From contig MKTU01000055.1 in assembly GCA_001898415.1 (NCBI GenBank), positions 1-64,000 on the forward strand: 64,000 nucleotides of DNA. The letters run 5' to 3'. Below, piece by piece: positions 1 to 64,000 of the stretch. Source of the stretch: Rhodanobacter sp. 67-28. Its GTDB lineage: Bacteria > Pseudomonadota > Gammaproteobacteria > Xanthomonadales > Rhodanobacteraceae. The notes beneath the pieces are model-generated. The model did no database searches. It saw only the letters and a program-made list of their open reading frames with translations, and had not been told where the DNA came from. Within the stretch, counting starts at the first letter, position 1. Every line of letters begins with the position of its first letter. Position numbers and translations under genes: made by a program.

Positions 1-51
1 CAGTTTCGGCATCGTGATGTCCTTGTCGGTCGTGTCGATCGGAAGCGCCAC
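1..51 (-). CDS. Possible 5' end of a gene leaving the window on the left
   Basis: A minus-strand open frame reaches the left edge. It could start at GTG 49-51 or at ATG 10-12, the latter with AAGGA about 7 nt upstream on the minus strand. The readable peptide is too short (4 to 17 residues) to assign a family. It is listed only because the spacing and start context look genuine. The stretch from 52 to 219 holds no other supportable feature. Confidence 0.2.
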   Translation of the reverse strand, partial: MALPIDTTDKDITMPKL

Positions 52-219
52 GCATCGCCGGCATCCTGCGCCAGGCCTTGGGCGGTTCGTCGAGCCTACT
101 GCGAATTCCGGGACGGGTCTGTCAGGTGTTTCGGCTTTTCATCGCAGGCGGCACAACCCGGGGATGCAGGCAACTTTTCCCGCGGGAGCCACCATGAACA
201 CCTGCGCCTTCGCGACGCT

Positions 220-804
220 TCACGGCTTGCCGATGCTGAAATCCTGGCTGGCGGCAGGCTTGCCGTCGACGGTGATGTCCACGGTGTACTTGCCTTCCGG
301 CCACAGGTCCGGGTTGTGCACCTGGAAGGTGGTGATCGCCGGGCCATCGGTGGCGATCGACTGGCTGATCTTGCTGACCAGCTGGCCGCCGCCTTCGAGG
401 TAACGCCAGGTGGCGTCGATGGTGGCGTCGCGGCTGCTGCCCACGGTGGCCACGCTGGCGTAGAGCGTGTGATCGTCGGCGTCGAAGCGCTCGGCCGCGT
501 GGGTGACCTGGTGGCCCTTGTCGACGGCGTCGCCCACGGTCAGCTTGGCAAAGGCCAGCGGCGTCGGTGCAGCGGCCGCGGCCGTCGTGGTCGCCGGCGC
601 GATGGCGCTGCTGGCGGCCGGCGCCGCGGGCGCGGTGTGCGCGGGGGCCGGCGTCGGCAGCACCGACGCCGCGGAAGCGGCATTGCCCGCGGGGGTCGCG
701 GCGGGAGTGGCCGGTTCATCGTGCTTGCCGCAGGCGGCGAGCAGCAGCAGGCTGGCCAGGCCGGCGCCTTGCAACAGGCCCATCAAGACAGTTGATCGTT
801 TCAT
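220..804 (-). CDS. Ala/Pro-rich lipoprotein
   Basis: This is a 194-residue predicted lipoprotein of unknown function. A Lys/Arg N-terminus and a Leu-rich segment end in a lipobox LLAAC, which puts the lipidated cysteine at residue 25. A low-complexity Ala/Pro/Thr linker (about residues 30-85) follows, probably spanning the periplasm. The C-terminal domain (about 86-194) is rich in beta-strand-like segments and Thr/Asp and resembles extracellular immunoglobulin-like or DUF-type folds, though I cannot name it. The start is ATG 804 with GGAG 5 nt upstream. It lies downstream of queF on the same strand, separated by about 130 bp, so a shared transcript is possible but not shown. Confidence 0.75.
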   Translation of the reverse strand: MKRSTVLMGLLQGAGLASLLLLAACGKHDEPATPAATPAGNAASAASVLPTPAPAHTAPAAPAASSAIAPATTTAAAAAPTPLAFAKLTVGDAVDKGHQVTHAAERFDADDHTLYASVATVGSSRDATIDATWRYLEGGGQLVSKISQSIATDGPAITTFQVHNPDLWPEGKYTVDITVDGKPAASQDFSIGKP

Positions 805-933
805 CGGAACTCCATGGACGGTTGGTCGGCATGACCCACCCGCCGAGGCTAGCGCCGCGCAAATGAAGCGCCGATTAGCGGCCGCGCGCGCCTGCCGAAC
901 TTTTCACGCGGTGGTGACAGTGCGTTGCCGCAA

Positions 934-1758
934 CTACTGGCGCACCGTGCGCGGGTTGTCCGGCGTGGCCGGCGTGCTGCTGCGGAACGGGTTGATGTCC
1001 AGCCCGCCGCGGCGCGTGTAGCGCGCGTGCACGCGCAGCTGCAGTGGCGCGCAGCGGCGGCTGAGGTCGACGAAGATGCGCTCCACGCATTGCTCGTGGA
1101 ATTCGTTGTGGGTGCGGAACGAGACGAGGTAGCGCAGCAAGCCGGCGTGATCGATCGGCGCGCCGCGGTAGGCGATCTGCACGCTGCCCCAGTCGGGCTG
1201 GCCGGTCACCGGGCAGTTCGAGCGCAGCAGGTGCGAGACCAGCGTTTCCTCCACCGCGGTCGCCGCGGCATCCGCGCGCAGGTACTCGGGCCGCGGCGGG
1301 CCGTAATGGTCGATCGCGAGGTCCTGCGCGTCGAGCAGCTCGCCGTCCAGCTCGACCACCGGCAAGGCCGCGGCGCGCAGCGGCGACAGCTCCACGCCGA
1401 CCACGGCGCCGGCGGCGGCGGAGAGGTCGTGGCGCAGGGTTTCGGCGAGCGTGTCGATATCGGCGATGGATTCCTGCGCGAAACCGTTCAAGTACAGCTT
1501 GAACGATTTCGACTCGATGATGTACGGCGACGCCGCCGGCACGCGGAACTCGGCCAGCGCCACCTGCGGCTTGCCGCGCGGGTCGAGCCACGACAACTCG
1601 TAGGCATTCCAGATGTCCACGCCGTGGAACGGCAGCGTCTCCGCCACGCCGATCTGCGCGCGATTGTCCGCGCGCGGGATCGGGAACAGCAGGCTGGCGT
1701 CGTAGCGGTCGGCGTAGACGGTGTCCTTGCCGAGCGGGGAATGTCCGGGGGTGCTCAT
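934..1758 (-). CDS. queF: NADPH-dependent 7-cyano-7-deazaguanine reductase QueF
   Basis: QueF reduces preQ0 (7-cyano-7-deazaguanine) to preQ1 with NADPH in queuosine tRNA modification, in the cytoplasm. The 274-residue length fits the bimodular E. coli-type enzyme rather than the short Bacillus type. The catalytic motif [12 protein letters not shown] places the nucleophilic Cys at 182 and the general acid Asp at 189. The NADPH-binding ESKSFK motif is near residue 83, and a FHE motif near 220 provides the substrate-binding Glu. No other queuosine gene lies nearby. A 27 bp inverted repeat sits just upstream of the ATG at 1758, so its own promoter must be short or overlap that element. Confidence 0.95.
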
Positions 1759-1785
1759 TCGCCCAAGTTTACCCCGCCGCTTCTC

Positions 1786-1864
1786 GCAGGAGCCCGCTCG
1801 CGGGCGATGCTCTTGCTTTTGCGAATCCCGGCATCAGGAGCATCGCCCGCGAGCGGGCTCCTGC
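1786..1864. repeat. REP-like long inverted repeat, copy 1
   Basis: Two perfect 27 bp arms (1786-1812 and 1838-1864) flank a 25 bp loop. The arm core is GGAGCCCGCTCGCGGGCGAT. The same core, also as an inverted pair, recurs at 25771-25832. It sits between the aldo/keto reductase stop and the queF start, both on the minus strand, and could act as a transcript-end hairpin. The arrangement resembles REP/BIME-type intergenic elements. Confidence 0.85.
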
Positions 1865-1884
1865 GGGTCTTTCGAGTTCCGTCC

Positions 1885-2883
<999 letters not shown>

Positions 2884-2982
2884 GCGGATGGCTCCGGTGG
2901 GTGAGGGTGGACGCATGGTGCGCCGTGACGGGGATTCGATAAATACTCAATAATGGCCATCATCATTCCACGAGTAACAACA
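2884..2982. promoter_or_regulatory. Divergent promoter region, AKR / LysR
   Basis: This 99 bp AT-richer gap separates two divergent starts. It holds an imperfect dyad centred on GGCC (2949-2964, AATAATGG/CCATCATC) that could be a LysR-type binding site. The assignment is inferred from layout only; no consensus -35/-10 pair is convincing. Confidence 0.3.
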
Positions 2983-3888
2983 ATGGCGATGGACCGGCTG
3001 CAGGCCATGCGGCTGTACACGCGGATCGTCGAACTGGGCAGCTTTACCGCGGCGGCGGGGGACCTGGACCTGCCGCGCGCCACCGTCACCCACGCGATCA
3101 AGCGCCTGGAGGCGCGGCTGGGTGCGCAGCTGCTGCTGCGGACCACCCGCCGCGTGCAGGCGACCCGCGACGGCGAAACCTACTACCGCCATTGCGTGCG
3201 GTTGCTTGCCGACGTCGACGAGGTGGAGTCCGATTTCCGCGAGGCGCGGGTGCAGCCGAAGGGACGCCTGCGCGTGGACCTGCCCGCCTCGCTGGCGAGC
3301 CTGCTGGTGATTCCCGCGTTGCGCGATTTCTTTGCCCGCTATCCGCAGATCCACCTGGACATCGGCACCGGCGACCGCTTCGTCGACCTGGTGCGCGAAG
3401 GCGTGGACTGCGTGCTGCGCATCGGCGAACTGGCCGATTCGGACATGGTCGGCCGCCGCGTCGGCCGTTTCGAGCTGGCCACCGTGGCCAGCAGCGCCTA
3501 CCTGCGCCGGCATCGCGCGCCCGACTCGCTCGCCGCGTTGCAGGACGGCCATGTGGCGGTGAACTGGATCTCGCCCACCACCCGCCGCGTCGAGCCGCTG
3601 GAGTTCATGGTCGGGCGCAAGCGCCGCGAGGTCGCGCTGCCCGGCTGCGTCAGCGTCAGCAGCGCCGAAGCCTATTACCGCTGTTGCGAGGCCGGCCTGG
3701 GCATCGCGCAGATCCCGCGCTACCGCGTCGCCGCCGAACTCAAGCGCGGCCAGCTGCGCGAGCTGCTGCCGGCGTTCCCGCCACCCTCGCTGCCGATGAC
3801 CGTGCTCTATCCGCCACAACGCCAGATGCCGGCGCGTCTGCGTGTGTTCGTCGACTGGCTGGTGGAGCTGACGGCGGCGCTGCGTTGA
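2983..3888 (+). CDS. LysR family transcriptional regulator
   Basis: This is a 301-residue LysR regulator. The winged helix-turn-helix lies at about residues 3-60 (FTAAAGDLDLPRATVTHAIK helix-turn-helix), and the periplasmic-binding-protein-like effector domain covers about 90-295. Sequence flavour matches the DmlR/PgrR subgroup, often autoregulated and acting on a divergent neighbour, here the aldo/keto reductase. In-frame starts exist at 2953, 2983 and 2989. 2983 or 2989 is preferred because family members begin near MDRLQAM and this leaves the dyad outside the gene. The effector is unknown. Confidence 0.9.
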   Translation: MAMDRLQAMRLYTRIVELGSFTAAAGDLDLPRATVTHAIKRLEARLGAQLLLRTTRRVQATRDGETYYRHCVRLLADVDEVESDFREARVQPKGRLRVDLPASLASLLVIPALRDFFARYPQIHLDIGTGDRFVDLVREGVDCVLRIGELADSDMVGRRVGRFELATVASSAYLRRHRAPDSLAALQDGHVAVNWISPTTRRVEPLEFMVGRKRREVALPGCVSVSSAEAYYRCCEAGLGIAQIPRYRVAAELKRGQLRELLPAFPPPSLPMTVLYPPQRQMPARLRVFVDWLVELTAALR

Positions 3889-3942
3889 TGCTGCGGCGGA
3901 CAGGCTCCTCGTTGCCGACAAATGGCGCGATCCGGCCAACCC

Positions 3943-3980
3943 TGGAAAAACAACAGCCCCTCGCCTGGGGCTCGGGGCTG
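3943..3980 (-). terminator. Rho-independent terminator of the small lipoprotein gene
   Basis: On the minus strand a GC hairpin (AGCCCC ... GGGGCT, 3954-3980) is followed by GTTGTTTTTCC. It lies directly after the stop of the gene at 4011-4334 and also separates it from the convergent LysR gene. Confidence 0.75.
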
Positions 3981-4010
3981 CTGGCTGGTCAACGACCGGA
4001 TGCGGGACGA

Positions 4011-4334
4011 TCAGGAATGGCTTTTGATCGCCTTGCAGGTGGGGGCCGAGATGGTCGGCGCGGCGCCCATGATGCCCGGCGTCATGCGTGCCGAACAGTC
4101 GAACGTCCGTCCCGATTTCGTCGCTGCCGTATAGGTGTAATCCTGACCGCCCAGTGCGTCCGGCTTTCCGGCGTTGACGTCAGTGATCGTCAGCTCCTCT
4201 GAAGAGGCCAGGCCGAGCATGTGTGCGGTTTCGGTTTGCAAGGGCACCATCGCATCGGTCGTCGACATGGTGGCGCAACCGGACAGCGCCAGGGCGAACA
4301 GACAGCTGGCGGTCAATGCATTGCGTGTTTTCAT
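4011..4334 (-). CDS. Small lipoprotein of unknown function
   Basis: This is a 107-residue predicted lipoprotein. MKTRN leads into a hydrophobic stretch ending LALSGC, with lipidated Cys20. The mature part is about 87 residues with two further cysteines (in TFDCSAR and APTCKAI) that could form a disulfide. No family is recognised. The start is ATG 4334 with AGGGA about 7 nt upstream; the TTG directly before it is not needed. It is a single-gene unit, with a terminator downstream and a 430 bp gap upstream. Confidence 0.75.
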   Translation of the reverse strand: MKTRNALTASCLFALALSGCATMSTTDAMVPLQTETAHMLGLASSEELTITDVNAGKPDALGGQDYTYTAATKSGRTFDCSARMTPGIMGAAPTISAPTCKAIKSHS

Positions 4335-4767
4335 CAATAGTCCCTATTTTGATGTCATTCCAACGTAGGTGAATGCACGGCACTCGAGGCGGATGAAACG
4401 CCTCACGCGGGTTGTTTCACAGGCAACAACCGCGCGCCAAGTCGAGCTTGCAGGGCGTGCCGGCCGGGCAATCTTGCCTTCCTGATACCGGTCCAGTCCA
4501 GAGTCGGAGTGGGTTGTTCGCATGTCGAACAGGTGGGTCTTTGCATCATGGCGATCCGCAACAAGCGTGTTCGCCATTCCGTGTCGTCCACCGGCCAGTT
4601 CCGCGGTAGGCGAAACCCTGCGGCGGCGCATCGTGCCGAAGGGGCGGGTGGCGGGTGACGTGGACCTTTGGCACAGAGTGGGCAAGGCGATATCGCGCTA
4701 GCATCGGCAGGACGTGTGTCGACGCAGCCACCGGCGGTTGCGCATCCGGGTTTGGGGAGATCAACAG
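4335..4767. other. Intergenic stretch without a supportable gene
   Basis: These 433 bp separate divergent genes. An imperfect hairpin (GTTGTT ... AACAAC) lies near 4409-4428. Open frames here are short, Cys/Pro-rich and lack family features or good ribosome binding sites. The region should carry the promoters of the lipoprotein gene (left) and the S9 peptidase gene (right). Confidence 0.5.
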
Positions 4768-7104
4768 ATGTATTCAAGGTTCGGCAAGTTGCGCCTTTGT
4801 GGCGCGGTGTTTCTGGGGCTGTTGTCCGGCGTCGCCGCCGCGCATGGGCGGGTGCTCGACGCGAATGACTACGCGCAGGCCGAGCGTTTCATGAGCTACA
4901 ACACCACGCCGCTGGTCGACCACGCGGTGACGGCCGTGCATTGGCTGGACGATGGCCATTTCTGGTACGTCGACCATGACCAGCGCGGCGATCACTTCAT
5001 CCGCATGGATGCGGCCAGCGGCAAGGCCATGCCGTTGTTCGACCAGGCGAAGCTGGCCGCGGCGCTGGGCAAGGCCGGCGGCAAGCCGGTCGACGCGATG
5101 AAGCTGCCGGTGACCGCTTACGAGGCGAAGCCCGACGGCCGCATCGACGTCACCGTGCGCAGCACGCACTACGTGTGCGACCTCGTCGCCGCCGAGGCCA
5201 GCTGCGTCGATCGCGCCACGCTGGTGAAGACCGGCAAGGAACCCGGCGCGCTGTCGCCGGACGGCAAGAGCGAGGCCTTCATCCGCGACTGGAACCTGTG
5301 GCTGCGCGACGTCGCTACCGGCAAGGAAACCCGGCTCACCACCGACGGCGTCGAGAACTTCGGCTACGCCACCGACGACGCCGGCTGGAAACACACGGAC
5401 AAGGCGATCGTGGAGTGGTCGCCCGACTCGAAGCAGATCGCCACCTTCCAGCAGGACCAGCGCAAGACCGGTGAGATGTACCTGATCAGCACCACGGTCG
5501 GCCATCCGAAGTTGAAGAAATGGAAGTACCCGCTGGTGGGCGACAAGGACGTGACGATGATCGAGCGCGTCATCATCGACGTGGCGACGAAGAAGGTCAC
5601 GCGCCTGCAGATGCCGCCGGACCAGCACCGTTCCACCCTGTGCGACGACGTCAGCTGCGGTCCGGACGGCGGCTGGGATGACGTGAAGTGGGCGCCCGAC
5701 GGCAAGACCCTGGCCTTCGTCTCCACCTCGCGCTACCACAAGCACGTGTGGTTCCGCATCGCCGATGCGGCCACCGGCAAGGTGCGCACGGTGTTCGAGG
5801 AAACCTCGCCGACGTATTACGAAAGCGGCAACGGCGCGGTCAACTGGCGCTACCTGCCGGCCACGCATGAGGCGATCTGGTTCAGCGAGCGCAACGACTG
5901 GGGCAACCTGTACCTCTACGACCTCGACACCGGCAAGCTCAAGCACGCGATCACCACCGGCACGGGCAACGTCACCGAGGTGCTCAAGGTCGATGCGAAG
6001 TCGCGCACCGTGTGGTTTCGCGGCGTGGGCCGCACGCCGGGTGTGAACCCCTACTACCAGCAGTTCTTCAAGGTCGGCCTGGATGGCGGCAAGCCGGTGC
6101 TGCTGACGCCGGAAGCGGCCAACCACGAGATCACCCTGTCGCCCGATGGCAAGACCTTCGTGGACGTCTATTCGACGCCGACCGCGCCGCCGGTCACCGT
6201 GCTGCGGGCTGCCGACGACGGCCGTACGCTTGCTACCGTGGCCCGCGCCGACATCACCCGATTGAAGGCGGCCGGCTGGGTGCCGCCGGTGCCGATCACG
6301 GTCAAGGCGCGGGACGGCAAGACCGAGTTGTACGGCATGATGTTCAAGCCGTCGCACTTCGATGCCTCGAAGAAGTACCCGATCATCGACTACATCTACC
6401 CGGGCCCGCAGACCGGCTCGGTGCGCGGGCGCAGCTTCTCTTCCGCGCGCGCCGACCACCAGGCGATGGCCGAGCTGGGCTTCATCGTGGTGGCGATCGA
6501 CGGCATGGGCACGCCGTGGCGCTCCAAGTCGTTCCACGACACCTGGTATGGCGACATGGGCGACAACACGCTGCCCGACCAGGTCGCCGGCCTGAAGGAA
6601 CTGGGCAAGCGCTACCCGTGGATCGACCTCGACCGCGTCGGCATCTGGGGCCACTCCGGCGGCGGCAACGCCTCCACCGGCGCGATGCTGCGCTACCCGG
6701 ATTTCTTCAAGGTCGCGTGGTCCGAAAGCGGCAACCATGACAATCGCCACTACGAGGACGACTGGGCCGAGAAGTACCAGGGCGAGCTGGTCAAGAACAA
6801 GGATGGCAAGAGCAACTACGACGACCAGGCCAACCCCAACCAGGCGGCGCGACTCAAGGGCCGGCTGATGCTGGTGCACGGCACGATGGACGACAACGTG
6901 CCGCCCGGCAACACCCTGCTGATGGTCGACGCGCTGATCAAGGCGAACAAGGACTTCGACCTGCTGATGATCCCCAACGCCCACCACGCCTACGGCGACG
7001 CCACCCCCTACGTCACCCGCCGCCGCTGGGACTACTTCGTGCACTACCTCGCCGGCGACACGCCGCCGAAGGAGTACGAGCTGAAGGCGTGGCCGTGGAA
7101 GTGA
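4768..7104 (+). CDS. Exported S9 family peptidase, dipeptidyl-peptidase IV-like
   Basis: This is a 778-residue secreted or periplasmic prolyl-oligopeptidase-family enzyme, probably releasing N-terminal X-Pro dipeptides. A signal peptide (about residues 1-26, cleaved near AAA-HG) is followed by an N-terminal beta-propeller domain (DPPIV_N, about 100-470) and a C-terminal alpha/beta-hydrolase domain (about 540-770). The triad is visible: Ser630 in GHSGGG, Asp708 in HGTMDDN, and His739 or 740 in NAHHAYGD. The ATG at 4768 is preferred to an upstream in-frame start because GGGGAG lies 7 nt before it and it begins the signal peptide. It is monocistronic, with a terminator hairpin downstream. Confidence 0.92.
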   Translation: MYSRFGKLRLCGAVFLGLLSGVAAAHGRVLDANDYAQAERFMSYNTTPLVDHAVTAVHWLDDGHFWYVDHDQRGDHFIRMDAASGKAMPLFDQAKLAAALGKAGGKPVDAMKLPVTAYEAKPDGRIDVTVRSTHYVCDLVAAEASCVDRATLVKTGKEPGALSPDGKSEAFIRDWNLWLRDVATGKETRLTTDGVENFGYATDDAGWKHTDKAIVEWSPDSKQIATFQQDQRKTGEMYLISTTVGHPKLKKWKYPLVGDKDVTMIERVIIDVATKKVTRLQMPPDQHRSTLCDDVSCGPDGGWDDVKWAPDGKTLAFVSTSRYHKHVWFRIADAATGKVRTVFEETSPTYYESGNGAVNWRYLPATHEAIWFSERNDWGNLYLYDLDTGKLKHAITTGTGNVTEVLKVDAKSRTVWFRGVGRTPGVNPYYQQFFKVGLDGGKPVLLTPEAANHEITLSPDGKTFVDVYSTPTAPPVTVLRAADDGRTLATVARADITRLKAAGWVPPVPITVKARDGKTELYGMMFKPSHFDASKKYPIIDYIYPGPQTGSVRGRSFSSARADHQAMAELGFIVVAIDGMGTPWRSKSFHDTWYGDMGDNTLPDQVAGLKELGKRYPWIDLDRVGIWGHSGGGNASTGAMLRYPDFFKVAWSESGNHDNRHYEDDWAEKYQGELVKNKDGKSNYDDQANPNQAARLKGRLMLVHGTMDDNVPPGNTLLMVDALIKANKDFDLLMIPNAHHAYGDATPYVTRRRWDYFVHYLAGDTPPKEYELKAWPWK

Positions 7105-7129
7105 GCGCGACCGTTTGATCGAGGGCAAC

Positions 7130-7160
7130 GCAAAGGCCGGGTGCAAACCCGGCCTTTGCT
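7130..7160. terminator. Bidirectional hairpin terminator between convergent genes
   Basis: A perfect 12 bp stem, GCAAAGGCCGGG / CCCGGCCTTTGC, with a short loop lies between the S9 peptidase stop (7104) and the convergent M56 gene stop (7214). The T-tract is poor on both sides, so termination strength is uncertain. Confidence 0.65.
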
Positions 7161-7213
7161 GTTACGGGAGATCTCAGGCGTCGATGCGAGAGGCTTTGCC
7201 GGATGCGGCGCGC

Positions 7214-9133
7214 TCAATCCCGCGCGGTCTTCTGCGCCAACCCCTTCGCCACCGCCTCGTCCAGCAGTTGTGCCATCTGCTGCTCCGCCTTGGCGGAGGC
7301 GGCTTGCTGGCGTTCGCCGAGGATGGCCTGTTGCTTGCCGAGGGCTTCCTGTTGCTTGCCCAGCTCGGCCTGTCGGGCGGCCAGGGCCGCCTGTCGATCG
7401 GCGACGTCGGGTTGCTGCTTGTCGAGCTGCACGCGGGCGGCGTCGAGTTCGCGCTCCCGGGCGTCCAGCGCGGCGGAGGATGCGGCGGAGTCGCTGCGGC
7501 CGACGAGGGCGGCGCGGCGGGCGGCAAGCTCGGCGGCCCTGCCGGCCAGTTCGGCCTGGCGCCCGGCGAACTGCCCCTGATCGGCGGCGATGCGGCCCTG
7601 CTGTTCGCCCAGTCGGCCCTGTTTCTCGCCCAGCGCGCCTTGCTGCTCGCCCAGCTTGCCCTGCTGTTCGGCCAGGGCGGAAAGCGGTGCGTAGATCGCC
7701 TTGGCCCGTTCGAGGGTGGCGCGGTCGCGGATCGTCCAGGACGTGTCGCCGCGGCGGAACCACAGCAGGGGCTCGCCGCGCTGATGCAGCCGGCGCACGG
7801 CGGCGAGATCGGCGTCGGTGCCGTTGACGGTGGTCGAGTTGCCGTCCAGCAGGGCGAAGGCGTAGCCGGTGTCGTCGTGGGTGCTGATCATCATGTGGCT
7901 GCCCATGCCGGTGATCGGTGCGGGCGGTGCGGGAGGAGCCGGCGGTGCTGGCGGTGCTGGCGGTGCCGGTGGAGCGGCCGGCGCGACCATGGCGGGCAAC
8001 GCGGGCGCGGTGGCCGGTGGCGGTGCGGGCGGTGGCGGCGCCATCCACGCGGTGGAAGCACTGCGCGCGGGGGGCGCCGGTTGATCGGACGCCGCGGCGG
8101 TGACGCGATACGGCAGCACGCCGGCGATCGCGATCACGGCAACCAGCAGCCAGCCCTGCACGCGCTGGCGGGGAAGCATCGGGGTGTGTTGCAACATGGT
8201 CAGTCGCCTCTTGAGGTTGCCGAACGAAGGGGACGCGCCGGCCAGGCCGGCACGCAGGGGATGCGCCACGCCCAGCTGCAGCAGCAACCGGCCATAACGC
8301 TGCGGTTCGATGTCCGGCTGCGCCAGCACCTGCGCGTCGCACGCCGCCTCGCGCGCCAGTGCGTACTCGCGCATCGCCCACGCCACCAGCGGGTGGAAGA
8401 AGAACAGCCGCTGCGCCATGGCCGGAATCCAGCCCAGCCACAGGTCGCCGCGCCGCACGTGAGCCAGCTCGTGGATCAGCGCCAGCGATGCATCGCCTTC
8501 GCTCAACGCCTGTCCGGTCGGCAGCAGGATGGTGGGGCGACGCCAGCCGAGTACCTGCGGCGAAGCGATCGCGGCGGAGGCGCGCAAGGCGGGCGCGCGA
8601 CGCAGGCCCAGGGCGTGTGCCTGCGTCGCGCATTGCGCTTGCAGCGACGCATTGGCCACCGGCGTGGATTCGCGCAGCAGCCGGCGCGCTTGCCAACCCT
8701 GACGGACGATGGCCGGCAGCTGCGCCAGCAAGCCCGCCAGCCACAGCAGGGCCAGCGCCAGCGGCGCGTGCGCCAACCAGCGGGGCGCGGCGGGCGACGC
8801 CGGTGTCGGCACGCGGTTCTCGTGCGGTGCCGCCGCGACGCTCGCCGTGGCGTTGACCAGCAGGTTGGCCGGCGCAGGCGTCGACACCACCGCCGCGTCG
8901 AGCGTGCGTTCGACCGCCGGCGGCGACAGCAGCCGCAGCTGCAGCGGCGCATGCCAGACCATGCCGGCCAGCAACTGTGCGCCGACCAGCCACCACAAGG
9001 TGCAACGCATCGCCGCCGACAGCCGCGGCAGCAGGCGCACCAGCAGGGCGAGCAGGCCGATCAGAATCACCGCCTGCAGCGAAGTCCAGCCCAACCGGGC
9101 CAGCAGCGAGATGACGACGTGGTCGATGGACAT
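7214..9133 (-). CDS. BlaR1/MecR1-like M56 membrane metallopeptidase with heptad-repeat tail
   Basis: This 639-residue inner-membrane protein resembles the BlaR1 sensor protease that cleaves the paired BlaI repressor. Transmembrane segments occur at about 15-37, 45-60, 122-142 and 330-350. The zinc site HELAHVRRGD is at residues 221-225. The usual C-terminal penicillin-binding sensor domain is absent. Instead a Pro/Ala repeat (PPA units, about 365-420) leads to a compact domain (about 425-480) and then a long region of seven-residue units such as LGEQQGA/LGEKQGR, predicted to form a periplasmic coiled coil. The ligand is therefore probably not a beta-lactam. The ATG lies 1 nt beyond the repressor stop, so the two genes form an operon. 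Confidence 0.85.
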   Translation of the reverse strand: MSIDHVVISLLARLGWTSLQAVILIGLLALLVRLLPRLSAAMRCTLWWLVGAQLLAGMVWHAPLQLRLLSPPAVERTLDAAVVSTPAPANLLVNATASVAAAPHENRVPTPASPAAPRWLAHAPLALALLWLAGLLAQLPAIVRQGWQARRLLRESTPVANASLQAQCATQAHALGLRRAPALRASAAIASPQVLGWRRPTILLPTGQALSEGDASLALIHELAHVRRGDLWLGWIPAMAQRLFFFHPLVAWAMREYALAREAACDAQVLAQPDIEPQRYGRLLLQLGVAHPLRAGLAGASPSFGNLKRRLTMLQHTPMLPRQRVQGWLLVAVIAIAGVLPYRVTAAASDQPAPPARSASTAWMAPPPPAPPPATAPALPAMVAPAAPPAPPAPPAPPAPPAPPAPITGMGSHMMISTHDDTGYAFALLDGNSTTVNGTDADLAAVRRLHQRGEPLLWFRRGDTSWTIRDRATLERAKAIYAPLSALAEQQGKLGEQQGALGEKQGRLGEQQGRIAADQGQFAGRQAELAGRAAELAARRAALVGRSDSAASSAALDARERELDAARVQLDKQQPDVADRQAALAARQAELGKQQEALGKQQAILGERQQAASAKAEQQMAQLLDEAVAKGLAQKTARD

Positions 9134-9134
9134 G

Positions 9135-9521
9135 TCAGGACTCCCGCCGCCGGCTCTGCAACTGCGCCACCAGCGCCTCCAGCTCGGCCAGCTCGTCGTC
9201 GCTCACTTCGGCGCGCTCGGACATCCACGCCACGAACGGCGAGACCGAACCGCTCAGGGTCTTCTCGACGAAGCTACCCACCGCGCTGCGCATCGCCTCG
9301 CCGGGGCCGGTGGCGATGCTGTAGCGGAACATGCCGCGCAGCTGCTTGCGCTTGAGATAGCCCTTGCCGCGCAGCCGCTCCATCATCGTCAGCACGGTGG
9401 AGCGGGCCAGCCCGCGCGGCTCGCCGAAGCTGGCGGCCACCTCGCCGACAGAAGCGGTGCCGCTCTCGTCGATGTGCTGCAGCAGCGCCAGTTCCTGGTC
9501 GCCGATGGAAGGTTTGCGCAT
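9135..9521 (-). CDS. BlaI/MecI/CopY family transcriptional repressor
   Basis: This is a 128-residue BlaI-type dimeric repressor. The N-terminal winged helix (about residues 3-75) carries the recognition helix region in LARSTVLTMMERLRGKGYL. A C-terminal dimerisation helix pair follows (about 80-125), with the cleavage region expected near residues 100-105. It is the first gene of a two-gene unit with the M56 protease and sits behind two BlaI-type operators, which suggests autorepression relieved by proteolysis. Confidence 0.93.
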   Translation of the reverse strand: MRKPSIGDQELALLQHIDESGTASVGEVAASFGEPRGLARSTVLTMMERLRGKGYLKRKQLRGMFRYSIATGPGEAMRSAVGSFVEKTLSGSVSPFVAWMSERAEVSDDELAELEALVAQLQSRRRES

Positions 9522-9538
9522 GCCCGTTCCCGCTTGAC

Positions 9539-9576
9539 TACAGTTGTAGGCAAGCTACGCCATGCTTACATCTGTA
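9539..9576 (-). promoter_or_regulatory. Two BlaI-type operators and promoter
   Basis: Two copies of the TACA-N2-TGTA palindrome are present: TACAGTTGTA at 9539-9548 and TACATCTGTA at 9567-9576. Their centres are 28 bp apart. A minus-strand TTGACT (-35-like, 9576-9581) abuts the upstream copy. The site lies 18 bp upstream of the repressor ATG. The match to the known BlaI/MecI operator core is direct from the sequence; occupancy is inferred. Confidence 0.8.
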
Positions 9577-9620
9577 GTCAATAGCCCGCGTGGCCACCCT
9601 GCCGAAGGTCATGCAGCGGG

Positions 9621-10064
9621 TTACGGTGTCGCCACGCGGGTCGCCTGGGTGAAGATCACTTGCCAGCGGCCGTCGCGCTCGCGCCAGATGTCGGCAAAGC
9701 GCAATCGCGCCTTGAACGGCTTGCCCTCGCTGCTGCCCTCCAGCGTGGCCACGCCGCCGAGCACGGCGCCACCGGGCCAGTGGCGCACGACCTCGTGCTC
9801 GACCGTGAACGGTTTCAGCGAATAGCCGGGGGCGGTGTAGTCGCGGATGAAGTCCGCCTTGTTCTCGACCCGGGCGCGGCTGTTGAACAGCACGTAGTCG
9901 TCGGCGAGCAGGCGCTGCAGCGCCGCGCCATCGCCTTCGACCTGGGCGCGGTCGAACGCGGCCACCGCACGGGCCAGCGCGGGCGGCAACGAGGCGTGCG
10001 GCGCGGTTGCCGCGGCGGGTGCGATACCCAGCATAAACGCGAGCAGGGTGGCGGACAGTTTCAT
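9621..10064 (-). CDS. Exported SnoaL/NTF2-like protein (DUF4440 type)
   Basis: This is a 147-residue protein with a signal peptide (about 1-20, cleaved near AAA-TA) and one NTF2-like cone domain. The ALARAVAAFDRAQVEGDGAA start, the LLADDYVLFN strand and the terminal GRWQVIFTQATR are typical of DUF4440 proteins. Such domains bind small ligands or act as isomerases, and no specific role can be assigned. It precedes the BlaI/BlaR1-like pair on the same strand but is separated from it by that operon's promoter. Confidence 0.8.
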   Translation of the reverse strand: MKLSATLLAFMLGIAPAAATAPHASLPPALARAVAAFDRAQVEGDGAALQRLLADDYVLFNSRARVENKADFIRDYTAPGYSLKPFTVEHEVVRHWPGGAVLGGVATLEGSSEGKPFKARLRFADIWRERDGRWQVIFTQATRVATP

Positions 10065-10112
10065 GGTGGCCTCCGTCGAAGGCCCGGCGAGCGGCCGGGC
10101 ATGGCTCCGACG

Positions 10113-10982
10113 CTAGGACTCCGGCCGGTGTGCCGCTATCAAATTCTTGCCCGTGCGGGCCAGCGCCGACGGATGCAGGGTCGCGCGCGCGGCGCGCGGG
10201 GTCAGTCCGACATGTCGCCGGAAGGTGGCGCCGAAATGGCTCTGATGACTGAAGCCCAGCTCGCTGGCCAGTGCGGCGAGATTGTCCGCGCCGTGGGCGA
10301 GGCGGTCGAGTGCGAGCGCGATGCGCAAGCGCGTGCGGTAGACGACCAGGCTGCTGCCGCAGGCGCGGCGAAACAGGCGCGAAAGGTGGAACGGCGAGCA
10401 ACCGGCATGGGTGGCGAGTTCGGCCAGTCCGACGTCTGCGGTCGGATCGGCCAGCAGCACTTCCTGCACCCGGCCAAGTCGACGCCGGGTGGTTGCGGAC
10501 AGCGGCGCGATGCTCGCTGCAGCATCGTGCCGAAGCACCGCGGTGCACAGTGCGGCGGCCGCCTCCTCCACCCGCAGCCTGTCGCGCCCGTCGTGGGCGA
10601 GCGCCGCGTGGAGCGCACGATGCCGGTACTGGTCGACGGCTTCGACCGGTCGCGCCGCGTCGGCCGACCCGCGCAGGCGCCGGCCGAACAGCGCCTCCTC
10701 GTGCGCGGGCGCCACCTCGAAACAGCTGCCGGCGTCGCCGCCCTCGAACGGGTGCGAGATGCGGTAACTGTCGCCGGCGCGGTAGAGCAGGGCGGTGGCG
10801 GGGTCGCCCACGTATTCCGCCCCGCGCACGTGATAACCGAAGCCGCCACGCCGCAGCAGTACCAGGTGAGTGCGCTCGTCGCCGCGTTCGCCGCCGCAAC
10901 CACCGCGCGGGTGGCTGCAGTCGATGTCGGTGATCCGCAGCAGCGGACTGTCGAACAGCACGGTGAGACGGGAGGCACCCAT
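10113..10982 (-). CDS. AraC family transcriptional regulator
   Basis: This is a 289-residue AraC regulator. The N-terminal cupin-like effector domain covers about 1-130, and the C-terminal double helix-turn-helix about 185-285 (GLAELATHAGCSPFHLSRLF, then LAALASELGFSHQSHFGATF). ATG 10982 is preferred over upstream starts because the protein then begins at the cupin domain and does not overlap nrdB, whose stop is at 11017. The ribosome binding site is weak. Its target is unknown; the exported NTF2-like protein at 9621 is the closest candidate. Confidence 0.88.
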   Translation of the reverse strand: MGASRLTVLFDSPLLRITDIDCSHPRGGCGGERGDERTHLVLLRRGGFGYHVRGAEYVGDPATALLYRAGDSYRISHPFEGGDAGSCFEVAPAHEEALFGRRLRGSADAARPVEAVDQYRHRALHAALAHDGRDRLRVEEAAAALCTAVLRHDAAASIAPLSATTRRRLGRVQEVLLADPTADVGLAELATHAGCSPFHLSRLFRRACGSSLVVYRTRLRIALALDRLAHGADNLAALASELGFSHQSHFGATFRRHVGLTPRAARATLHPSALARTGKNLIAAHRPES

Positions 10983-11016
10983 GGCTCGCTCGCTGGGGGC
11001 AGGGTGCGCCAGCGTC

Positions 11017-12042
11017 TCAGAACGCCATGTCGAACGCCACCTCGCCCTGCACGCCGACCTGGTAGGCCGAGACGCGGCGCTCGAAGAAGTTGGCCAGCTC
11101 CTGCACATCCTGCAGGTCCATGAAGTCGAACGGGTTCTTCGCGCCGTACTTCTTCGGCATGTCGAGCTGGGCAAAACGCTGGTCGGCGCAGTATTCGAGG
11201 TACTGGCGCATGTCCTTCACCGACATGCCGGCCACGCCGCCGGACAGCACGTCCTCGGCGAACTGGGTCTCGCAGGCGATCGCGTCCTCCATCATCTGCT
11301 CGACCTGCGCGCGCATGGCGTCGTCGAACAGCTCCGGCTCCTGCTCGCGCACGGTGCGCACCACCTCGAAGGCGAACGCCATGTGCCCGCTCTCGTCGCG
11401 GAACACCCAGTTGGTGCCGGCGGCCAGTCCGTGCAGCAGGCCGCGCGAGCGCAGGTAGTAGACGTAGGCGAACGCGGCGTAGAAGAACAGCCCCTCGATG
11501 CAGGCGGCGAAGCAGATCAGGTTGAGCAGGAACTGGCGCCGATGCTCGCGCGTCTCCAGCCGGTGCAGACCCTGGATCGAGTCGATCCACTTGAAACAGA
11601 ACGCACCCTTCTGCCGGATCGACGGAATGGTCTCGATTGCCGCGAACGCGCCGTTGCGCTCGGCCGGGTCGGGAATGTAGGTGTCCAGCAGGGTGAGGTA
11701 GAACTGCACGTGCAGCGCCTCCTCGTACAACTGGCGCGACAGGTACATGCGCGCTTCCGGCGCGTTGATGTGCTGGTACAGGTTCAGCACCAGGTTGTTC
11801 GACACGATGGTGTCGCCGGTGGCGAAGAACGCCACCAGGCGCCGGATCAGGTGGCGATCGGCGGCCGACATCTTGGTGTCGAGGTCGCGCGTGTCCATCG
11901 AGAAATCCACCTCCTCGACGGTCCAGGTGTTCTTGATCGCGTCGCGGTACCTCTCGTAGAAGCCGGGGTAACGCATGGGGCGCAGGGTGAGTTCGAAACC
12001 GGGATCGAGGATGTGGGCGTTGCGGTTGGGTTGGGCGGACAT
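11017..12042 (-). CDS. nrdB: Ribonucleoside-diphosphate reductase class I, beta subunit
   Basis: NrdB carries the diiron-tyrosyl radical cofactor that drives ribonucleotide reduction by NrdA. The protein has 341 residues. Metal and radical residues are visible: Asp77 in TGDTIVSNN, Glu108 and His111 in EEALHVQFY with the radical Tyr115 four residues after the His, then Glu in ACIEGLFF and Glu/His in DESGHMAF. The retained Tyr argues for a tyrosyl-radical enzyme rather than the class Ic type. Two adjacent ATGs exist; 12042 gives a better distance (6 nt) to AAGGA. It is the third gene of the nrdA operon. Confidence 0.96.
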   Translation of the reverse strand: MSAQPNRNAHILDPGFELTLRPMRYPGFYERYRDAIKNTWTVEEVDFSMDTRDLDTKMSAADRHLIRRLVAFFATGDTIVSNNLVLNLYQHINAPEARMYLSRQLYEEALHVQFYLTLLDTYIPDPAERNGAFAAIETIPSIRQKGAFCFKWIDSIQGLHRLETREHRRQFLLNLICFAACIEGLFFYAAFAYVYYLRSRGLLHGLAAGTNWVFRDESGHMAFAFEVVRTVREQEPELFDDAMRAQVEQMMEDAIACETQFAEDVLSGGVAGMSVKDMRQYLEYCADQRFAQLDMPKKYGAKNPFDFMDLQDVQELANFFERRVSAYQVGVQGEVAFDMAF

Positions 12043-12057
12043 CATTGTTCCTTCGAT

Positions 12058-12282
12058 TCAAAGCTTGCGTGCATAAGCGTCATGCGCGAAGCGGCTGACA
12101 TAGGTGGCGAGGCCGAGGCCCGCTTGCGCGAGTTTCTGCATGTTCGCGACGTGCTCGCGGCCGGTGGCCTCGTCGGTGTATTCGTAGGCATCACCGTTGA
12201 CGAAACGGATGCGGATGAAGCCGTCGCCGTATTCGTACGCGGCGACGCCGGAGTGGCCGTGGAGATTCCGGTAACGCTTCAT
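12058..12282 (-). CDS. Small protein between nrdA and nrdB, KTSC-like
   Basis: This is a 74-residue soluble protein with no signal peptide. The pattern SGVAAYEYGDGFIRIRFVNG followed by AYEYTDE resembles the KTSC fold (Ser ... Tyr ... hydrophobic strand ... aromatic), with C-terminal helices containing ATYVSRFAHDAYARK. It starts at ATG 12282 with GAGGTG 5 nt upstream, 17 bp after nrdA, and ends 15 bp before the nrdB start, so it is surely co-transcribed with both. A role in RNR assembly or regulation is only a positional inference. Confidence 0.8.
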   Translation of the reverse strand: MKRYRNLHGHSGVAAYEYGDGFIRIRFVNGDAYEYTDEATGREHVANMQKLAQAGLGLATYVSRFAHDAYARKL

Positions 12283-12299
12283 CGCGACACCTCGTGGCG

Positions 12300-14738
12300 C
12301 TATTGGCAGGCCTCGCAATATTCCGGGTTCTCCAGTGAACAAAACACCGCGGCCGCGGCTTGGGCCTGATCGGGTACCGCCGCCACCGTGGTCTTGGCGA
12401 TTCTTGTGGCCGGCCTCGAGCGCAGGTAGTACGTGGTCTTGATGCCGGCCTTCCACGCGTACATGTACATCGAGCTCAGCTGGCCGATGTTCGGGTTTTC
12501 CATGAACAGGTTCAGCGACTGGCTCTGGTCGACATATGCGCCGCGCGCGGCGGCCAGGTCGATCAGCGACTTCTGCGGCAGTTCCCACACCGTGCGGTAG
12601 ATCGCGCGCAGGCGTTCGGGGATCGCGGCGATGCCCTGCACCGAGCCTTCGGCGAGCTTGATCGCGTCGCGGATTTCGGACGTCCACAGTCCCAGCGTCT
12701 TCAGTTCGTCGGCGAGATGGCGATTCACCTGCAGGAAATCGCCGGACAGCGTTTCGCGCTTGAACAGGTTGCTGACCTGCGGCTCGATGCACTCGTAGCA
12801 GCCGGCAATCGAGGCGATGGTGGCGGTGGGCGCGATGGCGATCAGCAGCGAGTTGCGCAGGCCGTTTTGCTTGATCTTCTCGCGCAACGCGTCCCAGCGT
12901 GTGCTGTCCTGTGGCGTGGCGTTCGGCCAGTGATCGAACTGCAGCTCGCCATTGGCGGCACGGCTTTCGGCAAAGCCGGGATGCGGACCTTCGGCTTCGG
13001 CCAGTTCGGCCGATTGCGACAGGGCATTGAAGTAGATCTCCTCGGCGATGCGGGTGGACAGCGCCAGCGCCTCGGGCGAGTCGAATGGCAGGCGCAGCTT
13101 GAAGAACACGTCCTGCAGGCCCATCACGCCGAGCCCGACCGGGCGCCACTTCATGTTCGCGTTGCGCGCGGTGTCGATCGGGTAGAAGTTGAGGTCGATC
13201 ACCCGGTTGAGCTGGCGCACTGCAGTGCGCACGGTCGAGGCGAGCTGGTCGAAGTCGAACGCGCCATCGCGCACATGCCGCGCCAGGTTCACCGAGCCCA
13301 GATTGCATACGGCCGTCTCGGTCGCCGAGCTGACTTCCAGGATCTCGGTGCAAAGGTTGGACAAGTGGATCACGTTCCCGGATTTGGCCGTCTGGTTGGA
13401 GGTGGCGTTGCAGCGGTCCTTGAACGTCATCCAGCCGTTGCCGGTCTGCGCCAGCGTGCGCATCATGCGTGCGTACAGTTCGCGCGCTTTCACGGTCTTC
13501 ACGGCGAGGCCATCGGCTTCGGCCCTGCGGTACGCAACATCGAACGCCTCGCCCCAGCTGTCGACGAAGTGCGGCACCACCTTCGGATCGAACAGCGACC
13601 AGTCGCCATTGCTTTCGACCCGGCGCATGAACTCGTCGGGAATCCAGTTGGCGATATTGAGGTTGTGCGCGCGGCGGGCATCGTCGCCGGTGTTATCGCG
13701 CAGTTCGAGGAAGTCCTCGATGTCGGCATGCCACGATTCCAGGTACACGCAGGCGGCGCCCTTGCGCTTGCCGCCCTGGTTCACCGCGGCAACCGACGCA
13801 TCCAGCGTCTTCAGCCACGGCAGCAGGCCGTTGGAGTGGCCGTTGGTGCCGCGGATCAGCGAGCCGCGCGAGCGCACCCGCGAGTACGCCAGGCCGATGC
13901 CGCCGGCGAACTTGCTGAGCTTGGCCACGTCGGCGTACTTGTCGTAGATCGACTCCAGCGAGTCGACCGGCGAGTCGAGCAGGTAGCACGAGCTGAGCTG
14001 CTCGTGCGCGGTACCGGCGTTGAACAGGGTGGGCGAACTGGCGAGGTATTTCAGCGAGGACAGCAACCGGTACAGTTCCAGCGTCTCGCCGATCTCGTTG
14101 CCGCCCAGCGCGCAGGCGACGCGCATGAAGAAGTGCTGCGGTGTCTCGATCACCAGGCGCGTTTGCGGATGGCGCAGCAGGTAGCGGTCATACACCGTGC
14201 GCAGGCCGAAGTATTCGAAGCGGCGGGTGGCGAGCACGTCGATCGCGTCGTTGAACTTGCGTGCGTTGGCGGCCACGAAATCACGCAGGCGGTCGTTGAG
14301 GATGCCCAACTCGGCGCCGCGCGCGATCGACTGCGAGTAGCTCTGGATTTCCTGGCCGCCGACCTCCTTGTCGATGTACGCGCCGAGCAGGCGCGCGGCC
14401 AGCTGGCCGTATTCGGGTTCCTCCGCGGTCAGCGCGGCGGCGGTGCGGATCGAGAGCTGATCCAGCTCGGCGGTGGTGGCGCCGTCGTACAGGCCGCCGA
14501 TGGTTTTCAGTGCCACGCGCAGCGGGTCGACGCCGTGCAGCCCTTCGGCGCTGCGCGTCACGGCGCGCACGATCTTGTTGACGTCGACGGCTTCCTGGCC
14601 GCCGTTGCGCTTGGTCACGTGCATGGAGGCCGCGCTGTGCGGCGGGGTCAGCGCGAACGCGGTGTCGGTTTGGTGGGGGGCGGGTGTTTCGGCGGGCGCG
14701 ACGGCGCGCTCGCGTTCGGCGGTATCGAGGGCTTGCAT
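12300..14738 (-). CDS. nrdA: Ribonucleoside-diphosphate reductase class I, alpha subunit
   Basis: NrdA reduces ribonucleoside diphosphates to deoxy forms using the radical made by NrdB. The protein has 812 residues. An N-terminal ATP-cone lies at about 38-130 (HVTKRNGGQEAVD start), followed by the ten-stranded barrel. The active-site thiyl Cys is 463 (NLCTEI), with the redox pair Cys251 (SSCYLLD) and Cys478 (VCNLGS). The radical-transfer YYLRSRPAT motif is present, and the C-terminal CEACQ is the shuttle Cys pair. GGAG lies 9 nt before ATG 14738. It is preceded by a cobalamin riboswitch. Confidence 0.97.
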   Translation of the reverse strand: MQALDTAERERAVAPAETPAPHQTDTAFALTPPHSAASMHVTKRNGGQEAVDVNKIVRAVTRSAEGLHGVDPLRVALKTIGGLYDGATTAELDQLSIRTAAALTAEEPEYGQLAARLLGAYIDKEVGGQEIQSYSQSIARGAELGILNDRLRDFVAANARKFNDAIDVLATRRFEYFGLRTVYDRYLLRHPQTRLVIETPQHFFMRVACALGGNEIGETLELYRLLSSLKYLASSPTLFNAGTAHEQLSSCYLLDSPVDSLESIYDKYADVAKLSKFAGGIGLAYSRVRSRGSLIRGTNGHSNGLLPWLKTLDASVAAVNQGGKRKGAACVYLESWHADIEDFLELRDNTGDDARRAHNLNIANWIPDEFMRRVESNGDWSLFDPKVVPHFVDSWGEAFDVAYRRAEADGLAVKTVKARELYARMMRTLAQTGNGWMTFKDRCNATSNQTAKSGNVIHLSNLCTEILEVSSATETAVCNLGSVNLARHVRDGAFDFDQLASTVRTAVRQLNRVIDLNFYPIDTARNANMKWRPVGLGVMGLQDVFFKLRLPFDSPEALALSTRIAEEIYFNALSQSAELAEAEGPHPGFAESRAANGELQFDHWPNATPQDSTRWDALREKIKQNGLRNSLLIAIAPTATIASIAGCYECIEPQVSNLFKRETLSGDFLQVNRHLADELKTLGLWTSEIRDAIKLAEGSVQGIAAIPERLRAIYRTVWELPQKSLIDLAAARGAYVDQSQSLNLFMENPNIGQLSSMYMYAWKAGIKTTYYLRSRPATRIAKTTVAAVPDQAQAAAAVFCSLENPEYCEACQ

Positions 14739-14881
14739 GGCAGGTGGCTCCGGCTGGACATCAAACGCCTGCTCCCGCGCGCAGGGCCTGATAGCGAAAG
14801 ATTCCGGAGGCGGCGCGCAAGCCGGGCGCCGTGCGGCGACCTGGCTCCACGACGCACTTCCCCGCGGAAGCCGTCACTACG

Positions 14882-15089
14882 CAGCGGGACACGTTCGTCC
14901 CGCTGTGCCGGCAGGTCTTCGGACTTGCGGACGAGGATCGAGGCGATCCGCCTACTTGTCTTCGCTTCCCAGCCACGGCGGGCCAGTGCACGTGAAGACG
15001 TTCGTTTCCGCTCTACCGCTGCGGGGCAGTTCCGGAGTCACACCGGATTCCCTTTTAAGCCAAACCGATGTCGCATCGGGTCTGGCACC
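14882..15089 (-). promoter_or_regulatory. Cobalamin (B12) riboswitch upstream of nrdA
   Basis: Read on the minus strand, the leader shows AAAAGGGAATCCGGTG (minus sense of 15041-15056), then AACTGCCCCGCAGCGGTA, and at the 3' end GAAGACCTGCCGGCAC (14905-14920). These are conserved blocks of the B12 aptamer. GTGCC near 15084-15088 can pair with GGCAC at 14905-14909 to close P1. Immediately downstream, 14882-14905 forms a perfect 9 bp hairpin (CAGCGGGAC/GTCCCGCTG), a likely part of the expression platform; no U-tract follows, so control may be translational. Binding of adenosylcobalamin should lower nrdA-nrdB expression. Confidence 0.9.
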
Positions 15090-15196
15090 GACGCACACAA
15101 CATATCGGGTGGCTCGGGAAGGGTCAACCCAACAAGTTGTGCGCAAGTCGTCTTGCGGGCCGGACGCGGCGGGTGCCTGCGCGGGCTGCGGCGACG

Positions 15197-15642
<446 letters not shown>

Positions 15643-15721
15643 GTCTTTGATGGAGCATACCGATGGCGGCAACACGCGGCGTTCACCTAGCATTTACCCC
15701 GACGAGTTCGAGGCGCTGTCC

Positions 15722-15985
15722 ATGATGGACAAGCAGGATATCGATCAGATTGCCCTGCGACTTGTGTCGTTGGTACCGCCAGGACTGGCACAGGTGCAGC
15801 AGGATTTGCGCACCAACTTCCGGGATGTTCTGGCGCAGGGATTGCGCCGCCTCGACCTGGTCACTCGCGAAGAGTTCGACGTGCAGACCCAGGTGCTTGC
15901 CCGCACCCGGGCCAAGGTCGACGAACTGGAACAGCGGGTGGCCGAGCTCGAAGCTGTCGTCGCCGCGCGCGGCGGTCAGCACTGA
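15722..15985 (+). CDS. ubiK: Ubiquinone biosynthesis accessory factor UbiK (BMFP domain)
   Basis: This is an 87-residue UbiK/YqiC-type protein, which with UbiJ helps organise the late steps of ubiquinone synthesis. An N-terminal amphipathic helix (DIDQIALRLVSLVPPGL) binds membrane lipid. A C-terminal trimeric coiled coil (about residues 50-82) contains VDELEQRVAELEAVV. The start is at ATG 15722, with ATG 15725 an equally possible alternative, and GAGG about 8 nt upstream. A strong terminator follows. ubiJ and ubiB are 10 kb away in this window. Confidence 0.88.
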   Translation: MMDKQDIDQIALRLVSLVPPGLAQVQQDLRTNFRDVLAQGLRRLDLVTREEFDVQTQVLARTRAKVDELEQRVAELEAVVAARGGQH

Positions 15986-15999
15986 CCACCTCCCGGGAG

Positions 16000-16052
16000 C
16001 CGCCTCCGATCCGTCACCCTCACCCCGAGAACGATCGGAGGCGGTTATTTAT
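16000..16052 (+). terminator. Rho-independent terminator after ubiK
   Basis: A perfect 12 bp stem, CCGCCTCCGATC (16000-16011) with GATCGGAGGCGG (16033-16044), is followed by TTATTTAT. Confidence 0.75.
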
Positions 16053-16133
16053 CCAGCGCTGCTGATGGAGTCGCGCGATGTTTGTGCCAGTCAGCGCGCC
16101 ACCACCATCGCTGCGCCGCCGGCCCCTGGCTGC

Positions 16134-17627
16134 ATGAGCCTCGCCGTCACCCTCAGCCGTGCCCAGGAAGGCATCGCTGCCCCGCAGGTGATGGTCGAGG
16201 TGCATCTCTCCGGCGGCTTGCCCTGCACCAACATCGTCGGCCTGCCCGAGGCCGCCGTGCGCGAGGCGCGCGACCGCGTGCGCGTGGCAATCCAGAACAC
16301 TGCCTTCGAGTATCCCAACCGGCGCGTCACGGTGAACCTGGCGCCGGCCGAACTGCCCAAGGATGGCGGGCGTTTCGATCTCTCCATTGCACTGGGCATC
16401 CTCGCCGCCAGCGGCCAGGTGCCGCGCGAGAAACTGGATGACTGCGAGTTCCTCGGCGAGCTGGCGCTGACCGGCTCGCTGCGCGGCATCTCCGGCGTGC
16501 TGCCGGCGCTGCTGCGCGCCCGCGCGCGCGACCGTCGGGTGGTGGTGCCGCGCGAGAACGCGGCCGAGGCCGCGCTGGTGCCGGACGTCGACGTGCGCGT
16601 CGCCGAGACCCTCGCCGAAGTCTGCGGCTGGCTGCGCGGTGCGCACGACCTGTCCGCGCCGGTGGGCATTCCCAGCGATGGCGGCGCACATGACGGGCCG
16701 GACCTGGCCGACGTGCGCGGGCAGTTGCAGGCACGCCGCGCGCTGGAGATCGCCGCGGTCGGTGGCCATCACCTGCTGCTGGTCGGTCCGCCGGGCACCG
16801 GCAAGACCATGCTGGCCGAACGCCTGCCCGGCATCCTGCCGCCGCTGTCGGAATCGGAGGCGCTGGAGACCTGCGCCGTGTTGTCGGTCGCGGGCCAGGT
16901 CACCGATCCCGTTCGCTGGCGCCGGCGCCCGTTCCGCGCGCCGCACCATACCGCCTCGGCGGTGGCGCTGGTCGGCGGCGGCTCGTTTCCTCGTCCGGGC
17001 GAGATCTCGCTGGCGCACAACGGCGTGTTGTTCCTCGACGAGCTTCCCGAGTTCAGCCGGCACGTGCTGGAGGTGCTGCGCGAGCCGATGGAATCGGGCC
17101 ATATCATGATTTCCCGGGCGGCGCGGCAATCGACCTTTCCTGCCCAGTTCCAGCTGGTCGCGGCGATGAATCCGTGCCCGTGCGGCTATGCCGGCGAGCC
17201 GCGCTGCCAGTGCACGCCCGACCAGGTGCAGCGTTACCGCGCACGTATTTCCGGGCCGCTGCTGGATCGCATCGACCTGTGCGTGCAAGTGCCGCCGGTG
17301 GCGCTGGCCGAACTGGGCACGCCGCGCAACGCGCGCGACGAGGACTCCGCCACCGTTCGCGTTCGCGTGCTCCATGCCCGCCGCCACGCACTGATGCGCG
17401 CAGGCCGGCCGAACGCGGAGATCAGCACGCGCGAACTGGAGCGCGATTGTGCGCTGGGGCCGGCGGAGCGGCGCTGGTTCGAACAGGCGCTCGAGCGGCT
17501 GGGCCTCTCCGCGCGCGCCTATCATCGGGTGCTGCGCGTCGCCCGCACGATCGCCGACCTCGACGGCGGCGCCGCCTTGCTCGAACGCGAGCACCTGGCC
17601 GAAGCCCTGCAGTACCGCAGGGTGTAA
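16134..17627 (+). CDS. comM: ComM/YifB family Mg-chelatase-like AAA+ ATPase
   Basis: ComM is a hexameric AAA+ helicase that promotes branch migration of incoming DNA during natural transformation. The protein has 497 residues. The N-terminal ChlI-like domain runs from MSLAVTLSRA to about 180. The Mg-chelatase AAA+ core has Walker A GPPGTGKTML (Lys224) and Walker B VLFLDELPEF. A NPCPCGY motif and the C-terminal RAYHRVLRVARTIADL helix complete the family pattern. ATG 16134 was chosen by family start; the ribosome binding site is weak. It follows ubiK but is separated from it by a terminator. Confidence 0.93.
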   Translation: MSLAVTLSRAQEGIAAPQVMVEVHLSGGLPCTNIVGLPEAAVREARDRVRVAIQNTAFEYPNRRVTVNLAPAELPKDGGRFDLSIALGILAASGQVPREKLDDCEFLGELALTGSLRGISGVLPALLRARARDRRVVVPRENAAEAALVPDVDVRVAETLAEVCGWLRGAHDLSAPVGIPSDGGAHDGPDLADVRGQLQARRALEIAAVGGHHLLLVGPPGTGKTMLAERLPGILPPLSESEALETCAVLSVAGQVTDPVRWRRRPFRAPHHTASAVALVGGGSFPRPGEISLAHNGVLFLDELPEFSRHVLEVLREPMESGHIMISRAARQSTFPAQFQLVAAMNPCPCGYAGEPRCQCTPDQVQRYRARISGPLLDRIDLCVQVPPVALAELGTPRNARDEDSATVRVRVLHARRHALMRAGRPNAEISTRELERDCALGPAERRWFEQALERLGLSARAYHRVLRVARTIADLDGGAALLEREHLAEALQYRRV

Positions 17628-17630
17628 AGG

Positions 17631-17725
17631 CAGGAGTGAGTGGAGAGGAATGAGGAGTGAGAGAAAGCATGTCGCGACATGCCGTTGCTCTTCTTTCACT
17701 CATCATTCCTCTCCGCTCACTCCTG
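17631..17725. repeat. GAGTGAG-type long inverted repeat, copy A
   Basis: An imperfect inverted repeat of about 95 bp has arms beginning CAGGAGTGAGTGGAGAGGAA and ending with the complement TTCCTCTCCGCTCACTCCTG. It starts 3 bp after the comM stop. Similar elements lie at 19570-19668 and 24954-25041. Confidence 0.8.
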
Positions 17726-17792
17726 CTCTTTCCTGCTGGACGCACGCGCCGCCGCATGTTCCGATGTCGCCCTGACCATTCCAGGGACTGCA

Positions 17793-19580
17793 ATGACGAT
17801 CGATCTGGGCCTGATGCTCGCCGGCATGCTGATGATCGGGTTTCTCGCGCAGTGGCTGGCGTGGCGGGTGAGGCTGCCGGCGATCCTGTTCCTGCTGCTG
17901 GCCGGCATCGCGCTCGGGCCGGCCACCGGGGTGCTCGATCCGGACAAGCTGCTGGGCGATCTCCTGTTTCCCACCGTGTCGCTGGCGGTGGCGCTGATCC
18001 TGTTCGAGGGCAGCCTGACCCTGCGTTTCCACGAACTGCCCGGCATCGGCAAGGCCGTGCGCGGGCTGGTCAGTTACGGCGCGGTGGCCTCGCTGCTGCT
18101 GCTGGCGCTGGCTGCTCATCTGGTCGCCGGGTTGGCCTGGCCGATCGCGCTGCTGTTCGGTGCGCTGGGCTGCGTCACCGGCCCGACCGTGATCGCGCCG
18201 ATGCTGCGCACGCTGCGACCGAACGCGCGCATCGCCAACACGCTGCGCTGGGAAGGCATCGTGATCGATCCGCTGGGCGCGCTGTTCGCAGTGCTGATCT
18301 ACGAGGCGATCGTGTCGCGGCAGGAAGGCCACACCATCGGCATCTTCCTGGCAACCATCGGTTGCGGCGTGGGGATCGGCGCCTTGGCTGCCTGGCTGAT
18401 GGCGTTCTTCCTGCGCCGCCAGCTGATCCCCGAATACCTGCAGAACTATGCGGTGCTGGCCGCGGTGCTGTTCGCCTTCAGCATCTCCAACACGCTGACC
18501 CACGAGTCGGGGCTGCTGGCGGTGACGATCATGGGCATTGCGCTGGGCAACCTGCGCGGGGTGCACATCGACGACATCCTCGATTTCAAGGAAAGCCTCA
18601 CCACGGTGCTGGTGTCGCTGCTGTTCATCCTGCTGGCGGCACGACTGCACTGGCCGCTGCCGGACGGCATGCTGGGCGCGGGCCTTGCGCTGTTCGTGAT
18701 TGCGCAGTTGCTGGTGCGGCCATTGACCGTGGCGCTCTCGAGTTTCGGCAGCGGCCTGAATTGGCGCGAGCGCGCACTGATCGGCTGGGTGGCGCCGCGC
18801 GGCATCGTGGCGGCGTCGGTTTCCGCGCTGTTCGCGTTGCGCCTGGATCAGCTCGGCGTGGCCGGCGCCGAGGCGCTGGTGCCGCTGGTGTTCACCCTCA
18901 TCATCGGCACGGTGATCCTGCAGAGCGCCACCGCGCGGCCGCTGGCGATCTGGCTGAAAGTGGCCGAGCCGGAGCCGCGCGGCGTGCTGATCTTCGGCTC
19001 GGACCACGTGGCGCGCGCGATCGCCCAGTCGCTGCACGACGCCGGCTTCCGCGTGATGCTGGCCGACGACGACTGGGATGGCATCCGGCTGGCGCGCATG
19101 GACGGGTTGACCACGTTCTTCGGCAACCCGGCCTCGCCGCATGCGGAACGCCATCTCGATCTGACCGGCATCGGCCGGCTGCTCGCGGTGTCCACCCATC
19201 GCGAGCGCAATTCGCTCGCCTGCGTGCGCTACCGCCAGGAATTCGGCCGCGACAAGGTGTATCGCCTGCGCAACCTCACCCCACGCGAGAACACCGACCG
19301 CGCCGCGCTCGCCGGCAGCCTGCTGGCGCCGCCGCTGTTCGACGAGGAGATGACCCACGGCCGCTTCGCGCAGATGCTGGACGAAGGCTGGCGGATCAAG
19401 TCGACCAAACTCACCGCTACCTTCGACTGGCCGCAATTCGTCGAACAGTACGGTTCCGGCACGGTGCTGATGTTCGGCGTGGAGGAAAAAGGCGCCTTGC
19501 GGGTGGCCTCGACCAAGCGCGAACTGGAGCCGAAGCCGGGCTGGACCGTGATCGCGCTTGTACCGGCGAGCGAGAAGTGA
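17793..19580 (+). CDS. CPA-family cation:proton antiporter with C-terminal RCK-like domain
   Basis: This 595-residue inner-membrane protein exchanges Na+ or K+ for H+. About 12 transmembrane segments occupy residues 1-395. The transport core shows GCVTGPTVIAPML and WEGIVIDPLGA with the ion-binding Asp, plus the conserved GWVAPRGIVAASVSALF helix. The cytosolic C-terminus begins RGVLIFGSDHVARAIAQSL (about 405), a Rossmann-like TrkA-N/RCK nucleotide-binding domain that usually gates K+ efflux systems. The start is ATG 17793. The stop codon lies inside the following repeat element. Ion specificity is not readable from sequence. Confidence 0.9.
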   Translation: MTIDLGLMLAGMLMIGFLAQWLAWRVRLPAILFLLLAGIALGPATGVLDPDKLLGDLLFPTVSLAVALILFEGSLTLRFHELPGIGKAVRGLVSYGAVASLLLLALAAHLVAGLAWPIALLFGALGCVTGPTVIAPMLRTLRPNARIANTLRWEGIVIDPLGALFAVLIYEAIVSRQEGHTIGIFLATIGCGVGIGALAAWLMAFFLRRQLIPEYLQNYAVLAAVLFAFSISNTLTHESGLLAVTIMGIALGNLRGVHIDDILDFKESLTTVLVSLLFILLAARLHWPLPDGMLGAGLALFVIAQLLVRPLTVALSSFGSGLNWRERALIGWVAPRGIVAASVSALFALRLDQLGVAGAEALVPLVFTLIIGTVILQSATARPLAIWLKVAEPEPRGVLIFGSDHVARAIAQSLHDAGFRVMLADDDWDGIRLARMDGLTTFFGNPASPHAERHLDLTGIGRLLAVSTHRERNSLACVRYRQEFGRDKVYRLRNLTPRENTDRAALAGSLLAPPLFDEEMTHGRFAQMLDEGWRIKSTKLTATFDWPQFVEQYGSGTVLMFGVEEKGALRVASTKRELEPKPGWTVIALVPASEK

Positions 19581-19668
19581 GTGAAGAGGAGTGAGGAGTG
19601 AGAAAAAGCGAGAGCATTCCGCGCCCTTGCTCTCTCTCACTCCGCACTCCTCATTCCTCACTTCTCGC
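19570..19668. repeat. GAGTGAG-type long inverted repeat, copy B
   Basis: The left arm starts GCGAGAAGTGAGTGAAGAGG and the right arm ends in the complementary CTCATTCCTCACTTCTCGC. It overlaps the antiporter 3' end, so its GAGAAGTGA supplies the last two codons and the stop, and it ends 4 bp before the aceA stop. It sits between convergent genes. Confidence 0.8.
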
Positions 19669-19672
19669 CTTC

Positions 19673-20968
<1,296 letters not shown>

Positions 20969-20991
20969 GGCATGGCTCCGGTGGTGTTGAG

Positions 20992-21103
20992 CCCCTCTCC
21001 CTGCGGGAGAGGGGTTGGGGAGAGGGTTCGGACGGAGCGTGTCAGCACACTCCGCCGCGCCCCCTCATCCGCCCTTCGGGCACCTTCTCCCGGAGGGAGA
21101 AGG
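20992..21103. repeat. CCCTCTCCC hairpins between aceB and aceA
   Basis: Two short-loop hairpins occur here: a 10 bp stem CCCCTCTCCC/GGGAGAGGGG at 20992-21014 and a 9 bp stem CCTTCTCCC/GGGAGAAGG at 21083-21103, with an imperfect CGGAG/CTCCG hairpin between them. A related element lies at 61507-61527. Confidence 0.75.
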
Positions 21104-21110
21104 GAGAAAA

Positions 21111-22703
<1,593 letters not shown>

Positions 22704-22754
22704 CGTTTCGCTCCGCGTCGTGGGTGACTCGAAGCTAGGCCGGCAAATGTCTGT

Positions 22755-22785
22755 TTGACAAAGTGAATGTTTCAATCATTACTAT
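22755..22785 (+). promoter_or_regulatory. Candidate promoter in the aceB/LysR divergent gap
   Basis: TTGACA at 22755-22760 and TACTAT at 22780-22785 are 19 bp apart on the plus strand, in an unusually AT-rich gap (22704-22826). It could drive the LysR gene; the spacing is 2 bp wider than ideal. Confidence 0.4.
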
Positions 22786-22826
22786 GAGCAACATCAATAT
22801 CTGACACAACTTGCTGAAATGACTTG

Positions 22827-23867
22827 ATGAAAACTCCCGGCGTTCCGCTGAAGCAGCCGAAAAAATCGTCTCGCAGCGCAGCAAAAAGACGTACCCCCGG
22901 CGAACGCGCCGAGGAGGCTGGCGGCCGTTTCTACTACAAGGGCAACCGCCACAAGCAACTGCGCGCCTTCGTCAGCGTGGTGAAACTGGGTACGCTGACC
23001 CGCGCCGCCGAAGCGTTGTACGTGTCGCAACCCACCATCAGCCTGCAGTTGCAGGCGCTGGAACGCGAGCTCGGCGCCACCCTGCTTGAGCGCCGCCGCC
23101 GGCGCATCAATCTCACCGACGCGGGCGAGGCGCTGTACGAGCTGGCGCGCCCGCTGGTGGAAGGCTGGGACACGCTGGATCGCGATTTCCAGGCGAAGGC
23201 GAAGGGTCTGCAGGCCGGCCGGCTGGTGATCGCCGCCGGCACCTCCACCATCCAGTACCTGCTGCCGGAACTGGTGCGCCGCTATCGCGAACGCTTCCCG
23301 GCAGTGCAACTGCAGTTGGCCAACGTGACCGGCAAGGACGGCATGGCCATGCTGCGTGCCGACGAGGCGGATTTCGCGGTCGGCTCGATGCTGGACGTGC
23401 CCAACGACATCGCCTGGGCGCCGGTGCAGCACTACGACCCGATGCTGATCATGCCGCCCGACCACCCGCTGGCGACGAAGGACAAGATCACCCTGGAGGA
23501 TCTTTCACCCTACGGACTGATCCTGCCGCCGCAGCGCCTCTCCACCTATCGACTGGTCGACCTGGTGTTCCAACAGCGGCAGGTGCCCTATCACGTCGCG
23601 ATCGAGGTCGGCGGCTGGGACGTGATCAAGGAATACGTGGCGATGGGCATGGGCATCTCCATCGTCACCGGCATCTGCATCACCGACGCCGACCGCGGGC
23701 GCCTGGCCGTGCGCAACATGAAGCAGTTCTTTCCCCAGCGCAGCTACGGCGTGGTGATGCGCAAGGGCAAGTTCCTCAGCGCCGAGGCACGCGCCTTCAT
23801 CGACCTGATTCGCCCCGGGCTGCTGACGCATCGCGAACACGATGATCCGGGGCATTCGCAGCGGTGA
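22827..23867 (+). CDS. LysR regulator with basic N-terminal extension, next to aceB
   Basis: This 346-residue LysR protein of CysB-like flavour has its helix-turn-helix at about 44-100 (LTRAAEALYVSQPTISLQLQ), preceded by an unusual Lys/Arg/Ser-rich extension of about 40 residues. The effector domain covers about 130-325. The start ATG 22827 directly follows a TTG; the ribosome binding site is weak, and a later start near the HTH cannot be excluded. Its position suggests control of the glyoxylate shunt, replacing IclR of enterics. That is inference from divergent layout. Confidence 0.88.
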   Translation: MKTPGVPLKQPKKSSRSAAKRRTPGERAEEAGGRFYYKGNRHKQLRAFVSVVKLGTLTRAAEALYVSQPTISLQLQALERELGATLLERRRRRINLTDAGEALYELARPLVEGWDTLDRDFQAKAKGLQAGRLVIAAGTSTIQYLLPELVRRYRERFPAVQLQLANVTGKDGMAMLRADEADFAVGSMLDVPNDIAWAPVQHYDPMLIMPPDHPLATKDKITLEDLSPYGLILPPQRLSTYRLVDLVFQQRQVPYHVAIEVGGWDVIKEYVAMGMGISIVTGICITDADRGRLAVRNMKQFFPQRSYGVVMRKGKFLSAEARAFIDLIRPGLLTHREHDDPGHSQR

Positions 23868-23910
23868 TGCCCGAGGCCGCTCTGCGAACCTCGCCTCTGC
23901 GCGCGGGATT

Positions 23911-24507
23911 TCAGACGTCGCGATGCTTGCCCTTGAACGGCGCGTACCACTCGCGCAGGCGCTGCATGGTTGCGCCCATGTCGGTGCCGGCATCGAACAG
24001 TGGGCCGAGCTGGATGGTCCTGTCGGGGTAATGGAACGCGACCGGGAAGATCGGCACGCCGGCATCGTGGGCGATGTGCCAGAAGCCGCTCTTCCAGCGC
24101 GTCACCGGTTTGCGCGTGCCTTCGGGGGCGATGCCCAGCCACAGTTTCTCGCGCTGGCGGAACTGGTCGATCATCTGTTCGACCACGCCCTTGGCCGCGC
24201 TGCGGTCGATGGGAACGCCGCCGAGCCGACGCAGCAGCCCGCCCAGCGGGCCGCGAAACAATTCCTGTTTGCCCATGAAGTGCACGTCGGCGCCGATCGC
24301 CACCTTGATCAGCAGCCCCCACACCCCGTCCCACCACGAGGAGTGCGGGGCGGCGATCAGCACCAGTTTGGGGACGTCGGGAAATTCGCCGGTGAGACTC
24401 CAGCCGCACAGGCGCAACACGCCGCGGCAGATGCGTCGTTGCCAACCGTCGCGCAGCTTCGGCATGCGGGCGGGCAACTGGGCTGGAGTGAAGACGCGAC
24501 GCTTCAT
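23911..24507 (-). CDS. PlsC-like 1-acylglycerol-3-phosphate acyltransferase family protein
   Basis: This 198-residue member of the LPLAT superfamily has the catalytic HX4D motif as HSSWWD (about residue 55), the FMGKQELFRGPLGG block and APEGTR. It lacks a clear transmembrane helix and is shorter than PlsC, resembling small acyltransferases annotated as family proteins. It probably transfers an acyl chain to a lysolipid or glycerophosphate; the substrate is unknown. Its ATG overlaps the arfB stop by 4 nt (ATGA), so it is translated from the arfB message. Confidence 0.85.
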   Translation of the reverse strand: MKRRVFTPAQLPARMPKLRDGWQRRICRGVLRLCGWSLTGEFPDVPKLVLIAAPHSSWWDGVWGLLIKVAIGADVHFMGKQELFRGPLGGLLRRLGGVPIDRSAAKGVVEQMIDQFRQREKLWLGIAPEGTRKPVTRWKSGFWHIAHDAGVPIFPVAFHYPDRTIQLGPLFDAGTDMGATMQRLREWYAPFKGKHRDV

Positions 24508-24926
24508 TCGAACTCCGGTTTGCGCGAACGGGTCTGCTTGATCCTGCCGCGCTGCTGTTTGCCGGCCAGGCGGCGTTCCTTCGAGGCGCGGGTCGGTTTG
24601 GTGGCGACGCGTTTCTTCGGCGGCAGCAGCACGCCGCGAATCAGTTCGGCCAGCCGCTCGCGCACGTCGTCGCGATTGCGCGCCTGGTCGCGAAAGCGCC
24701 GGCCCTGGATCACCAGCATCCCTTCGGCGGTAAGCCGGCGGTCGCGCCGGGCCAGCAGCCGCGTGCGCACCTCCTCCGGCAGCGACGGCGAGCCCGCCAC
24801 GTCGAAGCGCAATTCCACCGCGCTCTCGGTGCGATTCACATGCTGACCGCCCGGGCCGTCGGCGCGCAGGAAGCGCTCGATCAGTTCGGACTCGGGCAGA
24901 GCGAGGGTGCGGCTGATGGTCAGCAT
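24504..24926 (-). CDS. arfB: Alternative ribosome-rescue factor / peptidyl-tRNA hydrolase ArfB
   Basis: ArfB (YaeJ) hydrolyses peptidyl-tRNA on stalled ribosomes that lack a stop codon. The 140 residues contain the release-factor GGQ loop (GPGGQHVNRTES, about residue 25) and the basic C-terminal tail (KQQRGRIKQTRSRK) that enters the mRNA channel. The ATG at 24926 has no evident Shine-Dalgarno sequence. It is followed by the PlsC-like gene with a 4 nt overlap. A long inverted repeat lies upstream. Confidence 0.92.
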   Translation of the reverse strand: MLTISRTLALPESELIERFLRADGPGGQHVNRTESAVELRFDVAGSPSLPEEVRTRLLARRDRRLTAEGMLVIQGRRFRDQARNRDDVRERLAELIRGVLLPPKKRVATKPTRASKERRLAGKQQRGRIKQTRSRKPEFE

Positions 24927-24953
24927 GGGGGGAAGTTTAGGGGAGAAGCGAGA

Positions 24954-25041
24954 AGTGAGTGGAGAGGAGTGAGGAGTGAGAGAGAGCGAAGGCAAGCCGT
25001 ACCCCGGCTCTTCTCTCACTCCTCACTCCTCTCCACTCACT
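24954..25041. repeat. GAGTGAG-type long inverted repeat, copy C
   Basis: This is the most regular copy, with arms GTGAGTGGAGAGGAGTGAGG and the complement CCTCACTCCTCTCCACTCAC. Its right end (25037-25041) overlaps the stop codon of the pseudouridine synthase gene. Confidence 0.85.
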
Positions 25042-25738
25042 CCTGCTTCAAGCCCCAGCCGAACTGCGCCAGCAATCGCGCGAATGCCTCGTCCAGCGGC
25101 GCCTCCAGTTGCATCGGCGCGCCACTCACCGGATGCGCGAACGAAAGCCGCCACGCGTGCAGCAGCATCCGGTGGCAGGCAAAGTGCTGCTTGTAGAGGC
25201 GGTTGTGGTCGCCGCGGCCGTGCTGGCAGTCGCCGATCACCGGGTGATGGATGTGCGCCAGGTGCTTGCGGATCTGGCGGAAGCGGCCGCTCTCAGGCTC
25301 CGCCAGCAGCAGGGCGTAGCGTTGTTGCGGGTAGCGGCCGAGTGCGATCGGAAGCTCGATCGTGGCCAGGCGCCGGTAGCGCGTGCGCGCTTCGCGGCGC
25401 GGGCCGGTTTCGCGCGAGCCGGGCAGGGGATAGTCGATCACACCTTCGGCCGGCTCCGGCCAGCCGCGCACCACCACCAGGTATTGCTTGTGCACCGTGC
25501 GCTGCATGAACTGCTCGCCAAGCGCGGCGGCGACCTCCTTGCTGCGCGCCACCAGCAGCACGCCGCTGGTGGCGCGGTCGAGCCGGTGCGCCAGGTACAC
25601 GTTGCCGCCGACCTGCTCGCGCAGCAGGTCGATCAGGAACGCGTCGGCGGGCCCCACGAACGTCGAGCGATGCACGGCCAGGTTCGCGGGCTTGTTCACC
25701 GCGATCAGCGCGTCGTCCTGGTAGAGGATGTCGATCAT
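25037..25738 (-). CDS. truC: RluA-family tRNA pseudouridine synthase, TruC-like
   Basis: This 233-residue enzyme isomerises a uridine in RNA. It lacks an S4 domain and has the catalytic motif HRLDRATSGVLL (Asp near residue 54), FRQIRKHLAHI and a C-terminal LLHAWRLSFAHP. Length and the missing S4 domain match TruC, which acts at U65 of tRNA(Ile1) and tRNA(Asp), better than RluC or RluD. Assignment within the RluA family is by pattern only. The start is ATG 25738 with GGAAG upstream; the stop lies in the GAGTGAG repeat. Confidence 0.82.
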   Translation of the reverse strand: MIDILYQDDALIAVNKPANLAVHRSTFVGPADAFLIDLLREQVGGNVYLAHRLDRATSGVLLVARSKEVAAALGEQFMQRTVHKQYLVVVRGWPEPAEGVIDYPLPGSRETGPRREARTRYRRLATIELPIALGRYPQQRYALLLAEPESGRFRQIRKHLAHIHHPVIGDCQHGRGDHNRLYKQHFACHRMLLHAWRLSFAHPVSGAPMQLEAPLDEAFARLLAQFGWGLKQE

Positions 25739-25770
25739 GCGTTCGAGCTTCCGCGCTCTGGTTGTTCGTG

Positions 25771-25832
25771 GGAGCCCGCTCGCGGGCGATGCTGCGGGTG
25801 CCCGTGAAAAGCATCGCCCGCGAGCGGGCTCC
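25771..25832. repeat. REP-like inverted repeat, copy 2
   Basis: Perfect 23 bp arms (25771-25793 and 25810-25832) share the GGAGCCCGCTCGCGGGCGAT core of the element at 1786-1864. It sits between the ubiB stop (25840) and the truC-like gene start, on the transcript end side of ubiB. Confidence 0.85.
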
Positions 25833-25839
25833 TGCACGG

Positions 25840-27489
25840 TCAACGCGAGCGCGGCCAGCCGATGGCGAAGGAGAGGAAACCGGCGATACCGGCGCCCAGC
25901 GGCGGCCAGATGCCGTGTTGCGGGGCCAGCGTCCACAGCAGCGCGGCGCCGATCAGCAGTGCGCTGCCGAGCAGGCTGCAGGCCAGCGTCCTGTGCTGGC
26001 GACGGGCATTCTCCTGCGCCAGTTTGAGGGCCAGCGGATCGGCTGGCTCACGCCGCTCGCCGCGGCCGATCTGACGCAGCGCATCACGTACCAGGTCGGG
26101 AAACTCCGGCGCGTGGTGCAGCCATTCGGGTACCCGTTTGCGCACGTCGCGCAGGGTGCGCAGCGGGCTGTAGCGCTGGCGCAGGATCCGCTTGAGCACC
26201 GGATGCGCGACTGCCCAGATGTCGATCTCCGGATCGAGCATGCGGCCGACGCCCTCGATGTTGAGCAGGGTCTTCTGCAGCAGGATCAGCTGCGGCTGCA
26301 GGGTCAGCTCGAAGCGGCGCGCGGTCTGGAACAGCTTGACCACCAGCTCGGCCAGTGAAATCTGCGACAGCGGGCGGGTGAAATACGGCTCGCATACGGT
26401 GCGCACGGCGGCTTCCAGTTCGTCCAGCCGCACGTCGGCGGGCATCCAGCCGGCGGCCACGTGCAGTTGCGCGATGCGTGCGTAGTCGCGTTCGAACAGT
26501 GCGATGAAGTTCTGCGCCAGCCAGTACTGGTCGGCCTCGGGCAGCGAGCCCATGATGCCGAAGTCCAGCGCGATGAAGCGCGGCTCGTCCAGGCGCGACG
26601 GGTCCACCCAGATGTTGCCGGGGTGGGCGTCGGCGTGGAAGAAATTGTCGCGGAACACCTGCTCGTAGAACACCCGCACGCCCTTGGCGGCCAGTGCCTT
26701 GCGGTCGAGCCCGGCGGCGTCGATCGCGGCGATGTCGTCGCTGCTGATGCCGTGCACGCGCTCCAGCGTCAGCACGCGCGAGGCGGTCAGTTCCCAGTGC
26801 ACCGCCGGCACGTACAGGTCCACGCCGCTGGCGAAGTTGCGCTTGAGCAGGCTGGCGCTGGCGCCTTCGCGCTGCAGGTCGAGTTCGTTCTCCAGCATCT
26901 TCTCGACTTCGGCGACGACGTCGAGCGGGCGGATCTTGTCGGCATTCGGGTGCCAGCGCTGGGCCAGTTCGCCGAGCGAGCGCAGCAGCTTCACGTCGCG
27001 GGAGATCTGCGCGTCGATGCCCGGCCGCAGCACCTTCACCACCACCTCGCGGCCGTCGGCCAGGGTGGCGGCATGCACCTGGGCGATCGAGGCCGAGGCC
27101 AGCGGCGTCTCGTCGAATTGGGCGTATAGACGTCCAACCGGGAGTTTCAGCTCGCGCTCGACGATGGCGCGCGCCTCGCTGCCGGGGAACGGCGCCACCT
27201 GGTCCTGCAGCAGCGACAGTTCGTCGGCAATGTCGGCGGGCACCAGGTCGCGGCGGGTCGACAGCACCTGGCCGGCCTTGACGAAAATCGGCCCCAGCTC
27301 GGTCAGCGCCCGGCGCAGGCGTTCGCCGCGCGAGAGGCTGGCCACGTTGGCGCGCGGTCGCGCCAGCAGCGGGCGCAGCAGTTTCAGCGGGCGGAACAGG
27401 TGCGCGGCGTCGACCAGTTCATCCAGCCGCCATGCCAGCAGCACCGAGGCCACTCGCAGCAGGCGCGGCACCACGCGCAGCGGCGTCAC
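25840..27489 (-). CDS. ubiB: Ubiquinone biosynthesis protein UbiB (ABC1/ADCK kinase-like ATPase)
   Basis: UbiB is an inner-membrane atypical kinase-fold ATPase required for ubiquinone production. The protein has 549 residues (E. coli 546). The family KxGQ motif is FVKAGQ (near 75), the Ala-rich nucleotide loop is [13 protein letters not shown], the catalytic-loop equivalent is [12 protein letters not shown], and the metal-binding motif is ALDFGIMG. Two C-terminal transmembrane helices (about 500-545) anchor it. It starts at GTG 27489, overlapping the ubiJ stop by 4 nt (GTGA), which implies coupling with ubiJ. Confidence 0.95.
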
Positions 27490-28136
27490 GCGGTGTCGCC
27501 CTGCAGTTGCCGCGCCAGCCGCTGCACGCGTGCGGCCAGTCGTTCGCTGTGTTCGCGCAAACTGTCCACTTCGTCGAGAAAGGTGTCGACTTCGCCAGGC
27601 GCCAGGGCCACGCGGGTTTCGTCGCGCACCCAGTCGGCGGCGTCTTCGACGAGATGGGCGCCACTTTCGCGGGCATGCGCCAGGCCCTTGCGCACGGCCC
27701 TGGCCAACGGCACGCCGAGCACGTCGCCGAAACTGCGCGCGAAGGCCTCCTCGAAATCCGGCGCGAACTTGCCGGCCAGCTTTTCCAGGCGGCGCGCCAG
27801 TTCGGCATCGCCGGCGATCTCCACCTTGCCCGGCGCGATGCCGTCGTCGTCGCGGCGCAGCAGCATCGCCAGCAGGCTGCCCGGCGTCGCGGCCACCTTC
27901 AGCTGGCTGTCGTCGCGCGGCGGGCCGACTTTCAGGTGCGCCTGATCGACCGTGATGGCCAGCGCCAACTCCGGCCCGCGCAGATGCAACTGCACGCTGC
28001 GACCGTTCAACGCGGCCAGCCGCTGCTGCGTGTCGGGATCGAGCGAGAGCGCGTGGTTCAGCGCGGTTTCCAGCGCTCGCCCGGCGAGCTTGCGCAGTGG
28101 TTGCGGCATCCAGGCGTTGGGGGTGGCGGCGTTCAT
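27486..28136 (-). CDS. ubiJ: Ubiquinone biosynthesis accessory factor UbiJ (SCP2 domain)
   Basis: UbiJ is a 216-residue lipid-binding protein that, with UbiK, scaffolds the soluble Ubi complex. The SCP2-like domain occupies about 20-115 ([19 protein letters not shown]). A helical tail to 216 ends in a coiled coil ([20 protein letters not shown]). It forms a translationally coupled pair with ubiB; ubiE, often the first gene of this operon in enterics, is elsewhere in this window (60.7 kb). The start is ATG 28136. Confidence 0.9.
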
Positions 28137-28190
28137 CCGCCGATTGTAGCGGGGCGGCGCCTCGGGCAGCGCTTGGGCGCTGCCGGGGAT

Positions 28191-28285
28191 CGGGAATAGG
28201 GAATCGGAAGAGCGTTCTTTCTCTGGTTTGAAGAGGCCGCGGACGGTGCCGCTTTTGCCCGTGCCTTTCCGATTCCCTATTCCCG
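28191..28285. repeat. GGGAATAGGGAATCGG inverted repeat overlapping trmL
   Basis: Perfect 19 bp arms, CGGGAATAGGGAATCGGAA (28191-28209) and its complement (28267-28285), flank a 57 bp loop. The right arm runs into the 3' end of trmL and provides its last codons and its TAG stop. Confidence 0.85.
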
Positions 28286-28747
28286 GCTCTCACCAGCGAA
28301 ACCGATCTGGCGCCAGGCCTCGTAGACCGCCACGGCGACGGTGTTCGACAGGTTCAGGCTGCGGCTGTGCGGGCGCATCGGCAGGCGCAGGCGTTGTGTC
28401 GGCGGGATGGTGTCCAGCACTTCGTCCGGCAGGCCGGCGGTTTCGCAGCCGAACAGCAGCGCGTCGCCGTCGGCAAAACGCACGTCGACGTGGGGCACGC
28501 TGCCGCGCGTGGTGAAGGCGAACACGCGTGGCGCGCCGAGCGCGGCGAGGCAGGCGGACAGGTCCTCGTGCACCGCGACGCTGGCGTATTCGTGATAGTC
28601 CAGCCCGGCGCGGCGCAGGCGGGCGTCGTCGAGCTCGAAGCCCAGTGGACGCACCAGGTGCAGTGCCGCGCCGGTATTCGCGCAAAGACGGATCACGTTG
28701 CCGGTGTTGGGAGGGATCTCGGGGCGATGCAGGATGACATGGAGCAT
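28277..28747 (-). CDS. trmL: tRNA (cytidine/uridine-34-2'-O)-methyltransferase TrmL
   Basis: TrmL is a SPOUT-class enzyme that 2'-O-methylates the wobble base of certain leucine tRNAs. The 156 residues show [18 protein letters not shown] at the N-terminus, [11 protein letters not shown] in the knot, and [18 protein letters not shown] in the SAM-binding trefoil. It lies upstream of ubiJ on the same strand, with the inverted repeat between them. The last residues (GESRE) are encoded by that repeat. Confidence 0.94.
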
Positions 28748-28772
28748 CCACGCATTATCGCTTGCGCCATGC

Positions 28773-28982
28773 TCAGCTGGCCACGCGCGGGCAGACCACG
28801 CCGTCCGGCGGCAGCGCGCAGCTGCTCGGCGCGGCCAGCAGGATGGTGGCGATGCCGCCGTCGTGGGCGAGTTCGACCGGCGGCGTGGCGGTGGTGGTGG
28901 TCAGCATGGCGGCGAGGATGAGGCCGCACACCACGAGGCTGGCAATGAACAATCCGTGCAGCATGAAAGTCTCGAATTTCAC
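28773..28982 (-). CDS. Small membrane-anchored or exported protein
   Basis: This is a 69-residue protein starting at GTG 28982 with GGAG 8 nt upstream. A single hydrophobic helix ([20 protein letters not shown]) precedes a short tail with two cysteines ([12 protein letters not shown]). No family is recognised. It ends 25 bp before trmL on the same strand and may share its transcript. The gap upstream (28983-29253) is a divergent promoter region shared with the M16 protease. Confidence 0.55.
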
Positions 28983-29253
28983 GGTTACATCTCCGATGCG
29001 TAAGTGAGCCCTGCAGCCCGATGAAAGCAATCCCTGTGCCACGCCTGGATATGCGGCCAACATACTGATTTTTCAAGGTTTGGATAACCGCCTCGACACC
29101 CCGGCCGTTGTCCGCGGACAGTCGTCCGGTGGCGTCCGGACAGCGGTGCCCCGCGCCACCGCACGGGCCGTCGACCGTGCCACAAGTCATTTGCGATGCC
29201 CGGGCGCGGCCGGGTAGCCTGCCCGGACCATTCGCGAAAACAGGAGGTTCACC

Positions 29254-32133
29254 GTGAAAAAAACGCCGCTTGCCCTGCTCATCTCCGGCTTGCTCACGTT
29301 CGGGGTCGCCGCGCCGACACTGCTGGTCGCCGCCCCCGCGCAGGCGGTCGAGGCCGCCGCTGCAGCGACGCAGCAGATCCCCGACCTGGCCTATTCCCGT
29401 TTCGTGCTGCCCAACGGCCTGACCGTGGTGGTGCATGAAGACCACAAGGCGCCGGTGGTGGCGGTGAGCGTGTGGTATCACGTCGGCTCATCCTATGAGC
29501 CCAAGGGCAAGACCGGCTTCGCGCACCTGTTCGAGCACCTGATGTTCCAAGGTTCGGAGAATCACAAGGACGAGTTCTTCAAGCCGTTCGAGCTGGCCGG
29601 CGCCACCGACCAGAATGGCACCACCTGGCTCGACCGCACCAACTATTTCGAAACCGTGCCGACCACCGCGCTGGACATGGCGCTGTGGATGGAATCGGAC
29701 CGCATGGGCCACCTGCTCGGTGCCATCGGCCAGCCGCAGCTCGACGAACAGCGCGGCGTGGTGCAGAACGAGAAGCGCCAGGGCGAAAACCAGCCTTACG
29801 GCCGCGCCAGCGAACTGATCCAGGCCGAGGCGTTCCCGGCCAACCATCCCTACCATCACGACACCATCGGCTCGATGGCGGATTTGAACGCCGCCTCGCT
29901 CGGCGACGTCAAGCAGTGGTTCCGCGACTACTACGGCGCGGCCAACACGGTGGTGGTGCTGGCCGGCGACATCACGCCGGCGGTGGCGAAGGAGAAGATG
30001 CTGAAGTACTTCGGCGACATCGCCGCCGGTCCGCAGGTGCCGCGCCCGCAGCCGTGGATTGCCGCGCGCGACAAGTCCACCCGCGGCACGATGACCGACA
30101 ACGTCGCGCAGACCCGCATCTACCGCGAATGGAACGTGCCGGCGCGCGGCAGCCATGACGAGAACCTGCTGGAGCTGGCCGCCGCCGTGCTCGGCGGCAG
30201 CAAGACCTCGCGGCTGTACCAGCGCCTGGTCTACCAGGACAAGCTCGCCGACAGCGTCTCCGTCTACGTCGAGCAGCATTCGCTGGCCAGCCTGTTCCAG
30301 TTGCAGGTCGACGTGAAGAAGGGCGTCGACCCGGCCAAGGTCGAGGCCGCGATCGCCGACGAATGGCAGAAGTTCCTCAACGATGGCCCCACCGCCGACG
30401 AACTGGCGCGGGTCAAGACCGAAACCCGCGCCTCCTTCGTGCGCGGCCTGGAGCGCGTCAACACGCAGGCCTCGATCCTGGCCGAGGGCCAGCTGTACCA
30501 CGGCGATCCGGGGCACTACCTGAAGGACTTCAGCACCCTGATGGCGGCGACGCCGGCCAGCGTCAAGGCGGTGGCGAACCAGTGGATCGCCAAGGGCGAC
30601 TACACCCTGACCGTGGTGCCCGGCAAGGTCGAGGACGCCGACATGGCCACCGTGGCCGGCCGTGCCGCCGCGTCCGGCGCGCCGGCGCCGGTGCTCACGC
30701 CCAAGGGCGATTACAAGACCGTGGCCAGCGACGTCGATCGCAGCAAGGGCGTGCCCGAAGTCGCCAGCTTCCCCGACCTCGCGTTCCCGACCCTGCAGCA
30801 CGGCAAGCTCGACAACGGCGTCGAGGTGGTCCTGGCCGAACGCCACGGCGTGCCGGCGGTGCAGATGCAGTTGCTGTTCGACGCCGGTTACGCGGCCGAC
30901 CAGGGCCGCAAGCTGGGCACCTCCAGCTTCACCATGTCGATGCTCGACGAAGGCACCCGGGACCTCGATTCGGTCGAGATCGCCAAGCGCAAGCAGCGCC
31001 TGGGCGCGATCATCGCCAGCGGTTGCGGGCTGGATTACTGCAATGCCTCGCTGAATGCGCTGGACGACCAGCTCAAGCCCTCGCTCGACCTGTTCGCCGA
31101 CATCGTGCGCAACCCGGCGTTCCGCGATGCCGACGTCAGCCGCCTGCGCGGCCAGTGGCTGGCCGGCATCGCCCAGGAGAAGAGCCAGCCCATCGGCATC
31201 GCGCTGCGCACCCTGCCGCCGCTGCTGTACGGCAAGGGCCACGCCTACGCGATCCCGTTCACCGGCACCGGCACCGAAGCCTCGATCAAGTCGCTGACCG
31301 ATGCCGACATGCGCCAGTTCATCACCGACTACATCCGCCCGGACAACATGAAGATCCTGGTGGCCGGCGATACCACGATGGCGAAGATCATCCCGCAGTT
31401 GAACGCGGTGTTCGGCAACTGGAAGGCGCCGGCGAGCAAGGTGCCGGCCAAGAACATCGGCAAGGTCGCGCCGCCGGAACAGGTGCGCGTGTTCCTGGTC
31501 GATCGCCCCGGAGCGCAGCAGAGCCTGATCCTCGCCGGCAGTCTGGCGCCGTCCACCGAGGCGCCCAACAACCTGCAGATCCAGACCATGAACGGCGCCT
31601 TCGGCGGCAGCTTCACCTCGCGCCTCAACATGAACCTGCGCGAGGACAAGCACTGGGCCTACGGCGCCTTCAGCTTCCTGCAGAACGCGGTCGGGCAGCG
31701 CCCGTTCATGCTCTACGCACCGGTGCAGACCGACAAGACCGCGGCGTCGGTCAGCGAGATGCTGAAGGAAGCGCGCGGGGTGATCGGCGACAAGCCGCTG
31801 ACCGCGCAGGAGATCAGCAAGATCAAGGTCGGCGACGTGCGCAGCATGCCGGGTCAGTACCAGACCACCCAGGCGGTGATGGGCGCCATGCAGGGCATCG
31901 CCCAGTACAACCGCCCGGATGACTACGTGCAGACCCTGAAGTCGCGCATCGAGGCGCAGACCGATGCGTCGGTGGAGGCTGCGGCGAAGGAGATCATCCA
32001 CCCGGACCAGCTGACCTGGGTGATCGTCGGCGACCTGGCCAAGATCGAGTCGCCGATCCGCGCGCTGAAGCTCGGCACGGTCGAGGTGCTCGACGCCGAC
32101 GGCAAGCCGGTGGCGGCCAAGCCGGCGAAGTGA
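29254..32133 (+). CDS. Exported M16 family zinc peptidase, two-domain
   Basis: This 959-residue pitrilysin/insulinase-family protein has a signal peptide (about 1-32, ending PAQAVEA). The N-terminal M16 half is active: HxxEH as HLFEH with His91, Glu94 and His95, and a distal Glu in VVQNEKRQGE. The C-terminal M16 half (from about 515) lacks HxxEH (SFTMSMLDEGT) and should be the structural partner. It probably degrades peptides in the periplasm. It starts at GTG 29254 with AGGAGG 6 nt upstream, the best ribosome binding site in the window. A strong terminator follows. Confidence 0.93.
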   Translation: MKKTPLALLISGLLTFGVAAPTLLVAAPAQAVEAAAAATQQIPDLAYSRFVLPNGLTVVVHEDHKAPVVAVSVWYHVGSSYEPKGKTGFAHLFEHLMFQGSENHKDEFFKPFELAGATDQNGTTWLDRTNYFETVPTTALDMALWMESDRMGHLLGAIGQPQLDEQRGVVQNEKRQGENQPYGRASELIQAEAFPANHPYHHDTIGSMADLNAASLGDVKQWFRDYYGAANTVVVLAGDITPAVAKEKMLKYFGDIAAGPQVPRPQPWIAARDKSTRGTMTDNVAQTRIYREWNVPARGSHDENLLELAAAVLGGSKTSRLYQRLVYQDKLADSVSVYVEQHSLASLFQLQVDVKKGVDPAKVEAAIADEWQKFLNDGPTADELARVKTETRASFVRGLERVNTQASILAEGQLYHGDPGHYLKDFSTLMAATPASVKAVANQWIAKGDYTLTVVPGKVEDADMATVAGRAAASGAPAPVLTPKGDYKTVASDVDRSKGVPEVASFPDLAFPTLQHGKLDNGVEVVLAERHGVPAVQMQLLFDAGYAADQGRKLGTSSFTMSMLDEGTRDLDSVEIAKRKQRLGAIIASGCGLDYCNASLNALDDQLKPSLDLFADIVRNPAFRDADVSRLRGQWLAGIAQEKSQPIGIALRTLPPLLYGKGHAYAIPFTGTGTEASIKSLTDADMRQFITDYIRPDNMKILVAGDTTMAKIIPQLNAVFGNWKAPASKVPAKNIGKVAPPEQVRVFLVDRPGAQQSLILAGSLAPSTEAPNNLQIQTMNGAFGGSFTSRLNMNLREDKHWAYGAFSFLQNAVGQRPFMLYAPVQTDKTAASVSEMLKEARGVIGDKPLTAQEISKIKVGDVRSMPGQYQTTQAVMGAMQGIAQYNRPDDYVQTLKSRIEAQTDASVEAAAKEIIHPDQLTWVIVGDLAKIESPIRALKLGTVEVLDADGKPVAAKPAK

Positions 32134-32214
32134 GTCGCGCTGCCGCGCCGGCTGAACCGGCGCGGCAAGCGGCGGATGGAGCGAGGGACGCCGGCGCGCC
32201 GGCGCGTTACGATG

Positions 32215-32246
32215 GAGGCCGGACCGTCCTGGTCCGGCCTCTTTTC
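32215..32246 (+). terminator. Rho-independent terminator after the M16 gene
   Basis: The stem GAGGCCGGACC/GGTCCGGCCTC with loop GTCCT is followed by TTTTC. It lies 82 bp after the M16 stop and 30 bp before the next gene. Confidence 0.85.
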
Positions 32247-32276
32247 ATGCCCTCAAGACCTGCCGCGGAGCCACCC

Positions 32277-32678
32277 ATGCGCAAGACCCTGTTGTTGCTC
32301 GTCCCCATCCTGTTGCTCGGCGCCTGCAGTTGGGGCATCACCCTGGATTCGGCCGGCAAGAACGTGCGCACCGCCTGGAGCGGCGATGTTTCCAGCTGCC
32401 GCGAACTGGGCAAGGTCACCGTCTCGGTGATGAACCGCGTCGGTCCGGTCGACCGCAACGACATCAAGGTGCGCGACGAACTGGAAGTGCTCGCGCGCAA
32501 CGAGGCGGCCAAGATGCACGCCGACACCATCAAGCCGCTGGCCGAACCGGCCGATGGCTCGCAGCCGTGGGGCGCCTACCAGTGCGGCAGCAACCCGGCC
32601 AAGCCGGGGGCGGGCCGACCGGCTTCGGCCCAATCGGCCAAGGGCGACGTGCAGACGTTCCCGGTGTCGGGCGGCTGA
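32277..32678 (+). CDS. DUF4156 family lipoprotein
   Basis: This is a 133-residue lipoprotein with lipobox LLLGAC and lipidated Cys17. The conserved DUF4156 core (about 20-105) is visible as CRELGKVTVSV, VRDELEVLARNEAAKMHADT and the paired Cys near AYQC. The Ala/Ser-rich tail is probably disordered. The function of the family is unknown. ATG 32277 has GGAG upstream. Its start lies just past a terminator, so it needs a promoter within or beyond the hairpin, or depends on read-through. Confidence 0.82.
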   Translation: MRKTLLLLVPILLLGACSWGITLDSAGKNVRTAWSGDVSSCRELGKVTVSVMNRVGPVDRNDIKVRDELEVLARNEAAKMHADTIKPLAEPADGSQPWGAYQCGSNPAKPGAGRPASAQSAKGDVQTFPVSGG

Positions 32679-32690
32679 CCCCTTCGACGG

Positions 32691-33818
32691 TCAATCCATG
32701 CTGATCCAGCCGCGTTCTCCCGCAATGCGCAGCGAGGTGCCGAGCACCGCGCTGAGCGACTGGAGGCGCGCGAGGATGCGTTGTGCATCCTCGCCTCGCG
32801 CGATCCTGGGGCGACCCCGCGTTTCGTCCTGGCGACTCGCATCGTCGCCCCTCTCGTTGAGCACCACCGGCACCAGTTCGAGCTGACGCATCGAGCCATC
32901 GCGCCGATGAAGGTGCGCGATCATGCTTTCCCACACCTCGGCCGGGTAGTAGCCGGGCTCGGTGCGGGAATGAAAGATCAGGCTGCCCATGCCATGGAAG
33001 ATCGGCACCCCGTGATGAAGCTCGATCCCGTGCAGCAGCGGGGCGCCGTGCGAAAAGAATGCGCCGGCACCGGCTTCGGCGCAGCTCCGCGCGAATTCGC
33101 GCGCCCATGGCTGGGTGACGCGCATGTCGCCGCGCCAATCGTGGTTGTGCAGGCAGGCGACGACGAAGGCCGTGCCGGCCGCCGCGCGGATCGACTGAAG
33201 GATTCGTTCCACATCGTCCTGGTCGGGTGTGCCGGCTGCGGTCAGACGCAGCTCGTTGATGCCGGCGCCTGAACTTGTTGCCGCCACGCCCGGACGGATC
33301 TTGCCGGCCGCCATGGCCACCAGCGCGACACGGCGACCGCGCGCCTTGAAGCAGGCGGCACCGCTGGCTTCGGCGAGGTCACTGCCGCTGCCGGCGGTGG
33401 CGAAACCGGCATGCTGCGCGGCGCTGCGGGTGGCCAGTACGCCCGCACGGCCGAAATCGCCGGCGTGGTTGTTGGCCAGGGCCAGCATGTCGAAGCCGAA
33501 CGAGCGCAGGCAGCGCAAGGCGTCGGGGCCCGCGGCATGCAGGAACAGCCCTTGGCGAGTCGGTGCGCCCGACGCGCCAACGCGTATGGGCGTCTCCAGG
33601 TCGGTCATGGCAACGTCGCCGCGACGTACCTGGGCGATCACTTCGGCGAGGCCGGGGTAGGGCTCGCTGCAGAGGTCGTGCGCGATCAGCGCCTGCCCGG
33701 TAAGGGTGAGGGTCAGCTCGCGGCGTTCGGCCGCGCGCACGGCAACGCCCGGCAACAGCGGCGTCATCGCCAGGGCGGCGAGCAGCCGCCGGCGCTGCAG
33801 ATTGCACGACTCGACCAT
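32691..33818 (-). CDS. CapA family protein (poly-gamma-glutamate PgsA/CapA-like)
   Basis: This 375-residue protein of the CapA metallophosphatase-like fold is known from poly-gamma-glutamate capsule synthesis and also widespread without it. The N-terminus has a twin-arginine-like signal (RRRLLAALAM). Family motifs are MTDLETPI, LALANNHAGDFG, CLHNHDW and FFSHGAPLLHGIE. No pgsB, pgsC or pgsE homologue is near, so capsule synthesis is unlikely. It is convergent with the DUF4156 gene and divergent from the TonB receptor gene, which suggests a shared regulatory gap with the following locus. Confidence 0.88.
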   Translation of the reverse strand: MVESCNLQRRRLLAALAMTPLLPGVAVRAAERRELTLTLTGQALIAHDLCSEPYPGLAEVIAQVRRGDVAMTDLETPIRVGASGAPTRQGLFLHAAGPDALRCLRSFGFDMLALANNHAGDFGRAGVLATRSAAQHAGFATAGSGSDLAEASGAACFKARGRRVALVAMAAGKIRPGVAATSSGAGINELRLTAAGTPDQDDVERILQSIRAAAGTAFVVACLHNHDWRGDMRVTQPWAREFARSCAEAGAGAFFSHGAPLLHGIELHHGVPIFHGMGSLIFHSRTEPGYYPAEVWESMIAHLHRRDGSMRQLELVPVVLNERGDDASRQDETRGRPRIARGEDAQRILARLQSLSAVLGTSLRIAGERGWISMD

Positions 33819-34034
33819 GACGCCCCTCGCTCGATCCGGACCCGACAGCCCCAGCTATCCACGTCCACCGGGCCGCTTGCAAGCTTATTCGCGTACCTGC
33901 GCATGCCATACCAAAATGGCATGGACGCATTACCGGACTCGATAAGATTGCATATGTTCAGTCCGCGTGAATTACTCGATACCAAGGCAGATGCTCCGGC
34001 GAACTGGTCGCCACGCATGGTTTCGGGAGGGGTG

Positions 34035-36788
34035 ATGAACAAGATGGCTGGCAAGGGGGAGTCACGGCGTGTACCGCGCCTGGGTGTGATGATGGTGGCG
34101 ATTGCGGGGGCGCTGGCGGCGGGCGGAATGCCGGCGACCGCGGATGCGCAGAGCGCCGCGGACACGACGAGCGGCGATGCGAACAAGGCGAAGACGCTGG
34201 AGACGGTCAGCGTGGTCGGCTCGCGCATCCGCCGCAAGGACGAGGTCGCGGCCAGCCCGGTGTTTACCATGGAGCGCAACGAGATCGAGGCTACCGGCGT
34301 GGTCTCGGTCGGCGAGTTGCTGCAGGAGCTGCCATCGGTAGGTTCCAGCTTCAACTCGACCGGCTCGGGCGGCACCAGCCATGGCTCCCGCTCGTTGAAC
34401 CTGCGCAACCTGGGCGCCAACCGCTCGCTGGTTCTGGTCAACGGGCGGCGCTGGGTGAACGGAGCCGGTACCCGCGGTTTTCGCGACTTTGTCGACCTGA
34501 ACACGATTCCGCTGGCCGCGGTCGAGCGGATCGAAGTGCTGCTGGACGGCGCCACCGCCATCTACGGCGCCGACGCGATCGCCGGCGTGGTCAACATCAT
34601 CACCTTCAGCGAGTTCGACGGGCTGAAGGCCAGCAGCTATGTCGGCCAGACCGACAAGGGCGACGGTTTCACACACAACGAGGATTTCCTCTGGGGCAAG
34701 TCCGGCGACTGGGGGTCGGCGCTGGTGTCGGCGACGGTCGCCGGCAGCAACGAGATCCTGGCCGGGCATCGCGATTTCTCGCGGGTGCCGCTGCAAGGGT
34801 TGAGCCGAAACACGCCGGCGGGCCGTTTCCGCAACAGCACGCCGGTGGATGGCTTCGGCACCAAGGCGTTCGTGCCGGACGGCAACGGCGGTTTTCGCCT
34901 GGACGTGCCGGACACCGACGTCTACAACGACCAGCCTGACACCACCTTGATCGGCCCCCTGGACATGGCTGGCGTGTATGGCCAGTTGCGCTTCCACGTC
35001 AGTGATGCGGTGACCTTCGTGACCGAAGGCCTGTACAACACGCGCGAATCGAGCCAGCGCTTCCCGCCGGCAACGCCACGCATCCGCGGCGGCGACGGCA
35101 TGACGATTCCGGCCGACCACCCGTACAACCCGTTCGGCGTGGACTTCCAGGGCACGGGCACCAAGTTCGAGGTGGTGCGGACGATCACCGAGCTGGGGCC
35201 GCGCATCAACACGCAGAACGTTGACACGATGCGTGTGGCGGCCGGATTCGAAGGCGATTTCTCCAATGGCTGGTCGTGGAACAGCTTCTATACGTATGCC
35301 CAGAACAAGGCGAAGTGGACCTCCGCCAATCAGATCGATCTGGACAAGGTCGCGCTGGCACTGGGCCCGAACGCCCGCTGCGCGGCCAACAACTGCGTGC
35401 CGCTGAACATCTTCGGCACCATCACCCCGGAGATGGCCAACTACATCCGCGCCACTGGCGTCGACCACAACGGCACCAAACAGCACGACTTCACCGCCAA
35501 CCTCACCGGCGACCTGTTCGAGTTGCCGGCCGGAATGCTGGCGTTCGCCGGTGGCGTCGAGTACCGCAAGGAATCGGGCTACGACCAGCCCAGCCCGTAC
35601 TTCAATGAAACGCCGCAGTTCATCACCTACAGCCGCAAGACCACCTCGGCGCCGCGCCTGCCGACCGCCGGCTCCTACGATCTGAAAGAGGCCTATGTCG
35701 AGTTCAACGTGCCGTTGCTGGCGAACCTTCCGGCGGTCAAGCAACTGGAGCTGTCCGCCGCGACGCGCTACTCGAGCTACAACACGTTCGGCAACACCAC
35801 CAACAGCAAGCTCGGCCTGGTCTGGCGGCCGTGGAACGACCTGATGCTGCGCACCACCTGGGCGCAGGGCTTTCGCGCGCCCTCGATCAACGAACTCTAC
35901 GCCGGCCTGCGTCAGACCAACTTGCCGGCGGTTGACCCCTGCAACGGCGGCGGCGCCGGCAAGCCCGGGTGTGCCGGGGTGCCGACCAGCTACGACCAGC
36001 GCAACTACTCGGGCGGCTCGATCCTCTCGACCGTGGGCGGCAACCCCGACCTGCGGCCGGAAACCTCGGTCAATCGCAGCAGCGGCTTCATCTACACGCC
36101 GAGCTTTGCCAAGGGCCTGACCTGGTCGGTCGACTGGTACGACATCGACCTGAAGGAGGCGATCTCCAGCTTCGGCTCGCAGAACCTGCTCGACCTGTGC
36201 GCCAATACCGGTCAACGCTGCAACCTGATCAAGCGCGACACCAGCGGCGAGATCATCAACCTGATCGACGGCCCGATCAACCTGAACCGGCTCAAGGCCA
36301 GCGGCGTCGATACGACCATGCGCTACCAGTTGCCGACGATGGCGGCGGGCAATGTCGGGCTGATGTTCAACGCGGCTTACCTCAACGCGTTCGATCGTTA
36401 CGACACCTTGCCCAGCGGGGAGGTGCGCGTGGCCAGGCGGGCCGGAAAATCGGACATCGCGCGCGAGAGTTTCCCGCGCTGGAAAGCGAACACCGCCGTC
36501 GACTGGTCGCGTGGCCTGTGGTCAGCGAACTGGAGCATGCATTACATCGGCAGCACCGACGAGGGCCCGGCGCCGGGCTATGGCCGGATCCCGGCGCAGA
36601 TCACCCATGACGTGTGGGGTGCCTATACGCTGCGCTCGCAACTGATGACCTTCACCCTTGGCGTGCAGAACCTGTTCGACAAGGACCCGCCGTTGTCCTA
36701 TGTCAACGGCGGCGACCTCAACTTCGACATGAGCACCTACAACCCGCGTGGCCGCTTCATCTACGTGAAGGCCACGATCACCCTCTGA
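34035..36788 (+). CDS. TonB-dependent outer-membrane receptor
   Basis: This 917-residue receptor imports a bulky substrate across the outer membrane using TonB energy. It has a signal peptide (about 1-37, ending TADAQ-SA), a TonB-box-like LETVSVVGSRI near 53, a plug domain (about 70-195, VVSVGELLQELPSV and ATAIYGADAIAGVVNIIT) and a 22-strand barrel ending in the terminal aromatic-rich RFIYVKATITL. The start is ATG 34035 with GGGAGG upstream; longer in-frame starts exist but would break the signal peptide. It is the first gene of a co-directional set with a permease, a hydrolase and a LysR gene. The substrate is unknown. Confidence 0.93.
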   Translation: MNKMAGKGESRRVPRLGVMMVAIAGALAAGGMPATADAQSAADTTSGDANKAKTLETVSVVGSRIRRKDEVAASPVFTMERNEIEATGVVSVGELLQELPSVGSSFNSTGSGGTSHGSRSLNLRNLGANRSLVLVNGRRWVNGAGTRGFRDFVDLNTIPLAAVERIEVLLDGATAIYGADAIAGVVNIITFSEFDGLKASSYVGQTDKGDGFTHNEDFLWGKSGDWGSALVSATVAGSNEILAGHRDFSRVPLQGLSRNTPAGRFRNSTPVDGFGTKAFVPDGNGGFRLDVPDTDVYNDQPDTTLIGPLDMAGVYGQLRFHVSDAVTFVTEGLYNTRESSQRFPPATPRIRGGDGMTIPADHPYNPFGVDFQGTGTKFEVVRTITELGPRINTQNVDTMRVAAGFEGDFSNGWSWNSFYTYAQNKAKWTSANQIDLDKVALALGPNARCAANNCVPLNIFGTITPEMANYIRATGVDHNGTKQHDFTANLTGDLFELPAGMLAFAGGVEYRKESGYDQPSPYFNETPQFITYSRKTTSAPRLPTAGSYDLKEAYVEFNVPLLANLPAVKQLELSAATRYSSYNTFGNTTNSKLGLVWRPWNDLMLRTTWAQGFRAPSINELYAGLRQTNLPAVDPCNGGGAGKPGCAGVPTSYDQRNYSGGSILSTVGGNPDLRPETSVNRSSGFIYTPSFAKGLTWSVDWYDIDLKEAISSFGSQNLLDLCANTGQRCNLIKRDTSGEIINLIDGPINLNRLKASGVDTTMRYQLPTMAAGNVGLMFNAAYLNAFDRYDTLPSGEVRVARRAGKSDIARESFPRWKANTAVDWSRGLWSANWSMHYIGSTDEGPAPGYGRIPAQITHDVWGAYTLRSQLMTFTLGVQNLFDKDPPLSYVNGGDLNFDMSTYNPRGRFIYVKATITL

Positions 36789-36874
36789 GACGGGCACCGG
36801 CGGCATCGGCGCGATGTCGCCGACCGCCGGCCCGGGCCGCCGCGGGAGCGGGCGCCGGCGACCCGCTCAACCAC

Positions 36875-38302
36875 ATGGATCTTCCCAGCATGGCCAACCG
36901 TCCCGTCACCGATGGCAAACCTGCACAGCGGCCCCGTCGCAAGATCGACGTGCACCCGGTGCTGATGCTGGTGTCCGTGCTGTTGCTGTGCGCGGTGCTC
37001 ACCTACGTCCTGGACTCCGGCGCGTTCCAGCGCGTCGATGGGCGGGTGGTGCCGGGGACCTACTCGGTGATCCCGAAATCGTTCGACTGGTGGCACCTGC
37101 TTGGCCTGGGCGCGGCCGGCGAGCAGGCGCGCCCGGCCGGCGTCATCACGGTGCTCGAATCCATCCCGCTGGGACTGGTGCGAAACGCCTCGCTGATCTT
37201 CATGGTGATGTTCGTCGGCGGCCTGTTCGGCGTGTTCAAGCAGACCGGTGCGCTGGACGCCGGCCTCGACCAGCTGGTGCATCGCTCGCGCGGGAATGTC
37301 TACCTGCTGGCGCCGGTGCTGATGGGTGCGCTGGCGGCGGGCAGCTCGTTCCTGGGCCTGATTTCGGAGTATCTGGTGGTGTTGCCGGTCTTGCTGTCGA
37401 TGGCCGAGCGGCTGCGCCTGAGTCCGCTGTACGCGGTGGCGATGCTGCTGATCGCGGCCAAGCTGGGCTACATCGCCTCGGTCAGCAATCCGGTGGTACT
37501 GCCGATCGCGCAAGGCATCGTGCAGGTGCCGATCTTCAGCGGTTTCGGCATGCGCCTGGCGGTGCTGGCGGTGTTCCTGCCGATCGGCATCGCCTATCTG
37601 CTGTACCGCATCCGCCGCAGCGGTTTCACCAAGGCGGATTTCGCGCCTGCCGCGGGATCGCTGTCGGGGCGGCACCTGGGCGTGCTGCTGCTGCTGGGCC
37701 TGGCGATCGTGCTGATGGTCTACGCCGGACGCACCTGGAGCTGGCATTACAACGAGCTCAGCGCGTTCTACCTGGCGGTGACCGCGGGACTTGCCGTGAT
37801 CGGCGGGCTGAGTGCGCGGGTCAGCGCGGATGCCTTCATCGATGGCATCAAGGGCATGATCCTGCCCTCGCTGCTGATCGGCCTGGCCGGCGCCATCCAC
37901 GTGCTGCTGCAGGAGGCGAATATCCTCGACACCGTGGTCAACGCCATGGCCGGCCTGATCCACGGCCAGTCGTCGTGGATCGCCTCGCTGGCCATCATGT
38001 TCACCGAGGCGGGGCTGGATGTGCTGATTCCCTCGACCTCGGCCAAGGCTGCAATCAGCATTCCGATCCTGTGGCCGATCGGCCAGCTGTCGGGGCTGCA
38101 AGGCAACTCGGTGGTGCTGGCCTACTTGTTTGGCAACGGCCTGATGGCGACGGTCAGTCCCACCTCGGGGCTGATGCTGGCGATGCTGGCGATGGCGAAG
38201 GTGCACTACGGCGCGTGGGTGCGCTTCATGCTGCCGCTGACCCTGGTGCTGACGGTGGTGGCGACGGCATTCCTGCTGGTCGCCACGCGGATCGGTTACT
38301 GA
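36875..38302 (+). CDS. YfcC-family inner-membrane permease
   Basis: This 475-residue membrane protein has about 11-12 helices and belongs to the YfcC/DcuC-like ion-transporter superfamily, whose members move amino acids, dipeptides or dicarboxylates. The typical FGVFKQTGALDAGLDQLV, AAGSSFLGLISEYLVVLPV and GLDVLIPSTSAKAAISIPI segments are present. ATG 36875 or 36890 are both possible. It follows the TonB receptor by 86 bp and ends 2 bp before the hydrolase ATG, so the three genes look co-transcribed. It would take the receptor's substrate from periplasm to cytoplasm. Confidence 0.85.
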   Translation: MDLPSMANRPVTDGKPAQRPRRKIDVHPVLMLVSVLLLCAVLTYVLDSGAFQRVDGRVVPGTYSVIPKSFDWWHLLGLGAAGEQARPAGVITVLESIPLGLVRNASLIFMVMFVGGLFGVFKQTGALDAGLDQLVHRSRGNVYLLAPVLMGALAAGSSFLGLISEYLVVLPVLLSMAERLRLSPLYAVAMLLIAAKLGYIASVSNPVVLPIAQGIVQVPIFSGFGMRLAVLAVFLPIGIAYLLYRIRRSGFTKADFAPAAGSLSGRHLGVLLLLGLAIVLMVYAGRTWSWHYNELSAFYLAVTAGLAVIGGLSARVSADAFIDGIKGMILPSLLIGLAGAIHVLLQEANILDTVVNAMAGLIHGQSSWIASLAIMFTEAGLDVLIPSTSAKAAISIPILWPIGQLSGLQGNSVVLAYLFGNGLMATVSPTSGLMLAMLAMAKVHYGAWVRFMLPLTLVLTVVATAFLLVATRIGY

Positions 38303-38304
38303 GC

Positions 38305-40230
38305 ATGGCGATCGGTGAGGGCATGGAGCAAACGCGGGCGGACACCGCCGCCGCAGCGGCCGCAGGCCTGCAGCCGGGCCCGTACCCGGTACGCCTGCGT
38401 GCGGACGTGATGGTGACGATGCGCGATGGCGTGCAGTTGGCGGTCGACCTGTATCTGCCGGACGGCGCCAGCGGGTCGCGTTGGCCTTGCCTGCTCGAAC
38501 GCACGCCCTACGACAAGGCGGGCACCGCGCAGTCGGATGTCGTGGCCGGGTATCCACTGCCCTTGTCGAAACCGCAGATCGCGCGGTGGTTTGCCAGCCA
38601 CGGCTTCGTGGTGGCGATGCAGGATTGTCGCGGTCGCTACCGTTCGCAAGGCGTGTTCACCAAGTACACCAACGAGGCCGTTGACGGTGTCGACACCCTC
38701 GCCTGGCTGGCGGCGCAGTCGTGGAGCGATGGCCGCGTGATCACCCAGGGCCTGTCCTATTGCGCGCACGTGCAGACGGCGCTGGGCAGCCTGGCGCCCG
38801 CGGCGCTGAGCGCCCAGTTCGTCGACTCCGGCGGCTTCTCCAACGCGTACCACGGCGGCATCCGGCAGGGTGGTGCGTTCGAACTCAAGCAGGCGACCTG
38901 GGCCTTGAAGCACGCCTTGCTGAGCCCGCTGACGCAGCAGGATTCCAGCCGCAAGGCAGCATTGCAGGCGCAGGACATTCGCGCCTGGTTTCGGCGCATG
39001 CCGTGGGCGCGCGGCGACTCGCCGGTCAGTGCGGCACCGGAATACGAGGACTACCTGTTCGAGCAATGGGAGCACGGCGATTTCGGCCCCTATTGGCAAC
39101 AGGTCGAGTTGTGCGGTGAGCGCCATTACGACACCTACGCCGACGTGCCGATGGTGCACATGTCCAGCTGGTACGACCCCTACGTGCGCACCGCCACCGA
39201 CAATTACCTCGGCCTGTCGCGGCGCAAGCATGCTCCGGTGCACCTGGTGATGGGGCCGTGGATTCATGGCCGGCGCTCGCAGACGTTCGCCGGCGATGTC
39301 GATTTCGGCGAGCAGGCGACACTGGATGCGGCGTTCGGCCACTCGTTCTACGAGCTGCGTCGCGCGTGGTACGACCATCTGCTGGGGCGACAGGCCGACA
39401 ACCCGTTCGCGCGCGGTCGCGTGTCGATCTTCCTGATGGGCGGCGGCAGCGGCCGGCGCAACGCCGAGGGCCGGCTGGAGCACGGCGGGCGCTGGTTGCA
39501 TGCCGACGACTGGCCCTTGCCCGGCACCACCAGCCAGGCGTGGCACCTGCATGCCGATGGCCGGCTCGACGCCACGCCGCCAGCGGAGCGGTTCGCGGCG
39601 CTGGACTATGTCTACGATCCCGCGCGACCGGTGCCGACCATCGGCGGCACCATCACCTCGGCCGAGGGGGTGATGCCACCGGGCGCCTTCGACCAGCGCG
39701 ACGACGCCCGCTTCTTCGGCTGCGCCGGCACGGGTCGCGACATCGGCGAGCGCGACGATGTGTTGTGTTTTCGCAGCGCGCCGCTGGCGCGCGCGGTCGA
39801 TATCGCCGGGCCCATCCGCGTGAGGCTGTTCGTTTCCTCCGATTGCCGGGATACCGACATCACCATCAAGCTGATCGACGAGTACCCGCCCCATGCCGAC
39901 TACCCGCACGGTTTCGCGATGAACCTCAGCGACGGCATCCTGCGTTTGCGCTACCGCGATTCCTGGCAGCAGCCGCGCTGGCTGGCGCCGGGCGAGGTGG
40001 TCGAGGTGGAGGTGGAGGCCTTCGCCACTGCCAACCATTTCGCGGTGGGCCATCGGATCCGGCTGGACGTGTCCAGCAGCAACTATCCGCATTTCGACCT
40101 CAATCCGAACACCGATACGGCGCCCGGTCGCTGGCGCGAATCCAGGCCGGCGCACAATCGTGTGCATCTGGATCGCGCACACCCGTCGCGACTGCTGTTG
40201 CCGGTGTTGCCAGTGGCGTCGCCCGCTTGA
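38305..40230 (+). CDS. CocE/NonD family (S15-like) hydrolase
   Basis: This 641-residue hydrolase is related to cocaine esterase, X-Pro dipeptidyl-peptidase and glutaryl-7-ACA acylase. The alpha/beta-hydrolase domain spans about 30-370 and the C-terminal jelly-roll domain about 385-630. The nucleophile is Ser151 in GLSYCA, with Asp in SWYDPY and His in GPWIHG. There is no signal peptide, so it is cytoplasmic and would act on an imported ester or amide. It is adjacent to the permease stop (2 bp), and a LysR gene follows. The exact bond cleaved cannot be read from sequence. Confidence 0.9.
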   Translation: MAIGEGMEQTRADTAAAAAAGLQPGPYPVRLRADVMVTMRDGVQLAVDLYLPDGASGSRWPCLLERTPYDKAGTAQSDVVAGYPLPLSKPQIARWFASHGFVVAMQDCRGRYRSQGVFTKYTNEAVDGVDTLAWLAAQSWSDGRVITQGLSYCAHVQTALGSLAPAALSAQFVDSGGFSNAYHGGIRQGGAFELKQATWALKHALLSPLTQQDSSRKAALQAQDIRAWFRRMPWARGDSPVSAAPEYEDYLFEQWEHGDFGPYWQQVELCGERHYDTYADVPMVHMSSWYDPYVRTATDNYLGLSRRKHAPVHLVMGPWIHGRRSQTFAGDVDFGEQATLDAAFGHSFYELRRAWYDHLLGRQADNPFARGRVSIFLMGGGSGRRNAEGRLEHGGRWLHADDWPLPGTTSQAWHLHADGRLDATPPAERFAALDYVYDPARPVPTIGGTITSAEGVMPPGAFDQRDDARFFGCAGTGRDIGERDDVLCFRSAPLARAVDIAGPIRVRLFVSSDCRDTDITIKLIDEYPPHADYPHGFAMNLSDGILRLRYRDSWQQPRWLAPGEVVEVEVEAFATANHFAVGHRIRLDVSSSNYPHFDLNPNTDTAPGRWRESRPAHNRVHLDRAHPSRLLLPVLPVASPA

Positions 40231-40282
40231 TCGTGTACGTTGTTCGGCAGCCCATTCACTGCCGCCACGTGGCGCCCCGCCC

Positions 40283-41212
40283 ATGAAGCTCGACAACCTC
40301 AAGGCGCTGGAAGCCTTTCGCGAAATCATCCGGCTCGGTTCGGCCACCGCCGCCGGGCGCAGCCTGGGCTTGAGCCAGCCTGCGGTGAGCCGCCTGCTGG
40401 GGCAGTTCGAGACCGAACTGGGCTTCAAGTTGTTCCACCGCAGCAAGGGGCGGCTGCTGCCCACTTCGCAGGCGCTGCTGCTGTTCGAGGAGGTGGATCT
40501 GGCGCTGCAAGGCGTCGAGCGGATCAATGTGCTGGCCCAGGACATCCGCCAGACCAATGCCGGGCAACTGCGCGTGGTGGCGCCGCCGAGTTTCGCCGAG
40601 GGGCCGCTGGTGAAGCTGGTCGCTTCGTTCCTGAGCCTGCATCCCAATATCCACATCAATGTCGATTCGCGCACCCGGCCGACGGTGATGAACCTGGTTG
40701 CCACGCGCACCGCCGATTGCGGCTTCGGCAAGCTGCCGCTGGATCATCCCGGCATCCGCCTGCGGCCGCTGATCAGCAGCCCCACGGTTTGCGTGCTGCC
40801 GCCGGCGCACCGGCTGTCGGCAGGCAAGCGCCCGATCGGCGCCAGGGATCTTGCCGGCGAACCGCTGATCCTGGTCGGCCATCGCGGCGGCGACACCCGC
40901 ATGCGGATCGACCAGGCCTTCCAGCAGGCGGGGGTGCGCCAGACGGTGCGGCTGGAAGCCCACAACGTGGGCGCGGCCTGTGCGCTGGCGGCCGAAGGCG
41001 TCGGCATCGCGATCGTCAACGAGCTGCTGTCGCGCCATTCGTTGTGGACCGGCGTGCGCATTCGCCGCTTCGCACCGACGATCGAGCAGGAGTACGTGTT
41101 CATGTCGTCCGCCAACGTGCGCGAGACATCCTTGACCGAGGCGTTCTATGAACACTGCCGCGCGTCGCTGGGACGCAGGCGCAGCGGGTCACCGCCGCCG
41201 CGGCGAGGCTGA
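40283..41212 (+). CDS. LysR family transcriptional regulator
   Basis: This 309-residue LysR regulator has its helix-turn-helix at about 3-60 (ATAAGRSLGLSQPAVSRLLG) and its effector domain at about 92-295. The terminal RRRSGSPPPRRG tail is basic. It lies 52 bp after the hydrolase in the same direction, so it may be co-transcribed and act as local regulator of the TonB/YfcC/CocE genes. The start is ATG 40283. Confidence 0.92.
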   Translation: MKLDNLKALEAFREIIRLGSATAAGRSLGLSQPAVSRLLGQFETELGFKLFHRSKGRLLPTSQALLLFEEVDLALQGVERINVLAQDIRQTNAGQLRVVAPPSFAEGPLVKLVASFLSLHPNIHINVDSRTRPTVMNLVATRTADCGFGKLPLDHPGIRLRPLISSPTVCVLPPAHRLSAGKRPIGARDLAGEPLILVGHRGGDTRMRIDQAFQQAGVRQTVRLEAHNVGAACALAAEGVGIAIVNELLSRHSLWTGVRIRRFAPTIEQEYVFMSSANVRETSLTEAFYEHCRASLGRRRSGSPPPRRG

Positions 41213-41564
41213 CAGGGGCGGGCGCCAGCAAGCGCCGCCGCGGCGGTGCCAGGTGGATGGTGGCTTGTCACGGGTTGATCCGATGGTCGCCGGCGCTTGC
41301 CACGATGCGGCCGGCGCGACGGCAGCCCCGCCATGGGCATACCGGCAGCCGCCGGCGGAAATCCCCGCCTTGGCCGAGGCGCGCCCGCCACCGCGAGCGC
41401 TCAGCGACAGTCGGCAGCAGGTGCTGGTGCTGCCCTGACCCCCTCGGCGCCGGTGCGGGTCGCCAGGGACCGGCCGGCGCGCGGAACGATCCGGCCATGG
41501 TTCGCCGCAGGCAATTCCCGCCGGACGGGTCGTAGTGCGCGGCATGGTTTGCGATGATGGAGGA
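41213..41564. other. Intergenic stretch without a supportable gene
   Basis: These 352 bp are GC-rich with small GCCGGCGC-type palindromes. No frame here has a convincing ribosome binding site or family motif, and no terminator with a T-tract is visible. It presumably contains the pssA promoter. Confidence 0.5.
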
Positions 41565-42968
41565 ATGATTGCGCGCAAGACCCTGATGACAACACCTATC
41601 CGCCTGGCTCGACGCCTGGTGTCGCTGCCGCGACGCAAGGGCAATCCGCGCACAGCCTTGCCGGCGTTTGCGGTGGATGCGGCGGCGATCAGCTGCCTGT
41701 CCGATCCGGCGGCGTTCCGGCAAACCCTGCTGACGCTGATCGCGCAGGCTGCCCGGCGCATCGTGATCGTGACCTTGTACCTGCAGGACGACGATGGCGG
41801 TCGCGAGATATTGGCGGCGCTTTACGCGGCCAAGGCGCGCCGGCCCGAGCTGGACATCGCGGTGTTCGTCGACTGGCACCGCGCGCAGCGCGGGCTGATC
41901 GGCAAACACAAGAGCGCGGGCAACGCCGGCATGTACCGCGAATGGGCGCAGCGGCTGGGCGATGGCGTGCCGATCTACGGCGTGCCGGTGCAGAACCGCG
42001 AGTTGTTTGGCGTGCTGCACCTGAAGGGCTTCGTGATCGACGACGCGGTGTTGTACAGCGGCGCCAGTCTCAACGACGTCTACCTGGCGCGACACGATCG
42101 CTACCGACTCGATCGCTACCACCTGCTGCGGCATGCGGGCCTGGCCGACGCGATGGCCGGCTTCGTCGCGAACCGGCTCGCCGGCAGTGGCGCGGTGCGG
42201 CAGTTGAACGTGGCTGAGGTGCCGAGCACGCGCAGCCTGCAGCCGCAGATCCGCCGCTTGCGCGGGCAGTTGCAGCAGGCGCGGTACGAAGTGATCCCGG
42301 CGCTGCCGAATGCGGACCAGGTGGCGGTGACTCCGCTGCTGGGTTTTGGCCGCAGCGGCAACCAGCTCGACGCGGTGCTGCTGGCGCTGCTCCGGGAGGC
42401 GCGCGAGCGGGTGATCCTGCTGACGCCGTACTTCAACCTGCCACGTCCGGTACGGTTGGTGCTCGGCCAGTTGCTGCGGCGCGGCTGCCGCATCGACATC
42501 ATGGTCGGCGACAAGGTCGCCAACGATTTCTACATACCGCCGGAGCAACCGTTCAAGACCATCGGCCTGCTGCCGTACCTGTACGAGAACAATCTGCGCC
42601 GCTTTGCGCGCGCGCACCGTGCGCAGATCGAGGCCGGCCGGCTGCGGCTGCACCTGTGGCGCGACGGCGACAACAGCTACCACCTGAAAGGCCTGTTCGT
42701 GGATGACGACGTGGCCGTGCTGACCGGCCACAACCTCAACCCGCGTGCATGGTCGCTGGATCTGGAAAACGGCCTGCTGCTGCGCGACCCGGCGAAACGG
42801 CTGCACGCGCAGCACGAGGCGGAATGGGCGGCACTGCGCCGGCACGCCGTGCAGCTGGCCGATTACCGCGCGCTGGAAAGCCCGCGCCAGTACCCGCCCG
42901 AAGTGCGTCGGCTGCTGCGCCGCTTGAACCGCACGCAACTCGCCCGCCTGGTCAATCGCCTGCTGTAA
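41565..42968 (+). CDS. pssA: CDP-diacylglycerol-serine O-phosphatidyltransferase, PLD-type
   Basis: PssA makes phosphatidylserine from CDP-diacylglycerol and serine, the branch leading to phosphatidylethanolamine. The 467 residues (E. coli 451) show two phospholipase-D HKD motifs: HLKGFVIDD (about residue 157) and HLKGLFVDDDVAVLTGHN (about 374). The DDDGGREILAAL and VDWHRAQRGLIG segments match the enteric PssA type. ATG 41565 has GGAGG only 1 nt upstream; ATG 41586 (MTTPIRLARR) fits the family length better but lacks a Shine-Dalgarno, so the start is uncertain. Confidence 0.9.
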   Translation: MIARKTLMTTPIRLARRLVSLPRRKGNPRTALPAFAVDAAAISCLSDPAAFRQTLLTLIAQAARRIVIVTLYLQDDDGGREILAALYAAKARRPELDIAVFVDWHRAQRGLIGKHKSAGNAGMYREWAQRLGDGVPIYGVPVQNRELFGVLHLKGFVIDDAVLYSGASLNDVYLARHDRYRLDRYHLLRHAGLADAMAGFVANRLAGSGAVRQLNVAEVPSTRSLQPQIRRLRGQLQQARYEVIPALPNADQVAVTPLLGFGRSGNQLDAVLLALLREARERVILLTPYFNLPRPVRLVLGQLLRRGCRIDIMVGDKVANDFYIPPEQPFKTIGLLPYLYENNLRRFARAHRAQIEAGRLRLHLWRDGDNSYHLKGLFVDDDVAVLTGHNLNPRAWSLDLENGLLLRDPAKRLHAQHEAEWAALRRHAVQLADYRALESPRQYPPEVRRLLRRLNRTQLARLVNRLL

Positions 42969-42979
42969 GGCGGGGCCGC

Positions 42980-43582
42980 CTATCGGTTCGAGGCGAGCCG
43001 GTTCAGCCGCATGTCCAGCCAGTTGGCGACGTTGCCCCATTCCTCGGCGAGGATGCTGAAGCACACCGTGTCGCGCAGGCTGCCGTCGGTGCGGCGGCGG
43101 TGCGCGCGCAGCACGCCTTCGCGTTGCGCGCCGAGGCGCTCGATCGCGCGCTGCGAATCCTCGTTCAGCACGTCGGTGTGGAACGCGACGGCCGCGCAGC
43201 CCAGGGTTTCGAACGCATGCTCAAGCAGCAACCGCTTGCAGGCGGTGTTGAGGTGGCTCTTCTGCCAGCGTTTCGCGTACCAGGTGTAGCCGATGGCCAG
43301 GCGCGGCACGGCGGCGTCGATCTCGTAATAGCGCGTGCTGCCGACGATGTCGCCGCCGCGCGCCTCGCGCACGGCGAACGGCAGCATGTGGCCTTCGCGC
43401 TGGCCTTGCAGCGCCTTCGCCACGTAATCGCCCGCCTGGCCCGGTGGCGGCACGCTGGTGACGGCGAGGTTCCACAGCTCGCCGTCGGCGGCGGCGGTTT
43501 CCAGCGCGGGCGCGTGTTCCGGCGTCAGCGGCTCCAGCACGACGTACTCGTCGTGCAGGCGGATCGGGGCGAACAGGGTCAT
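42980..43582 (-). CDS. GNAT family N-acetyltransferase, RimJ/RimL-like
   Basis: This 200-residue acetyltransferase has an N-terminal LEPLTPEHAPAL start, IVGSTRYYEID strand, IGYTWYAKRWQKSHLNTACK acetyl-CoA-binding region and FHTDVLNEDSQRAIERLGA motif typical of RimJ/RimL and related proteins. The acceptor is unknown. The start ATG 43582 is 4 bp after the DUF465 gene stop, so the two form a unit, convergent with pssA. Confidence 0.88.
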   Translation of the reverse strand: MTLFAPIRLHDEYVVLEPLTPEHAPALETAAADGELWNLAVTSVPPPGQAGDYVAKALQGQREGHMLPFAVREARGGDIVGSTRYYEIDAAVPRLAIGYTWYAKRWQKSHLNTACKRLLLEHAFETLGCAAVAFHTDVLNEDSQRAIERLGAQREGVLRAHRRRTDGSLRDTVCFSILAEEWGNVANWLDMRLNRLASNR

Positions 43583-43586
43583 GGGC

Positions 43587-43793
43587 TCAGGCGTCGAGGT
43601 CGGGGATCAGCTTGCTTTCCAGCCGCGCGATATGGTCCTTCAGCAGCAGCTTGCGCTTCTTGAGCCGGGTCAGCTGCAGTTCGTCGCGGCCGATGGCGTG
43701 GGCCAGTTCGTCGATCGCCACGTCGAGATCGCGATGTTCCAGCTTGAGCTCGGCAAGCAGGTGGGCGATTTCGGCGTGATCCTGGATCGGCAT
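43587..43793 (-). CDS. DUF465 (YdcH) family small coiled-coil protein
   Basis: This is a 68-residue acidic/basic helical protein. The KLEHRDLDVAIDELAH and LTRLKKRKLLLKDHIARLE helices are the DUF465/YdcH pattern. It has no known function and no signal peptide. It starts at ATG 43793; a TTG 12 nt upstream is less likely. It is the first gene of a pair with the GNAT gene. Confidence 0.82.
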   Translation of the reverse strand: MPIQDHAEIAHLLAELKLEHRDLDVAIDELAHAIGRDELQLTRLKKRKLLLKDHIARLESKLIPDLDA

Positions 43794-44056
43794 GGGAATG
43801 GCCAAACGTGTGACGTACCGCCCATTTTAGCGCGCTGGTGGCGCTGCGCCAGCGGTAATCGCCACGGATCACGCGGCGGCTCCGCGCGCTGCCGTGGGCG
43901 GCGGTTGCGGCCCGCCCGCCGCTGCGGTGGCCGGCCGGCTCTTGCTATAGTCGGCGGTGTTTCGCGCCGTTCTCCCGTGCGTCGCGCCGCCATGCCGGAG
44001 AAAGCCGTCCATCGACGGCCCCGGCGCGTGCCTTCCCCACCCATCGAGTACCGATC

Positions 44057-45259
44057 GTGTCCTTCTTTGCCCCCGTTGAAATGGCCCCTGGCGATCCGAT
44101 CCTGGGCCTCACCGAAACCTATCTGGCGGACGCGCGGCCGCACAAGATCAACCTCGGCGTGGGCATCTACGTTGACGAGCAGGGGCGCATTCCGCTGCTG
44201 CCCACCGTGCACGAGGTGGAGCTGGCGCTGGCTGCGGCGGCGAAGCCGCGCGGCTACCTGCCGATCGACGGCCTCGCCGCGTACAACCGGCTGACCCAGC
44301 AGTTGGTGTTCGGCGAACGGTCGCCGCTGCTGGCGGCCGGCCGCGTGGCCACCGCGCAGACCATCGGCGGCAGCGCTGCGCTGCGCGTGGCGGCGGACCT
44401 GCTCAGGCAGGTGGCCGGTGCAAACGCGAAGGTCGCGATCAGCAACCCGAGCTGGGGCAACCATCACGTGGTGTTCCGCACCGCCGGCTTCGAACTGCTG
44501 GAGTACCGCTACTACGACGCGGCCAGCCACGGCCTGGATTTCGCCGGCATGCTGGAAGATCTGGGCCGGATGGAACCCGGCACCGCGGTGTTGCTGCATG
44601 CGTGCTGCCACAACCCCACCGGCGTGGATCTGGATGCCGCGCAGTGGGCGCAACTGGTCGAATTGCTGCGCGAGCGCAAGCTGCTGCCGTTCGTCGACAT
44701 GGCCTATCAGGGTTTCGACCGCGGCACCGAACAGGATGCCACCGCGGTGCGCGTGCTGGCGGACTCCGGCATCGAGGCGTTCGTGGTCGCCAACTCGTAC
44801 TCCAAGTCGTTCTCGCTGTACGGCGAGCGCGTGGGCGCGCTGTCGATGGTCGGCGCCGATCGCGACGAGGCGGCGCGGCTGCAGTCGAAGATCAAGCAGG
44901 TCATCCGCACGATCTATTCCAGCCCGTCCACCCACGGCGCCGCACTAGTCGCCGGCGTGCTGGGCAGCGCCGAGCTGCGCGCGCGCTGGGAGCAGGAGCT
45001 GGGCGGCATGCGTTCGCGCATCCACGCGATGCGCGCGGGCTTCGTCGAGAAGCTGGCCGCGCTCGGCGCGCCGGATTTCGGCTTCATCAACAAGCAGGCC
45101 GGCATGTTCTCCTACTCCGGCCTGAGCAAGGCGCAGGTGCGCCGCCTGCGCGACGAGCACGCGATCTACGCGCTCGACAGCGGACGCATCTGCGTGGCGG
45201 CGTTGAACGAGTCCAACCTGGACGCCGTGGCCGCGGCGGTCGCCGCCGTCTGCCGCTGA
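44057..45259 (+). CDS. tyrB: Aspartate/aromatic amino acid aminotransferase
   Basis: This 400-residue class I PLP aminotransferase moves amino groups between aromatic amino acids or aspartate and 2-oxoglutarate. Residues seen are the INLGVGIYVDEQG start, NPSWGNH, HNPTGVDLD, DMAYQGFDRG and the PLP Lys250 in SYSKSFSLYGERVG. Sequence is closest in pattern to the AspC/TyrB group; the aromatic form is commonest in this bacterial group, so the symbol is tentative. It starts at GTG 44057. A TATAGT box at 43946-43951 may be its -10 element. Confidence 0.88.
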   Translation: MSFFAPVEMAPGDPILGLTETYLADARPHKINLGVGIYVDEQGRIPLLPTVHEVELALAAAAKPRGYLPIDGLAAYNRLTQQLVFGERSPLLAAGRVATAQTIGGSAALRVAADLLRQVAGANAKVAISNPSWGNHHVVFRTAGFELLEYRYYDAASHGLDFAGMLEDLGRMEPGTAVLLHACCHNPTGVDLDAAQWAQLVELLRERKLLPFVDMAYQGFDRGTEQDATAVRVLADSGIEAFVVANSYSKSFSLYGERVGALSMVGADRDEAARLQSKIKQVIRTIYSSPSTHGAALVAGVLGSAELRARWEQELGGMRSRIHAMRAGFVEKLAALGAPDFGFINKQAGMFSYSGLSKAQVRRLRDEHAIYALDSGRICVAALNESNLDAVAAAVAAVCR

Positions 45260-45284
45260 CTGTCCACCACCGCCTTGCTCCACC

Positions 45285-45372
45285 GTTCACCCTGAGCGTA
45301 GCGCAGCGGAGTCGAAGGGCACGCTGCGATACCCTTCGACTTCGGCCTTTCAGGCCTGCGCTCAGGGCGAAC
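45285..45372. repeat. GTTCACCCTGAG nested inverted repeat
   Basis: Outer arms GTTCACCCTGAGCG (45285-45298) and CGCTCAGGGCGAAC (45359-45372) are near-complementary. Inner arms GTCGAAGGG (45311-45319) and CCCTTCGAC (45332-45340) are perfect. It lies between the aminotransferase gene and rdgC, in the same orientation. Elements of this wording are widespread in proteobacterial intergenic DNA. Confidence 0.8.
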
Positions 45373-45422
45373 GCCGGGAGCTGAAATCCTTCCCGCCGGC
45401 TTCATCAATACCCGGATACCGA

Positions 45423-46340
45423 ATGTTCTTTCGCAACCTCACCCTGTTCCGTTTTTCCCCCGCGGTCGCCACCGATCTCGACCGCCTCGACGAGGCCTTG
45501 GCCGAGCACCGGCTGCGCCCCTGCGGCCCGCTGGAGATGTTCACCAGGGGCTTCGTGCCGCCGGTTGGCCGCGGCGAGGGCGAGCCGCTCACCCATGCGG
45601 TGAAGCAGTCCACCCTGTTCACCGTCGGCGGCGAGGACAAGCTGCTGCCCGCCGCCGTCATCAACGACGAGCTGCATCGCAAGGTGCAGAAGATCGCCGA
45701 GGAGGAGGGCCGCAAGGTCGGCGGCCGCGAGCGCAAGCGGATCAAGGAGGACCTGCTCAACGAGCTGCTGCCGCGCGCCTTCGTGCGGCAGTCGCGCATG
45801 TCCGCCTACGTCGACAAGAAGCACGGCTGGCTGGTGCTGGACACCTCCAGCCGCAAGTCGGCCGAGAACGCGCTGAGCCAGGTGCGCGAGGCGCTGGGCA
45901 GCTTCCCGGCGGTGCCGCTGGCGCCGGAAGAAGGTCCGCGCGTGCTGATGACCGACTGGCTGGCCACCGGCAACCTGCCGGCCGGGCTGGCGCTGGGCGA
46001 CGAATGCGAACTGCGCGACCCGGCCACCGCCACCGGCGCGATCGCCCGCTGCCGCCGCCAGGACCTGGATGCGGAAGAGGTCAAGGAGCACCTGCGCAAC
46101 GGCAAGCAGGTATTCCTGCTGGGGCTGACCTTCGACGACCGCATCAGCTTCGTGCTGGGCGAGGACCTGGTCATCCGCAAGCTGAAGTTCCTCGACGTGG
46201 TGCTGGACGAGCTGGGCGACAGCCAGGCCGATGCCCACGCCGAAATGGACGCCAGTTTCGCCCTGTTGACGCTGGAACTGGCGCGGTTGCTGGGCAAACT
46301 GGAGGAATGGTTCGGCCTGCCGCGTCCCACCGACGGCTGA
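45423..46340 (+). CDS. rdgC: Recombination-associated protein RdgC
   Basis: RdgC is a ring-forming DNA-binding protein that limits RecA action and is needed in cells with replication defects. The 305-residue length and the start MFFRNLTLFRF are canonical. VGGEDKLLPAAVINDELHRK, ERKRIKEDLLNELLPRAF and FLDVVLDEL are family blocks. The start is ATG 45423. It stands alone between a repeat and the YgjP-like gene. Confidence 0.95.
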   Translation: MFFRNLTLFRFSPAVATDLDRLDEALAEHRLRPCGPLEMFTRGFVPPVGRGEGEPLTHAVKQSTLFTVGGEDKLLPAAVINDELHRKVQKIAEEEGRKVGGRERKRIKEDLLNELLPRAFVRQSRMSAYVDKKHGWLVLDTSSRKSAENALSQVREALGSFPAVPLAPEEGPRVLMTDWLATGNLPAGLALGDECELRDPATATGAIARCRRQDLDAEEVKEHLRNGKQVFLLGLTFDDRISFVLGEDLVIRKLKFLDVVLDELGDSQADAHAEMDASFALLTLELARLLGKLEEWFGLPRPTDG

Positions 46341-46472
46341 GATTTCGCAGCCGGCCGGAATTGCGGCCGGCCTGCCGCCCGGCCCTTGCGCCGGGGCGCC
46401 GGCTTGCCGGCATACTGTCTGTCCGGATTCGCCACGCCGACCGCGCGTGACGTACCGGATGGACGGCAGGAC

Positions 46473-47243
46473 ATGACGCAGCATCTCGAAGGCGACTGGC
46501 TGGAACTGGCGATGGCAGGCGGCAACACCATCCGGGTGTTGAAGGCCGCCCATCCGCGTGCGCGACGTTTGCGCCTCACCGTCACGCCCAAGGGCGCGCG
46601 GGTGTCGTATCCGCGCGGCACGCATCCGGCGCAGGTCAGCGCGTTCCTGCGCAGCCACGCCGTGTGGCTGGAGCAGAAGCTCGACGAACTGAACCTGATC
46701 GTCAAGCCGCTGCCGCCGCTGCGCATCGGCCATGCGTGCCACTTTCCGCTGCGCGGCGAACTGGTGGAACTGGACTGGTCCGAAGGCACCTATCCGAAGA
46801 TCGAGGCGCATGCGCGCGGCTTGACGCTGGTGGTGCCGCGCCCGCACAGCCGCGCCTTGCCGATCGCCCGCGGCCTGCTCGCCTCCCACCTGGAGTTGCT
46901 GATCCGTCGCGACGTGTCGCGCTGGATGGCGGTCCACGTGCCGCAGCTGGGCCTGGCGCCGACCTCGCTGCGCATCCGCCCGATGAAGAGCCTGTGGGGC
47001 AGCCTGGACACGCGCGATCGCATCAACCTCGACCTCGCGCTGGCGCTGGCGCCGTCGGCCGCGTTGCGCTACGTGCTGGTTCATGAGCTGTGCCACCTGC
47101 GCGTGCGCAACCACTCGCCGCGCTTCTGGGCACTGGTGGAAACGCTTTATCCCGACTGGCGCGAACAGCGCGACTGGCTGCGCCAGCACGGCGCGATCCT
47201 CAAGGCCGAACTCGACCGGCTGGTTGCCGACGTGGCCGATTGA
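46473..47243 (+). CDS. YgjP-like M48-superfamily metallopeptidase (DUF45)
   Basis: This 256-residue cytoplasmic protein of the YgjP/SprT-like family has the zinc motif HELCHLRVRNHSPRFW (HExxH with a distal His) and KSLWGSLDTRDRINLDLAL just before it, both diagnostic. The N-terminal half is beta-rich (RRLRLTVTPKGARVSYPRG). Members are often near restriction or nucleotide genes, but the physiological substrate is unknown. The start is ATG 46473 with GGCAGG upstream. Confidence 0.9.
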   Translation: MTQHLEGDWLELAMAGGNTIRVLKAAHPRARRLRLTVTPKGARVSYPRGTHPAQVSAFLRSHAVWLEQKLDELNLIVKPLPPLRIGHACHFPLRGELVELDWSEGTYPKIEAHARGLTLVVPRPHSRALPIARGLLASHLELLIRRDVSRWMAVHVPQLGLAPTSLRIRPMKSLWGSLDTRDRINLDLALALAPSAALRYVLVHELCHLRVRNHSPRFWALVETLYPDWREQRDWLRQHGAILKAELDRLVADVAD

Positions 47244-47265
47244 ACGGCGCGGCGTCCTCGCCGGC

Positions 47266-47661
47266 TCAGGCGTCGGTGGTCTTCCAGCGTCGCGGTGTCT
47301 CGTTGGTGACGATCTCCACGCTGGAGCGCACCGACTCCAGCGGACGCACCTCGACGGTCAGGCCGAAGGCGAGGCAGGGGTTCTCCGCGGCGATCGCGGC
47401 GGCTTCCTCCAGCGTGTCGGCCACGATGAACCAGTAGCCGCCGACCAGCTCCTTGGATTCGCTGAACGGACCATCCGTCACCGCATCGCGGGACACCAGC
47501 TTGCCGCGGTTCGCCAGGCGGCTGCCCGGTTTGAGCCGCCCTTGCGCCAGGCCTTCTTCGTACCAGGCGTAGAAGCGGTCGATGGTGTCCTGCACGGCGC
47601 CCTTGTCGGCGTCTTCGTCCCATTGTCCGCGCGAGATCAGCAGGTACTCGTTTGTGGGCAT
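47266..47661 (-). CDS. YciI/DGPF family protein
   Basis: This 131-residue dimeric alpha+beta-barrel protein has RDAVTDGPFSESKELVGGYW, the DGPF motif, and a C-terminal LAFGLTVEVRPLE strand. Such proteins are sometimes fused to or encoded beside ECF sigma factors; none is present here. Biochemical function is not established for the subfamily. The start is ATG 47661. Confidence 0.88.
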   Translation of the reverse strand: MPTNEYLLISRGQWDEDADKGAVQDTIDRFYAWYEEGLAQGRLKPGSRLANRGKLVSRDAVTDGPFSESKELVGGYWFIVADTLEEAAAIAAENPCLAFGLTVEVRPLESVRSSVEIVTNETPRRWKTTDA

Positions 47662-47699
47662 GGAACCTGGCCTCGATAGGGGGCGCGGTGACGCGCCGG

Positions 47700-48290
47700 T
47701 CAGACTGCCTTGCGCGGCTGGCGCACGTAGCGCGTGCGCAGCAGGATGTCCCACAGCGGCGTGGTGACGCCGAAGTTGGTATCCGGGTGGTAGTGGTGCA
47801 CGTGGTGGGCGCCGGCCCAGCGGCGCAGCACCGGCTGCTTGAAGCGCACGTGGTGGATGATGAAGTGGGCCAGGCCGTAGACGATGTAGCCGAGCGTGAT
47901 CGAGCCGGCCAGCAGCAGCGCGAACCCGAACGGCATCAACACGACCAGCACCGCGGTGAGCGCAATCAACACCATCGCCGGCAGGAAGAACGGCAGCGAG
48001 TCGTAGCCGAGCGGGCGCTCGTGGTGCATGCGGTGGCCCTGCTCGAACAGCGGGATGCGGGTGTGGAACATCCAGCGGTGGAAGAAGTACTCGATGAAGC
48101 TGAAGGCGAACAGGCCCAGCGCGATCGCCCCGGCGGCCAACCAGGGGCCGCCGTCGAGATGGCGCCAGCCGACGACCAGCAGCCAGGCGCCCAGCGCCGT
48201 GTCCAGCACCAGCTCGGTCCAGTAGTTGGTCCGCGTGGTGGACATCCGCGCAATCGCATCCACAGCTGAACGAACGAGGTTCTGCTTCAT
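47700..48290 (-). CDS. Fatty acid hydroxylase / sterol desaturase family membrane protein
   Basis: This 196-residue integral membrane diiron oxygenase has four hydrophobic helices. The histidine boxes are complete: HRWMFH, HRMHH, HFIIHH and HHVHHYHPD. By family it inserts a hydroxyl or double bond into a lipid such as a fatty acid, hopanoid or carotenoid; the substrate cannot be chosen. Start ATG 48290 has only a weak ribosome binding site. It is part of a long minus-strand gene run. Confidence 0.9.
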   Translation of the reverse strand: MKQNLVRSAVDAIARMSTTRTNYWTELVLDTALGAWLLVVGWRHLDGGPWLAAGAIALGLFAFSFIEYFFHRWMFHTRIPLFEQGHRMHHERPLGYDSLPFFLPAMVLIALTAVLVVLMPFGFALLLAGSITLGYIVYGLAHFIIHHVRFKQPVLRRWAGAHHVHHYHPDTNFGVTTPLWDILLRTRYVRQPRKAV

Positions 48291-48409
48291 CGTTGCACTT
48301 TCTTGCCAGGCGCCATGCCGGTGTGCAGGCTCATGCGTGCATTCTCCCATGTCGGCAACCACAATCCATCATGTTTTCCCCCGCCGGCTGCCGTGGCGAC
48401 CGGTTCCGT

Positions 48410-49396
48410 TCAGTGCGACAGCGCAAAACCGGTGAGTATCTGCGCCGTCGTCTCGGGCTTTTCCAGCATCGGCAGGTGGCCGCAGCCGTTGATCGTGCTG
48501 GTGCTGATCGCGCTGGCGGCGGTCAGTCCGTTGCGCAGGCTGTCCAGCGCCGAGATGTCGGTGATCCTGTCATCGTGGCACCACAACCCCAGCACCGGCA
48601 TGGTCAGCCGGCCCAGCCGCTGCTGCAGCGCCAGCGGCTGCGCGTGCCAGGCCTGGAACGTGCGCTGGATGAAATCGCGGTCGCGCCGATTGCGCTCGAC
48701 CAGCACGTCGACGAAGCGGCCGGGCCGGTCGGGCGGCTGCGCGAACTCCAGCGCGGCCAGCTGCGCATAACCGGCGCGGTCCCCGAACAGGTAGGGGTTG
48801 TTGCCCGCGCGTACCAGGCGCGTCAAGTCGCTCTCGCCGGCTTTCAGGCCGTACGCATCGAGCAGGGCCAGGCCGGCCACGCGCTGCGGCTGGTCGGCGG
48901 CATACGCGGCGGCGATCGCCGCACCGGTGCCGTGGCCGGCCAGCATGAAGCGCGGCAGTCGCAGTGCCTGCACGAAGGCGTCCAGTCGCGCGGCCTGCGC
49001 GTCGACGTCGTAGTTGCCCTGCGCCACGCGCGAGGATTCGCCCCAGCCGGGCAGGTCGGGGATGACCAGATGGAAATGTGCACTCAGCAACGCGGCTACC
49101 GGCAACCAGACATCCTTGTCGCCGGCGAAGCCGTGCAGCAGCACGATGGTCGGGCCTTCGCCGCCTTCGTAGTACGACCAGCGGGTGTCGCCGACCTGCA
49201 CGCTGTGTGTTTCCAGCTTGGCCGCCATCGCCTCGCGCAGGTGCCCGGCGCGCATCAGCCATTGCGGCGCGAACAGGTAGCTGCCGCCCAGCACGATGGC
49301 CAGCAGCGCCACCAGCCAGGCAAGGAACTTCAGCCGCCGTCGCAGCATGCGCTTCCACAGCGGCGTGGTCGTATCGGTGGGCGAGGTCGGGCTCAC
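48410..49396 (-). CDS. Membrane-anchored alpha/beta-hydrolase with Gly in place of the nucleophile Ser
   Basis: This 328-residue protein has an N-terminal signal-anchor helix (about 24-40) and an alpha/beta-hydrolase fold. The oxyanion-hole HGFAGDKD (about 89) and the PGWGESS strand are normal, and the Asp (LWCHDDRITD) and His (NGCGHLPMLEKP) of the triad are kept. The nucleophile elbow reads AGHGTGAA, so residue 156 is Gly (codon GGC) where Ser is expected. It may be a non-catalytic binding protein, or use an atypical mechanism. Its ATG overlaps the M1 peptidase stop by 4 nt, so the two are coupled. Confidence 0.85.
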   Translation of the reverse strand: MSPTSPTDTTTPLWKRMLRRRLKFLAWLVALLAIVLGGSYLFAPQWLMRAGHLREAMAAKLETHSVQVGDTRWSYYEGGEGPTIVLLHGFAGDKDVWLPVAALLSAHFHLVIPDLPGWGESSRVAQGNYDVDAQAARLDAFVQALRLPRFMLAGHGTGAAIAAAYAADQPQRVAGLALLDAYGLKAGESDLTRLVRAGNNPYLFGDRAGYAQLAALEFAQPPDRPGRFVDVLVERNRRDRDFIQRTFQAWHAQPLALQQRLGRLTMPVLGLWCHDDRITDISALDSLRNGLTAASAISTSTINGCGHLPMLEKPETTAQILTGFALSH

Positions 49397-51255
49397 TCAG
49401 GCTTGTCCGCCTGCTTCGCCTTGGCGAGGATGCCCTCCACCACCTGCTGGGTCAGCGGGTGGTAGCCGGCCTTCGCCTTGGCGTAGACCTGTTCGGCGAA
49501 GGCCAGTCCTTCCGGCGTTTTCACGAACGCCTTGTACAGCGGCGTGGTGAGGTAGATGCGGCCGATCCGGGTCATGTGCTCGGCGGCGGCATCCCACACC
49601 GCCTTGTCGCCGGCGGCAATCGCGTGGCTGTACCAGCGCATGCCGATCTCCGCGTTCGGCGTGCCGGTGAGGTGCCAGGCGGCGTCGAGCTGCTGCATCC
49701 TGTCCAGCGCCGGCGCGTCGGGCAGGCGGTCGAGGAAATACATCCACTCCTGCGTGTTCCATCCCTTCGCGTCGAGCTTGTCGGCCGCCAGCGTGCCGGC
49801 AAGAAATTCGCCGCGCTGCCTGTCGATCGCGTCGAAGCTCGGCGACTCGGGCAGCGGTGCATCCTTGGGGATGCCGCTGCCGTAGACCCATTCGCGCACC
49901 TCCGCCCAGCCCATCTTGCCGGGGTACTTCTCGATCAGGTTCGGCTTCATGTAGTCGAGCATCTGCTCGGTGGTGATGCTGTGCCAGGCGAAATGCTTGA
50001 AATAGCCCTTCAGGTAGGCATCGAAATCGGCGCGACCGAAGCGTTGCTCCAGCGTGCGCAGGAACCACGAGCCCTTGTCGTAGGCCACGTCGGAGAGCGA
50101 GTCATCGGCGCCCACGCCGCGCGGGTCGGGCGCCAGCTTCTGCGCGTTCTCGGCCATCGCGCCGATGCTTTTCTGCAGCGCGCGTGCCGACAGCAGTGCC
50201 TCCTCGTCGGCCTGGCTCTTGCCGTACACCGCCTCGGTGATGCGGCCCTGCACGTAAGTGGTGAAACCTTCGTTGAGCCAGATGTCACGCCACGCCGCGG
50301 CGGTGACCAGGTTGCCCGACCACGAGTGCGCCAGCTCGTGCGAGACCAGCGAAACCAGGCTCTTGTCGCCCACCAGCACGGTCGGGGTGGCGAACGTCAT
50401 GTTGGGATTTTCCATGCCGCCGAACGGGAACGAGGGCGGCAGCACCAGGATGTCGTAGCGGCCCCAGGCGTAGGGGCCGTAGAGCTTCTCGGTGGCTTCG
50501 ATCAGTTTCTCGGTGTCCTCGAATTCGTGCGCGGCCTTGGCCACCACCGAGGGTTCCGCGTACACGGCCGAGCGCGGGCCGGTTTCCTTCACCGCGAGGT
50601 CGCCGGCGGCGATCGCCAGCAGGTAGGACGGGATCGGGTGCGGCTGGTCGAACCTGAAATCGCCGTCAAGCGGATGCTGCGCGTCATTGAGCGCGCTCAT
50701 CACCACGCGGATGTTCTTCGGCGCGCTGACGTGCGCGTCGTAGGTGAAGCGGATCGCCGGCGAGTCCTGCAGCGGCACCCACGAGCGCGCGTGGATGGAT
50801 TCGGACTGCGAGAACATGAACGGCGCGCGCTTGTCCGCCGTCTGCGCCGGGGTCAGCCACTGCAGGCCGGACGCGGTGGGTGCCGTGCTGTAGACGATGC
50901 GCACCTGCGCCGGATGCTTCGGCGCGGTGATGGTGAGCTTGCTGCCCAGCTCCTTGTCGCGCGGTGCCAGCGCGTATTTCAGCGGCGTGGCCTTGCCGTC
51001 GGCGGCCAGCGCCTCGACCCTGGCGATCTTCAGGTCGCGCGTATCCAGCACCAGCGACTGCGCCTGCGGGTTGCGCCAATCCAGCTTCAGCGTCGCCTGG
51101 CCCGCGAGCTGCTTGTGCGGGAAGTCAATGTTGAGGTCGAGATCCAGATGCGTCACCCGCACCTGGTCGGGCTGGGCGTAGGAGTTCGGATCGTTGGCTT
51201 GGGCAGCCACCGGCAACAGCAGCGTACCGAAGGCAAGAAGCGGAAACAGGCGCAT
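49393..51255 (-). CDS. Exported M1 family aminopeptidase (LTA4H-like)
   Basis: This 620-residue zinc aminopeptidase has a signal peptide (about 1-19, MRLFPLLAFGTLLLPVAAQA). The substrate-recognition motif GGMEN precedes the zinc site HELAHSW (His306, Glu307, His310) with the third ligand Glu329 in WLNEGF. The C-terminal helical domain is of leukotriene-A4-hydrolase/aminopeptidase B type. ATG 51255 begins the signal peptide; an upstream in-frame ATG does not. It likely trims peptides in the periplasm and is coupled to the following hydrolase gene. Confidence 0.93.
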   Translation of the reverse strand: MRLFPLLAFGTLLLPVAAQANDPNSYAQPDQVRVTHLDLDLNIDFPHKQLAGQATLKLDWRNPQAQSLVLDTRDLKIARVEALAADGKATPLKYALAPRDKELGSKLTITAPKHPAQVRIVYSTAPTASGLQWLTPAQTADKRAPFMFSQSESIHARSWVPLQDSPAIRFTYDAHVSAPKNIRVVMSALNDAQHPLDGDFRFDQPHPIPSYLLAIAAGDLAVKETGPRSAVYAEPSVVAKAAHEFEDTEKLIEATEKLYGPYAWGRYDILVLPPSFPFGGMENPNMTFATPTVLVGDKSLVSLVSHELAHSWSGNLVTAAAWRDIWLNEGFTTYVQGRITEAVYGKSQADEEALLSARALQKSIGAMAENAQKLAPDPRGVGADDSLSDVAYDKGSWFLRTLEQRFGRADFDAYLKGYFKHFAWHSITTEQMLDYMKPNLIEKYPGKMGWAEVREWVYGSGIPKDAPLPESPSFDAIDRQRGEFLAGTLAADKLDAKGWNTQEWMYFLDRLPDAPALDRMQQLDAAWHLTGTPNAEIGMRWYSHAIAAGDKAVWDAAAEHMTRIGRIYLTTPLYKAFVKTPEGLAFAEQVYAKAKAGYHPLTQQVVEGILAKAKQADKPE

Positions 51256-51328
51256 GGGCGGGAGATCTCTCGGGCCGGGAAACCCCGAGTATGCCACCGC
51301 CGCGCTGGCTGCCGCCTGTGACGAAAGC

Positions 51329-51970
51329 TCAGGGCAACTCGCCTGCCGAATGCGGGTCGCTCGCGTACGGATGCATGGTGGCGAGAAAGCCCGGTTGTGC
51401 CTCCACTCGGGCGATCCAGGCGCGGATGGCGGGATATTCGTCGAGCGCGAAGCCCGCCTCGGCCGCGCGGCTGCCGTAGGCGAACAGCGCGATGTCGGCG
51501 ATGGTGTAACGCTCGCCGGCGATGAAGTCGCGCTCCGACAGCTCGCGCTCCAGGATCTCCAGCGTGCGCTGCGCCGCGTGGCGCTTCGCCTCCACCAGCG
51601 CGGGTGCGCGTTGCGCCAGCTTGCCGGTCAGCGTCCAGTGCCGCAGCGCGCCGAGCACCGACTCCACCCGCTCCTGCTCGAAATGCAGCCACTGCTGCAC
51701 CTTGGCGCGGCCGAACGCATCACCCGGCACATACGGCGTGCCATCGGCCAGGTACATCAGGATCGCGTTCGATTCGGCCAGCGTGCGGCCGTCGTCCAGT
51801 TCGATCGCGGGCACCGTGCCGGTCGGGCTGATGCGCAGATAGCTTTCGCTGCGGCCCTCGCCCTCGAAGATGCTGACCTCCAGCGTGCGATACGGCCGGC
51901 CGAGGTGATGCAGCAGCTGGCGCACTTTCCAGGCGTTCTGCGAAGGCAGGTAGTCGTAGAGGGTCAGCAT
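51329..51970 (-). CDS. Glutathione S-transferase family protein
   Basis: This 213-residue GST has an N-terminal thioredoxin-like domain (MLTLYDYLPSQNAWKVRQLL, SPTGTVPAIELDDG, ESNAIL motif for glutathione binding) and a C-terminal helical domain (about 90-205, YTIADIALFAYGSRA). It resembles the beta/nu bacterial groups. ATG 51970 with GGAG 6 nt upstream is preferred to an ATG 12 nt earlier. Its substrate is unknown. Confidence 0.92.
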   Translation of the reverse strand: MLTLYDYLPSQNAWKVRQLLHHLGRPYRTLEVSIFEGEGRSESYLRISPTGTVPAIELDDGRTLAESNAILMYLADGTPYVPGDAFGRAKVQQWLHFEQERVESVLGALRHWTLTGKLAQRAPALVEAKRHAAQRTLEILERELSERDFIAGERYTIADIALFAYGSRAAEAGFALDEYPAIRAWIARVEAQPGFLATMHPYASDPHSAGELP

Positions 51971-52071
51971 CGGCAACTCCATTGAGGTGAGGCGCGCATT
52001 CTGGCGTCACCGCGCCGGGCGCGCCATCCGCTTCTTGCGCCGACGCGGTTCCGGTCCGAAACGGCGTGCCG

Positions 52072-53025
52072 TCAGCAGTACCGATCGGCCAGCGCGTCAG
52101 TGGCCTCGACCAGGCGGTCGACGATGGCCGGGTCGGCCGCGCTGTGGCCGGCGAGCACGAAGTGCAGGGTGGCTTCGGGCCAGGCCTGGGCGAGGTCCCA
52201 GGCGCTGACGGCGGGGCAGATGATGTCGTAGCGGCCGTGCACGATGGTGGCCGGCAGGTGGCGGATGCGCGGCACGTCGCGCAGCAGCTGGTCCGGTTCG
52301 AGGAACAGCGCGTGACGGAAGTAGTGGGCTTCCATCAGCGCCAGGCTGACTGCGTGATGCGGGTCTTCGAAGATGCCGCCGGCGTCGGGGTCGTGCACCA
52401 GGGTGGTGCTGCCGCCTTCCCACGCGCTCCACGCCTGCGCTGCGGCGAGGCGGGTGGCTTCGTCGGTGCTGTTCAGGCGCTGCCAGTAGGCGTCCAGCAT
52501 CTCGCCGCGCTCGTCGCTCGGGATGAAATCGCGGAAGCGCGCCCAGCGTTCGGGGAAGATCTGCCGTGCGCCGCCATCGAGTTCGTTGAACCAGCGCAAT
52601 TCCTGTGGCCGGCCGAGGAAGATGCCGCGCAGCACGATGCCCAGGCAATGCTGCGGGTGGGCCTGGCTGTACGCCAGCGCCAGGGTCGAACCCCAGGAGC
52701 CGCCGAACACCACCCAGTGCTCGATGCCCAGGAAGGCGCGGATGCGCTCGATGTCGGCGACCAGGTGCGTGGTGGTGTTGTCGGTGAGTTCGGCGAACGG
52801 GGTGGACTGCCCGCAGCCGCGCTGGTCGAACAGCACGATGCGGTAGCGCGCCGGATCGAAGAAGCGACGGTGATAGGTCGACAGGCCGGCGCCCGGTCCG
52901 CCGTGCAGGAAGATCACCGGCAGGCCCAGCGGGTTGCCGCACTCCTCCACGTGCAGCGTGTGCAGCGCATCCACGGGGAGGCGATGGGTCTGGTACGGCT
53001 CGATCTCCGGGTACAGCTCGCGCAT
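52072..53025 (-). CDS. pip: Proline iminopeptidase
   Basis: This 317-residue cytoplasmic S33 peptidase removes N-terminal proline from peptides. Family motifs are HGGPGAGLS (oxyanion hole), FDQRGCGQSTP, the nucleophile elbow GGSWGS, the Asp in HGRYDIICP and the His in AGHSAADPA. It follows the AcpA-like gene by 21 bp. It would complete breakdown of proline-containing peptides made by the S9 and S10 enzymes. Confidence 0.96.
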   Translation of the reverse strand: MRELYPEIEPYQTHRLPVDALHTLHVEECGNPLGLPVIFLHGGPGAGLSTYHRRFFDPARYRIVLFDQRGCGQSTPFAELTDNTTTHLVADIERIRAFLGIEHWVVFGGSWGSTLALAYSQAHPQHCLGIVLRGIFLGRPQELRWFNELDGGARQIFPERWARFRDFIPSDERGEMLDAYWQRLNSTDEATRLAAAQAWSAWEGGSTTLVHDPDAGGIFEDPHHAVSLALMEAHYFRHALFLEPDQLLRDVPRIRHLPATIVHGRYDIICPAVSAWDLAQAWPEATLHFVLAGHSAADPAIVDRLVEATDALADRYC

Positions 53026-53046
53026 GGTCGGTGTTTCCTGCGGGGG

Positions 53047-54741
53047 TCAGGCGCTGGCGAACTGCAGCGCGGCGGTGAGGTCGCCCGGCGGCGGGCCGCC
53101 GGCGGCGATCATCGATGCGTCGCGCAGCTTCAGTCCGGGCAGCAGCTTGAGGTCGAAACGGCGGGTGAGGAAACGCAGGATCGAGCCGGTGTCGTAGATC
53201 GTGTGGTCGACGAAGCCCCGCTTCGCGTGTGGCGAGATCACCAGCGCCGGCACGCGCGTGCCCGGGCCCCAGCGATCGCCTTTCGGCGGCGCCACGTGAT
53301 CCCACCAGCCGCCATTCTCGTCCACCGTGAGCACCACCAGCATGTTCGGCCACTGCGGACTGCGCTGCAGCGCCTCGACCACTTGCGCCAGGTGCTCGTC
53401 GCCGGCATCGAGGCTGGCGTAGCCGGCGTGCATGTTGAGATTGCCTTGCGGCTTGTAGAACGTCACCGGCGGCAATTGGCCGGCTTCGACCGCGGCAATG
53501 AAATGGTTGCTGTCGGCGCGGCTGCCGGTGCCGGCGTCGCGCAGATGCTGCGCACGCGCCGCCGTGCCCGGGGCGAACTGGCGGAAATAGTTGAGCGGCT
53601 GGTGGTGCGGCTGGAAATCCGGCACCTGCGGAAACTCGCTGTGGTCGCCTTCGCCCTTGCCGTCGAGCGCCAGCTGCCAGGCGCCGGCATACCAGGCCCA
53701 GTCGATACCGGCTTGCGACAGCACGTCGCCGATGGTCAGGTGGCTCTGCGCGGGCAGCGTGTTCGGGCTGGTCGCATCCGCCAGCCGCGGATCGCGCGGG
53801 TCATGGCTGAAGCCCGGCGCATAGGCCGGCCCCATGGTGTTGACCGCCCAGAAGTCCGGCGTCATGGCATCGCGCGAGGCCCATTCCGGGCGACCCTGCA
53901 TCGCGCTCGCCGGAGAGCCTTCGGCGAACTTCGGCAGGATGCCGGTGGGGTCGTCACCCTGCACCTGGGCGATCTGCAGTTTCGCCGGGCTCTGGTCGGC
54001 GTGCGGGAAGTACGGCGGCTGCGCGGCGACCAGGTACTGGTGGTTGAGGAACGAGCCGCCGAATGCGCCCATGAAAAAGTTGTCGCACAAGGTGTACTGC
54101 CGCGCCAGCTGCCACAGGCGCAGGCTGCGGGCCGTGTCGGCGTAGTGGCCCATCGGCATCGCGCCGGTGTTGCTCCAGGCCACGAAGCCGTCGTTGCGGC
54201 CGCCGTTGATCTGCAGCTGGTTTTCGTAGAAGCGGTGCACCAGGTCGCGGGTGATCACGCCGTGCGGCAGCAGCTCGCCATCGGGCGTGCGCAGCGCGAA
54301 AGGCCGGTTGGGCAAACCGGTGATGGCCTGCTCGTCGATGAGGTAGCGGCGCCCGCCGACCACCTGCTCGCGCGGCACCATGCCGCTCCACACCGGCGGC
54401 AGCGTGGTGAGCAGACTGCCGTCGCGGTCGCGCTGGCGGTACTCGGGCGAGTCGAGCGCCTTGAGCGGTTGCGCCAGGCCGGGGAAGCCGGCGAACAGGT
54501 TGTTGAAGCTGCGGTTCTCCGCGTACAGCACCACCACGTGCTGGATATGCTGCCGCAGCAGCGCGTCGAGCGCCGCTTGATCTCCCGTCGGCGCACTGGC
54601 GTGGCGTGCGTCGTCGATGCGACAGCCGGCCAGCGTCGCGGCCGCACCCGCCAGCGCGATGCCGCCCAGCACGCGGCGCCGGGCAGGGTCGCGGGGTGCG
54701 TTCTCGTCGGCGTCGGGCGGTGCGCTCGGCTTGTCCGTCAT
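53047..54741 (-). CDS. AcpA-like acid phosphatase / phospholipase C family lipoprotein
   Basis: This 564-residue exported phosphoesterase is related to Francisella AcpA and bacterial phospholipase C. A twin-arginine signal (RRRVLGGIALAG) ends in a lipobox LAGC with Cys40, so it is a Tat-exported lipoprotein. VVLYAENRSFNNLF carries the metal-binding Glu-Asn near the N-terminus, and VVLTVDENGGWWDHVAPP and ISPHAKRG provide further metal ligands. The substrate could be a phospholipid or phosphomonoester. It lies 16 bp after the S10 gene and 21 bp before pip, so it appears to be part of one operon. Confidence 0.88.
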   Translation of the reverse strand: MTDKPSAPPDADENAPRDPARRRVLGGIALAGAAATLAGCRIDDARHASAPTGDQAALDALLRQHIQHVVVLYAENRSFNNLFAGFPGLAQPLKALDSPEYRQRDRDGSLLTTLPPVWSGMVPREQVVGGRRYLIDEQAITGLPNRPFALRTPDGELLPHGVITRDLVHRFYENQLQINGGRNDGFVAWSNTGAMPMGHYADTARSLRLWQLARQYTLCDNFFMGAFGGSFLNHQYLVAAQPPYFPHADQSPAKLQIAQVQGDDPTGILPKFAEGSPASAMQGRPEWASRDAMTPDFWAVNTMGPAYAPGFSHDPRDPRLADATSPNTLPAQSHLTIGDVLSQAGIDWAWYAGAWQLALDGKGEGDHSEFPQVPDFQPHHQPLNYFRQFAPGTAARAQHLRDAGTGSRADSNHFIAAVEAGQLPPVTFYKPQGNLNMHAGYASLDAGDEHLAQVVEALQRSPQWPNMLVVLTVDENGGWWDHVAPPKGDRWGPGTRVPALVISPHAKRGFVDHTIYDTGSILRFLTRRFDLKLLPGLKLRDASMIAAGGPPPGDLTAALQFASA

Positions 54742-54757
54742 GGCTGGGGAGACTCCG

Positions 54758-56311
54758 TCAGGGCCGCGGTGCGGCCTCGTCGTAGAAGCGCGCCAGATCC
54801 GCCTTCACTTGCTTCAAGGCGTCGACATCGAAGTAGATCATGTGACCGGACGGATAGAAACCGTACTCGATGTTCTTGCTGATCGCCGGGTCCAGGCTGA
54901 GGTGGCCCAGGTCGAACTCGGTGGCGTAGAACGGCGTGGCCAGGTCGTAGTAGCCGTTGGCGGAAAAGACCTTCAGATGCGGGTTGCGCCGCATCGTGTC
55001 GGCCAGGTCACTGCCCACGTACGGCGCCTGCGGGAAGCGCTGATGCTCGCGCTTCCAGTCCCAGTTGCGGTTGATGACGCCGTAGTTGTTGGGCAGGTAG
55101 GCGTGGTCGCCGGTGTAGTTCAGGGCGCTGGTGGCGTACTGGTTGAAGGCGGCCAGGTAGGCGCCGGTGGCGGCATCGCTGGCGGCGTCGCCGTCGGGCG
55201 TCTCGCCGGCGGCATCCGGGTCGATGCCTTCGAAACGGCCGTCCAGACGTCCAACCGTGCGGCGCTGGTCGCGCAGCAGCTCCTTGCGGAAGCGGCTGGG
55301 GTCGATGCGCAGGTTGGCCTGCTTGATGTACGTCGTCGACAGGCCTATGTACTGGCTCAGCTGCGTGGCGATGCGGTCGGCCTCGGCCGGCGTGATCGCG
55401 TCGCCCCTGGCCAGTGCCAGGGTGTAGTCGGTGCTGGCGAACTGGCGCACGGCGGCGATGAAGCCGGCCAGGTCGGCGGGCTTGTTCGGTACCTTGTTGT
55501 GGTACCAGGCGATCGCGGCCTCGGTCGGCAGGTTGACGATGTAGCCGTGGTCGACACCGGTGTTGGCCCACACGCTGAAGTCCAGGATCGAGGACATCAG
55601 CACGATGCCGTTGAGCTCCATGCCCTGGTCCTGCAATTGCTTGGCCAGCACCGCCGAGCGGGTGGTGCCGTAGCTCTCGCCGAACAGGAACTTCGGCGAG
55701 TTCCAGCGGTGGTTGTCGCCGACGTAGCGGGTGATGAACTTCGCGAACGCGTCGGCATCCTGATCGATGCCGTAGAAGTCCTTGCCCTTGGCCGCGCCGA
55801 CCAGCTGCGAATAGCCGGTGCCGGGCGCGTCGATGAAGACCAGGTCGGACTTGTCGAGCAGGCTGTATTCGTTCGGCACCGTGCTGTACGGCGGCGGCGG
55901 GATCGGCTGGTCGCCCGCGTTGGCCACCCGTACCGGCCCGACCGAACCCATGTGCAGCCACATGCTGGAGGAGCCGGGGCCGCCGTTGAACAGGAAGGTG
56001 ACCGGCCGCTGCGCGGCCTTGCCGTCGCCGACGGTGTAGGCCACGTAGAACATGCTGACCGTGGGCTGGCCCTTGTCGTCCTTGATCAGCAAGGTGCCGG
56101 CGGTGGCCTTGTAGGCCACGTTGCGGCCATCGATGCGCACGCTGTGCGAGGTCACCACCTTGCGTTCGGGCGGGATCGGCAGCGTGTCCTTCTTGGTGTC
56201 CTTGTCGGCCTGGGACTTGCTGTCGTGCGGGTTGCTGTCGGCCGCATGCAGCGGGGCGGCAAGGCCGATGGCCAGGACGAAGGCGAGCGGGGCGATGAGG
56301 GAATGGCGCAT
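54758..56311 (-). CDS. Exported S10 family serine carboxypeptidase, paralogue 1
   Basis: This 517-residue protein has a signal peptide (about 1-23, ending LHAAD). The S10 fold shows NGGPGSSS (oxyanion and substrate-binding), the nucleophile elbow GESYG with Ser213, the Asp in NGYYDLATPF and the His in PSGHMIY. It should release C-terminal residues in the periplasm or outside. ATG 56311 has GGAG about 9 nt upstream. It lies 16 bp after a close paralogue, and shares the blocks IKQANLR and SRFRKELLRDQR with it. Confidence 0.9.
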   Translation of the reverse strand: MRHSLIAPLAFVLAIGLAAPLHAADSNPHDSKSQADKDTKKDTLPIPPERKVVTSHSVRIDGRNVAYKATAGTLLIKDDKGQPTVSMFYVAYTVGDGKAAQRPVTFLFNGGPGSSSMWLHMGSVGPVRVANAGDQPIPPPPYSTVPNEYSLLDKSDLVFIDAPGTGYSQLVGAAKGKDFYGIDQDADAFAKFITRYVGDNHRWNSPKFLFGESYGTTRSAVLAKQLQDQGMELNGIVLMSSILDFSVWANTGVDHGYIVNLPTEAAIAWYHNKVPNKPADLAGFIAAVRQFASTDYTLALARGDAITPAEADRIATQLSQYIGLSTTYIKQANLRIDPSRFRKELLRDQRRTVGRLDGRFEGIDPDAAGETPDGDAASDAATGAYLAAFNQYATSALNYTGDHAYLPNNYGVINRNWDWKREHQRFPQAPYVGSDLADTMRRNPHLKVFSANGYYDLATPFYATEFDLGHLSLDPAISKNIEYGFYPSGHMIYFDVDALKQVKADLARFYDEAAPRP

Positions 56312-56327
56312 GGCGAGAGGCTCCGTA

Positions 56328-57896
56328 TCAGCGCTGCGGCGCGGCAAGGTCGTAGAAGCGGGCGAGATCGTGCTTGAGCTGCTGCAGCGCCTCGGTGTTG
56401 AGATAGATCATGTGCCCGGAAGGGTAGTAAGCGAACGACAGATTGCCGCGCAGCGAAGGGTCCAGATTCATGTGCGCCAGGTCGTACTCGGTGATGAAGA
56501 ACGGCGTGGCGAAATCGTAGTAACCGTTGAGCGAGAGCACCTTGAGGTTCGGATTGGTGCGCATCGCGTGCGCCAGGTCGCCGGCCACGTACGGCAGCGG
56601 CAGCGCGCGGCGCATGCCCGGGACGGCGTGCTTCCAGTCCCAGCCCTGGATGATCTTGCCGTAGGTGGGGCGGTAGTCGAGCTGGCTCGGGTAGTCGAGC
56701 TGGTCGGCAAGATAGTCGTGGAAGGCGCTGACGAAGGCGCCGCTGATGCCGGTGTCGGAGGGGTCGTACTCCGGCGTTTCGCCGGCGGCATCGAGGTCGG
56801 TGCCGGTGAAGCGGGCGTCGTAGCGGCCCAGGATGAGACGCTGGTCGCGCAGCAGTTCCTTGCGGAAGCGGCTGGGGCTCACGCGCAGGTTCGCCTGCTT
56901 GATGTATTGCACCGGCAGGCCGGTGAAGCCGGCCATCTGCGTGGCGATCGCGTCGAACTGTGCGGCGGGCAGATCCTGCCCCAGTGCCAGCGCGGAGGCG
57001 TACGGGCCACGCGCCCAGGCGCGGGCCCGGTCGACGAAGGCCTTCAGCTCGGCCGGCTTGTTCTGGCCGCTCTTGGAAGGCACTTTGTCGTGGTACCACG
57101 CGGCGGCGGCGAAGCTGGGCAGGTAACCGACGTAGCTCTCGTCGTAGCCCGGCATGCGGATCGCGTAGTTGAGGATCGAGGACATCAGGATCACGCCGTT
57201 GAAGGCCATGCCCTTGTCCTGCAGCGCGTCGACCAGCGCGGCCGACCGGGTGGTGCCGTAGCTCTCGCCGTACAGGAACTTGGGCGAGTTCCAGCGCCGG
57301 TTGAGCGTGACGTAGCGCTCGATCGCGCGGCTGAAGGCGGAAATGTCCTGGTCCACGCCCCAGAAGTCCTTGCCGGTGGCCTTGCCCAGCGGGCGCGAAT
57401 AACCGGCGCCGACGGCGTCGATGAAGACCAGGTCGGTCTTGTCGAGCAGGCTGTCGCCGTTGGCCACCAGGTGGTACGGCGCCGGCGCGGTGGCCTGCGG
57501 GCTGGCCGTCTCGATGCGCACCGGGCCGAGCGAGCCCATGTGCAGCCACACGCTGGAGGAACCCGGGCCGCCGTTGTAGAGGAAGGTCAGCGGGCGCTGC
57601 GAGGGCTTGCCGTCGTCGACGGTGTAGGCGACGTAGAACACGCTGGCCTGCGGCTGCTGCTTGTCGTCGCGGATGATCACCGTGCCGGCGGTGGCGGTGT
57701 ACCTGATCGTGCGCCCGCCGATGGCGACGCTGTGCTGCGTGCGCACCGCCGTTTCATGGGCGGGGATGCGCGGATCGGTGCTGTCATGGGTGGCGCTGGA
57801 TGACGCGTTGGCCGGCGCCGCGTCGGCGGCATGGGCGGCGGGCAGGCCGGCGAGCGCGATGGCACTGGCCAGCAATAGCGAAGCGAGGCGGCGCAT
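56328..57896 (-). CDS. Exported S10 family serine carboxypeptidase, paralogue 2
   Basis: This 522-residue protein has a signal peptide (about 1-24, ending AHAAD). The triad is intact: Ser212 in GESYG, Asp in NGYYDFATPF, His in PSGHMIY. It is clearly a tandem paralogue of the gene at 54758-56311, sharing length, order of motifs and several identical blocks. It starts at ATG 57896 with AGGGGA upstream and is the first gene of the run S10-S10-AcpA-pip. Confidence 0.9.
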   Translation of the reverse strand: MRRLASLLLASAIALAGLPAAHAADAAPANASSSATHDSTDPRIPAHETAVRTQHSVAIGGRTIRYTATAGTVIIRDDKQQPQASVFYVAYTVDDGKPSQRPLTFLYNGGPGSSSVWLHMGSLGPVRIETASPQATAPAPYHLVANGDSLLDKTDLVFIDAVGAGYSRPLGKATGKDFWGVDQDISAFSRAIERYVTLNRRWNSPKFLYGESYGTTRSAALVDALQDKGMAFNGVILMSSILNYAIRMPGYDESYVGYLPSFAAAAWYHDKVPSKSGQNKPAELKAFVDRARAWARGPYASALALGQDLPAAQFDAIATQMAGFTGLPVQYIKQANLRVSPSRFRKELLRDQRLILGRYDARFTGTDLDAAGETPEYDPSDTGISGAFVSAFHDYLADQLDYPSQLDYRPTYGKIIQGWDWKHAVPGMRRALPLPYVAGDLAHAMRTNPNLKVLSLNGYYDFATPFFITEYDLAHMNLDPSLRGNLSFAYYPSGHMIYLNTEALQQLKHDLARFYDLAAPQR

Positions 57897-57991
57897 GGGG
57901 TTCCCCTGAGTTCGAGCAGCGTTCGAGTATGCGACGCCGTGTCGATGCGCGACCGTGACAAAAGTACTGGTCGCCCCGCGCGACCGGTGGA

Positions 57992-58522
57992 TCAGTCGCC
58001 CGACATCGCCATCGCCGCGTTCCACATCGCGCGGGTCAGGGGCCGGTTCTCGTGCGGCGTCTGCAGCACGATCAGGGTGGTGGTGCTGTTGCTGGCGCCG
58101 GTCTTGAGCAGGCGGTCGAGCACCGACTCCAGGTGCCCGGTGGACATCGCCACCACGTGCAGCAGGGCCGAGTCCTCGCCGGCCAGGCGGCGGCATTCGA
58201 GCACCTCGGGAATGTCCTCGACCAGGCTGCCGATGCGCGCGCAGGTGGCCCCGTCGCAGCGCAGGCGCACCATCGCGCTCAGCGCATAACCGAGCCGGCG
58301 CGGGTTGACCGTGGCGTGGTAGCCGCTGATCACGCCGGCATCCTCCAGTCGCCGCACGCGTTCGGCCACTGCGGGCGCGGACAGGCGCACCAGCCGGCCG
58401 AGTTCGGCGAAACCGAGTCGCGCATCGCGCTGCAGCGCCTCCAGCAATTGCCAGTCCTTGCCGTCCAGTGCGGATCGGCCATCGGTCGGTTTCGATTCCA
58501 AGGTGACAACCTCTTTCATCAT
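57992..58522 (-). CDS. Lrp/AsnC family transcriptional regulator
   Basis: This 176-residue Lrp/AsnC regulator has its N-terminal helix-turn-helix at about 25-70 (FAELGRLVRLSAPAVAERVR) and its C-terminal RAM ligand-binding domain at about 85-160. The terminal PHENRPLTRA tail is longer than usual. It starts at ATG 58522 or 58519. It is divergent from an EamA exporter gene, an arrangement common for amino-acid exporters controlled by their neighbour. Confidence 0.92.
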   Translation of the reverse strand: MMKEVVTLESKPTDGRSALDGKDWQLLEALQRDARLGFAELGRLVRLSAPAVAERVRRLEDAGVISGYHATVNPRRLGYALSAMVRLRCDGATCARIGSLVEDIPEVLECRRLAGEDSALLHVVAMSTGHLESVLDRLLKTGASNSTTTLIVLQTPHENRPLTRAMWNAAMAMSGD

Positions 58523-58554
58523 TTCGATCAGCGGCGAAACATCGCGATTCCGCC

Positions 58555-58582
58555 GCGATGCATTATTCGCGATGCATTATTC
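58555..58582. promoter_or_regulatory. Tandem 14 bp direct repeat in the AsnC/EamA gap
   Basis: GCGATGCATTATTC occurs twice back to back (58555-58568 and 58569-58582), each copy containing the palindrome ATGCAT. It lies 33 bp from the AsnC start and 55 bp from the EamA start, where an Lrp-type protein would bind. Confidence 0.5.
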
Positions 58583-58636
58583 ACCGGCGCCATCGCCAGG
58601 ACTAGGATGCGCGCTTCCCCGCCGGAGAATCCCCCC

Positions 58637-59566
58637 ATGGATACCGCTCAACGTCTCGATGGCCGTGCCCTGCTCGCCATCGCGATCGCCCTGCTCACCT
58701 GGTCGTCGGCGTATGCCGCGATCGCCTATGCATTGCCCGCGTTCACGCCGGGCGAGGTGGCGTTCGCGCGGCTGCTGATCGGCTCGCTGTGCTTCGCCGT
58801 GCTGCTTTGGATCAGGCGCGTGCCATTGCCGGCGCTGCGCGACTGGCCGCAACTGGCCCTGCTCGGCGTGCTTGGCCTGACCGTGTATCACCTGTGCCTG
58901 AACTACGCCGAGACGCGCATCGCCAGCGGCACCGCCTCGATCCTGATCTCGCTGGTGCCGGCGGCCACGGCGGCGGTGTCGGCGCTGTGGATCGGCGAAC
59001 GGCTGGCCGCACGCACGTGGCTCGGGCTGGCGGTGGCCCTGCTCGGCACGGTGCTGGTGGTGTTCGCCAGCGGGCAGCGCGTGGAGGTCGATCCGCACGC
59101 CTTGCTGGTGCTGGTGTGCGTGGCCGTCTCGGCGGTCTTCTTCGTCGGCCAGAAGGCGCTGTTCTCGCGCAGCAGCATGGTCGGGGTCACCGCGTTCGCG
59201 ATGTTCGCCGGCACGCTCGGCGCGTTGCCGTTCGGCTGGCATCTGCCGCAGGCGCTGGCAGCGGCCTCGTGGCCGCACATCGGCGCGCTGCTGTGGCTGG
59301 GCATCGCGCCGACCTTCGTCGGTTACCTGGCGTGGAATCTGGCGGTGAACCGCTCATCGGCCTCGCAGGTCAGCAGCTTCATCTACCTGTCGCCGCCGAT
59401 CGCGCTGCTGATCGGCTGGCTGTGGCTGCACGAGGTTCCCGAGGTGCTGGTGCTGGTCGGTGGTGCGATCACCATCGGCGGCGTGGTGCTGGCCAACGCA
59501 CGGCGGCGGCCAGCGCCGCCGGCAGCCAGCCCGGCGCTGCCGGTGTCCTCGTGCGAGCAGTCGTGA
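58637..59566 (+). CDS. EamA/DMT family transporter
   Basis: This 309-residue inner-membrane protein has ten predicted helices arranged as two EamA repeats (about 15-140 and 155-290). LNYAETRIASGTASILISLVP and FIYLSPPIALLIGWLWLHE are typical. Members export amino acids or related metabolites. It starts at ATG 58637 with GGAG upstream and is divergent from the AsnC gene, which probably regulates it. The C-terminal tail is Ala/Pro/Ser-rich. Confidence 0.9.
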   Translation: MDTAQRLDGRALLAIAIALLTWSSAYAAIAYALPAFTPGEVAFARLLIGSLCFAVLLWIRRVPLPALRDWPQLALLGVLGLTVYHLCLNYAETRIASGTASILISLVPAATAAVSALWIGERLAARTWLGLAVALLGTVLVVFASGQRVEVDPHALLVLVCVAVSAVFFVGQKALFSRSSMVGVTAFAMFAGTLGALPFGWHLPQALAAASWPHIGALLWLGIAPTFVGYLAWNLAVNRSSASQVSSFIYLSPPIALLIGWLWLHEVPEVLVLVGGAITIGGVVLANARRRPAPPAASPALPVSSCEQS

Positions 59567-59582
59567 GGACGACCGGCGCGCT

Positions 59583-60212
59583 TCAGTGCATCGGTGGGTG
59601 GTCGAGCCGGGTCAGCCGGATCACGTCCGGGTCATCGGCGTGTTCCAGCAGCAGGCATTGCACGCGCTCCTGCCATGCCCGACCGAATGCCGCGCGCTGT
59701 TCCGCGCTGGCTGCCGGATCGAGTGCGCCGCCGAGCAGCGGACGCAGGTTGGCGGGTGCGGGCACGCTCGAGAGATCCAGCTCCACCGCCACGCTCGCGC
59801 CGGTGTCGCGCCGGCGGACCCGCACGGCGGCGTGCTCGGCCGTGTCGGCATAGCTCAGCAGCGACTCGCGCGCGTAGCGTCCGGCAATGCCGTGAAAGCC
59901 GTTGGCGCCGGCCGCCCCGGTGATCAGGGTAAAGACCTGGCCGATCACGCCGTTGACGCCCTCGCTCTCCGGCCCCGGTATGAGCACCTCGACGCCCCCG
60001 CGCTCGGCGGGGCCGTCCGGGTACAGCGCGTGCAGCGCGGCACGCGCCATCAGGTACGCGCCGGCGACGGTGGGGCAGGAGTGTCCGGCCAGCCGCACCG
60101 CGTCGATATAGCGGTAGTCGAGCAGGCCGTCGTCGGCCGCACCCAGGAACGCCGCCAGCGGATCGCGCATCGGGATCGGCGGCGCCTGGTCGAAGAAAGC
60201 CGGGGTGCCCAT
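59583..60212 (-). CDS. FmdE/Tra5-like domain protein
   Basis: This 209-residue protein resembles the formylmethanofuran dehydrogenase subunit E domain found alone in many bacteria. The motif LAGHSCPTVAGAYLMARA carries His44 and Cys46, which bind metal in this family; TGAAGANGFHG is a second conserved block. The enzymatic role in non-methanogens is not known. Its ATG overlaps the preceding stop as TGATG, so it is translationally coupled to the DUF2249 gene and shares its FNR-type promoter. Confidence 0.8.
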   Translation of the reverse strand: MGTPAFFDQAPPIPMRDPLAAFLGAADDGLLDYRYIDAVRLAGHSCPTVAGAYLMARAALHALYPDGPAERGGVEVLIPGPESEGVNGVIGQVFTLITGAAGANGFHGIAGRYARESLLSYADTAEHAAVRVRRRDTGASVAVELDLSSVPAPANLRPLLGGALDPAASAEQRAAFGRAWQERVQCLLLEHADDPDVIRLTRLDHPPMH

Positions 60213-60490
60213 CACTCGTCCGGCAAGCCGGTGATGCCGAAGTCGATCACGATGGCACCGGGCTCGCGCTGGCGGTAGGCCACGGTGAGGTTGTCGCCGA
60301 GGCGGTCACGCAACTGCGCGATCAGCGGCAGCGGGTCGTGGTCGTTGACGAAGCGCATGGTTTCGCCCGAACGCAGCACGCCGATCGCGCCGAAGATCGC
60401 GGAATGGCGGAAACGGCGGGCCACGCCGCGGGCATCGAACAGGTGGGTGTTGGGCTCGGTCTCGATATCGAGGGGCATGACGGGACTCAT
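60212..60490 (-). CDS. DUF2249 domain protein
   Basis: This protein has about 92 residues. The core FDARGVARRFRHSAIFGAIG, MRFVNDHDPLPLIAQL and GAIVIDFGI fits the DUF2249 (SirA-like fold) family, often encoded near denitrification or nitric-oxide-stress genes. ATG 60490 or 60478 are possible starts, neither with a strong ribosome binding site. It is the first gene of a two-gene unit with FmdE and is preceded by an FNR-type box at the class II distance. Confidence 0.75.
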   Translation of the reverse strand: MSPVMPLDIETEPNTHLFDARGVARRFRHSAIFGAIGVLRSGETMRFVNDHDPLPLIAQLRDRLGDNLTVAYRQREPGAIVIDFGITGLPDE

Positions 60491-60508
60491 GGTGGGAAAG
60501 ACCGCCCC

Positions 60509-60550
60509 AACATACGCCGTCGATGGCCATCGGCCACTGACCTGGATCAG
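60509..60550 (-). promoter_or_regulatory. FNR/DNR-type box with -10 element
   Basis: CTGAC-CTGG-ATCAG at 60537-60550 matches the FNR/DNR dyad (TTGAT-N4-ATCAA) closely. On the minus strand TATGTT at 60509-60514 is a fair -10 element. The box centre is 32 bp from the -10 centre, the spacing expected for a class II FNR-activated promoter with the box at -41.5. The predicted transcript would start near 60502, just ahead of the DUF2249 gene. Confidence 0.65.
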
Positions 60551-60587
60551 GCGCAAACCCCGTGGCGCGCGATGCTCAGAGCCGGCG

Positions 60588-60675
60588 AAAAAAACCACTT
60601 CCTGGGGTTTTCTTCCATTGCGAGTCCGGTACAGGCCCGGACTCGCTCGCATGAGCAGTCACTTGCTTGACTGCT
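60588..60675 (-). terminator. Hairpin cluster downstream of ubiE
   Basis: Three hairpins follow the ubiE stop on the minus strand: AGCAGTCA/TGACTGCT (60654-60675), GAGTCCGG/CCGGACTC (60622-60644) and a weak AAAACC/GGTTTT stem ending in a T-run (60588-60611). The last has terminator character. Confidence 0.45.
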
Positions 60676-60677
60676 TC

Positions 60678-61445
60678 TCAGAACTTGTACGCGCGGTGGA
60701 TCGCCACGATGCCGTTGGTCAGGTTGCGCACCTCGACCTTGCCGAAGCCGGCGCGCTCCATCATGCCCTTGAGCGTCTGCTGGTCCGGGTGCTTGCGGAT
60801 CGATTCGGCCAGGTACCGGTAGCTGTCGGCATCACCGGCGAACAGCTGGCCCAGACGCGGCAGGACCTTGAAGGAGTGGAAGTCGTAGAGCTTGCCGAAC
60901 GCCTCGCTCTGCACTTTCGAGAACTCCAGCACCAGCAGCCGGCCGCCGGGCTTGAGCACGCGGCAGATGTCGGCCAGCGCCTGATCCTTGTCGGTGACGT
61001 TGCGCAGGCCAAAGGCCATGGTCACCGCGTCGAAGGAGTTGTCGGGGAAGGGCAGCCGTTCGGCGTTGAGCTGGGCCCAGCGCAGGCCGGCGACCAGGCC
61101 GCGGTCGGTGAGCCGGTCGCGGCCGACGTCGAGCATGGCTGCGTTGATGTCGCCGACTACCACCTCGCCCGTCTCGCCCACTACCGGATGGAGCAGCGCG
61201 GCGATGTCGCCGGTGCCGCCGGCCAGGTCCAGCACGCGGTCGCCGCGGCGCACGCCGCTGGTCGCCACGAAATGGCGCTTCCATAACCGGTGCGTGCCGA
61301 ACGACATCAGGTCGTTCATCAGGTCGTAGCTGCGTGCGACCGAGGTGAACACCTGGCCGACCAGCTTCTGTTTCTCGCCCACCGGCACGTCGCGGAAGCC
61401 GAAGTGGGTGGTGGATGCGGGCGGGGACTTCGGCTGCTCGTTCAT
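60678..61445 (-). CDS. ubiE: Ubiquinone/menaquinone biosynthesis C-methyltransferase UbiE
   Basis: UbiE C-methylates the demethoxyquinol intermediate of ubiquinone (and demethylmenaquinol where present) with SAM. The 255 residues show [32 protein letters not shown] (SAM motif I), [16 protein letters not shown] and RLLVLEFSK, all diagnostic. The start is ATG 61445. The gene is alone, away from ubiJ-ubiB, unlike the enteric ubiE-ubiJ-ubiB order. Hairpins lie on both sides. Confidence 0.96.
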
Positions 61446-61506
61446 CCCTGCAATGCTACAGCAAGCCTTGGCCTCAATAAGATCAGCGCGCCTTTTGCCT
61501 TCGCCT

Positions 61507-61527
61507 CCTCTCCCCCTCGGGGAGAGG
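61507..61527. repeat. CCTCTCCCC hairpin
   Basis: A 9 bp stem CCTCTCCCC/GGGGAGAGG with a 3-base loop lies between the amidohydrolase stop and ubiE start. It resembles the elements at 20992-21103. Confidence 0.7.
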
Positions 61528-61553
61528 GGGCAAACGCAGGGAGCGAGGTCATT

Positions 61554-62903
61554 TTATTGAAGCGGGCCCTGCTTGTAGATCACGCCGTCCTTCATCACGA
61601 ACTCGACGTGCTGCATGACGGTGATGTCATCGAGCGGATTGCCGGGTACGGCGATCACGTCGGCGCCGCGGCCGACCGCGATGCGGCCGAGCTGGTCGGA
61701 CTTGTGCAGCAGTTCGGCGGCGTGGGTGGTGGCCGCCTGCAGGGCGAACATCGGCGGCATGCCGGCTTGCACCATGTAGGCGAACTCCTTCGCGTTGTCG
61801 CCGTGCGGGAACACGCCGGAGTCGGTGCCGAAGGCGATCTTCACGCCGGCCTTGTACGCCTTGCCGGCGGTGGCCATGATCACCGGGCCGACTTCCTCGG
61901 CCTTGCGCGCGACCTGCGGCGGATACCAGCCCTCGCGCGCCTTCTCCATCACGTACTGGCCGGCGATGATGGTGGGCACGTACCAGGTGCCGTGCGCCTT
62001 CATCAGTTTCATGTCCTCGGCATCCATGAAGGTGCCGTGCTCGATCGAATCGACGCCGCCCAGCACCGCGCGACGGATCGCCTCGGCGCCATGCGCGTGC
62101 GCGGCCACGGTGAAGCCGTAGTCGTGCGCAGCGGCGACCACGGCCTGGATTTCCTCCAGCGTCATCTGCGGGTTTTCGGAGCTGGAGCTTTCGTCCAGCA
62201 CGCCGCCGGAGGGCATGATCTTGATCAGGTCGGCGCCGTCCTTGTAGTGCTGGCGCACGGCCTTCCACGCGTCGGCGGGCGAGTTGATGATGCCATCCTT
62301 GGGACCGGGGTCGCCCTGCAGGTTCCAGCGGAAGCCATTGGTGGGGTCGGCGTGGCCGCCGGTGGTGCCGATGAACTTGCCGGCGCTGAAGATGTGCGGG
62401 CCGGGCACCAGGCCGGCGTTGATCGCGTTGCGCAGCGCGAGCGAGGCATTGTCGTCGTCGCCGAGGTTGCGCACCGTGGTGAAGCCGGCGAGCAGGGTGC
62501 GTTTGGCGTAGACGGTGCCGCGGATGGCGTGGTCGGCCGGATTGAGGCGGAACTTGTCGCTGTAGGTGCTCTTGCTGAACTGCATCGTCAGGTGCGTGTG
62601 CGAGTCGATCAGCCCCGGCATGCAGGTGGCATCGGCCAGCCGGGTGAAGCTCACCGTGTCGGCGGCCTGGCGGTACGGCGCGATGTCGACGGTGCCGGGA
62701 TGGATCTCCTTGATGCGGCCGTCCTCCACTACCAGCGTGGTCTGGCCCAGCATCTTGCCGGCGGCCGGGTCGAGCAGGCGCGCGCATTCGATCACGCTGA
62801 CGCGGTGGTCGCCGGCATCGGCGCGGGCCGGCGCGTCGGCGCCGGCAGCCAGAGGGAGACATGCCACGAGGGCGGCGAACAACAGGTGGCGAGTCGTGGT
62901 CAT
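61554..62903 (-). CDS. Exported amidohydrolase, Xaa-Pro dipeptidase-like (M38)
   Basis: This 449-residue protein has a signal peptide (about 1-21, ending AAGAD). The amidohydrolase barrel shows the metal motif DSHTHL, a Lys in LIKIMPSGG likely to be carbamylated, His in AAHAHG and EHGTF, and the catalytic Asp in GTDSGV. Related periplasmic enzymes hydrolyse X-Pro or N-acyl amino acids. ATG 62903 begins the signal peptide and has a G-rich ribosome binding site. It follows plsB by 31 bp, so it may be co-transcribed with it. Confidence 0.88.
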   Translation of the reverse strand: MTTTRHLLFAALVACLPLAAGADAPARADAGDHRVSVIECARLLDPAAGKMLGQTTLVVEDGRIKEIHPGTVDIAPYRQAADTVSFTRLADATCMPGLIDSHTHLTMQFSKSTYSDKFRLNPADHAIRGTVYAKRTLLAGFTTVRNLGDDDNASLALRNAINAGLVPGPHIFSAGKFIGTTGGHADPTNGFRWNLQGDPGPKDGIINSPADAWKAVRQHYKDGADLIKIMPSGGVLDESSSSENPQMTLEEIQAVVAAAHDYGFTVAAHAHGAEAIRRAVLGGVDSIEHGTFMDAEDMKLMKAHGTWYVPTIIAGQYVMEKAREGWYPPQVARKAEEVGPVIMATAGKAYKAGVKIAFGTDSGVFPHGDNAKEFAYMVQAGMPPMFALQAATTHAAELLHKSDQLGRIAVGRGADVIAVPGNPLDDITVMQHVEFVMKDGVIYKQGPLQ

Positions 62904-62934
62904 GGTGGTTCCCCCGGGTGACAGTGTGCTGATC

Positions 62935-64000
62935 CTACTCGGCGCCTTCGCGGCGCGCGGGCTCCTGTGTTGCAGCGTCGCCCTGGCGGCGGCCGATGCC
63001 GGTGCGCCGCTCGTGTTCCTGCTGCTCGGTATCCACGTGGCGCTGGTGCAGGTCGGATGCCGACGCGTCACCGGGCAGCGCCGCGGCCGGCTCGCGATCG
63101 CCGCCCGGCGTGATCTTCAGGATCGAGTGGCGCACCTCGCGCGACAGGATCACGCGGGCGTCGCGCACCAGATCCTCCAGCGCGCGGTCGTAGTCGAGCT
63201 TGCCGTTCTCGTCGGTCCATACCACCTTGCGTTCGCGCAATTTCTGGATGAAGCCGCGGAACAGCGCCTTGTCGAAGAACTCCGGTGCGGACAGCTCGTT
63301 GAGCAGGCCCAGTCGCTGCGCGGTGAGCGTGCAGGCGTTCTCCAGCTCGCCGCCGGTCAGCGTGTGCGGGCCATTCTTGGCCAGCGCGGCGATGGTGATG
63401 TAGTAGCGCTCGAACGCCTGGATCAGGCTGCGCGCGATCACCCGCAGCTGGAAGGCGCTGTCTTCCTGACCGGCGCTGCGTTCCAGCGAGCGGCCATGGT
63501 TGGTGGATTCGAGCAGGCCGCGGCGCACCAGGAAGTCGATCGTCGCCTTCAGCTGCTCCTTGAAGCCGTCCTCATCCCACGGCAGGAACAGTTCGCCCTG
63601 GATGAACGGATACACGATGCCGCCCAGGCGCAGGATCGCGTCACGCGACATGCGCCGGTTGTTGAGGAAGCAGCAGGCGACCCATGCCGCGCTGGCCATC
63701 AGGTGCAGCACGTTGTTGCGGAAATAGCTCAGCAGCACGGCCTTTTCGCCGCTGACGGTGAGCACGTCGCCCAGCGGGTGCTGCACCCGCTCGATCCAGC
63801 CCATCTGCTCGCCGTAGGCGATGATCGCGGCCGGGTTCATCGGAGTCAGCGTGACGCGGTCGGAGTACGGCAGTTCCTCCAGCAGCGCCTTGCCAAGGTC
63901 GAGCTGCACCAGCAGGTCGTTCTCGGCCATCGCGTGCTTGGGCGTGGCCAGCAGGGCCAGCGCCAGCAGGTTGATCGGATTGACGTCGGCGGCGCGGTTG
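62935..64000 (-). CDS. plsB: Glycerol-3-phosphate acyltransferase PlsB, C-terminal part
   Basis: This is the 3' part (about 354 codons) of plsB, open at the right edge of the window. PlsB acylates sn-glycerol-3-phosphate at position 1, starting phospholipid synthesis at the inner membrane. The visible NPINLLALALLATPKHAM, VTLTPMNPAAIIAYGEQM, LSYFRNNVLHLMASAAWVA and QLRVIARSLIQAFERYYI segments match the C-terminal half of the long proteobacterial enzyme. The catalytic HX4D and the N-terminus lie outside. The C-terminal tail (about 60 residues) is charged and poorly conserved. Confidence 0.93.
   Translation of the reverse strand, partial: NRAADVNPINLLALALLATPKHAMAENDLLVQLDLGKALLEELPYSDRVTLTPMNPAAIIAYGEQMGWIERVQHPLGDVLTVSGEKAVLLSYFRNNVLHLMASAAWVACCFLNNRRMSRDAILRLGGIVYPFIQGELFLPWDEDGFKEQLKATIDFLVRRGLLESTNHGRSLERSAGQEDSAFQLRVIARSLIQAFERYYITIAALAKNGPHTLTGGELENACTLTAQRLGLLNELSAPEFFDKALFRGFIQKLRERKVVWTDENGKLDYDRALEDLVRDARVILSREVRHSILKITPGGDREPAAALPGDASASDLHQRHVDTEQQEHERRTGIGRRQGDAATQEPARREGAE

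Follow-up and report, generated by a model that had tools for sequence, protein, structure and literature searches.

A conserved FNR-type promoter upstream of a DUF2249 and FmdE-fold gene pair in Rhodanobacter: possible accessories of N-oxide respiration

Introduction

In a stretch of 64,000 nucleotides from Rhodanobacter sp. 67-28 (referred to as the window; the assembly containing it comprises 4.08 Mb), two short genes encoding a DUF2249 protein and an FmdE-like protein are preceded by a palindrome that resembles the binding sites of FNR-family activators. This locus raises the question of which signal controls the two genes and what their products contribute to the cell. The initial annotation had proposed an oxygen- or NO-responsive pair, which may mature or bind a metal cofactor.

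Organization of the locus

The DUF2249 gene (60212..60478, minus strand) encodes 88 amino acids when read from its second ATG, and 92 amino acids if the start at 60490 is used. A comparison of homologous leaders, in which a usable ATG was present in 45 of 48, favours the second ATG (60478) as the probable start. The FmdE-like gene (59583..60212, minus strand, 209 amino acids) begins within the stop codon of the DUF2249 gene, and both share the sequence TGATG (TGA 60214..60212, ATG 60212..60210). The gene upstream of the pair is ubiE-like according to Pfam.

Upstream of the DUF2249 gene, the mRNA leader (60479..60508, minus strand), with a putative start site at about 60502, is preceded by the -10 element TATGTT (60509..60514, minus strand, centre 60511.5). 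The box of the FNR/ANR/DNR type, CTGATCCAGGTCAG, is a 14-bp dyad at 60537..60550 on the minus strand with its centre at 60543.5; read on the plus strand, it is CTGACCTGGATCAG. The centres of the dyad and of TATGTT lie exactly 32 bp apart. The coordinates confirm both this spacing and the joining of the two genes by TGATG, as they had been annotated initially.

Two other features of the window may be mentioned. A cobalamin riboswitch was detected at 14893-15107 (minus strand, 106 bits), and at 54758-57896 (minus strand) two adjoining related genes with GGPGSSS motifs occur, which presumably encode serine carboxypeptidases.

Conservation of the promoter

At class II promoters activated by FNR or ANR, the box is centred at about -41.5, approximately 32 bp from the centre of the -10 element. 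In the window alone, the dyad was matched once with 0.47 matches expected, which is no better than chance. Because the dyad is not significant in the window by itself, the locus was compared with those of relatives, in all of which genes were called with a simple purpose-made predictor. In a first set, DUF2249 was located upstream of the FmdE-like gene in 29 of the 30 loci read, mostly directly, and YTGAYN4RTCA was present within 200 nt upstream in every relative with the pair (29/29). In random first-order sequence, the box reached a mean of 0.27 and a maximum of 2 over 300 rounds; it is this comparison with the relatives that renders the box significant. The neighbourhoods of the pair vary among the relatives, and the box is kept all the same.

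A second set, drawn from named records, comprised the loci of the 80 best relatives out of at least 570; it partly overlaps with the first, and together both sets yielded 60 leaders, 48 of them distinct. Here, the box was detected in 31 of the 32 loci with DUF2249 before the FmdE-like gene in comparison to 4 of the 48 loci without it. The sole miss among the 32 belongs to a MAG named Turneriella, and in one of the four (L142) the box apparently lies inside an upstream reading frame. Downstream of the box, a [TC]ANNNT hexamer, which was defined after the sequences had been seen, occurred at a distance of 20-23 nt in all 48 distinct promoters and in 2/48 of a control stretch. In 46 of the 48 promoters it was positioned 21 or 22 nt past the box, corresponding to a centre spacing of 31 or 32 bp. 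A scan for the sigma-70 consensus detected no promoter, in agreement with a class II promoter, which lacks a -35 element.

TGA-N6-TCA is common to sites of the CRP/Clp type and of the FNR type, and the dyad might belong to CRP/Clp or be a palindrome that arose by chance. The single match in the window, no more than chance provides, would agree with this. However, the bases ahead of TGA do not fit TGTGA, the consensus half-site of the CRP type, the half-site in the relatives is YTGAY, and the same motif precedes nnrS, qNor and ccoN in this genome (see below). A CRP/Clp site or a random origin of the dyad is considered extremely unlikely.

Further boxes and FNR-family regulators in the genome

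The motif derived from the relatives, YTGAYSCAGRTCA, was found at 14 sites genome-wide, including that of the window, whereas the composition of 162 kb of the genome would predict 0.9-1.6 sites. According to gene prediction, nine of these sites are intergenic and five lie inside genes. The intergenic sites belong to nnrS, a second DUF2249 gene, qNor (with another gene divergent), ccoN and the present pair; two more are located between PALP-type and CopD-like genes, one at the gene of an 83-amino-acid membrane protein and the ninth upstream of an xseB-like gene. Two of the nine precede genes without a known link, and the site before the xseB-like gene may have arisen by chance. A scan of this kind had been suggested in the initial annotation, and it did recover the same box at other loci, nnrS, the second DUF2249 gene, qNor and ccoN among them. 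Looser boxes were present before hemN and nirK and in some cases also inside genes. A looser palindromic form, YTGATN4ATCAR, occurred at 25 places in the genome (50 counting both strands, with 9 expected on both strands), and 10 of the 15 places read are inside genes by prediction. The assignments of NnrS, of the NirK-type copper enzyme, of NorB and of the regulators rest on Pfam, those of ccoN, hemN, the CopD-like gene and xseB on inspection by eye. The second DUF2249 gene of this genome is part of an nnrS-nirK cluster.

In Pseudomonas and other denitrifiers, ANR/DNR boxes of the TTGAT-N4-ATCAA type occur before hemN and the genes of cbb3 oxidase, nir and nor. The present genome is similar to this ANR/DNR regulon in that boxes of the same type precede the corresponding genes, but it differs in its half-sites, which are mostly CTGAY/RTCAG. 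In the literature searched (open-licence PubMed Central), no DUF2249-FmdE-like pair was met as a target of ANR or DNR.

On contig C37, two boxes of the FNR type (78932-79024; L212, L213) lie between the divergent genes of a PALP-type enzyme and a CopD-like membrane protein, and a second qNor homologue (C37:73836-76049) is located a few kb away. In four loci of relatives (L075, L120, L142 and L149, by eye), the FmdE-like gene likewise has a PALP-type gene next to it. On contig C17, a box of the FNR type together with a TATAGT element was found upstream of the 83-amino-acid membrane protein (C17:141595, L206).

An FNR-family gene is located directly after hemN (C17:29600-30358), and its product possesses the cysteines C27-x2-C30-x5-C36 and an ETVSR helix. 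Such a cysteine arrangement, together with an E..SR recognition helix, is taken here as a mark of the FNR/ANR type. A second FNR-family gene on the same contig also encodes ETVSR and two of these cysteines, the third being missing.

Distribution among related genomes

Matches to the FmdE-like protein were obtained in 32 of 147 genomes. After exclusion of G026, whose match shows 35% identity and two stops, 31 carriers were counted, among them one with a broken copy (G127) and one without DUF2249 (G073). At E<=1e-90, a gene of the ANR/FNR type was present in 31/31 carriers and in 58/116 non-carriers (Fisher 1.5e-8, uncorrected for relatedness). The conserved box and spacing, the boxes of the same type before other genes and the presence of such a regulator in every carrier together give good support to the prediction of an FNR/DNR-type class II promoter, as put forward in the initial annotation. 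From these comparisons, control of the pair by low oxygen, possibly also by NO, through an FNR-family activator is very probable. The sequence is compatible with either oxygen or NO as the signal.

Enzymes of N-oxide metabolism were also commoner among the carriers, in counts that are likewise uncorrected for relatedness: qNor family 21/31 versus 45/116 non-carriers, NirK 22/31 versus 47/116, NarG 14/31 versus 13/116, and at least one of the three 31/31 versus 60/116. The E-value cut-offs for ANR, qNor and NirK were chosen by the analyst. Among qNor, NirK and NarG, no single enzyme was common to all 31 carriers, and NarG had no match in the genome of the window itself.

The relatives listed comprise records titled Rhodanobacter, Dokdonella, Thermomonas, Lysobacter, Stenotrophomonas, Denitrificimonas, Marinobacter, Halomonas, Nitrosomonas and Nitrosospira. 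Among the matches listed, which may leave out the record of the window itself, the nearest named relative is Rhodanobacter lindaniclasticus with 96% identity in the FmdE-like protein. The neighbours are ordinary genes in most loci read. In one locus (L083, G127:C1:1780000-1795000), hemN-FNR-nnrS is found near the DUF2249-FmdE-like pair (mostly by eye), the FmdE-like copy being broken by a stop. Another locus (L120) has the order nirK ... moaA-PALP-FmdE-like-moeA-moaD-moaE-narK-narG (MoeA and PALP by Pfam, the rest by eye), and in a third (L187, G271) the FmdE-like gene lies between genes of a FecCD-type permease and an ABC ATPase, in an operon of the iron-siderophore type (by eye).

A different arrangement was observed in ammonia oxidizers. 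Of the 80 best loci, 23 belong to Nitrosomonadaceae by title. In 17 of them, and in no locus from outside this family, the FmdE-like gene follows a gene whose products form one cluster, and the member of this cluster that was checked is a hemerythrin HHE protein (Pfam). The box was present in none of the 23 Nitrosomonadaceae loci within 250 nt before the FmdE-like gene and in one of the 23 within 1500 nt. Among 20 genomes without DUF2249 beside the FmdE-like gene, 15 (including G073 and some incomplete MAGs) had no DUF2249 match anywhere. Since an FmdE-like gene is thus also found where DUF2249 is absent, joint action of the two proteins does not have to be assumed.

The DUF2249 and FmdE-like proteins

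The DUF2249 protein was clearly assigned to Pfam family PF10006 (E 4e-23, 81.4 bits versus a gathering score of 29.5). Its model (pLDDT 81.7) predicts a TusA-like fold; it matched the sulfur carriers TusA and SirA (3LVJ, 3HZ7) and TsuB (8J4C) with Z values of 8.6-9.5, just about 1-2 Z above unrelated rows, which start at 7.5 and go down from there. The protein differs from these carriers in the absence of the carrier cysteine: cysteine is lacking in the window copy and in 32 of the 33 aligned DUF2249 proteins. Sulfur carriage as in TusA is therefore unlikely, and a function as a sulfur carrier was dropped. H29 and H51 are invariant.

For the FmdE-like protein, the match of the window copy to PF02663 (FmdE) reached E 4e-4 and 20.8 bits, just below the gathering score of 22.9. 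Fifty of the 80 relatives of the second set (the best out of at least 570) were aligned with the window copy, and 45 of these 51 members matched PF02663 at E<=0.01. The model calculated from this alignment (pLDDT 93.7) resembles all three FmdE proteins of solved structure over most of the chain (2GVI, Z 12.2; 2GLZ, 12.0; 3D00, 11.7; next match 5.1), and on this basis the protein is assigned the FmdE alpha+beta core fold. Fold searches alone found these proteins: sequence profiles run against the PDB returned no relative of FmdE or TusA, and phmmer with a classic FmdE sequence (L182) gave no PDB match at E<=1.

The metal site published for FmdE comprises H15, H17, C19 and C55, i.e. the motif FHGHxC and a distant cysteine (PMC2954224, excerpt). 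Ligand positions were compared by alignment with three classic FmdE sequences. H17 and C19 are kept as H44 and C46, which are invariant in 51/51 sequences. In contrast, the position of H15 is occupied by alanine in 49/51, and no cysteine was found at the place of C55 (alignment columns 86, 87 and 89). A more distant relative outside the alignment (L191) does possess a cysteine at this place. The window protein contains only two cysteines and thus cannot form a four-cysteine zinc finger. It is an FmdE-fold protein without the classic four-ligand metal site.

That no function had been assigned to a bacterial FmdE-like protein of this kind agrees with the searches made. In open-licence PubMed Central, a scope within which absence is not proven, no paper was found on DUF2249 together with FmdE, nor on FmdE together with Nitrosomonas, and the papers on DUF2249 found there assign no biochemical role to it. 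In excerpts from the literature, the name FmdE is also in use for a formate dehydrogenase.

A hairpin in the leader

Among the leaders upstream of DUF2249 in L004-L032 and L091-L169, a covarying 5' hairpin was seen. In many relatives, the first nucleotides past the -10 element are able to base-pair with the region surrounding the ribosome-binding site, and the arms differ by species (e.g. GGGCTC/GAGCCC, GGAACTC/GAGTTCC, GTGCTC/GAGCAC). Leaders folded better than their own shuffles (mean z -1.18, n=47, the number of the 48 leaders that were long enough) and, by the same measure, better than a sample of 120 starts of other genes (mean z 0.12; Mann-Whitney 5e-9). Rfam gave no match at gathering score for the locus or leader of the pair.

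Since MAFFT left some arms out of register, an exchange of arms between the leaders of different species served as the test of the hairpin. For this purpose, 44 of 45 leaders were taken (the duplicate L092 was omitted), the second ATG being taken in the window and in L091, and the 41 of at least 30 nt were used. With their own 3' parts, leaders reached a mean of -10.3 kcal/mol versus -7.9 kcal/mol with those of other species, and 0/20000 permutations were as good. With 17 dissimilar leaders, p was 1.5e-4, whereas a control swap of the spacer before the -10 element had no effect (p 0.54). As arm swaps weaken the pairing, the sequence comparison indicates that the hairpin is a conserved RNA structure, a DNA structure being less likely. 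For six of these 17 leaders, the pairing with their own 3' part was no better than that with foreign ones, and the leader of the window, where the hairpin is weak, folds no better than its shuffles (z -0.13). In many relatives, a hairpin over the ribosome-binding site would possibly add a translational layer of control.

Possible functions of the gene pair

DnrT is a regulator of the CRP/FNR family. By analogy, the drpAB genes of Thermus thermophilus are the best precedent for the present pair: an overlapping DUF2249 bicistron with its own promoter, dependent on DnrT and part of nitrate respiration; loss of both genes reduces nitrate reductase activity to about one tenth (PMC6282519, excerpt). 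Both systems are overlapping pairs with a DUF2249 gene in first position, and for the present pair a dependence on an FNR-family regulator is predicted from its box. However, DrpB consists of a DUF1858 and two DUF2249 domains (PMC6282519, excerpt), whereas the second gene of the pair encodes an FmdE-fold protein, and drpAB is linked to nar, whereas narG was not found in the genome of the window. In Haloferax mediterranei, four DUF2249 genes are upregulated by 3.2 to 8.7 log2 units under denitrification (PMC11218638, excerpt). The association of DUF2249 with denitrification, on which the initial annotation had relied, is borne out by the excerpts of these two articles and by the genome studied here.

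The family name FmdE suggests maturation of the molybdenum cofactor for nitrate reductase or another molybdoenzyme. The position of the FmdE-like gene between moaA/PALP and moeA-moaD-moaE-narK-narG in L120, the higher frequency of NarG in carriers and the poorly active NarG made by the drpAB double mutant (PMC6282519, excerpt) are in line with such a role. However, the genome of the window has no NarG match, 17 of the 31 carriers have none above the cut-off, and a DUF2249 protein without cysteine in 32/33 cases cannot carry sulfur as TusA does, which makes this explanation very unlikely. The protein might also be a carrier of zinc, nickel or iron that is induced at low oxygen: solved FmdE proteins bind Zn/Ni at FHGHxC and the distant cysteine, most FmdE genes adjoin genes of metal-ion transporters (PMC2954224, excerpt), and in L187 the gene lies within a FecCD-type ABC operon. 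Against metal trafficking stand the replacement of H15 by alanine, the lack of a cysteine at the place of C55, the two cysteines that are too few for a zinc finger, and a solved member lacking His15 and Cys19, a different two of the ligands, which binds no zinc there (PMC2954224, excerpt); this role is considered unlikely. With two of the four FmdE ligands missing, no NarG match and no TusA cysteine in DUF2249, the maturation or binding of a metal cofactor, as initially proposed, has become a weak explanation.

Furthermore, the FmdE-like protein could, together with DUF2249 or hemerythrin, defend the cell against NO and nitrosative stress by removing NO or by repairing NO-damaged iron or thiol sites. 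The hemerythrin-cluster gene before the FmdE-like gene in the Nitrosomonadaceae loci, the NnrS-like genes in its neighbourhood (L083, L149 and L201, by eye) and the many carriers that are denitrifiers or ammonia oxidizers by name are consistent with this. The role of NnrS is debated. However, no NO-binding group was identified, and hemerythrin proteins have varied roles; a defence function is thus not very likely.

On balance, the sequence comparisons speak somewhat in favour of a bicistron of the ANR/FNR-DNR regulon that serves N-oxide respiration. More tentatively, the DUF2249 and FmdE-fold proteins may act as accessories of this respiration, a role with which the gene neighbourhoods in L083 and L120 agree. 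When oxygen falls, or possibly when NO rises, a dimer of the FNR family would bind at about -41.5 and activate transcription from the -10 element at 60514..60509. The DUF2249 protein, with its putative TusA fold, its invariant histidines and no cysteine, might function as a sensor or adaptor, and the FmdE-fold protein might act via the invariant His44-x-Cys46 on a small ligand or a metal. Together, or with other partners such as the hemerythrin of many Nitrosomonadaceae, both proteins could tune or protect metalloenzymes of N-oxide metabolism, in a manner similar to the action of DrpA and DrpB on the nitrate reductase of Thermus. The leader hairpin of many relatives would provide possible additional control at the level of translation.

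A more far-reaching idea, which is speculative and rather improbable, regards the FmdE-fold protein as a hitherto unassigned participant in bacterial N-oxide metabolism common to denitrifiers and ammonia oxidizers. Its invariant His-x-Cys motif, instead of the classic four-ligand metal site, would act on adducts derived from NO or sulfur, DUF2249 and hemerythrin would be alternative partners, and the denitrifier branch would be under double control: an activator of the FNR family would act on the promoter, and a 5' hairpin would hide the ribosome-binding site of the operon.

The conserved promoter and the co-occurrence in genomes tie DUF2249 to an FmdE-fold protein, which in ammonia oxidizers also exists without DUF2249. 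The pair thereby offers a simple two-gene target for the roles of both families in the handling of nitrite and NO, and perhaps in the release of N2O from soil.
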